Positions 1 to 64,000 of a stretch of DNA of 64,000 nt are shown one piece after another. The notes beneath the pieces are model-generated. The model saw only the letters and a program-made list of their open reading frames with translations, ran no database searches and had not been told where the DNA came from. Source of the stretch: Gammaproteobacteria bacterium RIFOXYD12_FULL_61_37 (GTDB taxonomy: Bacteria; Pseudomonadota; Gammaproteobacteria; Chromatiales; Chromatiaceae); contig MGZB01000018.1 of the NCBI GenBank assembly GCA_001801995.1, positions 1-64,000 on the forward strand, in the 5' to 3' direction. Position 1 is the first letter of the stretch. The number at the start of each line of letters is the position of its first letter. The position numbers and the translations under genes are program-made.

Positions 1-90
1 CCCAACACAAAGGCCGAATATACGTGAGCAGTCGAGCCTACCGCCAAAAACGAAAAATGCTGGCAAAACGGGAGGAGTCCATATACGGAT
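1..90 (+). mobile_element. right end of an IS110/IS1111-type element, cut by the window edge
   Basis: The stretch ends with AAACGGGAGGAGTCCATATA at about 67-86. The same 20 bases occur at 26633-26652, where they form the right end of the complete IS110-family element. Weaker similarity extends upstream (GGCCGAATATA here, GGCCGGATATA there). I infer that the window opens inside the 3' non-coding end of a related, non-identical copy in the same orientation. The transposase gene would lie outside the window. Confidence 0.55.
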
Positions 91-254
91 GGAGCTTGGC
101 GGAATCCGGGGATTCAGCGCACGGATTACCCGGATGCATGCGGCAAATCCCTTTGCCGCAGCCTCCGGGCGTGCAAACCGGCTGTCCTGCCGATTTGTCC
201 AGTTCCATCCGGGCTACATTTCTGGTTCGCGACTTTCACGGTAATGGATGAGTT

Positions 255-317
255 GTGAACTGGTTGCTGGATACCAACAACATCATCATCTACCTGCTGC
301 GAGGTGACTCCAGCGGC
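255..317 (+). pseudogene. N-terminal fragment of a PIN-domain (VapC-type) toxin
   Basis: A GTG start at 255 opens a frame reading VNWLLDTNNIIIYLLRGD. This is the typical first strand of a VapC-type PIN domain, including the first metal-binding Asp in LLDTN. After about 21 codons the similarity is lost and a stop follows near 375. No other PIN motif is visible downstream, so this is a remnant. It lies about 170 bp from the IS end at the window edge. I do not recognise an antitoxin upstream. Confidence 0.45.
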
Positions 318-574
318 AGTGCGAAGGGCTGCCCGGCAGGGTGGAAGACAGCAAGTCCGGAATGTTGCCCCTTGTAGGATTTTTCTGATTCTCCAGGTGA
401 CCGGTTGCAGGGAACGGAAACCACGAGGATGATGGGGAATCATAGACAGGGGGGTGACGGGCATGTTCCTTGCCATCTGAATTGGGCGAATGTTGAGGAA
501 TTACTTTAACTCTCATCCGCAAAATTTTAGGCATGTCTAAAATGAAGAACTGTAAAAGAGTTTCTATTTGTCAT
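318..574. other. non-coding stretch, nothing recognised
   Basis: Between the PIN remnant and the MITE-like element I see no gene, RNA or convincing promoter on either strand. The open frames here overlap one another and show no family resemblance. Confidence 0.4.
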
Positions 575-580
575 GCCTTT

Positions 581-733
581 ACCTGATTAGCAAGATACCT
601 CAGCCAGCGTCGTAAATGGGGCCTTTGGAGGCGCGTGGGGGGCGGTGAATGCGCGTTTTTTCGCCTATTCCGGCCCAAATGCCCCACAAAACTTGGCCCG
701 CCGTGCCTAGCTGAAGTATCTTGCTATTCAGGT
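581..733. mobile_element. MITE-like element with 24-bp terminal inverted repeats and a 6-bp target duplication
   Basis: The left end (581-604, ACCTGATTAGCAAGATACCT followed by CAGC) is an inverted copy of the right end (710-733), with two mismatches in 24 bases. GCCTTT directly flanks both sides (575-580 and 734-739), as expected for a target-site duplication. The 153-bp element is too short for a transposase and its core is GC-rich, unlike the AT-rich genes beside it. It ends 73 bp before the start of the HMUDK-like gene, so it probably sits in or next to that operon's promoter. Confidence 0.75.
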
Positions 734-806
734 GCCTTTATCATTAATCACCATGAATTAGACGGCATTGTGGGTTTAGCTTAATGCCGTGGTAAAAGCC
801 AGAATA

Positions 807-1787
807 ATGACCAAACCTATACCTTCAGTTGTCTATGACTCATATTGGTATTTGGCAGCAGAAAGGCAGAACATTTTTTTTAAAAGGTTCAATGATGATT
901 TGGGCCCTTGGACTTACGACCCAATCTTACAAAAGCATAAATTCACGAATGCATACCGCGCTTCAGATAGAGTCAGTCAGTATCTAATCAAAAATGTAAT
1001 ATACAAAGGCTCTCAAGAGCATAACGAAGTGTTCTTTAGAATTATCCTGTTTAAGTTATTTAACAAGATAGAGACGTGGGAGCTTTTGAATGAAAAATTA
1101 ACTGACATTTCATTTGAAAGTTTTAATTACCGTGATTATGACGCGGTGTTGAGCGGGGCTATGAATGAGGGGAAGAGAATATACTCCGCCGCATACATTA
1201 TGGCATCGGGCGCTAAAGTATTTGGGGCAGGCAAAAAGCACCAAGCGCACCTAAAGCTAATACAGATGATGATGGATGATCACCTTCCGGAAAAATTATT
1301 TTACAGCACATCGATGGAAAAAGCATATAAGCTCTTGCTAGGCTATCCAATGATTGGGAGTTTTTTGGCTTATCAATTCGCAACAGATGTAAATTACAGC
1401 GAGTTAACAAATTTTCCTGAAACGAGTTATGTAATGCCTGGGCCTGGCGCTTTAAATGGTATACAGAAATGCTTCACAAGCTTAGGCGATTACTCAACCG
1501 AAGATGTCATAAAAATGATGGCTGATATACAGGAGAAAGAGTTTGCAAGGCTAGGCATAAACTTTAAGACACTTTGGGGCCGACAATTGCAATTGATAGA
1601 TTGCCAAAACATATTCTGTGAGACAGATAAATATGCGCGGGTAAAATTCCCAGAAGTACAGGGGCAATCGAAAAGAACGCGAATTAAACAAACATTCCAA
1701 ATGAAATTAGACAAGTTAGAGCCCTGGTATCCTCCAAAATGGGATATTAATAATCGAATATCTGTGTGGCGCGCGGCAGATGTTTAA
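807..1787 (+). CDS. HMUDK_hel / AGPT-pyrophosphorylase-like nucleotide-kinase-domain protein
   Basis: This 326-residue protein resembles the family annotated as nucleotide kinase domain or 5-hmdU DNA kinase helical domain, related to alpha-glutamyl/putrescinyl-thymine pyrophosphorylases. Recognised blocks in order are DSYWYLAAERQNIFF (about 10-24), PWTYDPILQKHKFTNAYRAS (about 35-54), a central IYSAAYIMASG block, SFLAYQFATDVNYSEL (about 190-205), MPGPGALNGIQKCF, and LWGRQLQLIDCQNIFCETDK near the C-terminus. In phages with hypermodified thymine, relatives act on 5-hydroxymethyl-dU in DNA; a chromosomal role is inference. The stop overlaps the start of the thymidylate-synthase homologue by 8 bases, so the two are co-transcribed. 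The start is uncertain: ATG 807 is chosen and GTG 789 is possible. Base composition is clearly AT-rich against the host. Confidence 0.8.
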   Translation: MTKPIPSVVYDSYWYLAAERQNIFFKRFNDDLGPWTYDPILQKHKFTNAYRASDRVSQYLIKNVIYKGSQEHNEVFFRIILFKLFNKIETWELLNEKLTDISFESFNYRDYDAVLSGAMNEGKRIYSAAYIMASGAKVFGAGKKHQAHLKLIQMMMDDHLPEKLFYSTSMEKAYKLLLGYPMIGSFLAYQFATDVNYSELTNFPETSYVMPGPGALNGIQKCFTSLGDYSTEDVIKMMADIQEKEFARLGINFKTLWGRQLQLIDCQNIFCETDKYARVKFPEVQGQSKRTRIKQTFQMKLDKLEPWYPPKWDINNRISVWRAADV

Positions 1788-2787
1788 CACTTTTGAAGGT
1801 TCTGATGCGAATAGCGTTTGGCGAAAGGCTGCCGAAACACTAATCAATGGGGATAGCGCAATCCAAATGACTCGGCTGGGTGAGAGTAAAGAATTAATAC
1901 ACGCCAGCTTTCAAATATCTGATCCAAGGCAACGTTGGATTACTTCAAGAACCCCTGCAATTAGCCCAGCATTCGCAATAGCTGAAGTTTTCTGGATATT
2001 AAGTGGTGATAACAATGCCGAATTTATGAATTTCTGGAATCCAAGTTTGCCGAAATTCGCAGGAAATGGAAATACATATCATGGCGCATATGGATATAGG
2101 ATTAAAAAACAATTTGGCCTGGATCAATTGGAAGCGGCATACCAAGCTTTAACAAATAATCCTGAGACGCGACAGGTCGTTATTCAGCTATGGGACCCTA
2201 GAACTGATTTTCCAAAGAGCACAGGTGAACCTGCTGCAGCGGATATTCCATGCAATATTTGTTCAATGCCAAAAATACGGAATAATAAACTTGAGTGGCT
2301 CCAAGTAATGAGAAGCAATGATGTGTTTCTTGGCATGCCATATAACATTATCCAATTCACAACTCTTCAAGAAATATTAGCAGGCTGGTTAAATTTAGAA
2401 TTAGGAGCCTACTACCTAATTAGCGATAGCCTTCATGCTTACTCTCATGACCTTGAGCAATACTCACTGGATCACGACCGCGAATCAGTTAAAAACACTG
2501 ACAACCTGGCACTGAGCAAGCACGATTCGGACGAGGTTATCAGCTCGGTGTATAGTCGATTACATTTGCTAGCCTCCAACAAATTAACGGCAGCAGGACT
2601 TGGCAGCCTTATTTCTGCTGAAAGCTCAAGTATGCCAACGGGGTATAAAAATTTATTATTAATCAGTTGTGCCTATGCAGCAAAGAAAAGAGGCTGGAAA
2701 CATGAAATTGGTGAGGCAATTGAGTCATGTGGGAATCAAACCTTAGTCAACATTTGGAATCTTTGGCTAGCAAAAAAACGGGGGTAG
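1780..2787 (+). CDS. thymidylate synthase / deoxypyrimidine hydroxymethylase homologue
   Basis: A 335-residue ThyA-fold protein. The catalytic Cys lies in a PCNICS context (about residue 155), where canonical ThyA has PCH. RSNDVFLGMPYNIIQF (about 185-200) keeps the Asn that selects dUMP in ThyA; dCMP hydroxymethylases usually have Asp there. SDSLHAYSHDL matches the nucleotide-binding His/Tyr strand. It could therefore methylate or hydroxymethylate dUMP, giving dTMP or hydroxymethyl-dUMP. Pairing with an HMUDK-like gene favours hydroxymethyl-dUMP, but this is inference. The C-terminal 100 residues beyond the core have no motif that I know. It overlaps the gene before and lies 3 bases from the next. 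It is unlikely to be the housekeeping thyA, which normally sits beside lgt or folA. Confidence 0.8.
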   Translation: MFNTFEGSDANSVWRKAAETLINGDSAIQMTRLGESKELIHASFQISDPRQRWITSRTPAISPAFAIAEVFWILSGDNNAEFMNFWNPSLPKFAGNGNTYHGAYGYRIKKQFGLDQLEAAYQALTNNPETRQVVIQLWDPRTDFPKSTGEPAAADIPCNICSMPKIRNNKLEWLQVMRSNDVFLGMPYNIIQFTTLQEILAGWLNLELGAYYLISDSLHAYSHDLEQYSLDHDRESVKNTDNLALSKHDSDEVISSVYSRLHLLASNKLTAAGLGSLISAESSSMPTGYKNLLLISCAYAAKKRGWKHEIGEAIESCGNQTLVNIWNLWLAKKRG

Positions 2788-2790
2788 GAA

Positions 2791-3609
2791 ATGCCATTCT
2801 GGAGTGGAGAAAAACTTGAAGCAGAGCTGGCGAGTTGCATAACAACAGGGGGGTATGGGGCTGAAAATATTGACTGCGCCTCGTATACGTTGCATGTCGG
2901 GCCTGAAGTATTCATTACACCAGACCATTATGAACCTAACCCAAGTCAAAATACCAAAAGAAAGCTAGCGATAGACGAGGCTTTTAACATTCCATCTGGA
3001 CAGTTTGCATTCTTGCTGACTGAGGAGGAAGTTAGCATATCGGATAAATGTATTGCGTTTATTTCGATGAAGGCCTCAACAAAATTCAAGGGGCTTGTGA
3101 ACGTCTCCGGGTTTCATGTTGACCCAGGATACAAAGGCCGACTGGTATTTTCTGTTTTCAATGCAGGCCCAGCGCCAATAAAACTTCAACGTGGCATGCC
3201 GCTCTTTTTAATGTGGCTTGCTGACTTGGATCGTCAAACAACGAAAGTAAAGAATAACAAGCCTATAACCGAATTGAATCTCAAAATCTTAGACCCTATT
3301 CATGGGCCTATTTTCTCGCCACAAGCAATTTCTGAAAGTGTCCAATCGTTTAAAAGCGACATCAAAGATGATGTCCACAAAATAGATACGAAAGTTTCAA
3401 ACCTTATTGCAATTACTTCGTTATTAGGTATTTTAATTACAGGAGTAGCGGGCTATCAGATTAAGCAATTAATGGATAAAGTAGATAGGCTCACGGAACA
3501 GAATATTGCATTGAATAGTGAAAAATCAATCTCAGACACGAAACGCCTTGATGCCAATAAATTAACCGTATCGCCTGAAAAAAATATGGCTACGAGTAAG
3601 GCTCCGTAA
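2791..3609 (+). CDS. dUTPase/dCTP-deaminase-fold protein with C-terminal coiled coil and membrane helix
   Basis: The N-terminal 175 residues have the Dcd/Dut trimeric fold. ENIDCASYTLHVG (about 25-37) and GFHVDPGYKGRLVFSVFNAG (about 108-127) are the diagnostic motifs. At the position of the catalytic Glu of dCTP deaminase (LEFYN in E. coli Dcd) this protein has Ser (FSVFN), as dUTPases do (SVWN), so dUTP/dUMP chemistry or plain nucleotide binding is more likely than deamination. Residues about 185-205 are helical and charged. A single hydrophobic segment, LIAITSLLGILITGVAGY (about 207-224), follows, then another short coiled coil. The protein should be membrane-anchored, which is unusual for a housekeeping nucleotide enzyme and typical of immune sensors or effectors. 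It lies 3 bases after the ThyA homologue. Confidence 0.75.
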   Translation: MPFWSGEKLEAELASCITTGGYGAENIDCASYTLHVGPEVFITPDHYEPNPSQNTKRKLAIDEAFNIPSGQFAFLLTEEEVSISDKCIAFISMKASTKFKGLVNVSGFHVDPGYKGRLVFSVFNAGPAPIKLQRGMPLFLMWLADLDRQTTKVKNNKPITELNLKILDPIHGPIFSPQAISESVQSFKSDIKDDVHKIDTKVSNLIAITSLLGILITGVAGYQIKQLMDKVDRLTEQNIALNSEKSISDTKRLDANKLTVSPEKNMATSKAP

Positions 3610-3629
3610 TCCATCGCATCTATGATCTA

Positions 3630-3641
3630 GGGGGGGGGGAG
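3630..3641 (+). promoter_or_regulatory. ribosome-binding site inside a run of nine G
   Basis: The Shine-Dalgarno sequence of the TIR-like gene is a run of nine G (3630-3638) followed by AG and the ATG at 3642. No other homopolymer of this length was noticed in the window. A G tract at this spot could slip and change the spacing or strength of translation initiation of the effector gene. Confidence 0.5.
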
Positions 3642-4124
3642 ATGAGCATAAAAAACGTGTTTATTAGCCATCATCACAAAGATGATGCCTTGGTCGATAA
3701 GATGACGAGCTTGCTCAGCAAGAATGGTTGTGAAATTCGTAATAGTTCGATTCGTGCGAAACCTGCTAACCAAGAGAGATTAGATAAGGGACTTGTCAAA
3801 GAGAAAACCATCGAGAGATTGCTCAGAATGAAAATGTCTTGGGCCGGTACGGTTAGCGTTCTCGTAGGCAAGGAAACGCATACTCGGCCTTGGGTAAACT
3901 GGGAGATTAAAGAGGCTCAAAGACAAGGCAAGAACATAGTGGGTGTTTATGAGCAAGGTCTGAAAGACAAGGTTGAGCTACCGGAGGCACTGAAGAGTTA
4001 TGGTACATCGCAGGTCGGTTGGAACGCAGAAAGCATAATCAATGCTGTTAACGGCAACTCGATATTCCAAAATCCTGACGGCAGCCTAAGCCCAAGGCAA
4101 GACGGTGATCATGCAGTCTGTTAG
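3642..4124 (+). CDS. TIR-like (DUF1863/ThsB-type) domain protein
   Basis: A 160-residue protein of the TIR-like family seen in ThsB-type and MTH538-like proteins. The first strand with the conserved loop is NVFISHHHKDD (about 5-15). TVSVLVGKETHTRPWVNWEI (about 70-89) holds the Trp-x-x-x-Glu segment that carries the putative catalytic Glu. KNIVGVYEQG is the next strand. TIR-like proteins of this type cleave NAD or make signalling nucleotides in anti-phage systems such as Thoeris; which applies here is unknown. It follows the Dcd-like gene by 32 bases. Its stop codon (TAG, 4122-4124) lies inside the 5-bp target duplication of the MITE, so the insertion left the protein intact. It has no signal peptide or membrane segment. 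Confidence 0.72.
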   Translation: MSIKNVFISHHHKDDALVDKMTSLLSKNGCEIRNSSIRAKPANQERLDKGLVKEKTIERLLRMKMSWAGTVSVLVGKETHTRPWVNWEIKEAQRQGKNIVGVYEQGLKDKVELPEALKSYGTSQVGWNAESIINAVNGNSIFQNPDGSLSPRQDGDHAVC

Positions 4125-4125
4125 A

Positions 4126-4289
4126 CCCTGAATCCGTGACGAAAACCTGATGCTTCGCTGTAACCAGTTGATTCCATCATGGTTATCGGAATATCTTCAT
4201 TAACCAAAGATGGTGGTCAGGTATTACTGGAATATCTTTTGTAATCATGGCGTTATATATGCCAGGCCTTTTTTCGTCACGGATTCAGG
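4126..4289. mobile_element. MITE-like element with perfect 19-bp terminal inverted repeats
   Basis: CCTGAATCCGTGACGAAAA at 4127-4145 is repeated in perfect inverted orientation at 4271-4289. TTAGA flanks both sides (4121-4125 and 4290-4294), a likely target-site duplication. The 164-bp element has no coding capacity. Internally GGAATATCTT appears twice (about 4188 and 4240). Removing the element and one TTAGA would bring the TIR-like stop and the Nmad2 start to 5 bases apart. It therefore appears to have inserted between two co-transcribed genes. Confidence 0.8.
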
Positions 4290-4298
4290 TTAGAAGCG

Positions 4299-4946
4299 AT
4301 GGGCAATTACCTTTACATTTACGTCGTTGACCGAGACTTTGGTTTTGCTCCAAATCCATTTCATGGATATTGCACTCTTGCCACATGCAAGCCAAAAATA
4401 TGGCGTCATGCACAGATTGGCGATTGGATTATGGGGGTTGGTGGATGTCGACTAAAAGCGACAGGCAAGAGTATCTATCTAATGAAAGTTTCTGAGATAT
4501 TAACTTTCAATGAATATTGGTCTGATGCACGGTTCTTAAGAAAGAGGCCGACGAGGAACGGTAGTTTAGTAATGATGGTGGGGGATAATATATATCATCA
4601 AGAGCCAGGGAGCGACTCTTGGATTCAAGAAGACTCACACCACAGCAACTCTGTTGGCACGACAAATCCAAAAAATATGGAGAGAGATACATCCGCCGAG
4701 AACGTACTAGTATCAAATCATTTTTACTACTTTGGTAAATCTGCCCCACCTATTGACCTTGCATTAATTGGCTATAAAAATCACATTGGTGAAAGCAAAG
4801 AATTAATTGCCAGTGAAGATGTAGCCACATTCCTTTATGAGTTAGAGCAGCAGAATAAGAGTGGAATGAACTTAGTTCTAGATGACCCATTTGATTTCTC
4901 AGCTGCCCAGAAAAGGGTTGACCAAGCTAGCAGGAAAATCACCTGA
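4299..4946 (+). CDS. Nmad2 (nucleotide modification associated domain 2) family protein
   Basis: A 215-residue protein whose first third matches the Nmad2 signature: NYLYIYVVDRDFGFAPNPFH (3-22) followed by GYCTLATCKPKIWRHAQIGDWIMGVGG. Nmad proteins were defined by their repeated association with genes that make or read modified nucleotides; their biochemistry is poorly known. NHFYYFGKSAPPIDL (about 140-154) looks like the second conserved strand pair. The C-terminal 50 residues are polar. Position downstream of the HMUDK-like, ThyA-like and Dcd-like genes fits the family's known context. Without the MITE it would start 5 bases after the TIR-like stop. It may serve as reader or sensor of a modified base or nucleotide, which is inference. 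Confidence 0.75.
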   Translation: MGNYLYIYVVDRDFGFAPNPFHGYCTLATCKPKIWRHAQIGDWIMGVGGCRLKATGKSIYLMKVSEILTFNEYWSDARFLRKRPTRNGSLVMMVGDNIYHQEPGSDSWIQEDSHHSNSVGTTNPKNMERDTSAENVLVSNHFYYFGKSAPPIDLALIGYKNHIGESKELIASEDVATFLYELEQQNKSGMNLVLDDPFDFSAAQKRVDQASRKIT

Positions 4947-4981
4947 TTAGAATCGCACTGGCATGTTGGGATATTTTAACT

Positions 4982-5452
4982 ATGAAAATAATAAAACTTT
5001 TTGAAAACTGGGATATGAAAGGGTTGAAACTCAACCTTGGGTTCGTTGAAACCGAATGGGAGCCTCAAGTGAAAGATTCTGAGGCGGCTTGGGAAATGTA
5101 TGTAGAGTTGCTGACGAGAATCGCCACTCAGCCCCTACCTGATAATTCGGGAATGGAATCTAGTGCTTTGGAAAGTGTTTACAGCCTCTTTGGCATTACC
5201 AGAGGCATATTGAGAAAATATGGGAAGGACTCAATAGGATTTGCAAAAATCGCCATCATCGTTCTAAACTAAATAGTTCGACCCTTCACAGCTCGCTGGC
5301 ACATGCTATCTGAAGAGAAGGCATTTAAAGATCGGGAGCAGTGCACTCTTTTTAGAAGAGAGTTGAAGGAATTGCAGGTAAATCTCAAGAGCTACATGGG
5401 AATGCTCGCTGAGATTGCTGGTGTCGAAGAAATATCGTCCATCAATGAGTAG
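4982..5452 (+). pseudogene. small helical Nmad2-linked protein, frame broken by one in-frame stop
   Basis: The frame from ATG 4982 runs 96 codons to a TAA at 5270-5272. The same frame then stays open for 59 more codons to TAG at 5450-5452, reading IVRPFTARWHMLSEEKAF and onward. The joined 156-position protein looks continuous: the RPF-x-x-x-WH motif sits right after the stop, following VLN. Changing TAA to CAA (Gln) would restore VLNQIVRPF. The gene is thus a nonsense pseudogene, a sequencing error or a readthrough candidate. The protein is acidic and helical with no membrane segment, and I do not know its function. It lies 35 bases after the Nmad2 gene on the same strand and is probably the last gene of the set. 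Confidence 0.6.
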
Positions 5453-5602
5453 AACCGTACCCTCTTGGGTTGAAGTTCCGTACATTGGAGGCAGTTCGAA
5501 ACTAAAAGCGGAATTAAATGGGCCGGGGTCGTTTTCCGAAAAGTCGGCGCTGGTGTGACGGCGATGGCAGAACAACAGACTACGGTTCTTCAAGGTGCAA
5601 AT

Positions 5603-6091
5603 ATGGAAAATCCACTGCCATCGGTCTACGTTGAAACATCCATCGTGAGTTACCTTTCTGCACGGGAGAGTGGTTCCTTGCTCGGTGCGGCTCACCAGCT
5701 AGTCACCCGGAGGTGGTGGGATCGTCGCAACCTTTACCGTTGTTTTGTGTCAGATGTTGTTATCAGAGAATGTCGGGCTGGAGATCCGGCTGCCGCTCTA
5801 CGCAGACTGGACGCGGTGCGTGAGTTTTCGTCGTTGGCGATCAACGAACGGGCCATTGGGATTGCAGAGTCACTGCTGGCTCTGGGCATTGTCCCGAAGA
5901 AGGCGGCTGAAGATGCTTTACATATCGCCATCGCTACCGCTCACGGCATGGATTTCTTGCTGACATGGAACTGCCGCCACATTGCCAATCCAGTTATTCA
6001 GGCACGAATCGCCGCACATCTGGAAGATATTGGCTTGCTGCTACCTTTCATCTGTACACCGGAAGAACTGTTAGGAGAAGAAAATGAATGA
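5603..6091 (+). CDS. PIN-domain ribonuclease toxin (VapC-like)
   Basis: A PIN-domain protein of about 162 residues. SVYVETSIVSYLSAR (about 6-20) carries the first strand, with Glu-Thr-Ser replacing the usual Asp-Thr-Asn. FVSDVVIRECRAGD supplies the second acidic residue. KAAEDALHIAIATAHGMDFLLTWNCRHIANP (in two parts about 108-138) supplies the third acidic residue and the WN-x-x-H strand. Proteins like this are RNases of type II toxin-antitoxin systems. I start it at ATG 5603, because the upstream in-frame ATGs add 16 residues with no homology. The stop overlaps the next small gene by 8 bases, so the two are a pair. Confidence 0.7.
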   Translation: MENPLPSVYVETSIVSYLSARESGSLLGAAHQLVTRRWWDRRNLYRCFVSDVVIRECRAGDPAAALRRLDAVREFSSLAINERAIGIAESLLALGIVPKKAAEDALHIAIATAHGMDFLLTWNCRHIANPVIQARIAAHLEDIGLLLPFICTPEELLGEENE

Positions 6092-6284
6092 CGAAATCAT
6101 CGCCGAGGTAAGAGCAATTAAAGAGGCATTAGCCGAAGCGTCCGGCTTCAACATCCGTCGCATGGCCGAAGAGATTCGTAAATCTGAAATTCAAAGCGAC
6201 GCGGAGGGTTGGAAACACATCGCTGCCCCGTTACAGCCTTTGCCTAACTCTGCATTCCAGCGGACTCGCTTCGCTCACCGCTGA
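6084..6284 (+). CDS. partner (putative antitoxin) of the PIN toxin, C-terminus altered
   Basis: A 66-residue acidic, helical protein starting MNDEIIAEVRAIKEALAEAS. It overlaps the PIN gene by 8 bases. Small proteins with this kind of N-terminus (M-x-D-x-I-x-x-E-V-R) commonly accompany PIN genes of this type. After about residue 50 the frame runs into the attC-like sequence (LPNSAFQRTRFAHR), so the natural C-terminus is either short and cassette-derived or has been replaced. No DNA-binding motif is obvious. Confidence 0.5.
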   Translation: MNDEIIAEVRAIKEALAEASGFNIRRMAEEIRKSEIQSDAEGWKHIAAPLQPLPNSAFQRTRFAHR

Positions 6285-6286
6285 AT
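6242..6286 (+). repeat. truncated attC-like (integron cassette) site
   Basis: GCCTAAC at 6242-6248 fits the attC core RYYYAAC. It is followed by ATTCCAGCGG (6254-6263), which pairs with CCGCTGAAT (6278-6286), leaving one unpaired base on one arm, as attC hairpins do. The loop between is TCGCTTCGCTCA. The overall layout resembles the aadA-type attC. The second core (GTTRRRY) is missing: after 6290 the sequence turns into an unrelated repeat. It follows a toxin-antitoxin pair, a common cassette cargo. Confidence 0.4.
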
Positions 6287-6357
6287 TTGAGAAACGGCGA
6301 CAGTTTATTAAATACGCAAATTCCATCCTTACTTATCAAGATAGATTCGGGGGTCAG

Positions 6358-6385
6358 TTCTAACATTCCAACATTTGTTGGAATG
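6358..6385. repeat. dispersed palindrome, copy 1
   Basis: TCTAACATTCCAAC and then ATTTGTTGGAATG form a short hairpin (arms 6365-6372 and 6377-6384). A near-identical palindrome lies at 15915-15950. Just upstream, CGGCGACAGTTTATTAAATA (6295-6314) recurs with small changes at 29243-29262. This stretch seems to be made of repeat pieces. Confidence 0.5.
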
Positions 6386-6451
6386 GTCGAGTAGGGCGAA
6401 GGCGCAAACGAAGTCTTCCCCGCCCCCGCGCTTACGGCCTGTCGGTTTATC

Positions 6452-6551
6452 GTTACCACGCTCCGCGTGGTAACGCATCCCCGGACGCTCTGCGTCCCGA
6501 AGCGCGACGCTGGAGCGTCGTGGGCGGCATTCCCACGCGGAGCGTGGGAAC
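6452..6551. repeat. cluster of three REP-like palindromes
   Basis: Three hairpins follow one another: GTTACCACGC/GCGTGGTAAC (6452-6474), CGACGCT/AGCGTCG (about 6505-6520) and TTCCCACGC/GCGTGGGAA (6530-6550). This is the style of dispersed extragenic palindromes common in proteobacteria. With the two features before it, it fills most of the gap between the antitoxin and the c-di-GMP gene. Confidence 0.6.
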
Positions 6552-6582
6552 GTAATACTTACCGCTGGATGGGGCCTTCACC

Positions 6583-6699
6583 ATGCTGCTGCGCTACCTC
6601 TTCATTCCGGCGCTGGTCATAGCCCTGCTGGTGCTGATCCACCGGATGTTGACCGCCCTCTGTCCCAGGGCGCTCGGCTGGGTCACTGGCGGGCGTTGA
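6583..6699 (+). CDS. possible 38-residue membrane peptide
   Basis: An ATG at 6583 opens a 38-codon frame with one hydrophobic helix (LFIPALVIALLVLI, residues 6-19) and a short basic tail. It overlaps the 3' end of the c-di-GMP gene on the other strand by 17 bases. There is no clear ribosome-binding site and no family that I recognise. It may be the tail of a lost membrane-protein gene. Confidence 0.2.
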   Translation: MLLRYLFIPALVIALLVLIHRMLTALCPRALGWVTGGR

Positions 6700-9451
6700 G
6701 CATCTTTTCAAACGCCTCTGCCGGTAGGGGTTTGCTGAAGTAGTAGCCTTGGAACCGGTCGCATTTTTTATCCAGCAGGAATTGGAATTGCTCGGCGGTT
6801 TCGACGCCTTCGGCGGTGACGTGCAGGCCGAGTTTTTCCGCGAGGGTAATGATGGTTTCCACCAGGCTGGCATCTTCGGGGTCGGTGGAGATGTCGCGGA
6901 CGAAGGTGCGGTCGATCTTGATTTCGTCCAGGGGCAGGCGCTTCAGATAGGCTAGCGAGGAGTAACCGGTGCCGAAGTCGTCGATGGCGAAGTGAACCCC
7001 CAGATTCTTCAATGCCTTCATCTTCATGGCGGCATCTTCCAGGTTGGAGACCAGGACACTTTCGGTGATTTCCAGGGTCAGCTTGGCAGGGTCGGCGCCC
7101 GTTTCTTGGAGGACACGTTCGACGAGGGGAACGAAGTTGGGGTGTCGGAATTGGTAGGGACTCACGTTGACGGCGATGTCGCGCAGGGGTAAATCGGGCA
7201 TCGATTCCGTCCACTGCTTGAACTGTGTCAATGCAGTCGCGAGTACCCATTCGCCGATTACCAGGATCTGCATGGTTTCTTCCGCCACGGGTATGAATTT
7301 GTCGGGGGGGATGAAGCCACGTTGCGGATGCCGCCAGCGTAACAGGGCCTCCATCCCTACTACGTAACCCTCTGCGTCTACCTGGGATTGGAAGTGCAGT
7401 TGCAATTCCTGCCGTTGCAGGGATTGGCGCAGGTCGTTTTTCAGCCGCAGCAGTTCCTCCGCAGCCTGTTGCATGCTGGGGACGAAGAAACAGATGGTGT
7501 CGCGGCCTGCCTCCTTGGCCTGGTACATGGCGGTGTCGGCGTGCCTGACCACGTCGTCGGCGTTCTCGTCTTCCGTGGGGAAGAGGGCGACGCCGATGCT
7601 GGGGGTGATGTGGAGTTCGAGACCTTGGATGGCGTAGGGCAGCGACACTAGGGCTCGGATCTTTTCCGCCGCCACTTGGGCGTATTGCGCCACTTTCGAT
7701 TGGTCGTCGCTGAGTTCGGAGAAGAGCACCAGGAATTCGTCGCCGCCCAGACGGGCCGAGGTGTCTTCCTCGCGCAGGCCCTTTTTCAGCCGCAGGGACA
7801 CCTCGCGCAGCAGGGCATCACCCACGGGGTGGCCCAGGGAGTCGTTGATGTGCTTGAACTGATCGAGGTCGAGAAACAGCAGCGCGCCCATCTGTCTATG
7901 CCGCCGGCAGTACGCCAGGGATTGGTTCAGCCGGTCCAGCAGCAGGCGCCGATTGGGCAGGTCGGTCAGGGCGTCGTAGGTGGCCTGGTGCTCGATCAGC
8001 TCCGCGTCCCGTTTGCGGTCGCTGATGTCCTCGGACATCATCATGTAACCGATGAGCGTCTCTTCATGGCCCTTGATCGAGGAAAGCCGTGCGTCGATAT
8101 AGTGGATTACATCGCTCTCTTCACGTTCGATGGTGTAGCGGTATTCGCCTTCCTGCTTCAGGACCTCGATTGCCTTGGCGAACTGTACCGGGTTCACGTT
8201 GATGGCCAGAGTGTTCAAGACTGATTGTCCGATCAGCGCCCCGGCACTGTGGCCGAAGATCCTTTCCGCCGCCGGGTTGAAATAGGTGATGCGGAAATTC
8301 AGGTCGGTGGCGATGATGGCCGTCCCCGTGGAGGAACGCAGAATGCTGTCCAGGTAGGCGCTCTTCTCCTGTAGCGCCTGTTCGGACAGCTTGCTTTCGG
8401 TAATGTCGGTCAAGGCGCCGACAATGGCCAGGGTTTTGCCATCGCGGGTCACTGGGGCCTCGTTCACCTGTACCCAGATCTTTCGCCCCTTCTTTCCGAT
8501 CAACTCCAGTTCGTAAGGGCGCTGCCGCAGACCGGTATCGATCGCCTTCTGGGTCAACTCGTATCCCTTTTGATTGTCCGGATTGTTCGTGGTGAATTCC
8601 ATCCACTGATTCATCGCCTCTGCGGGTTCGCAATCGAGGAATTGCCGGGTCTGAGGGCTGAGGTAGGTCAGGACGTGATCTCGGGTGTGGGAATAGAAGA
8701 GGTTGGTGCTGTGGTCGAGAATATTGCGGACCCTTTCCTCGCTCAGCCGCTGGGCTTCGAGCGCCGATTTGGCGGTTCCGGCCAGCCAGCGGCCGATGCC
8801 CCATGAGATAAGGAGAATCGCAGAGACAGCCGCCGCGAGGATCGGCAGTGAGGTGAGGATCAGATAACGCTCCCTCGCCTTGATGGCGGTGGCGGCAATA
8901 TCGATGCCGACAACACCGGCGCGTTTACCGTCCTTCGTATGGAAGGGGGCATAGCCCGTAAGCCAGGTGCCCCATTTGTCCTTGTAGAACTCCTGTTCCA
9001 CCAGGGGTTTGTCGAGCTTGGCGAAATTCGCCACCAGGGTTGGCCCCGCGTCGTCGTAGATATCACCCAGGTGCGAGACATCGGCCGGGTTCGTCTCCGC
9101 GTCCACCACGAACATGATTGTGCCGTCCGGCCCTGGAACCAGGGTATAGACAAACCGGACCCCGGCCACGCTGTCGCGGATCTTCTGCAAGACGCCGCGA
9201 ATCCTGAGATAGGCCGGATTGCCCTCTTGTTCGGGCTTCGTCAAGCCATTGTGGGCCTCGGCATCAATCTGAAGCGCGGCGACCGCGACGATGTCGCGTA
9301 GCTTCTCCTTGGCGTCCTGCCGCAGTTGGATATGGAACTCCCAATAAAAGGCAAAGGTCAGGATGAGCGAGATGATCACAATCAACGCTGCGAAACTGGT
9401 GAAAACCTTCTTTCCCAAGCTGGCTGGCGGGATGTGGCTTCTGTTCGGCAT
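6683..9451 (-). CDS. membrane PAS-GGDEF-EAL cyclic-di-GMP enzyme
   Basis: This 922-residue sensor protein should make and/or break down cyclic di-GMP. A transmembrane helix (about 16-36) is followed by a periplasmic sensor region up to a second helix (about 200-220, ILTSLPILAAAVSAILLISW). Two PAS domains follow (about 240-355 and 365-480), the first ending with a typical PAC segment. The GGDEF domain (about 485-655) has an intact RLGGDEF active site. The EAL domain (about 668-918) has MEALLRW, NVSPYQF, LEITES and DDFGTGYSSLAYL, all consistent with a working phosphodiesterase. Both catalytic halves look competent. It is transcribed alone, and the spacer to the next gene upstream is about 180 bases. 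The signal sensed by the periplasmic part cannot be told. Confidence 0.92.
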   Translation of the reverse strand: MPNRSHIPPASLGKKVFTSFAALIVIISLILTFAFYWEFHIQLRQDAKEKLRDIVAVAALQIDAEAHNGLTKPEQEGNPAYLRIRGVLQKIRDSVAGVRFVYTLVPGPDGTIMFVVDAETNPADVSHLGDIYDDAGPTLVANFAKLDKPLVEQEFYKDKWGTWLTGYAPFHTKDGKRAGVVGIDIAATAIKARERYLILTSLPILAAAVSAILLISWGIGRWLAGTAKSALEAQRLSEERVRNILDHSTNLFYSHTRDHVLTYLSPQTRQFLDCEPAEAMNQWMEFTTNNPDNQKGYELTQKAIDTGLRQRPYELELIGKKGRKIWVQVNEAPVTRDGKTLAIVGALTDITESKLSEQALQEKSAYLDSILRSSTGTAIIATDLNFRITYFNPAAERIFGHSAGALIGQSVLNTLAINVNPVQFAKAIEVLKQEGEYRYTIEREESDVIHYIDARLSSIKGHEETLIGYMMMSEDISDRKRDAELIEHQATYDALTDLPNRRLLLDRLNQSLAYCRRHRQMGALLFLDLDQFKHINDSLGHPVGDALLREVSLRLKKGLREEDTSARLGGDEFLVLFSELSDDQSKVAQYAQVAAEKIRALVSLPYAIQGLELHITPSIGVALFPTEDENADDVVRHADTAMYQAKEAGRDTICFFVPSMQQAAEELLRLKNDLRQSLQRQELQLHFQSQVDAEGYVVGMEALLRWRHPQRGFIPPDKFIPVAEETMQILVIGEWVLATALTQFKQWTESMPDLPLRDIAVNVSPYQFRHPNFVPLVERVLQETGADPAKLTLEITESVLVSNLEDAAMKMKALKNLGVHFAIDDFGTGYSSLAYLKRLPLDEIKIDRTFVRDISTDPEDASLVETIITLAEKLGLHVTAEGVETAEQFQFLLDKKCDRFQGYYFSKPLPAEAFEKMLNARQ

Positions 9452-9632
9452 ATTTTATAGTCCCCCGTTCGGAGCCCGGAGGCAGAATATTCGTGGATAT
9501 TCTTTGAATCATAGATGAAGGCAGACCGGCATTGTTTGCTTCATTGCAGTTTGCAGGGGGATTGCCGGTTCTGGGGCGCTAAATAGCTCCAGCCGCAAAG
9601 ACGCCATCCCTGCGTCTTTGCGGTCCTGGGTA

Positions 9633-10949
9633 TCAGAGTACCAAGGCGGGCTTGGCCTTGGGGGCCGGAACCGCTCCCGGGGCTGCCTCCGGGGCAGCGG
9701 GCGCTGCCGGGGTGGCTGGCTTGGCCGGTTCGGCAGGGGTGGGTGTGCCGCCCATACGGATCAGGAATTCCTTGGTGGGATAGCTGTCGGCAGGCATGCC
9801 GAGCTTGATCTGTTCCTCGCGGACGGCGGCGCGGCTGCCTTCACCGAGGACACCGTCGATCTTGCCCACGTCGTAGCCCTTGGACTGGAGGATCTGTTGC
9901 AACTGCTTGGTGTCTTCCAGGCTCAGGGTCTCGATGGGGGCGCGGCCGGGGCTCATGGCGGGGGCACCGGCCATGCGGGTGGCCATGTAGGCTGCGGTGG
10001 TGCAGTAGACCAGGGATTTGTTCCACTCCGTATAGACGCGGAAGTTCTGGTAGGCCAGGAAGGCGGGGCCGTTCTTGCCCATGGGCAGCAGCAGGGATGC
10101 CTCCAGGCCGTCCGCCTTGATGGGTGCGCCGCCGACCTGGGTCACGCCCATTCGTGCCCAGTCCTTGCGCGGCAGCATGACCTTGAGGTCGGCCTTTTCC
10201 CAGGGCAGGTTCTCGGGCACCGCAACCTCTTCCAGCCAGGGCTCGCCACGGCGCCAGCCGAAGCTGGCGACCAGCTTGGAGGTGGAGGCCAGCACGTCGG
10301 GCTTGCTCTTGAGCAGGTCGATGCGGCCATCGTTGTCGCCATCGACGCCGTTTTCAATGTAGTCGGAGGGCAGGAACTGGGTCTGGCCCAGCTCGCCGGC
10401 CCAGGCGCCCTTCATCTCGGCGGGGGTCAGGTAGCCCTTTTCGATGATCTCCAGGGCGGAGATCAACTGGGGACGGAATTTCTCCGGCCGGCGGCAGTCA
10501 TGGGCCAGTGTGGCGAGGGAACGCAGGGTGTCGAAGCTGCCGGTGTTGGCGCCGAAGTCGGTCTCCAGGGACCAGAAGGCGACGACGACGGGGGCCGGTA
10601 CGCCGAATTCGGCCTCCAGCTTGCTGAACAGACCGGCATACTCATCCATGTATTTCTTGCCGTTGGTCAGGCGGTAGTTGTTGGCCATGCGCCCGGCGAA
10701 GGTGAGAAAGGTCTGGGCGAAGACGCCCTGCTTGCGGTCCATGGCGATGACCTTGGGGTCATAGGTCAGGCCGTCGAGGTTCTGGATCGCCGCCGGGGAT
10801 ATCCCCTTGGCGGCGGCCTCCTGCTTCACCTCCTGGAGCCAGTCGGCGAAGGGGGTGTTGTTGCAGCCGTCGGCGAGGGCATTGCCGGCGAGGCCCAGGA
10901 AAAAGGCGAGCGCGGCGCCGGGGGCAAGACATTGGGTGAATCGGGTCAT
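9633..10949 (-). CDS. lytic murein transglycosylase (MltB family) with peptidoglycan-binding domain
   Basis: A 438-residue periplasmic enzyme that cleaves the glycan strands of peptidoglycan. Residues 1-26 are a signal peptide ending LADG. The GH103/MltB domain spans about 30-330, with FWSLETDFGANTG (about 145-157) holding the catalytic Glu and GELGQTQFLPSDYI the second conserved block. A putative peptidoglycan-binding domain (about 340-395) follows, with LQQILQSKGYDVGKIDGVLG. The last 40 residues are Pro/Ala-rich, a likely flexible tail. There is no lipobox, so it is soluble rather than a lipoprotein. It is divergent from hrpB and apparently monocistronic. Confidence 0.88.
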   Translation of the reverse strand: MTRFTQCLAPGAALAFFLGLAGNALADGCNNTPFADWLQEVKQEAAAKGISPAAIQNLDGLTYDPKVIAMDRKQGVFAQTFLTFAGRMANNYRLTNGKKYMDEYAGLFSKLEAEFGVPAPVVVAFWSLETDFGANTGSFDTLRSLATLAHDCRRPEKFRPQLISALEIIEKGYLTPAEMKGAWAGELGQTQFLPSDYIENGVDGDNDGRIDLLKSKPDVLASTSKLVASFGWRRGEPWLEEVAVPENLPWEKADLKVMLPRKDWARMGVTQVGGAPIKADGLEASLLLPMGKNGPAFLAYQNFRVYTEWNKSLVYCTTAAYMATRMAGAPAMSPGRAPIETLSLEDTKQLQQILQSKGYDVGKIDGVLGEGSRAAVREEQIKLGMPADSYPTKEFLIRMGGTPTPAEPAKPATPAAPAAPEAAPGAVPAPKAKPALVL

Positions 10950-11017
10950 CGGGTTTACCTTGGTGGTTCTTCTAACCCGATGAATAATATCACCCTTCAG
11001 ATTATTGTGACTTGCCT

Positions 11018-13498
11018 GTGAACCTGCCCCCGCTGCCCATCAACGAAACCCTGCCCGATTTGCGGTGCGCCCTGTCCGCCCATCGCCATGCGGTGCTGAC
11101 CGCTCCGACCGGTTCCGGCAAGACGACCATCGTGCCCCTGGCCCTGCTCGACGAGCCCTGGCTGGCGGGCCGGTCGATCCTGATGCTGGAGCCGCGCCGC
11201 CTGGCGGCCCGGCTTTCGGCCCTGCGCATGGCCGACCTGCTGGGCGAGCGGCCCGGCCAGCGGGTCGGCTACCGCATACGCCACGAGAGCAGCGTCAGCC
11301 GCGAGACCCGCGTCGAGGTGGTCACGGAGGGGATACTCACCCGCCGCCTGCAAGGGAACCCGGAGCTGAAGGGCGTCGGCCTGGTGATCTTCGACGAGTT
11401 CCACGAACGGAATTTACAGGCCGATCTGGCCCTGGCCCTTTGTCTCGACGTGGCCGGTGCCTTGCGCGACGACCTGCGTATCCTGGTCATGTCGGCGACC
11501 CTGGAGGCCGATACCCTGTTGACCTTTTTGGACGACGCAACCCTGGTGCGCGGCGAGGGGCGGAGCTTCCCGGTCGAGATCCGCTACCAGGAACGGGAGT
11601 CTGAACTGCGCCCGGTCGATCTCGCCCTGCAAGGGATTCGCCGGGCACTAAGGGAACAATCGGGCGACATCCTGGCCTTTCTGCCGGGGACCGGGGAGAT
11701 ACGCCGGGTGCAGGAGGCCCTGAATCAGAACTTGCCGGAACGAGTGGCTGTCCGGCCCCTCTACGCCGACCTGAGCCGGGAGAAACAGGACCGCGCCCTC
11801 TTTCCCGACCCGGCGGCGCGGCGGGTGGTCCTGGCCACCAGCGTGGCCGAGACCAGCCTCACCATCGAAGGGATCGATACGGTGGTCGATCTGGGCCTGT
11901 CGCGCCTGCCCGCCTTCGATCCCAACAGCGGCCTGACCCGGCTGGAGACGCGGCGCTGCTCCCGAGCTGCGGCGGATCAACGCGCGGGCCGCGCCGGGCG
12001 CCTGGGACCGGGAGTCTGCTACCGGCTCTGGACCGAGGCCCGCCAGAATCAACTGATCCCAGCCACCCCGCCGGAGATCCGCAACGCCGATCTCTCCCAA
12101 CTGCTGTTGGAGACCGCCCGCTGGGGCGCGGCCGATCCCACCCAGTTGAGATGGCTCGATCCCCCCGCCGCCGGGGCGGTGGCCCAGGCCCGCGAATTGC
12201 TGCAAAGGCTCGATCTGCTCGACGCCAAGGGCCGTATCACCCCGAAGGGCGCCAGGGTCAGCGAGATGGGTGTCCATCCCCGGCTCGGGCGGCTTCTACT
12301 GGCGGGGGAACAGGAGGATTGCAGCGGCCTGGCCGCCGATCTGGCGGCCCTCCTGAGTGAACGGGACATTCTGAGCGGACCGCAACGCCCGGTCGATCTG
12401 GAACTGCGGCTACGATTACTGTGGGAGTGGCGGGGCAACAAACGGGCCGGGCCGGGCCTGGACGCCGCCGGTTTCCGGCGGATCGATCAACTGAGCCGAC
12501 AGTTGCGTGGTTCGCTTCGTGGAAAGGGGGAGGATGGCGAAATCGGCGGCCTCCTGCTGACCGCCTTCCCCGACCGCCTGGCCGGGCGGGCCGGGGCCGA
12601 TCCGCTGCGGTACAAATTGGCCCTGGGCGGTGGCGCCAAGCTCCCCGAGGCCGATCAGTTGCAGGGCAGCCCCTTCCTGGTGGTGGCCGCCATGGACGCC
12701 GGTCAGCGCGACGGGCGCATCTTCAGCGCCGTGCCGGTCACGGCCAGGGAGATCGGGCATCGCCTCGGCCCCCATCTGCAACGGCTGACGGAGGTGGCCT
12801 GGCGGGACGGCGCGGTGCGGGCAAGTGAGCTGGTGCGCTATGAGGCCCTGGTACTGGAAGAACGGCCCGCCAAGGCGGTCGATCCCGAACAGCTCCGCGC
12901 CGCCTTGCTCGCGGGCATCCGCCAGCAGGGCCTGGACTGCCTGCCCTGGAACCGCGAGGCCCGCGATTGGCAAGCGCGGCTACTAAGTTTGCGTCAATGG
13001 GAGCCCCAGGTGGGCTGGCCCGATTGCTCGGATGAGGCGCTGCTGGCGAATCTCGCTGACTGGCTCGGCCCCTGGCTCGACGGCGCCTCCCGTCTGGACC
13101 ACCTGCAACGCCTCGACCTGGAAAAGATCCTGCGCGGCCTGCTGGACTGGAATCGGCAGCAGGAAATGGACCGCGCTGCCCCGACCCACATCCCCGTCCC
13201 CAGCGGCTCCCGCAAGCGGCTGGAATACAAACCCGGCGAACCGCCCGTCCTGGCGGTCAAGCTCCAGGAGATGTTCGGCCTGCACGATACGCCCGCCGTC
13301 TGCAACGGCCGCGTCCCGGTCATGATCCACCTCCTCTCCCCCGCCCAGCGCCCCGTCCAAGTCACCCAAGACCTGCGCGGCTTCTGGCAGCGGACCTATC
13401 AAGAGGTTAAAAAGGAACTCAAGGGCCGCTACCCCAAGCACTACTGGCCCGATGATCCCTTCAGTGCCATCCCAACTGCTAGGGTCAGGCCGGATTGA
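11018..13498 (+). CDS. hrpB: ATP-dependent helicase HrpB
   Basis: A DEAH-type RNA helicase of usual HrpB length (about 826 residues). Visible motifs are I (TAPTGSGKTT, about 30), Ib, II (FDEFHERN, near 127; HrpB has DEFH), III (VMSATLE, about 158), V (ATSVAETSLTIEGI) and VI (QRAGRAGR, about 325). The C-terminal HrpB-specific region (about 480-826) follows and ends with the usual PKHYWPDDP segment. Its cellular role is still poorly defined. The start is GTG 11018; TTG 11012 is an alternative and neither has a good Shine-Dalgarno sequence. It is divergent from the transglycosylase with about 70 bases between them. Confidence 0.93.
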   Translation: MNLPPLPINETLPDLRCALSAHRHAVLTAPTGSGKTTIVPLALLDEPWLAGRSILMLEPRRLAARLSALRMADLLGERPGQRVGYRIRHESSVSRETRVEVVTEGILTRRLQGNPELKGVGLVIFDEFHERNLQADLALALCLDVAGALRDDLRILVMSATLEADTLLTFLDDATLVRGEGRSFPVEIRYQERESELRPVDLALQGIRRALREQSGDILAFLPGTGEIRRVQEALNQNLPERVAVRPLYADLSREKQDRALFPDPAARRVVLATSVAETSLTIEGIDTVVDLGLSRLPAFDPNSGLTRLETRRCSRAAADQRAGRAGRLGPGVCYRLWTEARQNQLIPATPPEIRNADLSQLLLETARWGAADPTQLRWLDPPAAGAVAQARELLQRLDLLDAKGRITPKGARVSEMGVHPRLGRLLLAGEQEDCSGLAADLAALLSERDILSGPQRPVDLELRLRLLWEWRGNKRAGPGLDAAGFRRIDQLSRQLRGSLRGKGEDGEIGGLLLTAFPDRLAGRAGADPLRYKLALGGGAKLPEADQLQGSPFLVVAAMDAGQRDGRIFSAVPVTAREIGHRLGPHLQRLTEVAWRDGAVRASELVRYEALVLEERPAKAVDPEQLRAALLAGIRQQGLDCLPWNREARDWQARLLSLRQWEPQVGWPDCSDEALLANLADWLGPWLDGASRLDHLQRLDLEKILRGLLDWNRQQEMDRAAPTHIPVPSGSRKRLEYKPGEPPVLAVKLQEMFGLHDTPAVCNGRVPVMIHLLSPAQRPVQVTQDLRGFWQRTYQEVKKELKGRYPKHYWPDDPFSAIPTARVRPD

Positions 13499-13615
13499 CG
13501 ACGACCACCGTCGCGCTGATCGAGGGCAAGGCGACCCAGTACGATGTCTATGTGATCAAGGTGATGACTGAGTTATGATGTAGTGCCTATTGCTTTTATG
13601 TAATAACATCTACAC

Positions 13616-14542
13616 ATGAATGATTGGCTACTTCTTATCCTCAGCCTCCCCACGGAAAACGCCACCGCCCGCATGCGGGCCTGGCGCGCCCTCAAGGCCG
13701 CCGGCGCGGCAGTTTTGCGGGACGGGGTCTATCTCTTGCCCAGTGGCGGGGAGCGGCGCGTGGCCCTGACCACCATCGCCGGGGATCTCGGCAACGCCGG
13801 CGGCACGGCCTATCTGCTGGAGGCCCAGGGGGAGGACTTCGCTGGTCTCTTCGACCGCACCGCCGAATACCGGCAACTGGCCACCGACATCGACCTCTGC
13901 CAGGGCGATCTCGACCGGGTGGCCGCCACCGATCTGGCCCGGCTGGCGAGGAAGCTGCGCAAGGGGTTTGAGGCCATCCGGGTCATCGATTTCTTTCCCG
14001 GCCCGGCCCAGTCCCAGGCCGGCTCCCTGCTCGACGCCCTGGAGGGGGCCATCCGAGCCCGCCTCTCGCCGGACGAGCCAAGCCCCCGCGCCGCCGCCAT
14101 CGAACCCTGTGATCCGGCCGCCTACCGAGGCCGGCTCTGGGCCACCCGCAAGCGGCCCTGGGTAGACCGTCTCGCCTCCGCCTGGCTGATCCGCCGCTTC
14201 ATCGACACGAACGCCCGTTTCCTCTGGCTGGAGAACCCGGCCGATTGCCCGGCGGGGGCTCTGGGGTTCGATTTCGATGGGGCCGCCTTCAGCCATGTGG
14301 GGGAGCGGGTGAGCTTCGAGACCCTGCTGGCCAGCTTCGCCCTGGAGACCGATCCGGCACTGGCCCGGCTGGCCCGCATCGTCCACTACCTGGACACGGG
14401 CGGCCTGCCCGCGCCCGAGGCGGCGGGACTGGAGGCCCTGCTCAACGGCATGCGCGCCGCCATCGCCGATGACGACAATCTGCTGACGGCAGCTTGCGGC
14501 GCCTTCGATTTCATCTACTCCTCGTTCAAGGAAACCCCATGA
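13616..14542 (+). CDS. chrB: chromate resistance protein ChrB
   Basis: This 308-residue protein is the chromate-responsive partner of ChrA. The N-terminal half begins WLLLILSLPTENATARMRAWRALKAAGAAVLRDGVYLLP, read in two blocks (4-20, 21-42), the hallmark of ChrB. The C-terminal domain (about 170-305) has RKRPWVDRLASAWLIRRFID and HYLDTGG. ChrB acts as a regulator or accessory in chromate export. ATG 13616 is preceded by a 117-base gap that holds a short open stretch (VALIEGKATQYDVYVIKVMT) continuing from the hrpB end. That may be a gene remnant, but I cannot place it. The stop overlaps chrA by 4 bases (ATGA). Confidence 0.9.
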   Translation: MNDWLLLILSLPTENATARMRAWRALKAAGAAVLRDGVYLLPSGGERRVALTTIAGDLGNAGGTAYLLEAQGEDFAGLFDRTAEYRQLATDIDLCQGDLDRVAATDLARLARKLRKGFEAIRVIDFFPGPAQSQAGSLLDALEGAIRARLSPDEPSPRAAAIEPCDPAAYRGRLWATRKRPWVDRLASAWLIRRFIDTNARFLWLENPADCPAGALGFDFDGAAFSHVGERVSFETLLASFALETDPALARLARIVHYLDTGGLPAPEAAGLEALLNGMRAAIADDDNLLTAACGAFDFIYSSFKETP

Positions 14543-15882
14543 CCGACCTGCAACGCCCCGAACATCCCAGTCTGGCCCAGGCCTTGCCCTATTGGCTCAA
14601 GCTGGGCTTCATCAGCTTCGGCGGCCCCGCCGGACAGATCGCCATGATGCACCAGGAACTGGTGGAGCGACGGCGCTGGATCTCGGAGCACCGATTCCTC
14701 CACGCCCTCAACTACTGCATGCTGCTGCCGGGACCGGAGGCGATCCAGCTCGCCATCTACATCGCCTGGCTGCTGCACGGCATCCCCGGCGCCATCGTCG
14801 CCGGGGTGCTCTTCTTCCTGCCCGCCTTCGCGCTGCTCTCCGGGCTGGCGGCGGTCTATCTGGCCTGGGGGGACGTGCCGCTGGTGGCGGGCATCTTCTA
14901 CGGCATCAAGCCCGCCGTGGTGGCGGTGGTGCTGTTTGCCGCCTGGCGTATCGGTTCCAAGGCGATCAAGAACGAACTGCTGCTCGGCATCGCCCTCCTG
15001 GCCTTCATCGGTATCTTCCATTTCAAGATCGGCTTTCCCTGGATAGTGCTGGCGGCGGCGATCCTGGGGGTTATCGGTGGAAAATTGGCCCCGGCCAAGT
15101 TCCAGGGCGGCGGCGGCCACGGCGCGAGTCATAAGCAATACGGCCCGGCCCTGATCGACGACGACACCCCGCCGCCGCCCCATGCCGCCTTCTCCTGGAC
15201 CCGGCTCGGCCTCAAGCTGACCGCCTTCGTCTCCCTCTGGGCTGCCGCCATGCTGGCCATCGACGGCCAGCAGACCCTGACCGATATGGGCGTCTTCTTC
15301 ACCCAGGCCGCCTTTCTCACCATCGGCGGGGCCTATGCGGTGCTGCCCTACGTCTACCAGGGCGCGGTGGAGCAGTTCGGCTGGCTCAACGGGGCACAGA
15401 TGATGGACGGCCTGGCCCTGGGCGAAACCACGCCGGGGCCGCTGATCATGGTGGTGACCTGGGTGGGTTACCTGGGCGGCGTGGCCAAACAGGTGTTCGC
15501 CGACCCCATCGCGGCGGGCCTCGCCGGGGCCTCGGTCGCCACCTTCTTCACCTTTCTGCCCTCGTTCCTCTTCATCCTGGCGGGCGGGCCGCTGGTGGAG
15601 GCGACGCGCGGCGATCTCAAATTCACCGCCCCCCTCACCGCCATCACTGCCGCCGTGGTCGGCGTCATCCTCAACCTGGCGGTCTTCTTCGCCTGGCACA
15701 GCTTCTGGCCCCAGGCCACCGAGGCCGCGCCCTTCGCCGGCCCCTTCCAATGGCTGCCGGTGATCGTCGCCCTGGCCAGTTTCCTGGCCCTGTGGAAGTA
15801 CAAGATCGACATCATGAAGGTTATCGGAGTCTGCGCGGCGGTGGGGCTGGCCTTTACCCTGGCTACGGGAGCCGGGGCATGA
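14539..15882 (+). CDS. chrA: chromate efflux transporter ChrA
   Basis: A 447-residue CHR-family membrane protein that exports chromate. It has two homologous halves. The first carries FISFGGPAGQIAMMHQELVE (about 22-41) and the LLPGPEAIQLAIYIAW motif (about 65-80). The second carries TIGGAYAVLPYVYQ and GLALGETTPGPLIMVVTWVGY (in two parts, about 290-325). About ten hydrophobic segments are visible. ATG 14539 overlaps the chrB stop (ATGA), so translation is coupled. A dispersed palindrome follows at 15915-15950 and may act as its terminator. Confidence 0.92.
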   Translation: MTDLQRPEHPSLAQALPYWLKLGFISFGGPAGQIAMMHQELVERRRWISEHRFLHALNYCMLLPGPEAIQLAIYIAWLLHGIPGAIVAGVLFFLPAFALLSGLAAVYLAWGDVPLVAGIFYGIKPAVVAVVLFAAWRIGSKAIKNELLLGIALLAFIGIFHFKIGFPWIVLAAAILGVIGGKLAPAKFQGGGGHGASHKQYGPALIDDDTPPPPHAAFSWTRLGLKLTAFVSLWAAAMLAIDGQQTLTDMGVFFTQAAFLTIGGAYAVLPYVYQGAVEQFGWLNGAQMMDGLALGETTPGPLIMVVTWVGYLGGVAKQVFADPIAAGLAGASVATFFTFLPSFLFILAGGPLVEATRGDLKFTAPLTAITAAVVGVILNLAVFFAWHSFWPQATEAAPFAGPFQWLPVIVALASFLALWKYKIDIMKVIGVCAAVGLAFTLATGAGA

Positions 15883-15914
15883 AATGGGTCACGGGCGAGG
15901 GGTCGCAAAAGTCA

Positions 15915-15950
15915 GGTCTAACATTTCAATATTTGTTGGAATGTTAGACC
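15915..15950. repeat. dispersed palindrome, copy 2
   Basis: GGTCTAACATT (15915-15925) pairs with AATGTTAGACC (15940-15950). The core matches the palindrome at 6358-6385 with few changes. It lies between chrA and the convergent sulfur operon and could form a transcript-ending hairpin in both directions, although no T run follows. Confidence 0.55.
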
Positions 15951-15996
15951 CCGAAGGCTCCTCTGGCGCGCCTTCCGCCAGCTTGGCCGGAAATAG

Positions 15997-16461
15997 TCAC
16001 TCGGGGCCGGCAAGATCGGTCCGCTTGCCCAGAATCCGGCCCAGCATCGCCTTGGAGCGGGCGGCGATGGACTCCTTGCTCAGACGGGATTCTCGGGTCA
16101 GCAGCCGTTCCATGAGGAAGGATTCCTGGTAGAGGATGTCGCTCGCGGGCGGGCTGAAGGGGGAGTTGATGGTGACGCGGATGACGCGCCCCAGGTTCAG
16201 GCCCCGGCCGTCATCGAGCAGGAGCAGGTGCGGGGCGAGGCCCTTGAGGGGGTCGGGGCGGGGAAAGTCGAGCACGCCGAGCAGTTCGTAGGCGGTGTCG
16301 GAGAGCCGGACCCCCAGGTTGATGTCGCCGGGTTTGATCTCGACCAGGTAGATCCGCTGGCAGATGGCCTCCCGCAGCCGTTCGACCTGCAGGAGATAGC
16401 CGGGGGAGGGCCAGATCCGGCCCTCGCCTTGCGGGGTGGGCGGCTCCCGGCTCAGGTTCAA
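15997..16461 (-). CDS. hypothetical protein, last gene of the sulfur-linked operon
   Basis: A 154-residue soluble protein that I do not recognise. It has a mixed alpha/beta N-terminal part (VEIKPGDINLGVRLSDTAYELL, in two parts about 40-62) and a helical, basic C-terminus. There are no Cys motifs beyond one Cys near residue 34, and no signal peptide. It starts with TTG 16461, overlapping the methyltransferase stop (TTGA), which ties it to the operon that begins with the TauE/SafE gene. Many proteins in such a position are accessory factors, but no function can be assigned. Confidence 0.6.
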   Translation of the reverse strand: MNLSREPPTPQGEGRIWPSPGYLLQVERLREAICQRIYLVEIKPGDINLGVRLSDTAYELLGVLDFPRPDPLKGLAPHLLLLDDGRGLNLGRVIRVTINSPFSPPASDILYQESFLMERLLTRESRLSKESIAARSKAMLGRILGKRTDLAGPE

Positions 16462-17099
16462 GCCGGTTTCCTCAGCGAAACGGCGAGGAAACCGCCGCTC
16501 AAGCTCGCCTGGGGAATCCGGTCCTCAACTAGGCGCATCCATCGCTCGCCCAAAGGGAAGAACAGGGCGGAGGCCAGCCGGGTTTCAACCGGGGCGGGGT
16601 CGAGGCGGGGCAGCCAGGTCTTCTCGATCTCCCGCGCCTCGTCCCAGCGGGCGCCCTGGTAACCGCCCCGGTCCCGTTTGAGCCAATGGAGCAGGCTGTG
16701 CCGGTTCAACAGCCCCAGCAGCAGGCCGTGCCGGCTCACGCGCCACATCTCCCGCAGGGCTGCGACGGGATCGGCGATGAAACAGAGGCTGGTGACGGCG
16801 ATGGCGTAATCGAAGGCATGGTCGTTGAAGGGGAGTTGCAGGGCGCTCCCTTCAATATAGCGAACCAGGCCGCCTTGCGCACGGGCGAATCGGATGGCTG
16901 CGGGATCAGGATCGATGCCGGTCACTTTCAGCCCTGTTCCGGCGAAGCGGCGGCTGAAGTGCCCCGTGCCGCAACCCACATCCAGCAGGGCGGACCGGGG
17001 CTCCGGGTTCAGCAGCCTCCGCATCAGATCGAACTCCCGGCCGCTGATCCAGCGCCCGCGTCCGGTGCGATACCAGGCGTCGTAGTCCCCTGCCCTCAC
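16458..17099 (-). CDS. class I SAM-dependent methyltransferase
   Basis: A 213-residue methyltransferase of the UbiE/Methyltransf_11 type. Motif I is LLDVGCGTGHFSRRF (about 41-55), motif II is VTGIDPDPAAIRFAR, and the post-motif AFDYAIAVTSLCFIADP holds the usual acidic turn. The substrate is unknown. I start it at GTG 17099, which overlaps the stop of the preceding gene (GTGA); an in-frame GTG at 17111 is the alternative. The translated region further upstream is out of frame with the neighbouring gene and not real. Position in an operon with a DsrE-like protein and a sulfur-anion exporter suggests a role linked to sulfur or metalloid compounds, which is inference. Confidence 0.8.
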   Translation of the reverse strand: MRAGDYDAWYRTGRGRWISGREFDLMRRLLNPEPRSALLDVGCGTGHFSRRFAGTGLKVTGIDPDPAAIRFARAQGGLVRYIEGSALQLPFNDHAFDYAIAVTSLCFIADPVAALREMWRVSRHGLLLGLLNRHSLLHWLKRDRGGYQGARWDEAREIEKTWLPRLDPAPVETRLASALFFPLGERWMRLVEDRIPQASLSGGFLAVSLRKPA

Positions 17100-17416
17100 G
17101 CGCTGGCCCACTCCTCCATCATCCGCTCCTGCACCAGGTGAAGGGCCTGGTGCAGTTCCTGGAGTGCATCTCCAGAGCATCGCCCGGTCAGACCGGCGAT
17201 CAGATCCTCGGGGGTGATGATGACGCCGTCGGAGGGTGCGATCAGGGTCTCGCCGATCAGCATCGCCGGGGGAAGGTGCCTTTCCTGGGCCTCGTCCCCG
17301 CAGTATTTTATCTGGGTATCGAGACCGGCGCGCTGGCCGATGACCTCGGCGAAGCGCATGTAGAGGGTGCAACGGCCGCCGGGTGGTTGCTTGGAGATGA
17401 CGGTTATTTTGGACAT
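17096..17416 (-). CDS. hypothetical cysteine-containing protein of the sulfur operon
   Basis: A 106-residue protein starting MSKITVISKQPPGGRCTLYM. It contains two Cys near the start (GGRC at about 16 and YCGDE at about 40) and one near the middle (GRCSGD). The beginning has the strand-loop-helix feel of a thioredoxin-like or DsrE-like fold, but I cannot name the family. It lies 17 bases after the DsrE-like gene, and its stop overlaps the methyltransferase start. A sulfur-carrier or redox role is plausible from the context only. Confidence 0.65.
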   Translation of the reverse strand: MSKITVISKQPPGGRCTLYMRFAEVIGQRAGLDTQIKYCGDEAQERHLPPAMLIGETLIAPSDGVIITPEDLIAGLTGRCSGDALQELHQALHLVQERMMEEWASA

Positions 17417-17433
17417 GACGGGAATAGCTCCTC

Positions 17434-17778
17434 TCAGAACACCAGTACCTTGTCGGCCGCCAGGGTGCGTTCGCTGAGTTCCTGCAGGGTACTCCGGCGG
17501 GCGCCTTCCAGGATCTCTTCGTCCGTCAGGCCGCGGGCGTCCATGCAGGTGCCGCACAGCAGCACATCGCCCTTTCGCAGTACCGATTTGACCATCAGCT
17601 CGATGTTGTAGAAGCCCTGCGGCACCTTCTGCCCCCGCTTGGCGCAGGTTACGGCGTCGGCCATGAGGAAGAGGCTGACCTGGGTCTGGTCGTTGCTCAG
17701 GGCCTTGGCCAGACGCAGCCCGTTGTAACTGCGCTCGCTACCGTAGGGCGGGTCGTTGAGGATGATGAGGATATTCAT
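17434..17778 (-). CDS. DsrE/YchN-family protein
   Basis: A 114-residue DsrE-like protein. NILIILNDPPYGSERSYNGL (2-21) is the first strand plus the loop typical of the family. LFLMADAVTCAKRGQKVPQGFYNIE (in two parts about 36-61) contains the Cys before the helix, and VLLCGTCMDARGL (about 72-84) holds the conserved C-G-T-C strand. Such proteins bind or relay sulfane sulfur, or act as small hexameric accessory proteins. ATG 17778 is 16 bases from the stop of the TauE/SafE gene. Two conserved Cys positions are kept, so sulfur transfer is possible. Confidence 0.85.
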   Translation of the reverse strand: MNILIILNDPPYGSERSYNGLRLAKALSNDQTQVSLFLMADAVTCAKRGQKVPQGFYNIELMVKSVLRKGDVLLCGTCMDARGLTDEEILEGARRSTLQELSERTLAADKVLVF

Positions 17779-17794
17779 GGCAGTCTCCGTTGGA

Positions 17795-18580
17795 TCAGGC
17801 AAACAACACACTCTTGATCAAAATATAGCTGGCAACGAGGACCAGGAAGACCCCGAAGGCCTTTTTCAGATGGGCTGCCGGCAGGCGGTGGCCGATCATG
17901 CCGCCGGCGAAGCTGCCGACGATGGCGATGGCGGTGAAGATGGCCATGGTCCGGTAGTCGACGGCGACTGCCCCGGCGTAGCCCGCAAACCCGGCAAAGG
18001 ATTTGACCGAGACGATGCTGAGGGAAGTTCCCACCGCCCGCTTCATGGAGAGGCCGGAGAGCAGCACCAGTGCCGGGACGATCAGGAAGCCGCCCCCCAC
18101 CCCGACGAAACCGGTCAGCACACCGACACCGATGCCGTGGAGGGCGATTTCCTTGTAATGGAGTTCTTCGCAATCGTCGCCGATGCAACCCTCCGCCGCC
18201 GCCGCGCCGACGGACTTATGCGCCGACAAGGCGGGTTCCAGCATCTTCCAGGCGGCGGCGTACATGACCAGGGCGAACAGCCCCAACTGCACCACCACCG
18301 GCGTGACCACCCCGAGCAGCGCCCCGGCATAGGTCCCCGCCACGCCGAACAGGCCGAAGATGGCGGTGACCTTCAGGTTGACATTGCCGCGCCACCAGTG
18401 CTGTATGGCGGTGATGGTCGCGGTGATCGCCACGATCCCCATGCTCATGGCGATGGCCGATTTGGGCTCTACCTGGAGCAGATAGAGCAGCGCGGGCGTG
18501 GTGACGATCGAGCCGCCGCTGCCGAAGACCCCGAGCAGAAGACCGGTGACGAGCCCGGCAAGGATGACGGAAATGGACAT
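17795..18580 (-). CDS. TauE/SafE-family sulfur-anion exporter
   Basis: A 261-residue inner-membrane protein with about eight hydrophobic helices. The family motifs [21 protein letters not shown] (in two parts, about 13-33) and [19 protein letters not shown] (about 145-163) are repeated in the two halves. Members export sulfite, sulfoacetate or similar anions. The cytoplasmic loop between the halves is Ala-rich and contains a CIGDDC pair (about 127-132), which is unusual and could bind metal or sulfur. It is the first gene of a five-gene minus-strand operon and divergent from the ArsR-rhodanese gene, with an AT-rich palindrome between them. Confidence 0.87.
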
Positions 18581-18630
18581 GGCTGAACTCCTCCGGTTAG
18601 GCTTTGGCACTCTGTGCCCAAGCACTTATT

Positions 18631-18658
18631 ATTCAATAGATCACTTGATTAATTGAAT
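18631..18658. promoter_or_regulatory. AT-rich palindrome in the divergent promoter (candidate ArsR-type operator)
   Basis: ATTCAAT (18631-18637) and ATTGAAT (18652-18658) form an interrupted inverted repeat with CACTTGATTA inside. It lies between the TauE/SafE operon (start 18580) and the ArsR-rhodanese gene (start 18674). ArsR-family sulfur sensors of the BigR/SqrR type bind AT-rich palindromes in such divergent promoters. Confidence 0.45.
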
Positions 18659-18673
18659 TACATGGGGAGCCGT

Positions 18674-19354
18674 ATGTCAACCGGTAATTTCAAGCACGAC
18701 CTCTTCAACCAATTCGCCCGCGTCGCCAAGGCCATGAGCAGCGGCAACCGCCTGGAACTGCTGGAGTTTCTGGCCCAGGGGGAGCGTCCGGTCGATGCCC
18801 TGGCCGAGGTGTCGGGCATGACTCTGGCCAACACCTCCCAGCACCTGCAACAGTTGCGGCTGGCGGGGCTGGTCGAGTCGCGCAAGGAAGGGCTGCGGGT
18901 CTACTACCGCCTGAGCGGTGATGATGTGGTGGATCTGCTCAAGGGATTGCGCCAAGTGGCGGAACGTCATCTGGCTGAGGTGAATTTGCTGGTGCGGGAT
19001 TACCTCTCCAGCCGCGATGCACTCGAACCGATCCCGCGCGCGGAACTCTTGAGCCGGGCGCGAGAGGGGCTGGTGATGGTGCTGGACGTGCGCCCCGCCG
19101 AGGAATTTGCTGCCGGCCACCTGCCCGGCGCGGTCAATATCCCGCTCGGCGAGTTGGAGGGGCACCTGGAAGAATTCGGCCCCGATCGGGAGATCGTCGC
19201 CTACTGTCGGGGACCCCACTGCATCCTGGCCTTCGAGGCAGTAGCCCGCTTACGCGCACAGGGCCTTCAGGCCCGGCGGCTCCAGGATGGTTTTCCCGAA
19301 TGGAAGAGCAGCGGTTTGCCGGTGGAGCAGGGCAGCGGACCGGATTCGGCCTGA
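18674..19354 (+). CDS. ArsR-family regulator fused to a rhodanese domain
   Basis: A 226-residue fusion. The N-terminal ArsR winged helix (about 5-95) has MTLANTSQHLQQLRLAGLVE as the recognition helix region and RKEGLRVYYRL as the wing. The C-terminal rhodanese domain (about 115-220) has MVLDVRPAEEFAAGHLPGA, and AYCRGPHCILA carries the catalytic-loop Cys. Such fusions likely sense sulfane sulfur or thiol-active compounds. ATG 18674 is chosen because GGGGAG sits 5 bases upstream; ATG 18662 is possible. It is divergent from the sulfur operon and is the obvious candidate regulator. Confidence 0.88.
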   Translation: MSTGNFKHDLFNQFARVAKAMSSGNRLELLEFLAQGERPVDALAEVSGMTLANTSQHLQQLRLAGLVESRKEGLRVYYRLSGDDVVDLLKGLRQVAERHLAEVNLLVRDYLSSRDALEPIPRAELLSRAREGLVMVLDVRPAEEFAAGHLPGAVNIPLGELEGHLEEFGPDREIVAYCRGPHCILAFEAVARLRAQGLQARRLQDGFPEWKSSGLPVEQGSGPDSA

Positions 19355-19394
19355 AGGCGCGCGCGTCAACTCGCATTCCATCGACAGCGGCGCT

Positions 19395-20174
19395 TCAATC
19401 CTTCCAGTCCAGCACGGCCGTTACGGGGTAATGATCGGAAGGGAACAGGTTTCCTTCGTGGGTACGGTCTATCTGGGCATCCAGGACGCGGAAATGGTCG
19501 GAGACCAGAATCCAATCGATGGGGGCCATCTCTTCCGGTCGGCCAAAGGCATGAAAGGTGGCTTCATCCGCTCCGCTGGGATGGATCTGGCGGAACGCAT
19601 CGATCAGCCTTCCATCGCCGGTCAGGCGCCGGTAGGCGTCTGACTGCTTATCGGCGTTGAAGTCGCCCGTGACGATGACCGGCGACTCCTCGCAAATTTG
19701 GTCCAGCCATTGGCGGAGAAACAGGGCATCCCCATCGATGGCCGTCGGCTCATAGTCGAAATGTGTATTCACATAGATGAGGGGCCGCCCCGTAGGCTGG
19801 TGGGTGAGCTGGGCCCAAGTCAGCGTTCGAGGATAGACGCTGCCCCAGCTCTTGCTGCCGGGGATTTCCGGGGTCTCGCTGAGCCAGAAGTGCCCTGTCT
19901 TGAGAAGTTGAAAAGCCGACCGCCGGAACAGCAGTGGCGCCATCTCCAGCGCCGTGTCGCCAGGACCTTCCCGATGAACGCCATAAAATGGGTAATCCAG
20001 CAGATGGGCCCGAACGAATTCGGCCTGGGCGTCATCGCGGCACTCCTGGAGCCCAAGCAGATCCGGCTCGAAGGCCCGGACCCTGGCAAGGGCGAAGGAC
20101 TTTCGCCGGTTCCAGTGATTTTCTCCGTCATCGGCCAGGCCGTAACGGATGTTGAAGCTCATCACCTTGATCAT
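19395..20174 (-). CDS. endonuclease/exonuclease/phosphatase-family hydrolase
   Basis: A 259-residue EEP-fold protein. Motifs are VMSFNIRYG (4-12), GLQECR (about 39-44, metal-binding Glu), NTHFDYE, VTGDFNADK (about 165-173) and the final PSDHYPVTAVL with the catalytic Asp-His. It resembles the small secreted-like EEP hydrolases of polysaccharide loci, although no signal peptide is seen. Substrates in the family range from nucleic acids to sugar or inositol phosphates, and the sequence does not decide. ATG 20174 is chosen; longer upstream frames overlap the GH5 gene. It follows the GH5 gene by 10 bases, so the two are co-transcribed. Confidence 0.82.
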   Translation of the reverse strand: MIKVMSFNIRYGLADDGENHWNRRKSFALARVRAFEPDLLGLQECRDDAQAEFVRAHLLDYPFYGVHREGPGDTALEMAPLLFRRSAFQLLKTGHFWLSETPEIPGSKSWGSVYPRTLTWAQLTHQPTGRPLIYVNTHFDYEPTAIDGDALFLRQWLDQICEESPVIVTGDFNADKQSDAYRRLTGDGRLIDAFRQIHPSGADEATFHAFGRPEEMAPIDWILVSDHFRVLDAQIDRTHEGNLFPSDHYPVTAVLDWKD

Positions 20175-20184
20175 GGGCGGGATC

Positions 20185-21372
20185 TCAGGCCACCTCTCCC
20201 CCCGCCCTTTCGAGCATGGAACGTATCCCCACGAACTGCTCCGGCTTGCCGAGGTCGGGGATGATGCCCTGATCCACGCAGTCCCGATAGCACCACTCCG
20301 GGGTGGTCTCCGTGCGATAGGTCCAGAAGAACCAGCCGGCATATTTCTCGAAGGTCAGCAGTTGCGCGGCGGCATAGCCGCGATAGGCCGCCGCCATCTG
20401 GAATTCGTCCATCGCCTCCAGGGCGTGGTTGAAGGGGCCTTCCGCCCAGAGGGAGACCACCTTCAGGTTCATGCCCAGGCTCCATTCGCCGCAATAGACC
20501 TGCAAGCCCGACTCGCGGATGATCTCGTCCGCCTCGCCCCGCCAGTCCACGGCGCTCTTGCGGATATGGCCGAAGATGTCCATGTCGATGTCGTCACGGG
20601 CAAAACACTGGTAGCGGTGGATGTCGATGGCGACGTTTTGATACTCGGGCGCCTGGAGAAACCCGGCGTATTCCCGGTGGGAACGGAAGCCATCGTGAAA
20701 GACCACCGTCACCCGCTCGGGCGGGCAGTGGCGGCGGATGCGGTGATAGGCGTCGCTGGTGTAGCGCTTGAGAAGCTCGGTATCGATGTCCCACCGGGGC
20801 TCGTTGAGCACCTGGATGCCGTTTAGCGCCGGCCGGTCGGCATAACGTTGCGCCAGGCGCTCCAGCACATCCAGGGAGTGCTGGAGGTACTCCTCGCTGG
20901 TATGCCACTCGCAGACCCCCATGATGCCGCCATTGTCGAAGCCGTTCTGGCAGCCCGGTGCAGCATGGAGATCGAGCACCACCCGCAGGCCGAACTCCTC
21001 GGCCCAGCGGAAGACCCTGTCGACGATCTCCAGCCCCCCGACTACGAAGGGATATCGCGCATCCCCGTAGCTGCGGTGGTAAGGATAGTCCTTGCCGAAG
21101 AGCCAATGGCCCACCGGGAGCCGCACGGCATTGATGCCGGCCTGGGCCAGCCAGGCGAAGTCGTCGCGCCCGATGAAGCTGTTCCAATGCTGGTGCAGGC
21201 GCCGCGTCGCCTCGGCCTCGCCCAGCTCGACGCAGTAGGAGGTCTCGTCGGTGGCCTTCAGTCCCTCGAACAGGCTGGGGGTGATCCACTTTTCCAATAC
21301 CAGCCAGCCGCCGAGATTGACGCCGCGAAGCTTGCTGCCGTTTGCCTGGACATTGGTGCTAACCATGGTCAT
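20185..21372 (-). CDS. glycoside hydrolase family 5 (exo-1,3-beta-glucanase-like)
   Basis: A 395-residue GH5 enzyme with the look of the yeast exo-1,3-beta-glucanase branch: RGVNLGGWLVLEKWITPSLF (17-36), AGINAVRLPVGHW (about 80-92), VVLDLHAAPGCQNGFDNGG, the acid/base Glu in IQVLNEPRWD (about 193) and the nucleophile Glu in VYCGEWSLG (about 303). There is no signal peptide, so it should act inside the cell. It lies in the same strand block as the EEP hydrolase, an ABC-like protein and a GH1 beta-glucosidase, which suggests turnover of a beta-glucan or glycoside. Confidence 0.87.
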   Translation of the reverse strand: MTMVSTNVQANGSKLRGVNLGGWLVLEKWITPSLFEGLKATDETSYCVELGEAEATRRLHQHWNSFIGRDDFAWLAQAGINAVRLPVGHWLFGKDYPYHRSYGDARYPFVVGGLEIVDRVFRWAEEFGLRVVLDLHAAPGCQNGFDNGGIMGVCEWHTSEEYLQHSLDVLERLAQRYADRPALNGIQVLNEPRWDIDTELLKRYTSDAYHRIRRHCPPERVTVVFHDGFRSHREYAGFLQAPEYQNVAIDIHRYQCFARDDIDMDIFGHIRKSAVDWRGEADEIIRESGLQVYCGEWSLGMNLKVVSLWAEGPFNHALEAMDEFQMAAAYRGYAAAQLLTFEKYAGWFFWTYRTETTPEWCYRDCVDQGIIPDLGKPEQFVGIRSMLERAGGEVA

Positions 21373-21430
21373 ATCTCCGTAGGTGGGGTTACCGGAAAAA
21401 TCAACTGTAGGGGGCGGATCGCCATGATCA

Positions 21431-23125
21431 TTACAGGTGCAACCGGCGCGAGAAGAAGGCCGCGCCGTTGGAAAAATGGGTAATGGCGATGAGCGTGGCG
21501 TCGGGGAGCCGTTCGCAGATCAGGCGCAACATCCGTTCCTCCTCCTGGGGGCCGAGGGAGTCGAAGGCCTCCTGGAGGAATATCCAATGGGGCTGGTTCA
21601 GCAGGAGGCGGACCATGCCCAGCCGTTGCTGCTCCCCACGGGCCAGGGCGCTGGACCAGGTGTCCGTCAGGTCGAACTCGCGGATCAGGTGATCCAGCTT
21701 TCCAACCCGATGCATCGCCTCTTCGATCTCCGCCTGGGCAAAATGGTCGCAGGGCGCGGGATAGCAGATGGCCTTGCGCAATGTGCCGGTGGGCAGATGG
21801 GGCCGGGGCGGCATGAAGAAGAGCCGGTCGTTGCAGGGGAGTTCGATGACGCCGCTGCCCCAGGGCCTGATCCCGGCGATGGCGCGGAAGAGCTTGGCGC
21901 CGGTGAAGGCATTGCCGGTGATCAGCACATGCTCGCCCTTGGCGATCTCCATGTTGATGCCCTGTGCCAATGTCGGACCTTCGAACTTGGCAATACTGAG
22001 GTCACGGAAGGTCAGCACCGGCCGGTCGGACTCCTTCAACTGAATCCAATGGTTCTCCGGTTTGGCGATCTCCGTCTCCACATTGTCCAGCGCCCGCAGC
22101 AGGCCCAGGATGCGTTCCACCGAGGCACGCCACTCAGCGATCGATCCCGCGGCGTTGACCGGCAGGGAGAGGGCGGAGACCATGCGCTGGAAGGCCTGGG
22201 CCACTTGGGTCAGCCCGCCCAGGCTGATCTGCCCCAGGACGTAGCGAGGGGCGGAGATCAGGATCGGGACGCCCATGTTCAGAACGGAATAACCCGTATT
22301 GAACATCAGGATGTTCCGCCATCCCTTGGTTTGCGCGTTCCAGCTCTGGCGGATCATGTCGAACAGCTCGCGGAAGTGGTGCCGCTCGAATTTCTCGGCC
22401 TGGATCAGGGCGATGGCCTGGCTGTTTTCCCGCGCGTCGATCAACCCGGCGCGGAAGTTCGCCTCTGCCGTCTGTTTGCTGTTGGTGGCGGAGGTCAGGG
22501 AGCGGCTGACCCGCAGGCCCAACCAAGAGGCCAGGGCGGTGTAGAGGATCGCGATCCAGACCAAGTGGCCGTAAATGGGGATCTGGACAACACCCAGATC
22601 GAGCGTCACAACCCCCGACAGGGTCCAGAGCATATGGCTAAAACTGATCAGCAGCAGGATGCAGTAGAACAGCGAATGACCCAGGGAGACCGCCGATTCG
22701 GTGGCAATACGGCAGTCCTCGGCGATACGGCCGTCCGGGTTGTCATGCTCGCCCGGCAGGTGGGAGATCAGGTAGTGCCGGCCGTCGCGCATCCAGCGGG
22801 AGAAGACATAGTCCGTCAGCCAATCGCGCCAACAGATCTCCAGGCTGCGTTTGATGACCAGATGGGACCCGGTCAGGGCCATGTCGGTGATGAAGATGAT
22901 GATCAGCAGGATGACCTGCATCTTCACCCCGCTCATGGAGTGCTGTTCGAGGGCATCGAACAGGTCCGCGTTCCAGTGGGTGACCACCACGGCCAGGACG
23001 TTCTGCATTACCGTCAGGAAGGCCAGGAGAAAGACGGTGCCCCGTATCTTTCGCTTCTGTTCCGAACACCAGAACTTTCTCGATAGACGGAGGAATTCGA
23101 CAAAGAAATTGCTGGGATTCGGCAT
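21431..23125 (-). CDS. SbmA/YddA-like ABC membrane protein with a degenerate nucleotide-binding domain
   Basis: A 564-residue fused permease/ATP-binding protein of the YddA/SbmA-BacA type. The membrane domain covers about 30-340 (KRSLEICWRDWLTDYVFSRW is a family block). The nucleotide-binding domain covers about 370-560. Its key residues are off: the P-loop reads GNAFTGAKLF where GPSGSGKST is usual, so the Lys and Ser/Thr positions are Ala and Lys. The Q-loop Gln is Pro (PPRPHLPTGTLR), and the Walker B Asp is Gln (WIFLQEAFDSLG). The signature is nearly kept (ARGEQQRLG). ATP hydrolysis is therefore doubtful. It may work like SbmA, which has no ATPase domain at all and uses the proton gradient. 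It sits between the GH5 and GH1 genes. Confidence 0.82.
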   Translation of the reverse strand: MPNPSNFFVEFLRLSRKFWCSEQKRKIRGTVFLLAFLTVMQNVLAVVVTHWNADLFDALEQHSMSGVKMQVILLIIIFITDMALTGSHLVIKRSLEICWRDWLTDYVFSRWMRDGRHYLISHLPGEHDNPDGRIAEDCRIATESAVSLGHSLFYCILLLISFSHMLWTLSGVVTLDLGVVQIPIYGHLVWIAILYTALASWLGLRVSRSLTSATNSKQTAEANFRAGLIDARENSQAIALIQAEKFERHHFRELFDMIRQSWNAQTKGWRNILMFNTGYSVLNMGVPILISAPRYVLGQISLGGLTQVAQAFQRMVSALSLPVNAAGSIAEWRASVERILGLLRALDNVETEIAKPENHWIQLKESDRPVLTFRDLSIAKFEGPTLAQGINMEIAKGEHVLITGNAFTGAKLFRAIAGIRPWGSGVIELPCNDRLFFMPPRPHLPTGTLRKAICYPAPCDHFAQAEIEEAMHRVGKLDHLIREFDLTDTWSSALARGEQQRLGMVRLLLNQPHWIFLQEAFDSLGPQEEERMLRLICERLPDATLIAITHFSNGAAFFSRRLHL

Positions 23126-23160
23126 GAGAAGGTCGCTATCAGGGGTTGGGGGAGCCGATC

Positions 23161-23208
23161 TGTAGGTTGGCCTTCAGGCCGACATGCCGGGCTAAAGCCC
23201 GGCCTACG
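23161..23208. repeat. REP-like palindromic repeat
   Basis: GTAGGTTGGCC, then CCGGGCT/AGCCCGG and GGCCTAC, form an imperfect hairpin between the ABC-like gene and the GH1 gene. GTAGG-type ends also occur at 56093 and 61410. Confidence 0.5.
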
Positions 23209-23220
23209 GTACTAGACTGG

Positions 23221-24522
23221 TTACCTCAGCGTCGGCAAGGCATCCAAGTGGCGCTTGATCTGCTCTCCGCTGAATCCATTTTCCTGGATGACCTGCCGAT
23301 AGAATAGCGCACTGGGCTTAGGTGTGCGCTGGAAGGTCTGGAAATCCACGCCCACAAGACCGAAGCGCGGGATGAAGGAGGTCCACTCGTAATTATCCAT
23401 CAACGACCAGTAAAAATAGCCGCGCACATCCACGCCACGATCGATCGCCTCCCGGAGCGCGGAGAGGTGCAGCGCCAAATAGACGATGCGGAAACGGTCG
23501 TCGTCCGCAGAACAGCCGTTCTCGGTGATGTAGACCGGGTAGTCGTTCAGCCGCTCCAGGTTGGCAATCAGCCCTTCCGGATACATCTCCTCCAGATAGA
23601 ACGGCATCGGGACCATCTTCAGTTCCTTGTGATGGAAACGGGCTCCATCCAAGCTGGCGAAGCGCGCATCGATCATGTGGCGGGTGTAGTAATTGACGGC
23701 CCAAAAATCCAAAGCGCCCTTCACATCGGGGTCGTATTCGGCGTCATGGTTGGGATAGACCAGCTCACCGGTGCGCAGGGCGTGAAAGAAGAACTCGTTG
23801 GTGGTGAAGTCGGCAAACCCCGTCATGCACCGGTCCAGGCTGTCGTGGAAGCGGCGGGGAAACCAGTGGATGAAGGCGTGGGCGCTGCTCACCGGGGCCG
23901 TCGAATGTTGCTTGATCAGGTGATAGCCCAGGGCATGCAGGCGGATCATGTTGAATTTGAGGGGCGCGACCCCCGGCCCCGATGTCAGCCCGCCCCACTG
24001 GTTGAACTCATTGAATACATTCCAGCCGCTGACAAAGGGGGTGATCTTCGGCACCAGGAAGGCCAGATAGCGTTCGAAGTAGCGGAAATTGGCGGTACTG
24101 CCAAAGGCCCCCATCCGGTCGAACCAGAGCGGGTGGGTGAAGTGGTGCAGGGTGACGAAGACCTTGATCCCCCTTTGGACCAGACGTTCCAGCAGATCGA
24201 GGTAGTGATCGACAGCCTCCGAGTCCCACCGGCCCTCCTGGGGCTCGATCCGGCTCCATTCGATGGACATCCGGTAACCCCGGTGGCCCAGGGACGCGAT
24301 GAGTTCCACATCCTCCCGGTAGAGCCGGTAGTGGTCGCAGGCCTTGCCGGAAGGCGCCCGGATTTTGCGCTCGGGGTCATCTTTATAAAAATCAGGCTGC
24401 TGCTCATTGTGCCAGGACTGGGAATGGATATTGTCGCCTTCGATCTGATGCCCGGCAGTTGCGCTACCCCAGAGGAAGCCCTCGGGGAAGCGAACCGGCG
24501 GCAGGCTGAATACGTCGTACAT
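23221..24522 (-). CDS. glycoside hydrolase family 1 beta-glucosidase
   Basis: A 433-residue GH1 enzyme. FPEGFLWGSATAGHQIEGDN (13-32) is the N-terminal GH1 signature. The acid/base Glu lies in WNVFNEFNQW (about 172), with Phe where NEP is usual. The nucleophile Glu lies in YITENGC (about 335). GYFYWSLMDNYEW is the C-terminal signature block. There is no signal peptide, so it should hydrolyse a short glycoside in the cytoplasm. The first 100 residues are repeated, at about 90 percent identity by eye, in a truncated copy at 29308-29646, and the duplication includes about 20 bases upstream of the start. It is the first gene of the minus-strand glycoside cluster. Confidence 0.9.
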   Translation of the reverse strand: MYDVFSLPPVRFPEGFLWGSATAGHQIEGDNIHSQSWHNEQQPDFYKDDPERKIRAPSGKACDHYRLYREDVELIASLGHRGYRMSIEWSRIEPQEGRWDSEAVDHYLDLLERLVQRGIKVFVTLHHFTHPLWFDRMGAFGSTANFRYFERYLAFLVPKITPFVSGWNVFNEFNQWGGLTSGPGVAPLKFNMIRLHALGYHLIKQHSTAPVSSAHAFIHWFPRRFHDSLDRCMTGFADFTTNEFFFHALRTGELVYPNHDAEYDPDVKGALDFWAVNYYTRHMIDARFASLDGARFHHKELKMVPMPFYLEEMYPEGLIANLERLNDYPVYITENGCSADDDRFRIVYLALHLSALREAIDRGVDVRGYFYWSLMDNYEWTSFIPRFGLVGVDFQTFQRTPKPSALFYRQVIQENGFSGEQIKRHLDALPTLR

Positions 24523-24677
24523 GGCTGATTCTCCGAGATTACCGCGTTACCAGGCTGAATGGCTGTTCCTTTGTTTCGTTTCCCAGAAAGAACACCTTCA
24601 GCCCGTAGGCTACGGTGAGACACGAACCGCATCAACCCTGTGCAGCGGTGCGGTCCGTGCCTGACCACGGCCAGGCT

Positions 24678-25052
24678 TCAATCCACCAGGTCATCCAGAT
24701 CGACGCGCAACGCCCCGGCCAATTTGACCAACGTGTCAACGCTGCATTTACTGGCGCCGTTCTCAAGCTGCCAGATGAATTGCTTGGTGACCCCCGCCGC
24801 CACGGCCAACTGCTCTTGCGTCAAGCCCCGGTGATTCCGCCATACCTTGATAGAATTAACGCCATCCAAGAGTTGATCCACCACCGCCGAAGGAATCAGC
24901 TCTTCCCTCCCCGCCGCAAGATCGGCCTTGAACTCTCGCACCAGCGCCAAGTCCATTTCATCCTCAAGATGCTCGACCAGCTTCAGGTAATCGCCATAAG
25001 GAATGACGGCATATTCCGGCGCGCCGTCCCGCTCGATGATCTGTGCCTTCAT
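24678..25052 (-). CDS. HigA/XRE-type antitoxin with N-terminal toxin-binding region
   Basis: A 124-residue helix-turn-helix protein. The C-terminal XRE domain (about 62-120) reads IKVWRNHRGLTQEQLAVAAG followed by QFIWQLENGASKCSVDTLVKLAGAL, read in two parts. The N-terminal half (VIPYGDYLKLVEHLEDEMDL) resembles the Phd/toxin-binding parts found in antitoxins of RelE-type toxins. ATG 25052 overlaps the stop of the relE fragment (ATGA), as expected for a toxin-first pair. Since the toxin is truncated, the antitoxin is an orphan. It shows no sign of damage itself. Confidence 0.8.
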   Translation of the reverse strand: MKAQIIERDGAPEYAVIPYGDYLKLVEHLEDEMDLALVREFKADLAAGREELIPSAVVDQLLDGVNSIKVWRNHRGLTQEQLAVAAGVTKQFIWQLENGASKCSVDTLVKLAGALRVDLDDLVD

Positions 25053-25240
25053 TTGTAAATCCCGCCTCTTGATCCGATATCCACAACTGCAATAATCAAC
25101 CGCGCCTCCTCCAGCGTGTACACCACGCGCCAATCCCCCACCCGCAAGCGATACCCCTCCATCCCCGACAACCTCTTCACGTGGGACATGGACTCTGGCG
25201 ACTGCGCCAACTGATCTATCTTGCCTTTGATCAGCGAGGT
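25049..25240 (-). pseudogene. RelE/ParE toxin truncated at its 5' end
   Basis: Reading the minus strand, the open frame gives SLIKGKIDQLAQSPESMSHV and then KRLSGMEGYRLRVGDWRVVY, ending IGSRGGIYK. This is the C-terminal two thirds of a RelE-type toxin, including the RVGDWRV-Y core. The frame meets a stop and the left end of the IS110-family element at about 25240. The missing N-terminus is not found on the far side of the element, so a later rearrangement removed it. The stop overlaps the antitoxin start. Confidence 0.8.
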
Positions 25241-25340
25241 AGGTTAATGGTATGGACTCCTCCCCTCCCCAACCGGCATCGCGCTGTGCCAAAGTGGGAG
25301 CACTGAACCACCACCTGAAACGGGAAGAGGAGAAGTCACC

Positions 25341-26363
25341 ATGAAGATTACAACGGTTGGTTTTGATCTGGCAAAGAACGTATTCCAGGCGCACGGCGTA
25401 GATGAGCGGGGACAGGTGAAATTGAAAAAGACCCTCAAGCGTGCCCAGGTATTGCCCTTTTTCGCCAACCTGCCGCCTTGCCGGATTGGCATGGAAGCCT
25501 GCGCGGGAGCGCACTACTGGGCGCGGGAACTGGCGAAGCAGGGGCATGAGGTCAAACTGATCGCCCCGCAGTTCGTCAAGCCCTACGTCAAGGGCAACAA
25601 GAATGACGCCAACGACGCGGAAGCGATCTGCGAGGCAGTGGGGCGTCCCAACATGCGGTTCGTGCCAGTCAAGACCGTGGAACAGCAAGACCTGCAAGCC
25701 TTGCACCGGGTGCGTAGCGGGCTGGTAAAGGAACGGACAGCCACCGTCAACCAGACACGCGGGCTCCTGGGCGAATACGGCATCGTCATCGGCAAAGGCA
25801 TCACCCAGGCGCGGCGGCGCCTGCCGGAGATCCTCGAAGACGCCGAAAACAACCTGAGCGACCCGGCGCGGGAGTTGTTTGCCGAACTCCGGCAACAGAT
25901 CGTCCACCTGGACGAGCAAGTCGCGAAATACCAGAGCCAGATCGAAGCCATCTGCCGGGAGAGCGCCGCCTGCCGGAAGCTCCTGAAGGTCAATGGGATA
26001 GGACCTCTCAGTGCCACCGCGATGGTGGCGTCGGTGGGCGACGGCAGCGCCTTCGAGCGGGCGCGGCAGGTCCCGGCCTGGCTGGGATTGACGCCACGGC
26101 AGGCCTCCAGTGGTGGCAAGGAGAGGCTTTTGGGGATCAGCAAGCGGGGCGACAGCTACCTGCGCACCCTGCTGATCCACGGGGCACGCGCCGTAGTCAA
26201 GGCAGCCCGGAACAAAGACGATGCCCAAAGCCGCTGGATCAACGACCTGGTGCAAAGGCGCAACCAGAACATCGCCGCCGTGGCGGTCGCCAACAAAAAC
26301 GCACGGATCGCCTGGGCGCTGTTGACGGGGGATGCGGACTACCGCGCCCCCGTGGCGGCCTGA
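25341..26363 (+). CDS. IS110-family transposase (RuvC-like DEDD recombinase)
   Basis: A 340-residue transposase. The N-terminal DEDD domain starts VGFDLAKNVFQAHGVD (first Asp at 9). The next acidic residues are in GMEACAGAHYWARELA (about 50-65) and KNDANDAEAI (about 87-96). The C-terminal transposase_20 domain has LLKVNGIGPLSATAMVASVG (about 213-232) and the catalytic Ser region ARQVPAWLGLTPRQASSGGK (about 240-260). The gene is full length with no frameshift, so the element may be active. A ribosome-binding site (GGGAAGAGGAG) precedes ATG 25341. Confidence 0.9.
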   Translation: MKITTVGFDLAKNVFQAHGVDERGQVKLKKTLKRAQVLPFFANLPPCRIGMEACAGAHYWARELAKQGHEVKLIAPQFVKPYVKGNKNDANDAEAICEAVGRPNMRFVPVKTVEQQDLQALHRVRSGLVKERTATVNQTRGLLGEYGIVIGKGITQARRRLPEILEDAENNLSDPARELFAELRQQIVHLDEQVAKYQSQIEAICRESAACRKLLKVNGIGPLSATAMVASVGDGSAFERARQVPAWLGLTPRQASSGGKERLLGISKRGDSYLRTLLIHGARAVVKAARNKDDAQSRWINDLVQRRNQNIAAVAVANKNARIAWALLTGDADYRAPVAA

Positions 26364-26636
26364 CGGGCACCGGGCCGGAAAACAATGATTTATTAACGAG
26401 CAACCCACCCCAGTTGCGAAGCACTTTTCAACGTTGATGGCAGACCGGTCAGACCGGTGTTTTCAGAAGTCCGCTCAGCGCACGGGCCTTCGAGGCCGAT
26501 AGGTTGATAGAGACGAAAACACGCGGATAACCATCAGGGCCAGAGGGAACAGAAACACCCCTCACTCACAGGCCGGATATATGGCAGCAACTGCGTTACT
26601 TGACCGACGCATCAATGACGAAAAGGCTTGCAAACG
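26364..26636 (+). ncRNA. predicted bridge-RNA region of the IS110 element
   Basis: IS110-family recombinases use a bridge RNA encoded in a non-coding end. In the IS1111-like group this lies downstream of the transposase, and here that end is the long one (about 270 bases, against about 75 upstream). Short hairpins are visible (for example CAGACCGGTCAGACCGGTGT around 26443-26462), but I could not fold it fully or identify the guide loops. The call rests on position and family knowledge. Confidence 0.3.
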
Positions 26637-26652
26637 GGAGGAGTCCATATAT

Positions 26653-26701
26653 GGGCTGAGGCACGAAGCCCAACACTTGAGGTCGGCGTTCGTTGTTGGG
26701 C
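26653..26701 (+). repeat. GGGCTGAGG-type repeat, copy 1
   Basis: GGGCTGAGGCACGAAGCCCA and the following 29 bases recur with about four changes, in inverted orientation, at 29306-29354. The start is a small hairpin (GGGCT/AGCCC). The two copies bracket the GmrSD-like gene. Confidence 0.6.
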
Positions 26702-26948
26702 TTCCTAGCGTCAGCCCAACCTCAGACCACCTGATCTCGAAGATTCTAAGCTGACTCCGTGCTTCGTGCTTTTGACCCCGTGCTTTGCCCGTTGAAGCCC
26801 CTTCGGTTCATTACCGAGTCTATCTGGAGATGGCTATAATTCCGGGTGTCGTACAGCAATAGGGCATCTCTATAAATTTTTGGTAACTGGTCAGTCTTCC
26901 CACGAATCGTCTTCGAGTAATTTCAGTTCCTGATAATCCATTTAGTGT
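26702..26948. other. spacer with a 16-codon frame after the GmrSD gene
   Basis: Most of this stretch shows nothing recognisable. On the minus strand, 7 bases after the GmrSD-like stop, an ATG at 26941 opens MDYQELKLLEDDSWED and stops at 26891. It could be a short peptide or the first codons of a truncated downstream gene. Confidence 0.3.
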
Positions 26949-29072
26949 TCAAGCATCCTGAGGTTCGCCCATCTGGCGATCAAATGACTGTCTGACCAGC
27001 CCCATTACATAGGGCAAGTCATCTTTGGAGGTAATACCGACTTCAACATCGCCATTACCCCAACGTCCGAGGTTGGTGACATCGAGGCAAATTCCTTTGG
27101 GGTCGTCGATTTCATGAAAAGGCATGTTGATTGCGAGGCGCAATCTCTTTGCTTGCGGCACCACATCAACGAAATTCTTTTCGGCCTTGTATGCGACGTA
27201 GAGCTTTAAAAATTCTTCGCTGACGCATGGGTCGAGCGCTAATACAGCCTCACTGAAGGCGTCGAACAATTCGCGCATCGGCCCTGACGCGAGATGTGGA
27301 TGATCTTCAATGCTGTATTGCTGTCTGGCCATAACAGCTATTGGGCGGTATGCGTTAAGTACATCGGGGGGCAACTTGGGAGAACACCACACTTTCGCCG
27401 CCTCTGACGCCAAACGATCCGCTCGTGCCTTAATGGCATCCTCGTTCCAAACAGTAACTTGCCCAAGGCCAAGATTCAGCTTGAGAGGGCTGTGGGCGAA
27501 TCCGACAGGGTTTCCTTCCTTATCGACGACCTGGTCACGTTTGTAAGCAAATGGGAAATCACGGTACTCGCTGTTGTATCCGGTCAGTGTGAGGTTACCC
27601 AAGGTGTGCAGCCACGTTTGCTGAATGCGCTGCCATTCAGGCCCAAGCCCTGTTTGCCATTCCTTCGACAGCGCTTCATTCTGCGGCATGATGTGTTCGA
27701 TAGTGTAATTCTCAACAACCACGCGCTCTTTCCGACCTTGGTTCTCCAGGCGGCGCAACCAAAAACTGCGGCTGCGAAAGTTATACAAATCTCGCTGTTT
27801 AATGTCGCGTTGGAATTCTTCGTCATGCGGGAAACGACGATAGGATGGCATGAGTAGGAATGCAGCTTGAACGCTTTCAAGATAACGATCTTTCTTCAGC
27901 GAACGGGACAACCCAGCGAAAGTCTTGTTCAGCGAGTTGGTTGGAATAGCACAAATTGCTCGACGGAAAACATAGCTTTCAACCAACCGTATAATCTGTA
28001 CAAGCTCGCCTGCCGTAAGACGTTCCTGTTGATAATCATTGTAGGCATCCAGAAGGAATGGGTATGAAACATCAACTTTGATCTCGCGTAAGTCATGAAA
28101 TGCCTGCTTTAGGGACGGATCAGATTCAGAACCCAAAGCTATAGCGCAGTAATAGGTTGCGTAGGCATGAATATCGGTAACGAGATCGTGCGTATCTCCC
28201 TTGAGCGAACGCGCGTAGGCCTTGAAGGCACTATAGACCTCACGCACATTCGGAATCTCTCCGGTCTTGGCAGTAAGGTAATGGCGCATAAATGCATCGA
28301 AATGAACTGCGTAGGCTGCCTGTCCAAATCCTTTCTCCATTGGACGCCAATAGGTCTTATACAATTCTGTTTGGAGCTTCGGTTCCAAACCCATAAGAAT
28401 GAAATTGCGGACCAGGTCGGCTTGGCTAAGTTCAAGGCCGGTGGAATTCATGCTCTCGAATATGAGCTGAGGGTTATCCTGAGAGCGATCCAACGCGACA
28501 TCAACGATCACCAGTTTTGCAAGCCCTTGGCAAATCGCCTCCAGTTCACTTCCATTTTGTCCGATCAATTGTTGGAATAGGGCGTAATTCTCATTGATGC
28601 GAACACTGCTCTCGGCGGGTATCGGAGTGCCATGAAGAATCGCCAGCAAGGTTTCCTTGTCCGTTTCCGAAAGAAGAAGCTTGAAATGACGTTCGCCGTC
28701 CTCGTCAGGATTGAGCAGGTAATAATTGCGTAATTTTTTTGCCGAAAATGTCTCCAGCAGCTCGCCAATTCCTTTGCTCTCAAAATGCTTGACCAGCGCC
28801 GAAATCAAAAGGGTCGCAGTAGTCAGGCGTTGCTGGCCATCAATAACCAAGAGCGCGTCTTGCTGGACAACATTTGAGAGCCCGCGCTCCACATAAACGA
28901 TAGCTCCGATGAAGTGCGCGTTGACATTGTCGTCACGGCCAGCCCGCAGCAAGTCAGCCCACAATTGGCGGCATTGTTCTTCTGTCCAGGAATAGTTTCG
29001 CTGATAAATCGGGATGACGAATTGGGGAGATTTTTTCAGGAATTTCAGCAGATTTGCTTCGGTGGCTTTCAC
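26949..29072 (-). CDS. GmrSD-type (DUF262-DUF1524) restriction protein
   Basis: A 707-residue single-chain protein. The N-terminal DUF262 (GmrS-like) domain has PIYQRNYSWTEEQCRQLW (17-34) and LVIDGQQRLTTATLLI (about 75-90), a DGQQR motif linked to nucleotide hydrolysis. The DUF1524 (GmrD-like) domain has YTIEHIMPQN (about 445-454), an HNH-type nuclease motif, and TLGNLTLTGYNSEYRDFPFA with the conserved Asn residues. The C-terminal 100 residues resemble the DUF5655-type tail. GmrSD enzymes are type IV restriction systems that cut DNA with modified, often glucosylated, bases. Here the two halves are fused, as in many genomes. It stands alone with no methylase. Spacers on both sides contain repeats, and base composition is lower in GC than the core. 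Confidence 0.87.
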   Translation of the reverse strand: MKATEANLLKFLKKSPQFVIPIYQRNYSWTEEQCRQLWADLLRAGRDDNVNAHFIGAIVYVERGLSNVVQQDALLVIDGQQRLTTATLLISALVKHFESKGIGELLETFSAKKLRNYYLLNPDEDGERHFKLLLSETDKETLLAILHGTPIPAESSVRINENYALFQQLIGQNGSELEAICQGLAKLVIVDVALDRSQDNPQLIFESMNSTGLELSQADLVRNFILMGLEPKLQTELYKTYWRPMEKGFGQAAYAVHFDAFMRHYLTAKTGEIPNVREVYSAFKAYARSLKGDTHDLVTDIHAYATYYCAIALGSESDPSLKQAFHDLREIKVDVSYPFLLDAYNDYQQERLTAGELVQIIRLVESYVFRRAICAIPTNSLNKTFAGLSRSLKKDRYLESVQAAFLLMPSYRRFPHDEEFQRDIKQRDLYNFRSRSFWLRRLENQGRKERVVVENYTIEHIMPQNEALSKEWQTGLGPEWQRIQQTWLHTLGNLTLTGYNSEYRDFPFAYKRDQVVDKEGNPVGFAHSPLKLNLGLGQVTVWNEDAIKARADRLASEAAKVWCSPKLPPDVLNAYRPIAVMARQQYSIEDHPHLASGPMRELFDAFSEAVLALDPCVSEEFLKLYVAYKAEKNFVDVVPQAKRLRLAINMPFHEIDDPKGICLDVTNLGRWGNGDVEVGITSKDDLPYVMGLVRQSFDRQMGEPQDA

Positions 29073-29305
29073 TTCTTCCCCTTAACACCTTATATGAGGC
29101 GCGGTGAGTTTTGATTCTGTGTCTTTATAGTCATGATATTACTATGGAATTGATGATTTCGCGCTCGACTGGAACCGACGTAGCTGTTCAGCTTGCGATT
29201 AGATCTGAGGCTGAGGGGTTTGGCCGAGGAACGACTTGATTACGGCGACAGTTTACTAAATACACTTAATCGCAATTATCGCTTTTGGAAGGGACACTAT
29301 TGGAA
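29073..29305. other. spacer upstream of the GmrSD gene
   Basis: No gene is seen. CGGCGACAGTTTACTAAATA at 29243-29262 repeats, with one change, the sequence at 6295-6314. The GmrSD promoter should lie at about 29085-29150, which is AT-rich, but I cannot place its boxes with confidence. Confidence 0.35.
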
Positions 29306-29354
29306 GCTCAACAACGAACGCTGACCCCGAGTGTTGGGCTTCGTACCTCAGCCC
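29306..29354 (-). repeat. GGGCTGAGG-type repeat, copy 2 (inverted)
   Basis: This is the inverted partner of 26653-26701. It is joined directly to the broken end of the duplicated GH1 gene at about 29360, so the truncation point coincides with the repeat. Confidence 0.6.
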
Positions 29355-29646
29355 AGCCTTCCAGGGGCTCGATCCGGCTCCACTCGATGGACATGCGGTA
29401 ACCCTGATGGCCCAAGGCTGCGATGAGTTCAACATCTTCCCGGTAGAGCCGGTAGTGGTCGCAGGCCTTGCCGGAGGGCGCCAGGATTTTGCGCTCCGGG
29501 TCATACTGGTAAAAATCAGGCTGCTGCTCATTGTGCCAGGACTGGGAATGGATATTGTCGCCTTCGATCTGGTGCCCGGCGGTCGCGCTGCCCCAGAGGA
29601 AGCCCTCGGGGAAGCGGATCTCCGGCAGGCTGAAAACGTCGTACAT
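29308..29646 (-). pseudogene. truncated duplicate of the GH1 beta-glucosidase gene
   Basis: ATG 29646 starts MYDVFSLPEIRFPEGFLWGS and matches the N-terminus of the complete GH1 gene (23221-24522) for about 97 residues, to RIEPLEGW. After that the frame runs into the GGGCTGAGG repeat and stops. Differences such as PEI for PPV, QYD for KDD and ALGHQG for SLGHRG show that the copies diverged for some time, so this is an old paralogue later cut, not a fresh duplication. It lies 22 bases after the deiminase gene on the same strand, and was probably once co-transcribed with it. Confidence 0.85.
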
Positions 29647-29668
29647 GGCCGATTCTCCGGGATGACCG

Positions 29669-30805
29669 CTAGGTTTTACCCAGGACACCCCTGGGCAACT
29701 GCATGGTGACGCAATGGAGGCTGCCGTACTGAAGGATCAGGGGGCGGCAGTCGATGGGGACGATTTCGCGGCCGGGGAAGGCGCTTGCCAGCCTTTCGAG
29801 CACGACGGAGTCCTCCGGGTCCTGGTAGATGGCGGCCAGCACGGCACCCCCAGGGATGGGGGTGAGGGAGGTGAGCTGGGAGCGGCAAGCTTCACCCCCA
29901 GGGATGGGGGTGAGGGGCGTGAGCTGGGAGCGGTAAGCCTCGCCATTGATGATGAGGAAATTGGCATAGCTGGCAGGGAGCTGGTCCCCCTCGGCGTTAC
30001 GGATGGGGCAGGGGGATGGCAGGGGGATCAGGCGGTAGGGCTTTCCCCCGGCGTCCCGAAAGGTCCGCAACTCATCCGCCATCGCCCGGAGCCCTGGATG
30101 GTTGGGGTCTTGGGTATCGTCGCAGGCTTGGTAGAGGATGGTGTTCGGATCGCTGAAGCGGGCAAGGGTGTCGATGTGTCCATCGGTGTCATCGCCGTCG
30201 AGGCCGCCTTCGTCGAGCCAGAGGAAGCGCCTGGCTCCGAGATGCCGGGCCAGCAGGGCCTCCATCCGCTCTTGGGTCATGCCGGGGTTGCGGGTCTCGC
30301 TAAGCAGGCAGCGGCGGGTGAGGAGCAGAGTGCCGAGGCCGTCGGTCTCGATGCCGCCGCCCTCAAGAATTAAGTCGATCCTCTCCAGCGGCGCCCCGCC
30401 GAAGGCTCCTTGTCCATGCAGCGCGGCGGTGATTCGGTTGTCGAGCCCGGCCTCGAACTTGCCGCCCCAGCCGTTGAAGCCAAAGTCGCAGAGAAAGGGT
30501 TTATCCCCCTCGAGCACCGTGATTGGGCCATGGTCGCGGGTCCAGGTGTCGTTGGAGGGGATGCAATGGAAGCGGACGTGAACCAGATTGGCGCCGGCAC
30601 CGTTCAGCAGTTTCTCAATATATCGGCGATGGGCCTCGTCCCGGCAGACCAGCAGCAACCTCTCCCGTTTCGCAATCTCGGTGGCAATCCGGACAAAGAC
30701 CGGTTCCACGGTTTGCAGATAGGGCGCCCAATCACCGCCGTCATGGGGCCAAGTCATCATCACCCCGTCCTGGGGCTCCCATTCGGCGGGAAAGCGTCGG
30801 ATCAT
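29669..30805 (-). CDS. agmatine deiminase / peptidyl-arginine deiminase-type protein with a repeat insertion
   Basis: A 378-residue PAD_porph-family enzyme that should hydrolyse agmatine to N-carbamoylputrescine and ammonia. Recognised parts are RRFPAEWEPQDGVMMTWPH (3-20), NDTWTRDHGPI (about 85-95), LEGGGIETDG (about 145-154), HIDTLARF and the catalytic Cys in QYGSLHCVTMQLPRG (about 360-374). Residues about 299-330 are an in-frame tandem repeat of 16 residues (EAYRSQLTPLTPIPGG, then EACRSQLTSLTPIPGG) not found in normal homologues. It is encoded by a 48-bp DNA repeat at 29845-29940. The insertion lies in a loop before the VLAAIYQD strand. Whether the enzyme is active is unknown. Confidence 0.85.
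   Translation of the reverse strand: MIRRFPAEWEPQDGVMMTWPHDGGDWAPYLQTVEPVFVRIATEIAKRERLLLVCRDEAHRRYIEKLLNGAGANLVHVRFHCIPSNDTWTRDHGPITVLEGDKPFLCDFGFNGWGGKFEAGLDNRITAALHGQGAFGGAPLERIDLILEGGGIETDGLGTLLLTRRCLLSETRNPGMTQERMEALLARHLGARRFLWLDEGGLDGDDTDGHIDTLARFSDPNTILYQACDDTQDPNHPGLRAMADELRTFRDAGGKPYRLIPLPSPCPIRNAEGDQLPASYANFLIINGEAYRSQLTPLTPIPGGEACRSQLTSLTPIPGGAVLAAIYQDPEDSVVLERLASAFPGREIVPIDCRPLILQYGSLHCVTMQLPRGVLGKT
29845..29940. repeat. two tandem 48-bp units inside the deiminase gene
   Basis: Units start at 29845 and 29893 with CACCCCCAGGGATGGGGGTG and differ at about five positions. Each contains the palindrome CCCCCAGGGATGGGGG. The length (48 = 16 codons) keeps the reading frame. This looks like a dispersed palindromic repeat that landed in a coding region and then duplicated. 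Confidence 0.75.
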
Positions 30806-30840
30806 GCAGGAATCCTCGATTCACTATGAAAAGAGAGCGA

Positions 30841-32064
30841 TTACTTCCACCGCCGGTGAGCCCACCACCATTGTTCGGGGTGACGCAAGACCAGAAGCTC
30901 CAGCGCCTTGTTGTAGGCGCGGGTATTGCGGCGAATCTCCTCGCTGAAGTCGTCGCAGGTGATATGGGGCAGCGCCTCTTCGAAGCGAAGAACATGGGTT
31001 CCGCCCGGCTCGCGCCAGCTTGAGGCGGGCACCACCGGGGCGCCGCTGGCCTGGGCGATCAGGGCCAGACTGCGGAAGGTGCCGGCGGCGTGGCCGAAGA
31101 ACTCGACCCGGATGCCGTCGCGCCGGCCAGCGTGCTGGTCGAAGGGAAAGACGACCAAGTCACCGGCTTCGAGCCGCTGCATGAGCCAGTCCAGGGAGCC
31201 GTTCTTGGGCAATGTGCCGAAACCGGCCCTGAGCGCGCGTTTGGCTACATAGTTTTCCAGCCAGCGCGGCTTGAAGGGCCGCCGGAGAAAGTAGAAGCGG
31301 CCCCGTGCCTCCGGAAAACGGCTGATCCCGCCCGCCGTGGCGATCTCAAAATTGCCGAAGTGCCCCGTCAGCACCAGCGCGCCCTTGCCCTGCTCCAGCG
31401 CCCTTCTCAGGGCCTCCAGATTTTCTACTCGGGCGATTTCTTCCCGCTTGGCGGCCGGCATCAGGGGATAGGTCAGAAATTCGACGATCATGCGCCAGAG
31501 ATGGCCGTAATGGGCCTGCGCCAGGCGGACGATCTCGCTCTCGGCAATGCGCCCGCCGAAGACGCGGCGCAGATTGCCGAGAATGATCTCCCGGCGGAAG
31601 GGCAGCAGGTGGTAGAGAATTCTGCCCGCCAGGGAGGGTTGGATGGCGTCGGGCACGGCCAGGGCGATGGCGGTGGCGCCGGACCGGTCATGGGTCAGGG
31701 AGAGTTCGATACGGGCGATGCGGTTCCGGCCCAGGGCGATGGCGGCATTGGCGCTGCAACGGACGCGCGGGGCGCCGTAATTGCCGCGGACCACGGAGAA
31801 ATCGGTTGCGGTGACGTTTTCCAGCGCGGTCTCGCGCGGGAACAGTTTCAGACAGGCCTCCTTGGCGGCGAATCGTGCGGCGAGCCGGGCCGCTCGACCC
31901 TGTCCTTCACCGGCGTCGTCCAGCTCCTGCGCGCTGAAGATCCGCAGCAACTCCTCGCGGGAGGCGTCGAGCAAAAGCCGCTCCATGCGAGGGATTTCGA
32001 CGCTGTCGATACCGCAGCGGTTGAAGGCGGTTTCCCGTTCGCCCTTTTCCGGGGCTTCTTTCAC
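30841..32064 (-). CDS. fusion of AcpS-type phosphopantetheinyl transferase and LpxL/HtrB-type acyltransferase
   Basis: A 407-residue two-domain protein. The N-terminal part (about 10-135) is a holo-ACP synthase-like domain with CGIDSVEIPRMERLL and the Mg-binding RLAARFAAKEACLKLF. The C-terminal part (about 140-405) is a lipid A-type acyltransferase: LTGHFGNFEIATAGG carries the H-x4-E active site and PFDQHAGRR the second block, and it ends EQWWWAHRRWK as LpxL proteins do. One polypeptide could thus arm the cluster's acyl carrier protein and transfer the finished acyl chain. GTG 32064 overlaps the stop of the ketosynthase gene (GTGA). It is the last gene of the fatty-acid cluster. Confidence 0.88.
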   Translation of the reverse strand: MKEAPEKGERETAFNRCGIDSVEIPRMERLLLDASREELLRIFSAQELDDAGEGQGRAARLAARFAAKEACLKLFPRETALENVTATDFSVVRGNYGAPRVRCSANAAIALGRNRIARIELSLTHDRSGATAIALAVPDAIQPSLAGRILYHLLPFRREIILGNLRRVFGGRIAESEIVRLAQAHYGHLWRMIVEFLTYPLMPAAKREEIARVENLEALRRALEQGKGALVLTGHFGNFEIATAGGISRFPEARGRFYFLRRPFKPRWLENYVAKRALRAGFGTLPKNGSLDWLMQRLEAGDLVVFPFDQHAGRRDGIRVEFFGHAAGTFRSLALIAQASGAPVVPASSWREPGGTHVLRFEEALPHITCDDFSEEIRRNTRAYNKALELLVLRHPEQWWWAHRRWK

Positions 32065-33335
32065 ACACGGACCAGCAGCGCGCAGTTGGCCCCGCTGAAG
32101 CCCCGCGAGATCACCAGGGCAATGTTGCTGCGTGGCGTTTGCACAGCGGTCGATACCGGCAGACCGGCGAAGGCCGGGTCGAGCTGGCGCAGGGTCGGTA
32201 TCCCCGGCACTTGGCCGGCGGCCAGGGCCTGCAATGCCAGGGTCGTTTCGACAATGCCGGAGGCGGCGATCAGATGGCCGAAGGCCCATTTGAAGCCAGT
32301 AACGGGGGGCAGGTTGTTACCGAATACCCGCCGGATCGCCGCAACTTCAGAGGCATCCGATTGGGGGGTGCCGTTGGCATGGGCCAGGATCATGCCCACC
32401 TGTCCGGGATTCAGGTCTGCATCCTTGAGAGCGGCATTGATGGCATGGACCAGTCCATCCCCGTCGCCGCGCAGGGCCAGAAGCCCTTCGGCGTCCGAGG
32501 CATTACCGCTGCCGAGCACTTCGCCAAAAACCTTGGCGTTCCGTGCGGCAGCCGAGGTTTCGGTCTCCAGTACCAGCGCCCCGGCACCCTCGCCGAACAG
32601 GGTGCCGTTACGGTCGGCATCGAAGGGGCGGATCGCTTTATCGGCCATGAGCCCCAGTTGCTGGTAATAGAGGAGTTTCTGCGGCTCTATGGGCGCGTCA
32701 TGCCCAATGGCCACGGCGCAGTCGGCCTCACCGGCGCGGAGGGCCTCGCTTGCTTCGATGATGGCCTGCATGCCGCTGGTGGCATGGCAGGTGATGCAAG
32801 CGTTCGGTCCCTTGAGTCCATGCTGTATGCCCACATGGCAGAGGACGTTGTTGGGCAGGGTGCGCAACAGCCACATGGGGTTGACGTGATTGGACAGCTC
32901 CCGGCCGAAGGTCTCCAGGCTGCCCTGGGCCGCATCCATGAGGGGGAAGAAGTCGTACTGGTTCTCGAAATTACCACCACCGGACCCGACGTAGATGCCC
33001 GTGCGGTCATTGAAGACTGTGGCATCCTCTTCTCCTAGGGAATCCCGGTAGCCGGTCAGTCCCGACTGGGTGATGGCGCCGTTGGCGGCATAGAGACCCA
33101 GCATATCGGTATGGCGTATGAACTTGTGGGTCTTGCGTTCAGGCACCAGGTCACGTGGTTTCATGTCCCGGATTTCGCCTGCCAAGTTGACCGGCCAGTC
33201 CGATACATCCCAGCGGGCGATGGGGCCGATTGCGGATGAACCGGCGTTCACCTGTCCGAATATCTCGGCAGGTTCCTTGCCAGCCGCACAGACGGCCCCG
33301 GTACCGGTAATGACGATTTTCTCTTTGCCCGCCAT
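32061..33335 (-). CDS. beta-ketoacyl-ACP synthase (divergent, second of two)
   Basis: A 424-residue thiolase-fold ketosynthase of the FabF type. The nucleophile Cys is in ACITCHATSGMQAI (about 183), the first His in LAHANGTPQSD (about 327) and the second in KWAFGHLIAASG (about 360). FNDRTGIYVGSGGGNFENQY is a non-standard stretch. Changes around the Cys (TCHATSG in place of the common TACATG) suggest a specialised substrate. It is 39 bases downstream of the other ketosynthase, and its stop overlaps the fusion gene. It probably extends or decarboxylates chains on the dedicated ACP. Confidence 0.87.
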   Translation of the reverse strand: MAGKEKIVITGTGAVCAAGKEPAEIFGQVNAGSSAIGPIARWDVSDWPVNLAGEIRDMKPRDLVPERKTHKFIRHTDMLGLYAANGAITQSGLTGYRDSLGEEDATVFNDRTGIYVGSGGGNFENQYDFFPLMDAAQGSLETFGRELSNHVNPMWLLRTLPNNVLCHVGIQHGLKGPNACITCHATSGMQAIIEASEALRAGEADCAVAIGHDAPIEPQKLLYYQQLGLMADKAIRPFDADRNGTLFGEGAGALVLETETSAAARNAKVFGEVLGSGNASDAEGLLALRGDGDGLVHAINAALKDADLNPGQVGMILAHANGTPQSDASEVAAIRRVFGNNLPPVTGFKWAFGHLIAASGIVETTLALQALAAGQVPGIPTLRQLDPAFAGLPVSTAVQTPRSNIALVISRGFSGANCALLVRV

Positions 33336-33374
33336 ATGCTCTCCGCAGAAATTCAGCGTGTTTTTACAGTAAGG

Positions 33375-34688
33375 TCAGTCCGGCGAGCCGGGCCTGCCAT
33401 CCACCTCTTCGGGATTACGAAACACCAGACAGCTATTGGAGCCGCCGAATCCCAAGGAGTTGGACATGGCGAGGCGGACGCGCTGGGGACGCGGGGCTCC
33501 GGCGACGATATTGAGATCGCAGTCGGGGTCTCTCTGCTCCAGGTTCGCGTTGACCGGCAAAAGCCCATTGCGGATGGTCAGGGCGCAGACTGCGGCCTCC
33601 ACGGCGCCGGCCGCCGCTATCAGGTGCCCCATCACGCTCTTGGTGGAACTGACCGGTACGGGGCTGGCCCTGTCGCAGAACATCCGATTGATGGCCGCGC
33701 TTTCGCTGCGGTCGTTCATGGGCGTGGAGGTGCCGTGGGCGTTGATATAGTCAACCTGATCGAGCGTACCCCCCGCGCTGGCGAGGGCTTGCGTCATAGC
33801 CTGAATCGGTCCGTCGCCGGACGGGTGCGAATCGGTGATGCGATAGCTGCTGAGGGAGTTGCCATCGCCGGCCAGCTCCGCATAGATACGGGCGCCACGT
33901 TTGCGCGCCGATTCCCACTCTTCAAGTACCAGGAATCCTGCCCCCTCGCCCAGCACGAAACCATTGCGCGTCAGGTCGAAAGGGCGGCTGGCGCGCTCGG
34001 GGCTATCGTTATCGGGGGAGACGGCGCTTAGCAGGCAGAAGCCCGAAATGCCGACGGGGGAGATCATGGAATCGAAGCCCCCGGTCAGCACGCGGTCAGC
34101 AATGCCGCGACGGATCAGCTTCAGGGCCGTGCCTACAGCCTGGCCGCCGGAGGCACAGGCAGTATGTACCGAAGAGGAGTAACCCTTGATGCCATATCGC
34201 TTCAGCAGCAGGGAGAGTCCGGCCACCTCGGCATTGGTGCAAAAGACGATAGGGTCGCGAGCGGTCTCGTCGCTTAACAATCGGTTGCTGTCCAGTTCTC
34301 CATTCAGGGTGCTGTGGCGATGAACGCCGTCGAGTTCCCTGAACTCGGAGCTCATCATGCCGGCCCCCACCACGCAGCCCCAGCGGTGACCGTCTTCCGG
34401 CGTCGGCCGGATACCAGCGTCAGTCAGGGCCTGTTCCGAGGCGGCCAGGGCGAAACGGTGGGACCTGTGGGCGTATTTCAGCAGCTTGCGGTCCCCGATG
34501 GCCTCCAGGGGATCAAAGCCCTTCACCTCGGCTGCTATGCGGGTGGAAAAGCCACTGGCGTCGAAGAGGCTGATGGGGCCAACCTTGCTGTGCCCAGCCA
34601 ACAACGCGGCCCAGGTGGCGGGCGCATCGTTGCCCGCCGGGGTAACCATACCCAGTCCAGTGATCGCGACACGGCGTCTCTCTGTCAT
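33375..34688 (-). CDS. beta-ketoacyl-ACP synthase II (FabF-like)
   Basis: A 437-residue ketosynthase. RRVAITGLGMVTPAGNDAPA is the start signature. The Cys is in VHTACASGGQAVG (about 180), His residues are in NAHGTSTPMND (about 322) and SVMGHLIAAAGAVEA (about 357), and NSLGFGGSNSCLVF closes the fold. All catalytic residues are kept. It is the first of two ketosynthases in the cluster and lies 47 bases after the dehydratase gene. A separate chromosomal fabF for essential fatty acids is expected elsewhere, so this copy is likely dedicated to the product of this cluster. Confidence 0.9.
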   Translation of the reverse strand: MTERRRVAITGLGMVTPAGNDAPATWAALLAGHSKVGPISLFDASGFSTRIAAEVKGFDPLEAIGDRKLLKYAHRSHRFALAASEQALTDAGIRPTPEDGHRWGCVVGAGMMSSEFRELDGVHRHSTLNGELDSNRLLSDETARDPIVFCTNAEVAGLSLLLKRYGIKGYSSSVHTACASGGQAVGTALKLIRRGIADRVLTGGFDSMISPVGISGFCLLSAVSPDNDSPERASRPFDLTRNGFVLGEGAGFLVLEEWESARKRGARIYAELAGDGNSLSSYRITDSHPSGDGPIQAMTQALASAGGTLDQVDYINAHGTSTPMNDRSESAAINRMFCDRASPVPVSSTKSVMGHLIAAAGAVEAAVCALTIRNGLLPVNANLEQRDPDCDLNIVAGAPRPQRVRLAMSNSLGFGGSNSCLVFRNPEEVDGRPGSPD

Positions 34689-34735
34689 GAACTCTTATCC
34701 TGCCTGCGAAAAAACCGCGCTGATGGCGCGCATGA

Positions 34736-35590
34736 TCACCGTTTCTCCGGAGAAACGGTCAAAGGGCCGATTTCGGCCAGGGCATGCGCCACCCGCTTCC
34801 CCCCAATGTGGGTCGTCATAGTGGCCAAGGCGAAACCCTGGACCGGATCAGCCAGCGCTAAACGGATCTCCGGTTCCTGTCCGGGAAGGATGAAGGACCG
34901 CATTTTCAGGTCACGGACCCGGCCCGCCCAGAGGGGGGTGTTCCGGGGCCAGTAATCCGACTCACTGGCCAGACGGATCGCCGCCTTGAGCTGCGTATTC
35001 AGCAACAGTGTGGCGGGAAAGACCGGACGGCGCGGAAAGTGGTCACCGAAAAAGGGGGCGGTCTCGGGAACCCTCAGGGTGGCCTTGAGCATCTGGCCGG
35101 GGATCTGTTCAAGAGGAACCAGCTCGATTTCGGGCACCCCCTGGTAACGCCCCTCAGGGGCACCAAGGTCACGTAGGAGCGCGAACCGCTCCCGTACATC
35201 CGCCGGTTGGTCGAATTCCTCCATCGGCAGCATGGGGCCCAAGCTGTGATGAAGCTCGACAACGACCTTGCCATCGACCAGGGCGCGGCCACCATAGGCC
35301 ACGTCGGTGCCGCTGCAATTGTCGATCTCCACTTCCAAGTCCAGCCGCTGGCCAGGCTGGACCGCGCGCAAGAATGTAAGCTCGGCGGCAATGCCCGCTA
35401 CCGGCCGAAACCGGTAATCGAGCTGGTCCATGGAGACCCAAGCAGCAAGCTGCCCGATTGCTTCCGCAACCAGGCTTGAAGGAAAGTCCTCTACCGCACC
35501 GGGGACGCGAAAATGTCCCTTGGCCCTGATCCCAGGCTCCAGCGAGCTGATCCGGTCGACAAAGGAAAAGGCGTTGTAACGCTCAGCCAT
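34736..35590 (-). CDS. double hot-dog 3-hydroxyacyl-ACP dehydratase
   Basis: About 284 residues with two hot-dog halves. The second half has FFGDHFPRRPVFPATLLLN (about 185-203), matching the HFPGxPxxPG motif of FabZ, with the catalytic His. The first half has GHFRVPGAVEDFPSSLVAEA (about 24-43), a related but altered motif. It should dehydrate 3-hydroxyacyl-ACP in the cluster's elongation cycle. I choose ATG 35590 (MAERYNAFSF); a TTG nine bases upstream is possible. It is 24 bases after the ACP gene. Confidence 0.82.
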   Translation of the reverse strand: MAERYNAFSFVDRISSLEPGIRAKGHFRVPGAVEDFPSSLVAEAIGQLAAWVSMDQLDYRFRPVAGIAAELTFLRAVQPGQRLDLEVEIDNCSGTDVAYGGRALVDGKVVVELHHSLGPMLPMEEFDQPADVRERFALLRDLGAPEGRYQGVPEIELVPLEQIPGQMLKATLRVPETAPFFGDHFPRRPVFPATLLLNTQLKAAIRLASESDYWPRNTPLWAGRVRDLKMRSFILPGQEPEIRLALADPVQGFALATMTTHIGGKRVAHALAEIGPLTVSPEKR

Positions 35591-35614
35591 GGGCCGCAAT
35601 GTCCCGCCGCCGGA

Positions 35615-36040
35615 TTAACCGGCGGTCGCATCCTTTTGCGAGCGCACCACCAGTTTGCAGAAGGTCTCGGTGGTAAAGAGGCGCGGGATGTCGGCAGCCT
35701 TGAGGGGAGAGGGGAAACGGTCCGCAGAGACCTCGCTGAGGAAGATTTTGAGGCGGGCCATGCCGGCCTCGGTAACCATCCCGTTCTGTTCGAACTCGGA
35801 CTCGGGCATCTCGCCGCGCGCGTCCTCGACGATCTTGCCGCGGGGGATCTTCATCTTGAAGGCACGTTCGAGCCGGAACACCAGATCAAGGAAGTCGATG
35901 GACTCGGCGTCCAGGTCCTCAATCAGCGAATGCTTCAGTTCAACTTCGTCCTCATCCATGCCGAGGGCATCGGCGATGGTCTTGGCCACCGTCGGATAGA
36001 CGGTCTGGATCTCTTCTTCTGTAATCTCAAGGTTCGACAT
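35615..36040 (-). CDS. acyl carrier protein, long form
   Basis: A 141-residue acidic protein. The carrier domain covers about 5-90. The phosphopantetheine Ser lies in EDLDAESIDFLDLVFRLE (about 45), with AES in place of the common DSL. The C-terminal 50 residues are an extension not found in housekeeping AcpP (about 78 residues). It should carry the growing chain for the adjacent ketosynthases, and the AcpS-like domain at the end of the operon is its likely activator. The gap to fabG is 6 bases. Confidence 0.87.
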   Translation of the reverse strand: MSNLEITEEEIQTVYPTVAKTIADALGMDEDEVELKHSLIEDLDAESIDFLDLVFRLERAFKMKIPRGKIVEDARGEMPESEFEQNGMVTEAGMARLKIFLSEVSADRFPSPLKAADIPRLFTTETFCKLVVRSQKDATAG

Positions 36041-36046
36041 TATGAA

Positions 36047-36805
36047 TTACTCCATCTTGAAACCGCCGTCCACGCTCAACACCTGGCCGGTAATGTAGTT
36101 CGCAAAACGCGATGCGAGGAACCACACCGCGTGGGCAATCTCATCCGGCTGACCGTAGCGCTTCAACAGGATGCGTGATTTGATTTCGTCACCCGCCAGA
36201 TCACGGACACCCTGGGACATCTCTGTTTCGATGACGCCGGGGGCGACCGCGTTGACCAGGATCTTGCGCCGCCCCAACTCCACTGCCAAGGCACGGGTCA
36301 TGGCGTTGATCGCCCCCTTGCTGGCGGCATAGTTGGTCTGGCCACGACCACCCTTCTCCCCCGATACAGAACTGATATTGATGATCCGGCCGGAACGCTG
36401 GGAGATCATATAGGGCACTACGGCCCGGGTGACATTGAAAACACCGCCAACGTTGGTATCCAGTACCGTTCGCACGTCGTCAGGCGTCAACAGGCCCAGG
36501 ATGTTATCACGGATCACCCCGGCGTTGTTCACCAGGATATCGATCCGCTCGCTACGGTCGGCCAGCCGCTCGACTGCCGCTTCGCAGGCCTGGGGATCGG
36601 TAATGTCCACCTGTTCAGCCTTGATGCGCCAGCCTGCCGCCTCGCCTGCAGCAGTCACCTCGCGTGCCGCATCCGCGTTGCCCCGGTAGAAAAAGGTAAC
36701 GTCAACGCCATCGGCGGCCAGTGTCTCCACGATGGCACGGCCGATGCCCCGGCTGCCCCCGGTCACCAAGGCGACCTTGTCTTTCAAGCCTGAATCGAAT
36801 GTCAT
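36047..36805 (-). CDS. 3-oxoacyl-ACP reductase (FabG-type SDR)
   Basis: A 252-residue short-chain dehydrogenase. Motifs are VTGGSRGIGRAI (about 14-25, NADPH binding), DILVNNAG (about 90), the catalytic Ser in INISSVSGEKGG and Tyr/Lys in TNYAASKGA (about 161-169), and SVDGGFKME at the end. It should reduce 3-oxoacyl-ACP to 3-hydroxyacyl-ACP. ATG 36805 is 7 bases past the stop of the FabL-like gene. An upstream in-frame ATG would overlap that gene and is less likely. Confidence 0.9.
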   Translation of the reverse strand: MTFDSGLKDKVALVTGGSRGIGRAIVETLAADGVDVTFFYRGNADAAREVTAAGEAAGWRIKAEQVDITDPQACEAAVERLADRSERIDILVNNAGVIRDNILGLLTPDDVRTVLDTNVGGVFNVTRAVVPYMISQRSGRIINISSVSGEKGGRGQTNYAASKGAINAMTRALAVELGRRKILVNAVAPGVIETEMSQGVRDLAGDEIKSRILLKRYGQPDEIAHAVWFLASRFANYITGQVLSVDGGFKME

Positions 36806-36812
36806 GACCGCC

Positions 36813-37568
36813 TTACCCAGAGATTGCAAAACCGCCGTCCACGAACAGCGTATGGCCGTTGATCATTTCCGCTTCCGGCAGGCAGAGCAGGTAGATGGCA
36901 TTGGCCACATCCTGCGGGGTCAAGACCGGACCCGCCGGGGTCCGCTCGGAAAACTCGGACAAGAGCTGATCCCGGTTGGGGAAATGCTTCAGTGCATCCG
37001 TATCCACTACACCGGCATTCACCACGTTGACCCTGATACCCTTGGGTCCCAGTTCCTGCGCCAGGGTGCGGGCGAGGGCTTCGAGCGCGGCCTTGGAGGC
37101 GCCGATGAAGCCGTAAGAAGGGATGGCGCGATAGGCGCCCAGGCTCGACAGGGCGACGATACGTCCACCCTGGGTCATCAGGGGCGCAGCCCCCTGCGCC
37201 AGCAGATTGAGCGCGAAGGCGTTAGTCTCCATGCACCAGCGCCAATGCTTGAGGCGCATCTCCATGGCGGGTTTGAGCACGCCGCTGGCGGCATTGCTGA
37301 CGACGATATCGATCCGGTCGAAATGTTTGCGGACCTCCGCGAACATCTCATCCACGCTGTCGGGCATGCCGACGCTGCCCTGTACCGCAATGGCGCTACG
37401 CCCCATGGCGCGTATTTCCCCACACAGCGATTCAGTCTCGCCGTGGCTGTTGTAATAGTTCGCCACGATATCGCAACCGGATGACGCAAGCTTCAGGGCC
37501 GTCGCGCGGCCGATACCACGAGCGGCCCCGGTTACCAGTGCGATCTTTCCAGCCAAGGGTCCGGTCAT
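36813..37568 (-). CDS. fabL: FabL-type enoyl-ACP reductase (SDR)
   Basis: A 251-residue SDR protein. VTGAARGIGRATAL is the cofactor motif and VSNAASGVLKPAME the NNAG-like block. SYGFIGASKAALEAL carries the Tyr-x6-Lys spacing of FabL, in place of Y-x3-K. VVDTDALKHFPNRDQLLSEF and the following TPAGP closely match B. subtilis FabL. It should reduce the enoyl chain with NADPH. It is the first gene of the cluster. The upstream 240 bases hold no gene but contain AT-rich sequence where the promoter should lie. Confidence 0.88.
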   Translation of the reverse strand: MTGPLAGKIALVTGAARGIGRATALKLASSGCDIVANYYNSHGETESLCGEIRAMGRSAIAVQGSVGMPDSVDEMFAEVRKHFDRIDIVVSNAASGVLKPAMEMRLKHWRWCMETNAFALNLLAQGAAPLMTQGGRIVALSSLGAYRAIPSYGFIGASKAALEALARTLAQELGPKGIRVNVVNAGVVDTDALKHFPNRDQLLSEFSERTPAGPVLTPQDVANAIYLLCLPEAEMINGHTLFVDGGFAISG

Positions 37569-37805
37569 TGGCTCAATACCTCGATTGCCTGGATCTCTTC
37601 CCGGAAAGGATGGCCTTTGGGAGAAACCGTTGTTGATGAAAATGCAGGCCCTGCTCCGGATGGGAGCGTGGCCAAGGGGGCCGCAATGCGGGCCGCGCAA
37701 TTTACCACAACCCTTGAGTTTTCAGCAATTTCGAAGCGATTCGGGTTGGGTCGATAGTGGTGAAGGCTTCGCGTAATGGGGTTAACTGCCGTTTTTATCT
37801 GGGCC

Positions 37806-38378
37806 TCAAGGCGGGTCCAGCTTTCTGAACCAATCCTCCAAGGGCTGTATGTGGGCGGGATGACCATTGTCGAAAAACCAGGAGTCTACGGCGTATCGCT
37901 TGCCGCCGGGTCTTTCCTCGATCACCGCTGTCCAGTGAACGTCGAAGATCCAAGGGGACCGCTTCACTCGCTCACCGACAGCGTGCCATTTGAGCCAGCC
38001 TTTGGCCTCGAACAGGTGCAAATACCGGTCACTATTGGTCGACTCGGCGATGCAATCGAGCTGTCCCTTGGTACCGGTGGCGTTATTCCTGCCTCTGTCG
38101 GCCGAGGTGCCGGTGATGCCGCCCGCGTGCCTTTCCATCAGGCCCACCGCCAGACCGATCCGCCGGCGCTCTTCCGCTGCGTCACTGGGCGACTGGGAAA
38201 ACAGGGCTTCCACCTGCTTCCATTCGTCTCCTTGAAGAGGGATATTCCGTTTCGCCTTGCAGCCGTAATTGACGCAGACCCTGAGGCCATCCTCCGCCTC
38301 GGTCGCGGCGTGAAGCGGTGGCGCCAGCGCCATCAGGGTGAGGAGGAGCAGGCAATACCGCAATTTGACCGGTTTCAA
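37806..38378 (-). CDS. hypothetical exported protein
   Basis: A protein of about 190 residues with an N-terminal signal peptide (LRYCLLLLTLMALAPPLHAA). The mature part has VCVNYGCKAKR (two Cys), a helical middle and a conserved-looking FEAKGWLKWHAVGERVKRSP stretch, and it ends near DSWFFDNGHPAHIQPLEDWF. I do not recognise the family. The start is unsure: TTG 38378 directly follows GGAGG; an ATG at 38456 would add 26 residues before the signal peptide. It follows the lipoprotein gene on the same strand, with about 90 bases between. Confidence 0.6.
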   Translation of the reverse strand: MKPVKLRYCLLLLTLMALAPPLHAATEAEDGLRVCVNYGCKAKRNIPLQGDEWKQVEALFSQSPSDAAEERRRIGLAVGLMERHAGGITGTSADRGRNNATGTKGQLDCIAESTNSDRYLHLFEAKGWLKWHAVGERVKRSPWIFDVHWTAVIEERPGGKRYAVDSWFFDNGHPAHIQPLEDWFRKLDPP

Positions 38379-38469
38379 GCCTCCTTTGGCAGGGGGGGCG
38401 GATAGGACCGGCCCTAAAATTACCGTGACTCTCGTCTCAAGCGGCCAGGAAGGCATGGATTTGCGTGCC

Positions 38470-38784
38470 TTACCGGCCTGGGGCTGGGGGTTTGGCTGCG
38501 GCCTCCTCTGCCTCGATCTCGGCATCCTCGGCCTTTTCGGCGGCGATATCCGGATCGTCGTCTTCCCCGGCTGCTGGGGGTACGGGTTCGAGAGAGGGCT
38601 TCATGACCGGCGCGGTGGGCTCGGCGGGTTTCTCAATGGGGGGCGCTGCGGGGCTGGCGGCCTGTTGCTCTGCCGCCGCCGGGGCGGGCTTTGGGGTCTC
38701 GGTAGCCTTACCCTTGTCTGGGGGTTTTCCACCGCAAGCGGCCAGGGCCACCGAAAGCACAAGCAATGTCAGAATTTTTTTCAT
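38470..38784 (-). CDS. small Pro/Ala/Glu-rich lipoprotein
   Basis: A 104-residue lipoprotein. MKKILTLLVLSVALAACGGK gives a clean signal peptide and lipobox (LAAC). The rest is low-complexity, rich in Pro, Ala, Glu and Lys, with no fold motif. It should be anchored in the envelope and extended. ATG 38784 is chosen because it starts the signal peptide. No function can be given. Confidence 0.7.
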   Translation of the reverse strand: MKKILTLLVLSVALAACGGKPPDKGKATETPKPAPAAAEQQAASPAAPPIEKPAEPTAPVMKPSLEPVPPAAGEDDDPDIAAEKAEDAEIEAEEAAAKPPAPGR

Positions 38785-38874
38785 GGGTTCTCTCTGATTC
38801 AGAAACCAATGCAACGCTCAAGATACCGGCTTTCCCAAGGGTTTCAAATTACTTCGAAGCCCGGCTAAAAACAA

Positions 38875-38894
38875 AACCCCGGTTAAACCGGGGT
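38875..38894 (-). terminator. Rho-independent terminator of the thioredoxin gene
   Basis: AACCCCGG/CCGGGGTT stem with a TTAA loop. On the minus strand it is followed by TTTTGTTTTT, and it lies 28 bases after the thioredoxin stop. Confidence 0.8.
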
Positions 38895-38921
38895 TCGTCT
38901 GGTCCCTGGCCTCAAGCCCGG

Positions 38922-39290
38922 TCAGGCCTCTCCGCGCTCCGCCTCGATCTGCTGGTGGACTACTGCCATATCCAGTTCCTTAGCCCCTTCGATCAGGTCG
39001 CGGAAGGCGCCTTCGGGCAGGGCACCCGCCTCACCGTAGATGATCACTTGCTCGCGGAACAGCATCAGGGTGGGGATGGAGCGGATATTGAAGTGGGCTG
39101 CGATCTCTTGCTCTTCTTCTGTATTGATCTTCGCGAAGACGATGTCCGGGTGATCCTCGGAGACCTTTTCGTAGGTGGGGGCGAAGGAGCGGCAGGGACC
39201 ACACCAGGGTGCCCAAAAATCGACAATGACAAATGCGTTGTCTGTAATGATTTGCTCGAAATTATCTTTGTTCAGTTCAACGACGGCCAT
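38922..39290 (-). CDS. thioredoxin
   Basis: A 122-residue thioredoxin-fold protein. VDFWAPWCGPCRSFAP (about 23-38) carries the WCGPC active site, and SIPTLMLFREQ (about 76-86) the cis-Pro. The C-terminus is about 15 residues longer than E. coli TrxA and charged. There is no signal peptide, so it is a cytoplasmic disulfide reductase. It is monocistronic, with its own terminator at 38875-38894. Confidence 0.92.
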   Translation of the reverse strand: MAVVELNKDNFEQIITDNAFVIVDFWAPWCGPCRSFAPTYEKVSEDHPDIVFAKINTEEEQEIAAHFNIRSIPTLMLFREQVIIYGEAGALPEGAFRDLIEGAKELDMAVVHQQIEAERGEA

Positions 39291-39368
39291 TGTATCCCCT
39301 TGTCTCCAGTTGTTTATTAGCGTTCGATCATATCATCCCTCAATTTTCATTTCCCACCCTTCATGGAG

Positions 39369-40247
39369 TCATGGACTCGGCGTGGCTTCCTCCCAACGCA
39401 CGACCAGATAACCCGCCAGAATGATCATGCCGCCACCGGCGAGCTCGGATGGCGACAGCCACTCTCCCGCCAGCCAGGCGGAAGAGGCCGCGCCCATGAT
39501 CAGTTCGAACAGGAGCAGCACCGCCGCGCGCTGGACCGGCATGCGCGTCAACCCGTAGTAGAGACATAGGGCCGCTGTGTAGAAGCCGAGTGTCCCGAGC
39601 AGGGCAGCGCCCACATAGGCCGGAGCCGCTGCCACCGGCCAGGGTTCGCCCAGGACCAGCGCCCCGCCCAGTGCCACTAGCGGTATGCCGGTCCAGGCGG
39701 CAAAAAGTTTCTCTGCCATGGCCGTTTCCGGCAGCCGCCGCACGATGACGTTGTTGAGGGCGAAGGTGAGGCCAGCGGACAGGGCCAGCCCATCGACCAG
39801 GCTGAACTGGAACAGGTTTCCGCTGCCCGGCCGCCACAGCATCAGCACTACCCCGGCCAGGGCCAGCATGAGAACACCGGCCATGTGCGGACGCAGGGAT
39901 TCCCCGAGCAAGGGGTAGGCCAGCAGCACCGCCCAGAGGGGCGAGAGATAGAACAGCAGCAGGACCCGCACCACCAGGCCGTCCAGCATGGCGAGGATGA
40001 AGGCCAGGTTGGCCCAGCCCGCGCTGAGGGCGAGGAGCAGTAGCCAATGGCGATGCGCGATCAGAAGGCCCCGGCTGGACCGGCTCAACGTCAGCACCAG
40101 GGGCAGGCTGAGGAAGTAGGCGAAAAAAGTGATCCAGATCCCCGAGAGTCCCTGTCCCTGCAACAGGCGCAGGGGCAGCCAGGCCAGTCCCCAGAAGCCG
40201 GCCGAATAAAGTACGGCGATGATTGGCCCTTTTGCCGAGTTCGTCAT
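39369..40247 (-). CDS. EamA/DMT-family transporter
   Basis: A 292-residue membrane protein with ten hydrophobic segments arranged as two EamA repeats. The first ends around the PLLGESLRPHMAGVLMLALAG block and the second around LAGEWLSPSELAGGGMIILAG. Members export amino acids or other metabolites. Nothing in the sequence fixes the substrate. It is divergent from dapC (47 bases apart), which hints at an amino-acid link but does not prove it. Confidence 0.87.
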   Translation of the reverse strand: MTNSAKGPIIAVLYSAGFWGLAWLPLRLLQGQGLSGIWITFFAYFLSLPLVLTLSRSSRGLLIAHRHWLLLLALSAGWANLAFILAMLDGLVVRVLLLFYLSPLWAVLLAYPLLGESLRPHMAGVLMLALAGVVLMLWRPGSGNLFQFSLVDGLALSAGLTFALNNVIVRRLPETAMAEKLFAAWTGIPLVALGGALVLGEPWPVAAAPAYVGAALLGTLGFYTAALCLYYGLTRMPVQRAAVLLLFELIMGAASSAWLAGEWLSPSELAGGGMIILAGYLVVRWEEATPSP

Positions 40248-40294
40248 GGATGACCTATACTGCCGTGCCTTGCCGTCATGAATAGCGATGAGAG

Positions 40295-41497
40295 ATGAAC
40301 CCCGATCTTAGCAGGCTGCAACCCTATCCCTTCGAGAAACTCGCGGCCCTCTTCGCCGGCAGCGCGCCCCCGAAGGACCTCAGCCCCATCGGCCTCACCA
40401 TCGGTGAACCCAAGCACCCGACCCCCGGTTTCATCACCGAGGAGCTGCTGACCCACCTCCACAACCTCTCGGTCTATCCCAACACCCGGGGCCTGCCGCG
40501 TCTGCGCGAGACCATCGCCCAGTGGCTGATCCGCCGCTTCAAACTGCCCGAGGGGGCGGTCGATCCCGAGACCCAGGTCCTGCCGGTCAACGGCACCCGC
40601 GAGGCGTTGTTTTCCTTCGCCCAGGCGGTTATCGGGCGGGAGGAGGCGCGGCCCCTGGTGATGATGCCCAACCCCTTCTACCAGATCTACGAGGGGGCGG
40701 CCCTGCTGGCCGGGGCCGAGCCGCGCTTCATCCCCTGCCGCGCCGAAAACGGCTTTCTGCCCGATTTTGATTCGGTCAGTGGGGCCGAATGGGACCGCTG
40801 CCGCCTGCTCTACCTGTGCAGCCCCGGCAACCCGACAGGGGCCGTCATCGGCCTGGAACGGCTCAAGCAGCTCATCGAGCTGGCCAATCGCCACGGCTTC
40901 GTCATCGCCGCCGACGAATGCTATTCCGAGATCTATTTCGATGAAGGACAGCCGCCGGTAGGCCTGCTGCAGGCGGCGATCGAAATAGGCAACGACAGCT
41001 TCAAGAACTGCGTGGTTTTTCACAGCCTCTCCAAGCGTTCCAACGCGCCGGGGCTCCGCTCGGGCTTCGTCGCCGGGGATGCGGAAATATTGGCCGGCTA
41101 CTTCAAATACCGCACCTATCACGGCTGCGCCATGCCCTTGCAGGCCCAGGCCGCCAGTTGTGCCGCCTGGAGTGACGAGGCCCATGTGCGCGAGAACCGT
41201 ACCCTCTACCGGGAGAAATTCGATGCCGTGCTGGAGCGCCTGGGCGGCTGTCTGAAGGTCGAGCGCCCCGATGCCGGTTTCTACCTCTGGGCTGAAACGC
41301 CGGTTGCGGACACCGAATTCGCCCTGGGCCTCTATCGTTCCCAAAACGTCAGCGTGCTGCCCGGCAGTTTCCTGTCGCGGGAGGCTGATGGCCACAATCC
41401 CGGCGCCCGCCGCGTCCGCATGGCGCTGGTGGCGCCTTTGGACGAATGCCTCGACGCCGCCGGCCGCATCCGGGAATACGTCGAAAAACTATTCTGA
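40295..41497 (+). CDS. dapC: succinyldiaminopimelate transaminase
   Basis: A 400-residue class I aminotransferase. It starts MNPDLSRLQPYPFEKLAALF, typical of proteobacterial DapC. LCSPGNPTGAVIGLERLKQL (about 170-189) is the cofactor-proximal block. The PLP Lys is in FHSLSKRSNAPGLRSGFVAG (about 248), and the distal Arg is in GARRVRMALVAP. It converts N-succinyl-2-amino-6-oxopimelate in lysine/diaminopimelate synthesis. It is 18 bases from dapD on the same strand. Confidence 0.93.
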   Translation: MNPDLSRLQPYPFEKLAALFAGSAPPKDLSPIGLTIGEPKHPTPGFITEELLTHLHNLSVYPNTRGLPRLRETIAQWLIRRFKLPEGAVDPETQVLPVNGTREALFSFAQAVIGREEARPLVMMPNPFYQIYEGAALLAGAEPRFIPCRAENGFLPDFDSVSGAEWDRCRLLYLCSPGNPTGAVIGLERLKQLIELANRHGFVIAADECYSEIYFDEGQPPVGLLQAAIEIGNDSFKNCVVFHSLSKRSNAPGLRSGFVAGDAEILAGYFKYRTYHGCAMPLQAQAASCAAWSDEAHVRENRTLYREKFDAVLERLGGCLKVERPDAGFYLWAETPVADTEFALGLYRSQNVSVLPGSFLSREADGHNPGARRVRMALVAPLDECLDAAGRIREYVEKLF

Positions 41498-41515
41498 AAT
41501 CTCCAGGAGAACCCC

Positions 41516-42337
41516 ATGAGCGACATGCAACAGATCATCGCCGATGCCTTCGAGCACCGGGCCAGTATTACCCCCCGTACCGTCGATACCCTGGTCAAGG
41601 ACGCGGTCGGCGAGGCCATCGACCTGCTCGACCGGGGCGAGGTCCGGGTGGCCGAGAAGATCGGCGGCCAGTGGGTGGTGAACGACTGGGTCAAGAAGGC
41701 AGTGCTGCTCTCCTTCCGCATCGAGGACAACGAGGTCATCAAGGGCGGCTTCACCAACTACTACGACAAGGTGCGCTCCAAGTACGCCGACTACAACTCC
41801 CGCGAGTTCCGCGACAGCGGTGTGCGCATAGTACCGCCCGCCACGGCGCGCAAGGGCGCCTACATCGCCCCGAGCTGTGTTCTCATGCCCTCCTACGTCA
41901 ACATCGGCGCCTATGTGGACTCCGGCACCATGGTGGACACCTGGGCCACCGTCGGCTCCTGCGCCCAGATCGGCAAGAACGTCCACCTCTCCGGCGGCGT
42001 CGGCATCGGCGGTGTGCTGGAACCCTTGCAGGCGGCCCCCACCATCATCGAGGACAACTGCTTCATCGGCGCCCGTTCCGAGGTGGTGGAAGGTGTCATC
42101 GTCGAGGAGGGATCGGTCATCTCCATGGGGGTCTATATCGGCCAGTCCACCCGCATCTACGACCGGGAAAACGACGAGATCCTCTACGGCCGCGTCCCCG
42201 CCGGGTCCGTCGTGGTCTCCGGCAACCTGCCCGCCAAGGACGGCAAGTACAGCCTCTACTGTGCCGTGATCGTCAAAAAGGTGGACGCGAAGACCCGCTC
42301 CAAGGTCGGCATCAACGAGCTGCTGCGAGACATCTGA
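41516..42337 (+). CDS. dapD: tetrahydrodipicolinate N-succinyltransferase
   Basis: A 273-residue left-handed beta-helix enzyme, the normal length for DapD. The hexapeptide region runs about 105-235, with [20 protein letters not shown] and [20 protein letters not shown] as conserved blocks and [20 protein letters not shown] after them. It succinylates tetrahydrodipicolinate. A ribosome-binding site (CCAGGAG) precedes ATG 41516. Confidence 0.96.
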
Positions 42338-42341
42338 TCCT

Positions 42342-43232
42342 TTGTACTTCCCCGTCGCCGGCATCGAGGTCTCCCCCTGGCTGCCCCCGGCGGTGGCCTT
42401 CGGCATCTCCCTCTTCACCTCCATGGGCGGGGTCTCGGGGGCCTTCCTGCTGCTGCCCTTCCAGGTCAGCGTGCTCGGCTTCGACAGCCCGGCGGTCAGC
42501 GCCACCAACCAGGTGTTCAATATCCTGGCCACGCCGGGCGGAATCTACCGCTACCTGCGCGAGGGACGCATGCTCTGGCCCCTGGCCTGGGTCCTCCTGG
42601 CCGGGACCCTGCCAGGGGTGGCCCTCGGCGCCCTGATGCGCATCGCCTGGCTGCCTGACCCCCGCGACTTCAAGCTGCTGGTAGCCTCGGTCCTGCTTTA
42701 CATCGCCCTGCGGCTGGGATGCGACCTGATCGCCCCCACCCGAGGCCCCGTCCGGGCAGCCCCTGCACCGGTGGGATCAGTCGAGATCCTGGAGGGCGAG
42801 AGGTCGCGGTTCCGCTTCCGTTACGGCGGCGAGTCGTACAGCGCCAGCCGCCACGGACTGTTCGTTCTTGCCCTGGCCGTGGGCGTGGTCGGCGGCGCCT
42901 ACGGTATCGGCGGCGGGGCCATCATCGCCCCCTTCCTGGTCAGCGTCTTCGCCCTGCCCGTTCACGCCGTAGCCGGGGCCGCCCTGCTGGCGACCCTGGT
43001 CACCTCGGTGGCGGGCGTGGCCTTCTACCACCTCATCGCCCCCTTCTACCCCGAAATGTCCATCGCCCCCGACTGGGGCCTCGGCCTGCTGTTCGGCCTG
43101 GGCGGCGTCGCGGGCATGTACTGCGGGGCAAGGCTCCAGCGCCACATCCCCGCCCGCCTGCTCAAGCTGCTGCTCGTCCTCTGCCTTCTGGTCCCGGCCT
43201 TGCGGTATCTCCAGGAGTTTCTGGCGGGTTAG
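42342..43232 (+). CDS. TauE/SafE-family membrane exporter
   Basis: A 296-residue protein with about eight membrane helices. SLFTSMGGVSGAFLLLPFQV (about 24-43) and GVVGGAYGIGGGAIIAPFLV (about 188-207) are the repeated family motifs. A hydrophilic loop of about 50 residues separates the halves. The start is TTG 42342, only 4 bases after the dapD stop; a later start is possible. It should export a small sulfur-containing or organic anion. It is a second member of the family in the window, distant from the one at 17795. Confidence 0.82.
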   Translation: MYFPVAGIEVSPWLPPAVAFGISLFTSMGGVSGAFLLLPFQVSVLGFDSPAVSATNQVFNILATPGGIYRYLREGRMLWPLAWVLLAGTLPGVALGALMRIAWLPDPRDFKLLVASVLLYIALRLGCDLIAPTRGPVRAAPAPVGSVEILEGERSRFRFRYGGESYSASRHGLFVLALAVGVVGGAYGIGGGAIIAPFLVSVFALPVHAVAGAALLATLVTSVAGVAFYHLIAPFYPEMSIAPDWGLGLLFGLGGVAGMYCGARLQRHIPARLLKLLLVLCLLVPALRYLQEFLAG

Positions 43233-43284
43233 GGGGCTTTCATAGGGGCATCCGGCCTTATGATCATTCGAAGAGGAACACAAA

Positions 43285-43785
43285 ATGTCGATAAAGACAC
43301 TTATCACCGCCGGTGCCGCCATGGTCGTAGCCCTCTCTGTCCAGGCTCAGCAGGATCAAGGCATGGGGATGCAGCATATGCAGCATCAACAGGCCCCCGG
43401 CGCGGCCCCGGTCCAGGACGCCCGTGTCATCGTGCGTTTTCCGGAGGAGTTCCGGCTGCATACCCTGGGCAACATGCGGGATCATCTGCTGGCACTGGGG
43501 GAGATCCAGGAGGCGCTGTCCCGCGAGGAGTACGAGAAGGCCGGCGAAATCGCCGAGCTGCGCCTCGGCATGTCGGCCCTTGAGTCCCACGGGGCCTTCG
43601 AGCGTTCGCAGTTCATGCCGAAGGAGATGCAGGCCATCGGCAGCGAAATGCACCACGCAGCCAGCCGCTTCGCCGTCACCGCCCACGACGCCGCCGTGAC
43701 GGATGATGTCAAGCCGGTCCTGGCCCAGTTGGGGCAGCTCATCCGGCAATGCGTGGCCTGCCACAACGGTTTCCGGGTGCAGTGA
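43285..43785 (+). CDS. periplasmic cytochrome c'-like protein
   Basis: A 166-residue exported protein. Residues 1-22 are a signal peptide (TAGAAMVVALSVQAQ). A Met/His/Gln-rich stretch follows (QGMGMQHMQHQQ, about 25-36), which could bind copper. The rest is helical and ends with a single CVACHNGF haem-binding site at the C-terminus (about 157-164), as in cytochrome c' and related four-helix cytochromes. It should act in periplasmic electron transfer or in gas or metal binding. ATG 43285 has an AGAGGAACAC site upstream. It follows the TauE/SafE gene by 52 bases. Confidence 0.75.
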   Translation: MSIKTLITAGAAMVVALSVQAQQDQGMGMQHMQHQQAPGAAPVQDARVIVRFPEEFRLHTLGNMRDHLLALGEIQEALSREEYEKAGEIAELRLGMSALESHGAFERSQFMPKEMQAIGSEMHHAASRFAVTAHDAAVTDDVKPVLAQLGQLIRQCVACHNGFRVQ

Positions 43786-43874
43786 CCCTCAGCTTCTCTC
43801 CCTAAGGGCCTGGCGGGTGAGGGGTGCGGCAATCTCCCTCCGCCAGGACTCGGAATCAGTCTTACCGATCCCCG

Positions 43875-44033
43875 TCAGCGCCCCATGCCGCCACGTTGAC
43901 GCATGTGGGATTGCTGTCCGGTGGTCAATTCCTCGGGGGTCAGGCTGCCGTCGCCGTTGGTGTCGATATCCTTGAATGCGGGCGCGCTTGCCGCTCCCCA
44001 CATCGGTCTTCCCTCGGCGGCCTTCGTCGCCAT
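43875..44033 (-). pseudogene. C-terminal EF-hand protein remnant
   Basis: The minus-strand frame reads FKDIDTNGDGSLTPEELTTG, one good EF-hand (D-x-N-x-D-G-x-L-x-x-x-E), then ends MRQRGGMGR. Upstream of about 44033 the frame merges with sequence that reads as a kinase fragment on the other strand. The gene has probably lost its signal peptide and first EF-hand. Confidence 0.55.
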
Positions 44034-44055
44034 GCGTTCTTCGCCAGTCTGGGGC

Positions 44056-44275
44056 GCGACGAGACACCCGAGTTGCTGCCGGAAGACGGTCCCCGTGAAC
44101 TTGCCCAGTTGGCGCCCCCCCTGGCCCTGTGCCGGATACTGTCCAATCTCCTGGGAAATGCGCTCCGTTATGGCGACGGGCAGCCGATTGTCGTAACCGC
44201 CAAGGTAGCTGCGGACGGTGTGCAAATCGGGGTCCTTGACCGTGGCCTCGGCATCCCGGAGGACTGGAGGCCTGG
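44056..44275 (+). pseudogene. histidine-kinase ATPase-domain fragment
   Basis: The plus-strand frame includes LALCRILSNLLGNALRYGDG, a clear N-box of a sensor kinase, then IVVTAKVAADGVQIGVLDRG and LGIPED, the G1 box. There is no H-box before it and no G2 box after it. The frame ends against the ABC ATPase gene. The EF-hand remnant meets it tail to head at about 44040, so two broken genes were joined here. Confidence 0.65.
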
Positions 44276-44311
44276 TTGGCCCTGCCGCTCAGGCAGGCCT
44301 CCGGCTGAATC

Positions 44312-45040
44312 TCAATCGAACCCCCGCCCCTCGCCGGCCTCCTCGTAGGTCACACCGTCGCGAATGTGGTAGATCCGCTTGAAGGTGGGGAGGATCTTCT
44401 CGTCGTGGGTGACGACGATGATGGCGGTGTCGAACTGGCGTGCCATGCGGTTGAGGATGCGGATCACCGCCAGCGCCCGTTCGCTGTCGAGGGGGGCGGT
44501 CGGTTCGTCGGCCAGGATGACCGGCGGCCGGTTGACCAGGCCGCGGGCGATGGCCACCCGCTGCTGTTCGCCGCCCGAGAGTTGCGAGGGCATGGCCTTG
44601 GCTCGATGGGCCACGTCCAGCGCCTGTAATAGCTCCAGGGCCTGCCAGCGAGCTTCGCCGTTGGGCCTGCCCGCCAGCATGGGCAGCAGGGCGACGTTGT
44701 CGGTCACGTCCAGGAAGGGGATCAGGTAGGGGGCCTGGAACACGAAACCGATCTTGTCGCGCCGCAGGGCGCGCAGGTCGGGTATCCGCCAGCCGTCGTC
44801 ATAGATGAGGTCGCGGCCCAGGGTCATGCGCCCGGCGGTCGGTTCGATGATGGCCCCCAGGCACTTGAGCAAGGTGCTCTTGCCGGAACCGGAGGGGCCG
44901 ACCAAGCCCACCACCTCGCCCGGCCCGACTTGCATATCCACGCCCTTGAGGGCATCCACGGCCGTGTCGCCCTGGCCGTAGCGTTTCCGCAGGCCCTCGA
45001 TGCGGATGCCGCCGGTCGTTTCTTGATCTGTTCTATCCAC
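44312..45040 (-). CDS. ABC transporter ATP-binding protein (DevA/LolD-like)
   Basis: A 242-residue ATPase. Motifs are GLVGPSGSGKSTLLKCLG (about 44-61), the Q-loop in IGFVFQAPYLIPF, the signature SQLSGGEQQRVAIARGLV (about 153-170), Walker B in VILADEPTAPLDSE and the switch His in VVTHDEKI. It powers the permease encoded next to it. The start overlaps the permease stop by 8 bases. With the HlyD-like and FtsX-like genes it forms a DevBCA-type exporter, known to move glycolipids or small molecules across the envelope. Confidence 0.93.
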   Translation of the reverse strand: MDRTDQETTGGIRIEGLRKRYGQGDTAVDALKGVDMQVGPGEVVGLVGPSGSGKSTLLKCLGAIIEPTAGRMTLGRDLIYDDGWRIPDLRALRRDKIGFVFQAPYLIPFLDVTDNVALLPMLAGRPNGEARWQALELLQALDVAHRAKAMPSQLSGGEQQRVAIARGLVNRPPVILADEPTAPLDSERALAVIRILNRMARQFDTAIIVVTHDEKILPTFKRIYHIRDGVTYEEAGEGRGFD

Positions 45041-46247
45041 CGATCGCCTCCGCCGGGTCCACCTTCAGCGCCGCGCGAATCGCCACCAGGCTGGCGAGTA
45101 CACAGATCACCACCACGATGACAAAGCCACGCACCGCGTCGCCGGGTTCTAGCAACACATATTTGGGAAAGAAAGGCACCCAGAAGGTGGCGGCGGTCTT
45201 GCCCACCACAAAGCCGATGAGCCCCAGCCCCACCGCCTGTTGCAGGATCATGGCGGCGATGGTGCGGTTGCGGGTGCCGATGAGCTTGAGCACCGCGATC
45301 TCGCGGATCTTGCCCAGGGTCAGGGTATAGATGATGAAGGCCACGATGGCGGCGCTGACGATGGAGAGGATCACCAGGAACATGGCAATCTGCCGGGCCG
45401 AGGTGGCAATGAGCTTGGCGACCAGGATCTCCCGCATCCCGGCCTTGGTATGGACGCCCAGGCGCTTCCAGCGCCGGATGGGATCGGCCACGGCATCGGG
45501 ATCAGCGCCGGGCTCGATCTGCACCAGCACGGCATTGACGTAGGGATTGGTGCTCTGCGAGGCGATCACCGCATCCAGCAGGCCGGGCACACCCGGCCGG
45601 TTCAGCTCCCGGTTCTGGGCGGTGCGGGCACGCTGGCGCAGGATGGCGTCGTTGTCCTTGAGGAATTGCGCCTCCTGGGCGTCCTTGAGGGGGATGAAGA
45701 CCATGGGATCGCCGCCCGAGGAGACCATGCGCCGGGTCAGGCCGACCACATCATAGTCATTGCGCCGGATACGGATGCGGTCGCCCAGCGCAAAGCCCGT
45801 GGCGATGTCGGCCACGGCCTCGTAGTGGCTGCGGGTGATGTGGCGACCGGCCACCAGAAAGCCCGGCTGTCCGGGATGCCCAGGCCCGTCGGGCCTGATG
45901 CCGACCACCATCGCCCGGACATCGGCCGAAGCCGCCGCGTCCGCCAGGCGCACCTGCATGGTCAGGTAGGTGATGTTGGCGGCGCGCACCACGCCCGGCA
46001 TGCCGAGAATGCCGCGATAGCTGTCGTCATAGAGGCTCGACGGCTCGGCATAGGGCCCCAGCGTGTCCCGTTGCACCACCCAGAGATCGGCGCCGCTGTT
46101 GTCGAGCAACACTTCAGCGTCATCGACCATGCCGCGATAGATACCGGCCATGCTGAGCGTCACGCCGATCAGCAGCCCCAGCCCCATGCCCGTGAACAGG
46201 AACTTACCCCAGGCATGGAGGATGTCGCGCCCGGCCAGACTGATCAC
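45033..46247 (-). CDS. ABC transporter permease (DevC/FtsX family)
   Basis: A 404-residue MacB/FtsX-type permease. One N-terminal helix (ILHAWGKFLFTGMGLGLLIGV) is followed by a large periplasmic domain (about 40-260). Three C-terminal helices lie at about 278-300, 325-350 and 365-390, around VAFIIYTLTLGKIREIAVLK. It overlaps both neighbours by a few bases, so the three subunits are coupled in translation. Confidence 0.9.
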   Translation of the reverse strand: MISLAGRDILHAWGKFLFTGMGLGLLIGVTLSMAGIYRGMVDDAEVLLDNSGADLWVVQRDTLGPYAEPSSLYDDSYRGILGMPGVVRAANITYLTMQVRLADAAASADVRAMVVGIRPDGPGHPGQPGFLVAGRHITRSHYEAVADIATGFALGDRIRIRRNDYDVVGLTRRMVSSGGDPMVFIPLKDAQEAQFLKDNDAILRQRARTAQNRELNRPGVPGLLDAVIASQSTNPYVNAVLVQIEPGADPDAVADPIRRWKRLGVHTKAGMREILVAKLIATSARQIAMFLVILSIVSAAIVAFIIYTLTLGKIREIAVLKLIGTRNRTIAAMILQQAVGLGLIGFVVGKTAATFWVPFFPKYVLLEPGDAVRGFVIVVVICVLASLVAIRAALKVDPAEAIGG

Positions 46248-47440
46248 GGCGACTTGCCCAGAATCTGATCGACGACCTTGATGCGGCTACGGGCGCCCAG
46301 CGCCTTGTAGCTGTAGACCACCGCCTGCTCGCCCTCTTGGAGGCCTTCCAGGATCTGCACCCGGCCGTCGAGATCGGTCAGACCGGTCTTGACCGGGGTG
46401 AAGCGCAAGCGGTCCCCCTCGACGATCCAGACACCGATCCGCCCCTCGAACCGATGCACGCTGGCATTGGGCAGCACCAGCCTGGGTTCCTGCGCGGACA
46501 GGGCCAGGGTGACCTCGGCCAGCTCACCGATGGGCGGTGGCGTCGCGGGCGTCCGTTCGAACGCCACCTTGGCCAGGACCTCCTCGGTCACCGCGTCGGC
46601 CAGGGGCTCCACGCGCTTGACCCGTCCGGCCAGCGGCGTCCCCCCTTGGGAGCGGAGCAGGATGCGCGCCGCCAACCCGGCCTTCAGCCCCCAGGCCCGC
46701 TGCTGGTCGAAGCGGACATTGAGCCAGATACTGCCGGGCTCCACCACCTCGACCACGGCCTGCCCCGCGACCAAGGTGGTACCGGGATCGGCATCGCGCC
46801 GGGTCACGAGGCCTTTCACCGGCGAGACCAGCCGCAGGTTGGCCCGCTGCCGGAGCAGCCCTTCCCGCTCCGCCCGCAGGCGTTCCAGTTCCTGGCGCGA
46901 AACTTCCAGATTGGCGCGGGCCGCAGCCAGGGCTGCCTTGGCGGCCTGGTACTCCTGTTGCTTGGTATCGGCCGACTCCTTGCTGACCGTCTGCGCTGGC
47001 AACAACTGCGAGTAGCGGCTGGCCTGTCCCTGTGCAAGCTCGGAGCGGGCCGTCGCCTCCTCGATCTGCGCCGCCGATGCCTTGATGCTGGCCTCGGCGC
47101 GCCGGATCGCGGCCTCCTGGCCAGCAATCTTGTCATCGAGATCGACCGGGTCCATCTCGCCCAGCAACTGCCCTGCCTCCACTCGATCCCCCGGCTGGAC
47201 CTCCACGGACTTGATCCGGCCCGCGAAGGTCGGCCCGATGCGGTGGGTGTAACGGGCCTCCACAAGGCCGATGCCGAATAGGGCCGGGCTGATGGACTGG
47301 TGTTCCACGCGGGCCAGGGTCACGGGCACCGGGGCCAGGGGACCGGAACGCAAGGCGGCAAAGGCAAAGAGCGCCAGCAGGGGCAGCAGGATGGCGGCCA
47401 GGGTGATTGTCCGCCTGTGGATCGAGAAAAATTGCTTCAT
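46244..47440 (-). CDS. HlyD-family periplasmic adaptor (DevB-like)
   Basis: A 398-residue membrane-fusion protein. An N-terminal anchor (TITLAAILLPLLALFAFAAL, about 11-30) is followed by a biotinyl/lipoyl-like half with VEVQPGDRVEAGQLLGEMDP (about 76-95) and long coiled-coil arms (about 100-205), rich in Glu, Ala, Gln and Arg. The second lipoyl half and beta-barrel follow, with DADPGTTLVAGQAVVEVVEP. It should link the ABC permease to an outer-membrane channel such as TolC. Its start overlaps the TetR stop by 4 bases. Confidence 0.92.
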   Translation of the reverse strand: MKQFFSIHRRTITLAAILLPLLALFAFAALRSGPLAPVPVTLARVEHQSISPALFGIGLVEARYTHRIGPTFAGRIKSVEVQPGDRVEAGQLLGEMDPVDLDDKIAGQEAAIRRAEASIKASAAQIEEATARSELAQGQASRYSQLLPAQTVSKESADTKQQEYQAAKAALAAARANLEVSRQELERLRAEREGLLRQRANLRLVSPVKGLVTRRDADPGTTLVAGQAVVEVVEPGSIWLNVRFDQQRAWGLKAGLAARILLRSQGGTPLAGRVKRVEPLADAVTEEVLAKVAFERTPATPPPIGELAEVTLALSAQEPRLVLPNASVHRFEGRIGVWIVEGDRLRFTPVKTGLTDLDGRVQILEGLQEGEQAVVYSYKALGARSRIKVVDQILGKSP

Positions 47441-48045
47441 GGCCTTGCCTCCAGGCCGCGCCGGTAAAGGACGAAGACCCCCGGCGCCTCCGCGCGAATG
47501 CCTTGGATATCGCCCGATAGCAGGGACTGCACGACCAGCCCCTGGATGGTCCCGATGAACAGGATGGCGGCGGCATGGGTATAGATCTGGGAGGCGATTT
47601 CTCCCGTTGCCTTGCCCTGCTCGATGCGCCTGCCGATACGTTCGGCATAGCGCTGAATCAGGGTCTGGGCCATGCGTTTGGCCGGGGTTGATTCAGACCG
47701 TTGCAGCTCGCCGAACAGCATGCGCGGCACGCCGGGGTGCTCGGCCACGAATTCCATATGGGCCATGAACATGGCCTGCAAGGCATCCAGGGGGGAGGCG
47801 ACCCCTTGGGCCGCTCGGTCGAGCCGCGCAAGGAGCCGCTCCGACACCCATTCCATCACCGCCTCCCAGATCGCCTCCTTGCTGGGAAAGTGGCGAAACA
47901 GCGCCCCCTGGGTCAGGTTCATGTGTTTGGCGATGGCGGCGGTCGTGATGTCGCTCGGGTTGTGCGAGCCCGCCAGCGCGATCACGGCCTCGACCGTGAC
48001 CGCCCGGCGCTCATCGGCGGGGAGGTGTTTTGATGGGGTATCCAT
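47437..48045 (-). CDS. TetR/AcrR-family repressor of the exporter operon
   Basis: A 202-residue regulator. The N-terminal helix-turn-helix (about 12-60) reads AVTVEAVIALAGSHNPSDIT and then HMNLTQGALFRHFPSKEAIW. The C-terminal ligand domain has no specific motif. It is the first gene of the operon with the DevBCA-type exporter. A 22-bp perfect palindrome lies 17 bases upstream of its start (48062-48083), an ideal operator for autorepression and for control of the transporter. Confidence 0.9.
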   Translation of the reverse strand: MDTPSKHLPADERRAVTVEAVIALAGSHNPSDITTAAIAKHMNLTQGALFRHFPSKEAIWEAVMEWVSERLLARLDRAAQGVASPLDALQAMFMAHMEFVAEHPGVPRMLFGELQRSESTPAKRMAQTLIQRYAERIGRRIEQGKATGEIASQIYTHAAAILFIGTIQGLVVQSLLSGDIQGIRAEAPGVFVLYRRGLEARP

Positions 48046-48061
48046 GTTGCCAATCCAGAAT

Positions 48062-48083
48062 AGATAGTAATCGATTACTATCT
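48062..48083. promoter_or_regulatory. perfect 22-bp palindrome, likely TetR operator
   Basis: The half-site AGATAGTAATC is followed directly by its exact inverted copy. It lies 17 bases before the start of the TetR gene, within the expected promoter. Confidence 0.75.
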
Positions 48084-48120
48084 TAGCAGGGATGGCGAAC
48101 CCATCAAGCGCAATTCGCGA

Positions 48121-48291
48121 TCAGTCGAAATTCCCTGCGTCCAGCCACGCCGGAAGTTCCGGGGTAACTTCCTCGAAGCGCAGGATGCGCTTGTCGGCGT
48201 GGTCCTTCATGAATTCCATGAACAGTGGCGGTAGGTTCCAGAGCCGGTGGGAATCATGGGGGAGGACAGGACAGAATCCTGTTTGTACCAT
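48121..48291 (-). CDS. small protein of unknown function
   Basis: A 56-codon frame on the minus strand, from ATG 48291 to TGA. It reads SHRLWNLPPLFMEFMKDHAD and ends PELPAWLDAGNFD. Amino-acid composition looks protein-like and the frame is the only good one in the gap between the TetR operator and the ArsC-like gene. I do not know the family. It may be the C-terminal end of a longer lost gene. Confidence 0.35.
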   Translation of the reverse strand: MVQTGFCPVLPHDSHRLWNLPPLFMEFMKDHADKRILRFEEVTPELPAWLDAGNFD

Positions 48292-48322
48292 GGTGGTTTA
48301 CCCAACCCTCACAGTGAACGGC

Positions 48323-48647
48323 ATGATCAAGCTCTACGGCATACCCAACTGCGATGCGATGAAAAAGGCTAGGTGCTGGCTGGAGGGCCATGGCTTGGCC
48401 TATGAATTTCACGACTACAAGAATGCGGGGCTCGACGAGGCCCTGTTGCGCGCCTGGGTGGCCGAGCTGGGCTGGGAGGCGCTGCTCAACCGGCGCGGCA
48501 CGACCTGGCGCAAATTGCCGCAGGCGGTCCGGGACGGCATTGACGAGGCGGAGGCGATCCGCCTGATGCTGGAGAATCCCTCCATCATCCGGCGGCCCCT
48601 ATTGGATCTGGGCGACCGCCGCCATCTGGGTTTCAGCGAGGTGGAGT

Positions 48648-48667
<20 letters not shown>
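48323..48667 (+). CDS. ArsC/Spx-family protein (YffB-like)
   Basis: A 114-residue arsenate-reductase-fold protein. IKLYGIPNCDAMKKARCWLE (2-21) has one Cys in the NCDxxKKA motif typical of YffB. RRGTTWRKL and NPSIIRRPLLD (about 88-98) match the family. YffB is found beside dapE in many proteobacteria and its role is unclear; a glutathione-linked thiol function has been proposed. It overlaps the start of the DUF1287 gene by 20 bases. Confidence 0.88.
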
Positions 48668-51290
<2,623 letters not shown>

Positions 51291-51499
51291 GTTTTATCAC
51301 CTGGGGTTTGAAATGGGGTTATTGATCAACTCCGGCAGATAATAATTCCCTTATGCATGCGATCACAAAAAATGAATATTTTTCGTGCCTTTTCAAGGCT
51401 ATTCTGAACCCACTTGAGTAGAGACCCCGGCAGCGGGGCTTGAATAGGGAAATCGGCCCCGGCCGAACGAAACACCACTACTTTATCGAGGACCACACC
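51291..51499. promoter_or_regulatory. cbbR-cbbM divergent promoter region
   Basis: A 209-base AT-rich spacer. TTATTGATCAA with AGATAATAA (51319-51345) forms an interrupted inverted repeat with LysR-type T-N11-A spacing inside. AAAAATGAATATTTTT (about 51367-51382) is a second palindrome closer to cbbM. These are the likely CbbR-binding sites. I could not place the -35 and -10 boxes with confidence. Confidence 0.5.
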
Positions 51500-52885
51500 A
51501 TGGCATTAGACCAATCATCCCGCTACGCCGACCTGAACCTGAAGGAAGAAGACCTGATCGCCGGCGGCAAGCATATCCTCTGCGCCTACAAGATGAAGCC
51601 AAAGGCTGGCACCGGCTATCTGGAGGCCGCGGCCCATTTTGCTGCCGAATCCTCCACCGGCACCAACGTCGAGGTCTGCACCACCGATGAGTTCACCAAG
51701 GGCGTTGATGCCCTGGTCTATTACATCGACGAGGCCACCGAGGATATGCGCATCGCCTATCCCATGGAGCTCTTCGACCGCAACGTCACTGACGGGCGCA
51801 TGATGCTGGTCTCCTTCCTGACCCTGACCATCGGCAACAACCAGGGCATGGGCGACATCGAACACGCCAAAATGATCGACTTCCATGTCCCGCCGGAAGC
51901 GATCCGCCAGTTCGACTGCCCGGCCTACAACATCGAAGACCTCTGGCGCATCCTCGGCCGTTCCACCAAGGACGGCGGCTACATCGCCGGCACCATCATC
52001 AAGCCCAAGCTCGGCCTGCGCCCCGAGCCCTTCGCCCACGCGGCCTACCAGTTCTGGCTCGGCGGCGACTTCATCAAGAACGACGAGCCCCAGGGCAACC
52101 AAGTCTTCGCCCCGATCAAGAAGGTCATGCCCCTGGTCTATGACGCCATGAAGCGCGCCATGGACGAGACCGGCCAGGCCAAGCTGTTCTCCATGAACAT
52201 CACCGCCGACGACCACTACGAAATGTGCGCCCGCGCCGACTTCGCCCTGGAGACCTTCGGCGCCGACGCCAACAAGCTGGCCTTCCTGGTCGATGGCTTC
52301 GTCGGCGGCCCCGGCATGGTCACCACCGCCCGCCGTCAGTACCCCAACCAGTTCCTGCATTACCACCGCGCCGGTCACGGCATGGTCACCTCGCCCTCCG
52401 CCAAGCGCGGCTACACCGCCTTCGTGCTGGCCAAGATGTCCCGCCTCCAGGGGGCCTCCGGCATCCACGTCGGCACCATGGGCTACGGTAAAATGGAAGG
52501 CGAAGGAGACGACAAGGTCATCGCCTACATGATCGAGCGCAACGAGTGCCAGGGTCCGGTCTACTTCCAGAAGTGGGACGGCATCCGCGCCACCACCCCC
52601 ATCATCTCCGGCGGCATGAACGCCCTGCGCCTGCCCGGCTTCTTCCAGAACCTCGGTCACGGCAACGTCATCAACACCGCCGGCGGCGGCGCCTACGGCC
52701 ACATCGACAGCCCGGCAGCCGGCGCCATCTCCCTGCGTCAGTCCTACGAGTGCTGGAAGGCCGGTGCCGACCCGATCGAGTGGGCCAAGGAGCACAAGGA
52801 GTTTGCCCGCGCCTTCGAATCCTTCCCCTTCGACGCCGACAAGATCTTCCCCGGCTGGCGCGAGAAGCTGGGCGTACACAAGTAA
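51500..52885 (+). CDS. cbbM: ribulose-bisphosphate carboxylase, form II
   Basis: A 461-residue form II RubisCO, which works as a homo-oligomer without small subunits. [20 protein letters not shown] has the first active-site Lys (about 165). [15 protein letters not shown] (about 190-204) carries the carbamylated Lys and the metal-binding Asp/Glu. [20 protein letters not shown] holds the His loop. [14 protein letters not shown] is loop 6 with its Lys. All catalytic residues are present. It fixes CO2 in the Calvin cycle. No cbbQ or cbbO gene follows, and transcription ends at a hairpin (52911-52937). ATG 51500 is chosen over an upstream in-frame ATG without homology. Confidence 0.97.
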
Positions 52886-52910
52886 TAGGTTCGGTTACTG
52901 CGCCTATGAA

Positions 52911-52937
52911 AAAAAGCCCCGCTCTGCGGGGCTTTTT
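52911..52937 (+). terminator. Rho-independent terminator of cbbM
   Basis: AAAAAGCCCCGC, CTCT-type loop and GCGGGGCTTTTT, 25 bases after the cbbM stop. Confidence 0.85.
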
Positions 52938-53059
52938 GTTGGGGCGTCACTTTTCTCGTCAAGCCCCGTAGGAAACAGGGGCCAGGCTCATTTATCCATT
53001 AACTCCGGCGCGTCTCGCGGCGTGAAGGGTTTCCCCTTCACGCCGCAAGCACTCGGGTT

Positions 53060-55006
<1,947 letters not shown>

Positions 55007-55182
55007 GGCGTTTCCTCTAGTGCAGGTGAATAGGGATTTTATGAGCCTATATTTTTTAGTCTTGCACGGATAGAAAACGAAGTGAAGATCCCCCCGCGCA
55101 GGAGATAAGCGAATATTATGGGCGCCTGCGGGATTGCTGGTCCTTTTTTGCGCTTTTGTGGTTAAACCGAGGTGTTCAGCTT

Positions 55183-56106
55183 ATGGTTAGTCGTTTTCGT
55201 GACTGGGCCATCGGCGGGCTGATCCTGGCCGCGCTGGTCTACTGGGTGCAAACCCGGATCGGTTGGGGAACGCTGCTCGCCCCTTGGCGGGAAATGCCGC
55301 CCCTGGAATTGCTCACCCTGTTCTCCCTTGCCCTGTTCAGCTACGGGGTCCGTGCGGTGCGGGTCTACGACTATTTTCACGGCCGGTTGCGGGGGGAGTT
55401 CCCCGCCACCCTACGGCTGACCTTCCTGCACAACTTCGCCAACAACCTGCTGCCCATGCGCTCGGGCGAGGCCCTGTTCCCGATCCTGATGAAACGCTAT
55501 TTCGGCCAGGGCATGATGGACAGCGCCCTCTCCCTGCTCTGGATTCGCGGCCTGGACCTGCACCTGCTGATCCTCATCGCCCTGGGCGCCCTCTGGCTGC
55601 GCGCCCCCGGTCTCCACTGGCCCTTGCTGATGCTGGGCTGGCTGGGCAGCCTGCTGCTGGTCTATCCCTTGCGCGCCCCGCTGCTGAGCTGGCTGGAGGG
55701 GAAACAGGGCAAGCTGGCGGTCCTGCCGAGGCGGGTGCTGGAATCCCTGCCCGCCGGGCAGACAGCCTTCCTGCGCGCCTACCTCTGGACCCTCATCACC
55801 TGGGGGGCGAAGTTCATCGCCTTCGTGGCGGTGTTGCGCCACTTTCTCCCCATGCCCCTGCACCAGGCGGTGATGGGGGTCATGGGATCGGAGCTCAGCA
55901 GCGTACTGCCGATCCACGGCCTGGCCGGGTCGGGCAGTTACGAACTGGCCATGGCGGCCGTGCTGGTTCCCATGGGGCTGGCAGCGGACAAAGTGATCGG
56001 CGCCGCCGTCAATCTGCACCTCTTCCTGCTGGGCGTGACCCTGCTCTTGGCGCCCCTGGGGCTGTTGATCCCGCGTCCGGCGCCCGTAGCCTGTAGGTTG
56101 GGTTAG
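55183..56106 (+). CDS. LPG-synthase-TM-family (YbhN/UPF0104-like) membrane protein
   Basis: A 307-residue protein with about eight membrane helices. RLTFLHNFANNLLPMRSGEA (about 78-97) is the family's conserved N-x-x-P-x-R-x-G-E motif, and SVLPIHGLAGSGSYELAMAA the second one. Relatives form the membrane part of lysyl-phosphatidylglycerol synthases or stand alone with unclear roles in lipid flipping. The last codons (CRLG, stop) are provided by a palindromic repeat at 56093-56152, so the natural end may have been replaced. It is divergent from acsA. Confidence 0.8.
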   Translation: MVSRFRDWAIGGLILAALVYWVQTRIGWGTLLAPWREMPPLELLTLFSLALFSYGVRAVRVYDYFHGRLRGEFPATLRLTFLHNFANNLLPMRSGEALFPILMKRYFGQGMMDSALSLLWIRGLDLHLLILIALGALWLRAPGLHWPLLMLGWLGSLLLVYPLRAPLLSWLEGKQGKLAVLPRRVLESLPAGQTAFLRAYLWTLITWGAKFIAFVAVLRHFLPMPLHQAVMGVMGSELSSVLPIHGLAGSGSYELAMAAVLVPMGLAADKVIGAAVNLHLFLLGVTLLLAPLGLLIPRPAPVACRLG

Positions 56107-56152
56107 CGCCCAATGTTGGGTTACGGCGGAAATACCGCCTAACCCAACCTAC
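56093..56152. repeat. palindromic repeat (GTAGGTTGGGTTAG type)
   Basis: GTAGGTTGGGTTAG (56093-56106) is an exact inverted copy of CTAACCCAACCTAC (56139-56152), with GGCGG-AAATA-CCGCC-like sequence between. It supplies the stop codon of the preceding gene. Similar GTAGG ends occur at 23161. Confidence 0.7.
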
Positions 56153-56164
56153 GAGTTTGCGCCC

Positions 56165-56779
56165 TTAGCGTTCTTTGCGGTTAAAGAAATCAGGCTCGTA
56201 GTCGGCGATCAGGTGCTCCAGGTCGGTGCGCCCCGAGTCGCGGATCAACTGGAGGGTCGTGCGGCGGTCGTAACGGTTGAGGTGTTCGGCGATGCCGGTC
56301 ACCTTGTCGGCGTCGCCGAGCTTGTGGTGAGCCATGCCCAGGCTGTAGAGCACATGGGGATTGTCCGGGACCAGTGCCATGGCCTTCTCCAGGGCCGTGA
56401 CGGCATCGGCGTGACGACCGAGGGCCGCGCTGGCGTGGCCTAGCCCATACCAGGCCTGATCCAGCTTGGGGGCAAACCGGGTCGCCTCCGTGAAGGCGGT
56501 AACAGCCTCCTCGTGGCGCCCTTGGCGGTCGAGCATATAACCCAGGTTATGCCAGACGGCAGGCTGTTCGGGCTTGGCCGCCAGGGATTGCCGGAAAAGC
56601 CGCTCGGCCTCGGCTGACTCCCCCCGCGCCGCCGCCTGGAAGGCTAGGCCGTTGAGGGCGATGGTAGAGCCGGGGTCCGATACCAGGAGCTGGCGGTACT
56701 CTTCCGCCGCATCACCGGGCCGGCGCAGCCATGTGAACAGGCGGGCACGCAGGCGATGGCGGCAGGCAGTGAAATTCAT
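56165..56779 (-). CDS. tetratricopeptide-repeat protein
   Basis: A 204-residue protein with four to five TPR units. They include AAEEYRQLLVSDPGSTIALN, AERLFRQSLAAKPEQPAVWH, AVTAFTEATRFAPKLDQAWY and AVTALEKAMALVPDNPHVLY, each with the usual W-LG-A-Y-A-P spacing. There is no signal peptide. It is likely a protein-binding scaffold. It lies 50 bases after the sensor kinase gene on the same strand and could belong to that operon. Confidence 0.82.
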   Translation of the reverse strand: MNFTACRHRLRARLFTWLRRPGDAAEEYRQLLVSDPGSTIALNGLAFQAAARGESAEAERLFRQSLAAKPEQPAVWHNLGYMLDRQGRHEEAVTAFTEATRFAPKLDQAWYGLGHASAALGRHADAVTALEKAMALVPDNPHVLYSLGMAHHKLGDADKVTGIAEHLNRYDRRTTLQLIRDSGRTDLEHLIADYEPDFFNRKER

Positions 56780-56829
56780 GGGTCTTTCTCCAGGTGAGGC
56801 GGTACGGCAGTTCCCCGCATTGTGCGAAT

Positions 56830-58227
56830 TCATTCCTTGCCGGGCAAGCCGTTTGCTCCGTAAGGGAGGAAATGCACCCGGAAAGAGGCGCCTATGCCGC
56901 CCGGCCCAGTCCCCAATTCGACTCCCGCTCCGTGGCGGCGCGCCACCTCCAGTACGATGGCGAGACCCAGGCCGCTGCCAGGTTGCCCCGATCCGGCGAC
57001 CCGGTAGAAACGGTCGAAGACCCGTTCCCGTTCAGATTCCGGGATGCCGGGGCCGTTGTCCTCCACGCCGAGCCAGGCCCCGTCCCCGTTGCCGGTACGC
57101 AAAGTGACCCAGCCGCCGGCGGGGGTGTAGTGGATGGCGTTGTCCAGCAGATTGTCGATCAGGTCGCGCAGGGCCTGCTCGTCGCCGGGCAAGGTAAGGC
57201 TGGTCCCGGTCCCCTCGAAACCCAGGTCGATCCCCCGGCGCAGGGCCTCGGGTCCCCAGTCTCTAGCCGCCTCCTGGGCGAGCCGTTCCAGATCCAGCGG
57301 TTTGAAAATCTCCCGGTCACGGGGAGCTGGCTCGTTGCGCGCCAGGGTGAGCAACTGGTTGACTAGATGGCTGCACCGGACCGCCCCCTCGCAGATCCCC
57401 TCCAGCAAGGCATCGGTCCCGGCAGGAACTGGTGCGCGCCGCGCCAGTTCCGCCTGGGCCTTGAGCCCGGCGAAGGGGGTGCGCAACTGGTGGGCTGCGT
57501 TGGCGACGAAACGCTGGTGCTGCTCCATCAGCCCCCTGGAGCGGGCGATGTGCCGGTTCATCTCGCGGATGAGCGGCCGCACTTCGCTGGGCGCCATCTC
57601 CTCGTCGAGGGGGCTCAGATCGTCCCCGCGCCGCCGGGCCACCGTGCGCCGCAACCGCTCCACCGGTTCGAAGCCCCGCTTGAGGCCCAGCCAGACCGCC
57701 AGCCCGGCGATGAGGATGAACAAGAATTGGGGCACGACGATATAGCTGAGGATGCTGCGGCTGAGTTTCACCCGGTCCTCGACGGCCTCGGCCGCCTGGA
57801 CCACCAGCTCCCCTCCCGGCTGGTAGCGGCTGGTGGAAAAGCGGTAGGTGACCAAGCGGATCTTCCTGCCCAGGAAAAAGGCATCGCGGAAACGCGGGGT
57901 GGCGGCAGCCAAATCGTCGGGCCGGGGCTGGGGCAGATCGGCATTGGCGGCCAGGCGCTTGCCCTGGGTGTCGGAAAGGCTGAACCAAAGCCCTTCAGGC
58001 TCCGGCCAAGCCAAAAGCGCGACATCCGGCCCCGTCCGGTCGAGCTGGCTAGCCAGAAGCCGTGCCCGTTCCAGCAGCGCCAGATCGTAAGGCTGGCCGG
58101 AGAGCTTGATCGCCGCCACATAGCCCACCGCCATGGTGAACAGCAGCAGCAGGAAGATGGGCGTGAACAGCCAGTTCACCAACTGGTGTTTGAGGGAGAG
58201 GATGTCGTCCTCGATGGGGGCCGGCAT
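56830..58227 (-). CDS. sensor histidine kinase (TctE/QseC-like)
   Basis: A 465-residue two-helix kinase. TM1 is at about 17-40 and TM2 at about 160-185, with a 2CSK_N-type periplasmic domain between (SGQPYDLALLERARLLASQL). The H-box is FVANAAHQLRTPFAGLKAQA (about 256), the N-box LIDNLLDNAIHYTP, G1 VEDNGPGIPESERERVF and G2 GSGLGLAIV. All parts for autophosphorylation are present. TctE-type kinases control organic-acid uptake. Here the adjacent divergent genes are DUF485-actP. ATG 58227 overlaps the response-regulator stop by one base. Confidence 0.9.
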   Translation of the reverse strand: MPAPIEDDILSLKHQLVNWLFTPIFLLLLFTMAVGYVAAIKLSGQPYDLALLERARLLASQLDRTGPDVALLAWPEPEGLWFSLSDTQGKRLAANADLPQPRPDDLAAATPRFRDAFFLGRKIRLVTYRFSTSRYQPGGELVVQAAEAVEDRVKLSRSILSYIVVPQFLFILIAGLAVWLGLKRGFEPVERLRRTVARRRGDDLSPLDEEMAPSEVRPLIREMNRHIARSRGLMEQHQRFVANAAHQLRTPFAGLKAQAELARRAPVPAGTDALLEGICEGAVRCSHLVNQLLTLARNEPAPRDREIFKPLDLERLAQEAARDWGPEALRRGIDLGFEGTGTSLTLPGDEQALRDLIDNLLDNAIHYTPAGGWVTLRTGNGDGAWLGVEDNGPGIPESERERVFDRFYRVAGSGQPGSGLGLAIVLEVARRHGAGVELGTGPGGIGASFRVHFLPYGANGLPGKE

Positions 58228-58892
58228 CAGGCCTTGTCCATCAGGTAGCCCAGGCCGCGCAGGGTGCGGATGACGACGCCGCCTGGCTCCAGCTTCTTGC
58301 GCAGGCGATGGATGTAGACCTCGATGGCGTTGGGGGAGACCTCCTCGTCCCAGGCGCAGAGGCTGTCGATGAGCTGCTCCTTGCTGACCACCTTGCCTTG
58401 GCGGAACAGCAGGGTCTCCAGCACCGCCAGCTCGCGGGCGGAGAGGTCCAGGGTCTCGTCGCAGAGGCTGGCGCGCCGTCCGGCGCTGTCGAAGGACAGA
58501 TCGCCGCATTCGATGCAGGCACCGCCCCCGCCCTGCCCTCGCCGCAACAGGGCGCGCACCCGCGCCTCCAGCTCGGCCAGGGAAAAGGGCTTGGTGAGAT
58601 AGTCGTCGGCGCCCAGATCCAGCCCCTTTACCCGGTCCTCCACCATGTCGCGGGCGGTCAGGATAATCACTGGCAGGGCACGCCGGGCGGCGCGGAGCTG
58701 TTTCAGCACCGCAAGCCCGTCCAGACGCGGCAGGTTCAGGTCGAGGATCGCCAGGTCGTAGCAACCGTCCAGCAGCATCTTCAGGGCCAGCTCGCCGTCA
58801 CCGGCCAGATCCGCCGCATAGCCCGCCGCCGCCATGGCCCGGATCAGGCTGTCGGCCAGGAGTCCGTCGTCTTCGACGATCAGGATGCGCAA
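58227..58892 (-). CDS. OmpR-family response regulator (TctD/QseB-like)
   Basis: A 221-residue regulator. The receiver domain (about 1-115) has ILIVEDD at the start, the phospho-Asp in LAILDLNLPRLDG (about 51) and Lys in DYLTKPFSLAEL (about 102). The winged helix (about 125-218) ends EVYIHRLRKKLEPGGVVIRT and LRGLGYLM. I start it at TTG 58892, since GGAGACA lies 7 bases upstream and the conserved fold begins there. It is the partner of the kinase overlapping its stop, and it is divergent from the acetate-uptake genes, its likely target. Confidence 0.9.
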   Translation of the reverse strand: MRILIVEDDGLLADSLIRAMAAAGYAADLAGDGELALKMLLDGCYDLAILDLNLPRLDGLAVLKQLRAARRALPVIILTARDMVEDRVKGLDLGADDYLTKPFSLAELEARVRALLRRGQGGGGACIECGDLSFDSAGRRASLCDETLDLSARELAVLETLLFRQGKVVSKEQLIDSLCAWDEEVSPNAIEVYIHRLRKKLEPGGVVIRTLRGLGYLMDKA

Positions 58893-58997
58893 GGGGTGAT
58901 GTCTCCGGGGCGTAAGGTAGGCGTAAGTATATCCCCGTAGCATCGCTCGGACATTCCGCCAATGGGCGGGGTCCGATCCATTTCCAGGGGGTTCAAG

Positions 58998-59312
58998 ATG
59001 TCAGGTCAGATGAATTGGGCGGCCATAGACGCCGACCCGCGCTTCCAGGCGCTTCATGCCAAAAAGACCCACTTTCTTTGGGGTCTGATGATTTTCTCTG
59101 TGGTTTATTACTTTCTGCTGCCCATCGGCGCGGCCTATTTCCAGGAGCTGTTCAAGGTCCAGGTCTGGGGTCCGGTCAATGTCGGCATCCTCTTCGCCCT
59201 GTCCGAGTTCCTGGTCGCCTGGACCATCGCCGGGGTCTACGCCAAGCGCGCCAACCGTGAGTTCGACACCATGGCGCAGGAAATCGCCAACGACGCCCAC
59301 AACATCCGCTAA
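58998..59312 (+). CDS. DUF485 membrane protein (YjcH-like)
   Basis: A 104-residue protein with two membrane helices (about 27-48 and 60-82). The family motif is FQALHAKKTHFLWGLMIFSV near the N-terminus. YjcH-type proteins are encoded before actP in many bacteria and are co-transcribed with it; their role is unclear. ATG 58998 is followed by SGQMNWAAIDADPRF. The gap to actP is 10 bases. Confidence 0.9.
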   Translation: MSGQMNWAAIDADPRFQALHAKKTHFLWGLMIFSVVYYFLLPIGAAYFQELFKVQVWGPVNVGILFALSEFLVAWTIAGVYAKRANREFDTMAQEIANDAHNIR

Positions 59313-59322
59313 GGGGACCCGC

Positions 59323-61332
59323 ATGAATCTCAAACTGCTCAGCGGCCTTGCCGCACTGGCTATGACAGGCCTCGCCCAAGCGGGCGAGGGTGCCGTGGCC
59401 GACGAATACAAATGGCTCACCTTCGTGGTCTTCGGCGCCATCATCGCCGTCACCATGTACATCACCGTCTGGGCCGCCAAACGGGTCCACACCACCAGCG
59501 AGTTCTATGCCGCCGGGCGCTCCATCTCGGGCGTGCAGAACGGCTGGGCTATTGCTGGTGACTATCTCTCCGCCGCCTCCTTCCTCGGCATCGCCGGTCT
59601 GATCTCCCTCTACGGTTACGACGGCTTCATGTACTCGGTGGGCTGGCTGGTGGCCTACATCACCGTGCTGCTCGTCATCGCCGAGCCCTGCCGCAACATC
59701 GGCAAGTACACCCTGGGCGACGTGCTGGCCTTCCGCAACGACCCGAAAAAGACGAAAACCATCGCCGCCATTTCCACCATCACCGTGTCGATCTTCTACC
59801 TGACGGCACAGATGGTCGGCGGCGGCGTGCTGATCAAGACCCTGATCGGCATCGATTACGAAGTGTCGGTAATCGGCGTCGGCATCCTGATGTTGACCTA
59901 TGTGGTGTTCGGCGGCATGGTCGCCACCACCTGGGTGCAGATCGTCAAGGCCGCACTGCTGGTGACCGCTTCCATCCTGCTGGTGATCTTCACCTGGGCG
60001 CCTTACGGCTTCTCTCTGCCCGGCTTCCTCACCGCAGTGGTCGGCGATGCCGATGTGCAAAAGCAGGTGGCCAAGTTGTTGGGCGATGCCGCTTCCACCA
60101 TGACGCCGGAAGAACTCGGCCAGCGCTTCCTGGAACCGGGCCTGTTCCTGAAGAGCCCTATCGACCAGATCTCCCTGGGCATGGCCCTGGTGCTGGGCAC
60201 CGCCGGCATGCCACACATCCTGATGCGCTTCTTCACTGTACCGACCGCCCAGGACGCCCGTAAATCGGTGATCTGGGCCATGGCCATCATCGGCGGTTTC
60301 TACGTCCTGACCCTGTTCCTGGGCCTAGGCTCCGCCATGAATGTGGGTCCTGCCAATATCATCGCAGTGGACAAGGGCGGCAACATGGCCGGCCCGTTGT
60401 TGGCCCAGTATCTGGGCGGCGGCGCCGATTCCCTGTTGGGCAACTTCTTCCTGGCCTTCGTCGCCGCCGTCGCCTTCGCCACCATCGTCGCAGTGGTTGC
60501 CGGCCTGGTGCTGGCCTCCGCCTCCGCCATGGCGCATGACATCTACGTTGGCGTCATCAAGGGTGATCATGCCACGCCGAAGGAGCAGGTCACGGCTGCC
60601 CGTGTCTCCTCTGTGATCGTCGGTATCGCGGCCATCGTCATCGGCATCATGGCCAAGGGCCAGAACGTCGCCCATCTGGTGGCCATGGCCTTCGCGGTTG
60701 CCGCCTCCTCCAACCTGCCCGCCGTCTTCCTGACCCTCTATTGGAAGAAGTGCAACACCAACGGCGTCGTCTGGGGCATGTTCATCGGCGCCTTCTCCGC
60801 CATCGCCCTGGTGATGATCTCCCCCAACATGACCTATCCCAAAGCCGTCATCGCCGAGGCGAACAAGGTGCTGCAGGGCGCTCCCGCCAAGGAAGCAGTC
60901 GAGGCCAAGGCCAGCGAGGGCTTCGTCTGTGAACTCTTCGCGGTCTGCCAGAAGGCCGAACCGGCCAAGAAGGCCACCGAGGCCAAGCCCGGCGCCATCG
61001 AGAAGCTGGCCAAGCTGAACGAGAAGCTGCCGTCGCTGACCGATCCCAAGGAAATCGAGGCCGCAAAGAAAGAGATCACCACCGCCGAAAAGGCCAAGGC
61101 CAAGGCCGAGGGCGACATTAAGAAGCTGGAAGGCCAGACCACCAGCATGCTTGGCCTGGAGAAGCCCTTCTTCCTGCTGAAGAACCCCGGTCTGATCTCC
61201 ATCCCCCTCGGCTTCCTGGTCGTGATCCTGCTGTCGCTGTTCACCCGCGACAAGCGTTCCGAAGAAATGTGGGACGAGCTCTACGTCCGCCAGAACACCG
61301 GCATCCATGCCGAGGGCTCCGTAGCGCACTGA
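59323..61332 (+). CDS. actP: cation/acetate symporter ActP with a coiled-coil insertion
   Basis: A 669-residue sodium:solute symporter; E. coli ActP has about 549. The signal-like N-terminus, then EFYAAGRSISGVQNGWAIAG (about 65-84) and GMPHILMRFFTVPTAQDARK (about 290-309), identify the family. It takes up acetate and similar short acids. Residues about 514-610 are an extra cytoplasmic or periplasmic segment: one CELFAVC pair, then a long Lys/Ala/Glu-rich helical stretch (KEIEAAKKEITTAEKAKAKA) placed before the last helix. This insertion may bind a regulator. It is the second gene of the DUF485-actP operon and ends at a strong terminator. Confidence 0.93.
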   Translation: MNLKLLSGLAALAMTGLAQAGEGAVADEYKWLTFVVFGAIIAVTMYITVWAAKRVHTTSEFYAAGRSISGVQNGWAIAGDYLSAASFLGIAGLISLYGYDGFMYSVGWLVAYITVLLVIAEPCRNIGKYTLGDVLAFRNDPKKTKTIAAISTITVSIFYLTAQMVGGGVLIKTLIGIDYEVSVIGVGILMLTYVVFGGMVATTWVQIVKAALLVTASILLVIFTWAPYGFSLPGFLTAVVGDADVQKQVAKLLGDAASTMTPEELGQRFLEPGLFLKSPIDQISLGMALVLGTAGMPHILMRFFTVPTAQDARKSVIWAMAIIGGFYVLTLFLGLGSAMNVGPANIIAVDKGGNMAGPLLAQYLGGGADSLLGNFFLAFVAAVAFATIVAVVAGLVLASASAMAHDIYVGVIKGDHATPKEQVTAARVSSVIVGIAAIVIGIMAKGQNVAHLVAMAFAVAASSNLPAVFLTLYWKKCNTNGVVWGMFIGAFSAIALVMISPNMTYPKAVIAEANKVLQGAPAKEAVEAKASEGFVCELFAVCQKAEPAKKATEAKPGAIEKLAKLNEKLPSLTDPKEIEAAKKEITTAEKAKAKAEGDIKKLEGQTTSMLGLEKPFFLLKNPGLISIPLGFLVVILLSLFTRDKRSEEMWDELYVRQNTGIHAEGSVAH

Positions 61333-61375
61333 GGGTAAATGGGGGGTTCCCCTCCTGTCCCCCCGTTTTACCTGG

Positions 61376-61398
61376 CCCCCGCTTTGCGGGGGTTTTTT
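61376..61398 (+). terminator. Rho-independent terminator of actP
   Basis: CCCCC-GCTTTGC-GGGGG stem followed by TTTTTT, about 45 bases after the actP stop. Confidence 0.85.
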
Positions 61399-61407
61399 AT
61401 TTCAGCG

Positions 61408-61500
61408 AGTAGCCCGGAAGCAGCGTAGTGGATTCCGGGATGATCGGCGCACTGATTTCCTGGATTCCTAAGCCCGGCCCACGAAGGGGCCGGGCTTATT
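61408..61500. repeat. REP-like sequence and a GC-rich hairpin
   Basis: AGTAGCCCGGAAGCAGCGTA with GGATTCCGGG (61409-61439) is of the common REP style. AAGCCCGGCCC/GGGCCGGGCTT (about 61470-61497) then makes a strong hairpin followed by ATTTT on the plus strand. It lies between the two convergent operons and may stop transcription from both sides. Confidence 0.55.
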
Positions 61501-61540
61501 TTCCGGCAGAACAGAGAGTCGGCGGGGGATGCGGAATCCC

Positions 61541-62008
61541 TTAGTGGGACATCTGTCCGCGCTGCATCGGCATGCCTTCTATCATTTTTACCGGCGCGCT
61601 GAGCTTGCTCTTGCTGCCGTCCTCATAGATCAGGGTCAGCTCGACCTGGTCGCCGGGCTTGAGGTCCTTGACGAGACCCAGGAGCATGACGTGCAAACCA
61701 CCGGGCTGGAGGGCGACCGGCTGGCCGGCGGGCAGATCGATCTTGTCGATCTTGCGCATCATCATCATGCCGCCCTCGTGGACATGGGTATGGAGTTCGA
61801 CCGCCTTAGCCGCCGGGCTTTCGGCGGCGACTAGGGCGTGGCCATTCTTGTCGTTGTTCATCAGTTGCATGAAGGCGGCGGAATTGGCCATGCCGGGAGG
61901 CACGGCGCGAACATAAGGATCACTGGCCTGGATGCTGTCGCTTCCGGCAGCCAATAGGGGGCCTGAGAGGGTCAGGGCCAACAGGGTGGAAATAAAGGCG
62001 CGTTTCAT
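61541..62008 (-). CDS. PCu(A)C-type periplasmic copper chaperone
   Basis: A 155-residue exported protein with a signal peptide (about 1-21). Its copper site fits H-x(n)-M...H-x-M: ELHTHVHEGGMMMMRKID (about 71-88) and GGLHVMLLGL (about 103-112). Such proteins deliver Cu(I) to cytochrome c oxidase, usually with a SCO1 protein. The SCO1 gene is directly upstream, with a 3-base gap, on the same strand. Confidence 0.92.
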   Translation of the reverse strand: MKRAFISTLLALTLSGPLLAAGSDSIQASDPYVRAVPPGMANSAAFMQLMNNDKNGHALVAAESPAAKAVELHTHVHEGGMMMMRKIDKIDLPAGQPVALQPGGLHVMLLGLVKDLKPGDQVELTLIYEDGSKSKLSAPVKMIEGMPMQRGQMSH

Positions 62009-62011
62009 GGA

Positions 62012-62617
62012 TTACTCCTTGGTTTGGGGATGTAGCAGCTTCGAAAGGGCCGAACTTATCTCTTCCGGTGGTGTACCGTGAGCAAGCTGGCCGGATAGTT
62101 TGCCTTGGGTGTCGATTAAATAGAGATTGGCGGAGTGGTCTACCGTGTAGGCTGTAGAAGATTTCTCCGCCACTTTGCGGTAAGCGGCGCCGTAGCTGTC
62201 GGCGACGGATTTGATCACATCGGGCGAGCCCGTAAGGCCGATGAAGCTCTCATGGAAATACCGGCTGTATTGCTGTAAATGGTCCAGGCTGTCGCGCTCG
62301 GGATCGACGCTGACGAACAGGGGCTGGATTTGTTTCTGATCTTCGGGAGGAAGCCGGTGCAAGGCGGCGGAAACCAGGGCGAGCGAGGAAGGACAGATAT
62401 CGGGGCAAAAGGTGTAGCCGAAGTAGAGCAACACGACCTTACCCTTGAAATCCCGGAGGGAGACGGGGCCATCCTTGCTGTTCAGGGTGAAATCCCCACC
62501 GGCTGGCGTCATGGTCAGTGGACTAGAAGTAGTGGATGCATCCTGACGCCAAAGCAGAATGGCGCTTAAGGCAAAGGTGGCGAGCAAAATGGCGATAATC
62601 AGAAATCTATGGGGCAT
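62012..62617 (-). CDS. SCO1/SenC-family copper chaperone / thiol reductase
   Basis: A 201-residue membrane-anchored protein. An N-terminal helix (IIAILLATFALSAILLW) precedes a thioredoxin-like domain. YFGYTFCPDICPSSLA (about 69-84) carries the C-x3-C copper site, and YTVDHSANLYLID (about 156-168) supplies the third ligand His. It takes part in assembly of the CuA centre of cytochrome oxidase. It is the first gene of the pair with PCu(A)C. Confidence 0.94.
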   Translation of the reverse strand: MPHRFLIIAILLATFALSAILLWRQDASTTSSPLTMTPAGGDFTLNSKDGPVSLRDFKGKVVLLYFGYTFCPDICPSSLALVSAALHRLPPEDQKQIQPLFVSVDPERDSLDHLQQYSRYFHESFIGLTGSPDVIKSVADSYGAAYRKVAEKSSTAYTVDHSANLYLIDTQGKLSGQLAHGTPPEEISSALSKLLHPQTKE

Positions 62618-62814
62618 GGATAGATAATCCCTTCAGGACCGGCTGTCTACATGAATGACAGATTATGGAATAAATCGATCCGGAAAATTGAGCTGAATCG
62701 AGTGGAGAGCCCCTTGGGGTGATATTTTGGAATAGGGGCTGGATGGTGCGGCATTTCGCCATGCCAAATGGTCAAATGACTCAAAAAAGCATGCAGTTAG
62801 GATTTAGAGGAAGA

Positions 62815-63429
62815 ATGAACCCGATCTATCGAAAGACCTGTTTTCTCACCAGCGCGGCCCGTCCTGAGCAGGCCCCGCCTGATCAGGGCTATGAAGTGGC
62901 CTTTGCCGGACGCTCGAATGCCGGTAAATCGAGCGCGCTGAATGCCCTTTGTGATCAGAAGGGTCTGGCCAAGACATCGAAGACGCCGGGGCGCACGCAG
63001 TTGCTCAACTTTTTCGCCCTGGACGAGGAGCGCCGCTTGGTGGACCTGCCCGGTTATGGCTATGCCAAGGTGTCCGAGGGCATCAAGCGCGAGTGGCAGG
63101 TCTCCATGGGTCGCTACCTGGAGACGCGCGATTGTCTCAAGGGCATTATCCTGGTCATGGATGTGCGCAATCCACTGAAGGAATTCGACCTGATGATGCT
63201 GGAATGGTCGAGGCATTTCCGAATCCCCTGCCACATCATCCTGACCAAGGCGGACAAGCTGACGAAAAACGAGGCCAACAAGGCCCTGTTCCAGGTCCAA
63301 AGCGCTATCGCCAATGCCGGCGGCCAAGTGTCGGTGCAACTATTCTCCTCCTTGAAAAAGCAGGGAATAGACGAGATCCATGCCTGTCTCGATCATTGGC
63401 TGGAAATGCCGGCGCCGGAGGGGGAATAA
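62815..63429 (+). CDS. engB: ribosome biogenesis GTPase EngB (YihA)
   Basis: A 204-residue GTPase of normal EngB length. G1 is [14 protein letters not shown] (about 31-44), G3 [11 protein letters not shown] (about 80-90), G4 ILTKADKL (about 142-149), and [11 protein letters not shown] is the G2/switch region. It is needed for large-subunit assembly. ATG 62815 ([10 protein letters not shown]) is chosen; the long upstream frame has no homology. It is convergent with polA, the arrangement also known in E. coli and Pseudomonas. Confidence 0.95.
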
Positions 63430-63541
63430 AAAAAGCCCCGGTGCATGGGGGAATATGCTGACCGGGGCTGAACGAACTCCCGAAGGGCTCGGGAGTGGAC
63501 CGTCTAGGGAGGAGAAACGGCCCTTTCCTTCTCGTCGTTCA
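63428..63541 (-). ncRNA. candidate small RNA between polA and engB (Spot 42/ErsA position)
   Basis: In E. coli the polA-engB gap holds Spot 42, and in Pseudomonas it holds ErsA. Here the minus strand gives three hairpins. The first (63497-63523) shows CUCCUCCC in its loop, complementary to Shine-Dalgarno sequences. The second (63477-63495) is CUCCCGA/UCGGGAG. The third (63434-63469) is a terminator stem AGCCCCGGU/ACCGGGGCU with AUUCCCCC in its loop and seven U after it. A sigma-E-like promoter ends just upstream. The length of about 110 nt fits Spot 42 (109) and is near ErsA (about 130). Confidence 0.65.
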
Positions 63542-63546
63542 GTAAC

Positions 63547-63573
63547 TGAGACCGGGTCTATGAAAGAAAGTTC
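63547..63573 (-). promoter_or_regulatory. sigma-E (AlgU/RpoE)-type promoter of the candidate sRNA
   Basis: On the minus strand GAACTT (63573-63568), 16 bases, then TCTCA (63551-63547) match the extracytoplasmic-stress consensus GAACTT-N16/17-TCTGA closely. The start of transcription would be near 63541. Confidence 0.6.
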
Positions 63574-63619
63574 AGGGATTCCTAATCGTTTTTATAGGAA
63601 ATCCATCCGTTGGGCTGGA

Positions 63620-64000
63620 TCAGTGGGCCTCATCCCAGTTGCCGCCGACACCGATATCCACCAGTAGCGGAACCCGAAGCTCGGCGGCCCCCTCCATCAG
63701 TTGGCGAATCCTTTCGATGGAGGGTTCAAGGAGGTCCTCAGGGATCTCGAACACCAGCTCGTCATGCACCTGCATCAGCATGCGTATCCTGTCTGCCCCT
63801 GCTTCCTGCTGAATCCAGCGGTCCACAGCCAGCATGGCGCGCTTGATGATGTCGGCGGCCGTGCCCTGCATGGGCGCATTAATGGCTGTGCGTTCGGCGG
63901 CGGCCCGGCGGTTGCCGTTACGGGAGTTGATCTCCGCCAAGTAGAGACGGCGGCCGAACAGGGTCTCCACGTATCCGCTCCGATGGGCCTCCTCGCGGAT
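63620..64000 (-). CDS. polA: DNA polymerase I, C-terminal part (cut by window edge)
   Basis: The last 126 codons of pol[21 protein letters not shown] is the part after the O-helix, [20 protein letters not shown] the motif before motif C, and [14 protein letters not shown] is motif C, with the catalytic Asp (VHDE). The gene continues beyond 64000. It is convergent with engB, with the sRNA candidate between. Confidence 0.96.

What the first reader, a model, noticed from the sequence alone, without database searches (positions are those of the whole stretch)
4126..4294. A MITE split the TIR-like and Nmad2 genes without breaking either
Perfect 19-bp inverted repeats and TTAGA on both sides mark an insertion. 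Removing the element with one TTAGA puts the TIR stop (TAG) 5 bases before the Nmad2 ATG. The target duplication even contains the TIR stop codon. So the two were adjacent co-transcribed genes, and the element may now uncouple their expression.
Basis: seen in the sequence. Interest (0 to 1): 0.72.

Follow-up and report, generated by a model that had tools for sequence, protein, structure and literature searches.

The report
Mini-transposon between TIR and Nmad2 genes
A 164-base non-coding mini-transposon of a common insertion-sequence family sits exactly between two genes that elsewhere almost touch, leaving both proteins intact but possibly changing how the second is expressed.

Summary
Perfect 19-bp inverted repeats (4127-4145, 4271-4289) lie between direct repeats TTAGA (4121-4125, 4290-4294), with one extra C (4126) on the left. 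The tip, CCTGAATCCGTGACGAA, is an end of IS1380-family insertion sequences and of miniature derivatives: in 122 loci examined, 31 of 68 end pairs carry an exact 5-bp duplication against the tip (29 of them 72-279 bp long), and two full elements with such ends encode transposases that pass NCBI's IS1380 model. The window element has no gene and is single-copy; no transposase of this type passes the Pfam cut-off in its draft genome. Ancestral adjacency is supported by 15 other TIR-Nmad2 junctions (Cyanobacteria to Bacteroidota, one from the window genome's own family): spacing -38 to +13 nt, against 174 nt here and 5 nt in the reconstructed empty site. The TIR protein ends where 12 of 12 aligned homologues end. 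No same-species allele without the element was found. Altered coupling is inference: the long stem starts 2 nt after the TIR stop and makes the Nmad2 start harder to open, but local structure and terminator scans are unremarkable. The element is ordinary; the recurrent TIR-Nmad2 pair beside base-modification genes is the more interesting context.

The parts
4121..4125 (.). left copy of the target duplication TTAGA; holds the TIR stop codon TAG (4122-4124)
   Evidence: TIR ORF ends at 4124
4126..4126 (.). extra C between the left duplication and the left tip
   Evidence: same one-base offset in 4 of 68 related end pairs
4127..4145 (+). left terminal inverted repeat CCTGAATCCGTGACGAAAA
   Evidence: same tip in IS1380-type elements
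4146..4270 (.). non-coding core of the element; only short chance-like matches elsewhere (best 27 bp at 89%)
4248..4264 (+). weak terminator-like hairpin followed by GGCCTTTTTT, in the TIR-to-Nmad2 direction; chance level
   Evidence: 1 found, 1.2 expected in shuffles; -7.1 kcal/mol
4271..4289 (-). right terminal inverted repeat, exact reverse complement of the left
4290..4294 (.). right copy of the target duplication TTAGA
3642..4124 (+). TIR protein gene (ThsB-like), 160 aa, intact C-terminus
   Evidence: Pfam ThsB_TIR 72.6 bits; PADLOC ThsB 191 bits; C-terminus aligned with 12 homologues
4299..4946 (+). Nmad2 (nucleotide modification associated domain 2) gene, 215 aa, intact
   Evidence: Pfam Nmad2 225.8 bits, profile 4-198 of 200
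789..1787 (+). 5-hmdU DNA kinase helical-domain protein, same-strand gene upstream
   Evidence: Pfam HMUDK_hel 362.8 bits
1780..2787 (+). thymidylate-synthase-like protein
   Evidence: Pfam PF00303 88.5 bits; below the NCBIfam equivalog cut-offs
2791..3609 (+). dCTP-deaminase-like protein
   Evidence: Pfam DCD 54.6 bits; below the NCBIfam cut-off

Best explanation
A non-autonomous miniature element with IS1380-type ends was inserted, by an IS1380-family transposase acting in trans (inferred), at a TTAGA target that spans the stop codon of the TIR gene. The duplication kept the stop on the left and left 4 nt plus the Nmad2 ATG after the right copy, so both proteins survived (shown by the sequence). 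Before that the two genes were 5 nt apart, as homologous pairs nearly are elsewhere (shown by comparison), and were presumably translated in a coupled way (inferred). The insertion now places a long stable stem 2 nt after the TIR stop and moves the Nmad2 start to 174 nt. It most likely lowers re-initiation at Nmad2 and makes it rely more on new initiation, so the TIR:Nmad2 ratio shifts (inferred, untested).
For: Perfect 19-bp arms, beyond the 14-bp maximum of 20 randomised windows. TTAGA on both sides. In those 119 loci plus L053-L055 there are 68 end pairs, 31 with an exact 5-bp duplication against the tip; 29 of the 31 are 72-279 bp long, two are 1.6-1.7 kb. Full elements: L083, 1695 bp, ATTTC duplication, and L224, 1654 bp, TTCAA duplication, the latter in the window genome's own family; their transposases score 311.7 and 336.9 bits on NF033539 transpos_IS1380, cut-off 180. 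Within the family the 15-base tip occurs in 7 of 210 genomes (own included), with the reversed control at 0. Adjacency: 15 TIR-Nmad2 junctions at -38 to +13 nt (loci). TIR ends within 2 residues of a C-terminal cysteine in the window and in 12 of 12 aligned homologues. The element as RNA folds at -61.7 kcal/mol, z -6.8; opening -18..+12 around the Nmad2 start costs 19.2 kcal/mol with the element and 9.8 without. Re-initiation is held to be favoured below about 25 nt spacing, and structure just after a stop codon goes with less of it (PMC7518266, abstract and passages).
Against: No same-species allele without the element. Single copy; the core matches nothing else held beyond short pieces. No IS1380-type transposase over the cut-off in the own genome, only a 19.7-bit match inside an IS4/DUF4372-type frame on C46; the same-genus genome has only a 31.7-bit fragment, below cut-off. 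The extra C. Both ends are of the GTGACGAA type, which only 1 of 68 pairs (L167, no duplication) shows. Against the hairpin-insulator part: the first 60 nt after the stop fold no better than in the empty allele (-11.3 against -11.7 kcal/mol), so it rests on the long-range stem alone; the tip slightly improves pairing with the 16S tail (-4.5 against -1.1 kcal/mol); the terminator-like site is at chance.
Confidence: 0.88

Rival explanations
1. The inverted repeat is a native regulatory hairpin of the operon (attenuator, terminator or ribosome-termination structure), not an insertion; TTAGA on both sides is chance.
For: Strong RNA fold, z -6.8; position right after a stop codon; a weak terminator-like site.
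Against: The tip recurs at the ends of IS1380-type elements with 5-bp duplications; none of 15 homologous junctions has such a spacer; Rfam has no match at E up to 0.1 in 3500-5000; a given 5-base match has a chance of about 1 in 1000.
Confidence: 0.03
2. The insertion is neutral for expression: the 19-bp stem folds the spacer away, so TIR stop and Nmad2 start remain about 11 unpaired bases apart and coupling is kept.
For: The stem pairs 4127-4145 with 4271-4289, leaving 2 nt before and 9 nt after it.
Against: The Nmad2 start region is harder to open with the element; PMC7518266 (passages) links structure after stops to less re-initiation.
Confidence: 0.2
3. The insertion is polar: transcription ends at the hairpin-T6 site in the element and Nmad2 is hardly made.
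For: Hairpin 4248-4264 (-7.1 kcal/mol) followed by GGCCTTTTTT.
Against: One such site in 1.5 kb is the chance expectation (1.2); 4 bases separate stem and T run; Nmad2 has kept a full-length frame.
Confidence: 0.2
4. The element activates Nmad2 by bringing a promoter or ribosome site.
For: The tip and duplication give GGT (4288-4290), with a bulged GGA, 8 nt before the ATG: -4.5 against -1.1 kcal/mol in the empty site.
Against: Still weak beside the sites before the DCD (-10.0) and TIR (-11.5) genes; G4288 and G4289 are paired in both transcripts folded; no sigma-70-like promoter in the element.
Confidence: 0.12

Closest known systems
IS1380 family insertion sequences (L083 in Ectothiorhodospira haloalkaliphila, L224 in a genome of the same family as the window's)
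   Same: Terminal CCTGAATCCGTGA core (one mismatch at one end each) and 5-bp target duplication; IS1247 of this family is listed with DR 5 and 1672 bp (PMC3281130, table passage).
   Different: The window element is 164 bp, without transposase, and both ends are of the GTGACGAA type.
Miniature elements with IS1380-type ends, 72-279 bp (29 pairs)
   Same: Size, ends, 5-bp duplication, no room for a transposase.
   Different: They have one GTGACGAA end and a different second end (with CGTT shortly after GTGA in 19 of the 31 duplicated pairs); the window element is symmetric over 19 bp and single-copy.
TIMEs (Tn3-derived miniature elements, PMC4133298, passages)
   Same: Short non-autonomous element, usually single-copy, predicted stable RNA fold.
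   Different: 38-bp Tn3-type repeats; different transposase family.
Ribosome termination structure (PMC7518266, abstract and passages)
   Same: Stable RNA structure just after a stop codon inside a gene pair.
   Different: Here it would come from a transposon and rest on a long-range stem; effect untested.

Membership tests
IS1380-family element (non-autonomous) | IS1380-type terminal sequence | tested here: met
   17-base tip identical to an end of L083, whose transposase passes NF033539; 13-base core shared with L224, one mismatch at one end
IS1380-family element (non-autonomous) | 5-bp target duplication abutting the tips | tested here: inconclusive
   TTAGA on both sides but an extra C on the left; this offset occurs in 4 of 68 related pairs
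IS1380-family element (non-autonomous) | own IS1380 transposase | tested here: not met
   longest stop-to-stop frame 39 codons; so it can only be a derivative, not an IS
MITE | short, non-coding, terminal inverted repeats, target duplication | tested here: met
MITE | multicopy in the genome | tested here: not met
   one copy in 3.47 Mb. Eight other near-tip sites: only partners with 3-4 mismatches (one site: L004 1+3, others 2+3, 2+4) and no matching flanks
MITE | mobilised in trans by a related transposase | not testable with these tools
   no PF13701 match over cut-off in the own genome; 64 of 204 genomes of the family have one
Thoeris (host gene, context only) | ThsB-type TIR protein | tested here: met
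   PADLOC PDLC00418 191 bits; Pfam ThsB_TIR
Thoeris (host gene, context only) | ThsA effector beside it | tested here: inconclusive
   none among the five window proteins scanned; the rest of the window was not scanned, and the contig begins at window position 1, so upstream genes are missing

The most novel reading that the evidence does not exclude
TIR and Nmad2 form a widespread, translationally coupled module of a ThsB-like defence system tied to thymidine/uracil-base modification enzymes, not met in the open-access papers searched, and here a transposon hairpin placed on the TIR stop codon acts as a ready-made translation insulator that resets the TIR:Nmad2 ratio.
Probability: 0.25. Interest if true: 0.55.

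Novelty: new member of a known kind. Interest (0 to 1): 0.33.

Why it matters
The insertion is a natural experiment. A gene pair found within about 40 nt of each other at 15 junctions across phyla is here split by 174 nt without damage to either protein, so the need for coupling between a TIR protein and Nmad2 can be tested by comparing two alleles. The element also ties a set of miniature elements with CCTGAATCCGTGA ends to IS1380.

Tried and rejected
The tip seemed at first to belong to an IS4/DUF4372 insertion sequence on contig C12 of the own genome. That element's own candidate ends (an inverted ACTACTGTCCGGTAG motif, read by eye) lie further in, and the tip stands just outside them, so I dropped this parent. 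The tip at C12 has no partner; the one-mismatch site at C11 lies inside a predicted gene and has only a weak partner (3 mismatches, 556 bp away, flanks different). Weak partners at C20 and C26 also have different flanks.

The 174-bp query against 92 genomes (own included) at E up to 10 gave, outside the own locus, only short pieces or single tips (its list was cut). Plasmids and phages hold no similar DNA at E 1e-5. Viral-contig scans with the TIR and Nmad2 proteins gave no relative; the tip pattern gave one viral contig, without a partner end.

Nmad2 without a TIR neighbour also exists: four of the five non-own class hits (L178-L181) and G053 (L234) show no TIR match better than E 0.07 within the DNA held. 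Four of 15 plasmid records with Nmad2 have no TIR match and were not fetched. The pair is common, not universal. Four weak TIR plasmid hits (30.6-33.6% identity) have no Nmad2 hit. In the samples searched Nmad2 is rare: 6 of 369 class genomes and 3 of 204 family genomes, own included; the TIR query rang in 2 of 398 phylum genomes.

A terminator and a promoter in the element were looked for; the scans are at or below chance level. Rfam found nothing. Paper searches: Nmad2 (three unrelated papers, listing only), tip letters (one unrelated paper, listing only), Thoeris with thymidylate synthase (listing only), TIR with hypermodification (listing; passages of PMC10853773 and PMC7824862 seen, neither holds 'Nmad' in its main text). 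Searches were listings from which PMC3281130, PMC4133298 and PMC7518266 were opened for passages.

Full report
Observation. The arms 4127-4145 and 4271-4289 are perfect 19-bp inverted repeats, flanked by TTAGA at 4121-4125 and 4290-4294. In 20 order-1 Markov versions of the window the longest perfect inverted repeat within 400 bp had a 14-bp arm. The left side carries one more base than expected, C4126. Taking out 4126-4294 leaves TAG-AAGCG-ATG, 5 nt between the TIR stop and the Nmad2 start, against 174 nt now.

What the element is. It is single-copy in the 3.47-Mb draft genome and has no stop-to-stop frame longer than 39 codons. Its 15-base tip occurs in 7 of 210 genomes of the family, own included, and the reversed control in none. 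In those 119 loci and L053-L055, 68 end pairs were found (core with up to 2 mismatches, one end exact) and 31, all different, have an exact 5-bp direct repeat directly against CCTG; chance would give under 0.1. Of the 31, 29 are 72-279 bp long and two are full-size (L083, L154). Two full elements were examined for their gene: L083 (1695 bp, duplication ATTTC, Ectothiorhodospira haloalkaliphila) and L224 (1654 bp, duplication TTCAA, a genome of the window's family). Their transposases pass NCBIfam NF033539 transpos_IS1380 at 311.7 and 336.9 bits, cut-off 180. PMC3281130 lists IS1247 of this family with 1672 bp and a 5-bp repeat (table passage). So the element is a miniature IS1380-type derivative.

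Oddities. In L083 the GTGACGAA end is the one upstream of the transposase. In the 31 duplicated pairs the two ends agree from the tip over at most 14 bases; the window element agrees over 19, and only 1 of all 68 pairs (L167, without duplication) has GTGACGAA at both ends. The window element therefore looks as if it had two upstream-type ends. The one-base offset on the left recurs in 4 of 68 pairs. The own genome has no PF13701 match over the cut-off, only 19.7 bits inside an IS4/DUF4372-type frame on C46, but 64 of 204 genomes of the family have one, so a transposase could have come from outside or been lost.

The empty-site question. No allele from the same species is held, and the same-genus genome G001 has no Nmad2 match. 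Homologous junctions answer in part. Eleven of 15 plasmid records with an Nmad2 match also have a TIR match directly upstream. G251 (same class), G163 (same family, TIR 61% and Nmad2 48% identical) and G838 (same phylum) have the pair too, and Mesorhizobium has a second pair. Over these 15 junctions the annotated or chosen Nmad2 start lies -38 to +13 nt from the TIR stop, often as an overlapping TGATG. Alternative starts move single values (for example +7 instead of -38 in Roseicitreum, +10 instead of -8 in G251). None has a spacer like the window's. In the window and in 12 of 12 aligned homologues the TIR protein ends within two residues of a C-terminal cysteine, so the insertion cut nothing off. 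Nmad2 genes without a TIR partner exist as well.

How it probably acts. If the genes are still co-transcribed, the RNA has a stem of 19 pairs starting 2 nt after the TIR stop; the element folds at -61.7 kcal/mol, z -6.8. Opening -18..+12 at the Nmad2 start costs 19.2 kcal/mol with the element, 12.3 if transcription starts after the left arm, and 9.8 in the empty allele. PMC7518266 (abstract and passages) reports that structure right after a stop codon lowers re-initiation and that spacings under about 25 nt favour it. Results that weaken this: the 60 nt right after the stop fold no better than in the empty allele (-11.3 against -11.7 kcal/mol), so the barrier would have to be the long-range stem; and the tip supplies a GGT 8 nt before the ATG that pairs a little better with the 16S tail (-4.5 against -1.1 kcal/mol), though its two G are paired in both folds made. 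The terminator-like site at 4248-4264 is at chance level. I favour reduced coupling with some independent initiation; this is inference.

Context. The pair follows, on the same strand, genes for an HMUDK_hel kinase, a thymidylate-synthase-like and a dCTP-deaminase-like protein. Related loci carry, in varying sets, the kinase, thymidylate synthase, a MazG-type protein, uracil-DNA glycosylase and TIR, SIR2 or phospholipase proteins (annotated; 66, 79). The TIR protein matches ThsB models of PADLOC (191 bits); Nmad2 matches none there. Full-text searches found no paper on Nmad2 in this setting, within the open-access library held. That the cluster is a base-modification-linked defence system is inferred from family names and recall, not tested.

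Verdict. A real insertion: an IS1380-type miniature element between two genes that are adjacent wherever else the pair was seen here. New member of a known kind; the effect on expression remains open.

Noticed in passing
window 4982-5449: The 96-aa ORF 4982-5272 is the first part of a gene related to a 166-aa protein beside TIR-Nmad2 in G251 (L177 471-971, 51% identity over 5009-5449); an in-frame stop at 5270-5272 truncates it, so it looks like a pseudogene. The same domain forms the N-terminal part of a patatin-like phospholipase protein in Mesorhizobium (L206 6730-9306).
   Followed up: partly
L205-L215, L182, L232, L233: TIR-Nmad2 pairs recur in Cyanobacteriota, Pseudomonadota, Actinomycetota and Bacteroidota, in varying sets next to nucleotide kinase, MazG-type, uracil-DNA glycosylase and TIR/SIR2/phospholipase genes: a possibly undescribed defence module.
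   Followed up: partly
L206 3636-6636: The Mesorhizobium plasmid MesoLj131a2 holds two divergently oriented TIR-Nmad2 pairs side by side.
   Followed up: partly
L056-L174: Miniature elements of 72-279 bp with IS1380-type ends recur in deltaproteobacterial MAGs (for example JAJRTB01, JALSTM01, CALZIH01, JAMOMO01), commonly with one GTGACGAA end and one GTGAGCGTTCACC-like end.
   Followed up: partly
G000 C12:20687-20707 (L005 1501-1521): A solitary CCTTAATCCGTGACGAAATA tip stands just outside an IS4/DUF4372 element of the own genome, perhaps a remnant of another IS1380-type element.
   Followed up: no
L167 2579-4237: A 1659-bp stretch with GTGACGAA at both ends and a 255-codon transposase-like frame, but no flanking duplication; not scanned against family libraries.
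   Followed up: no
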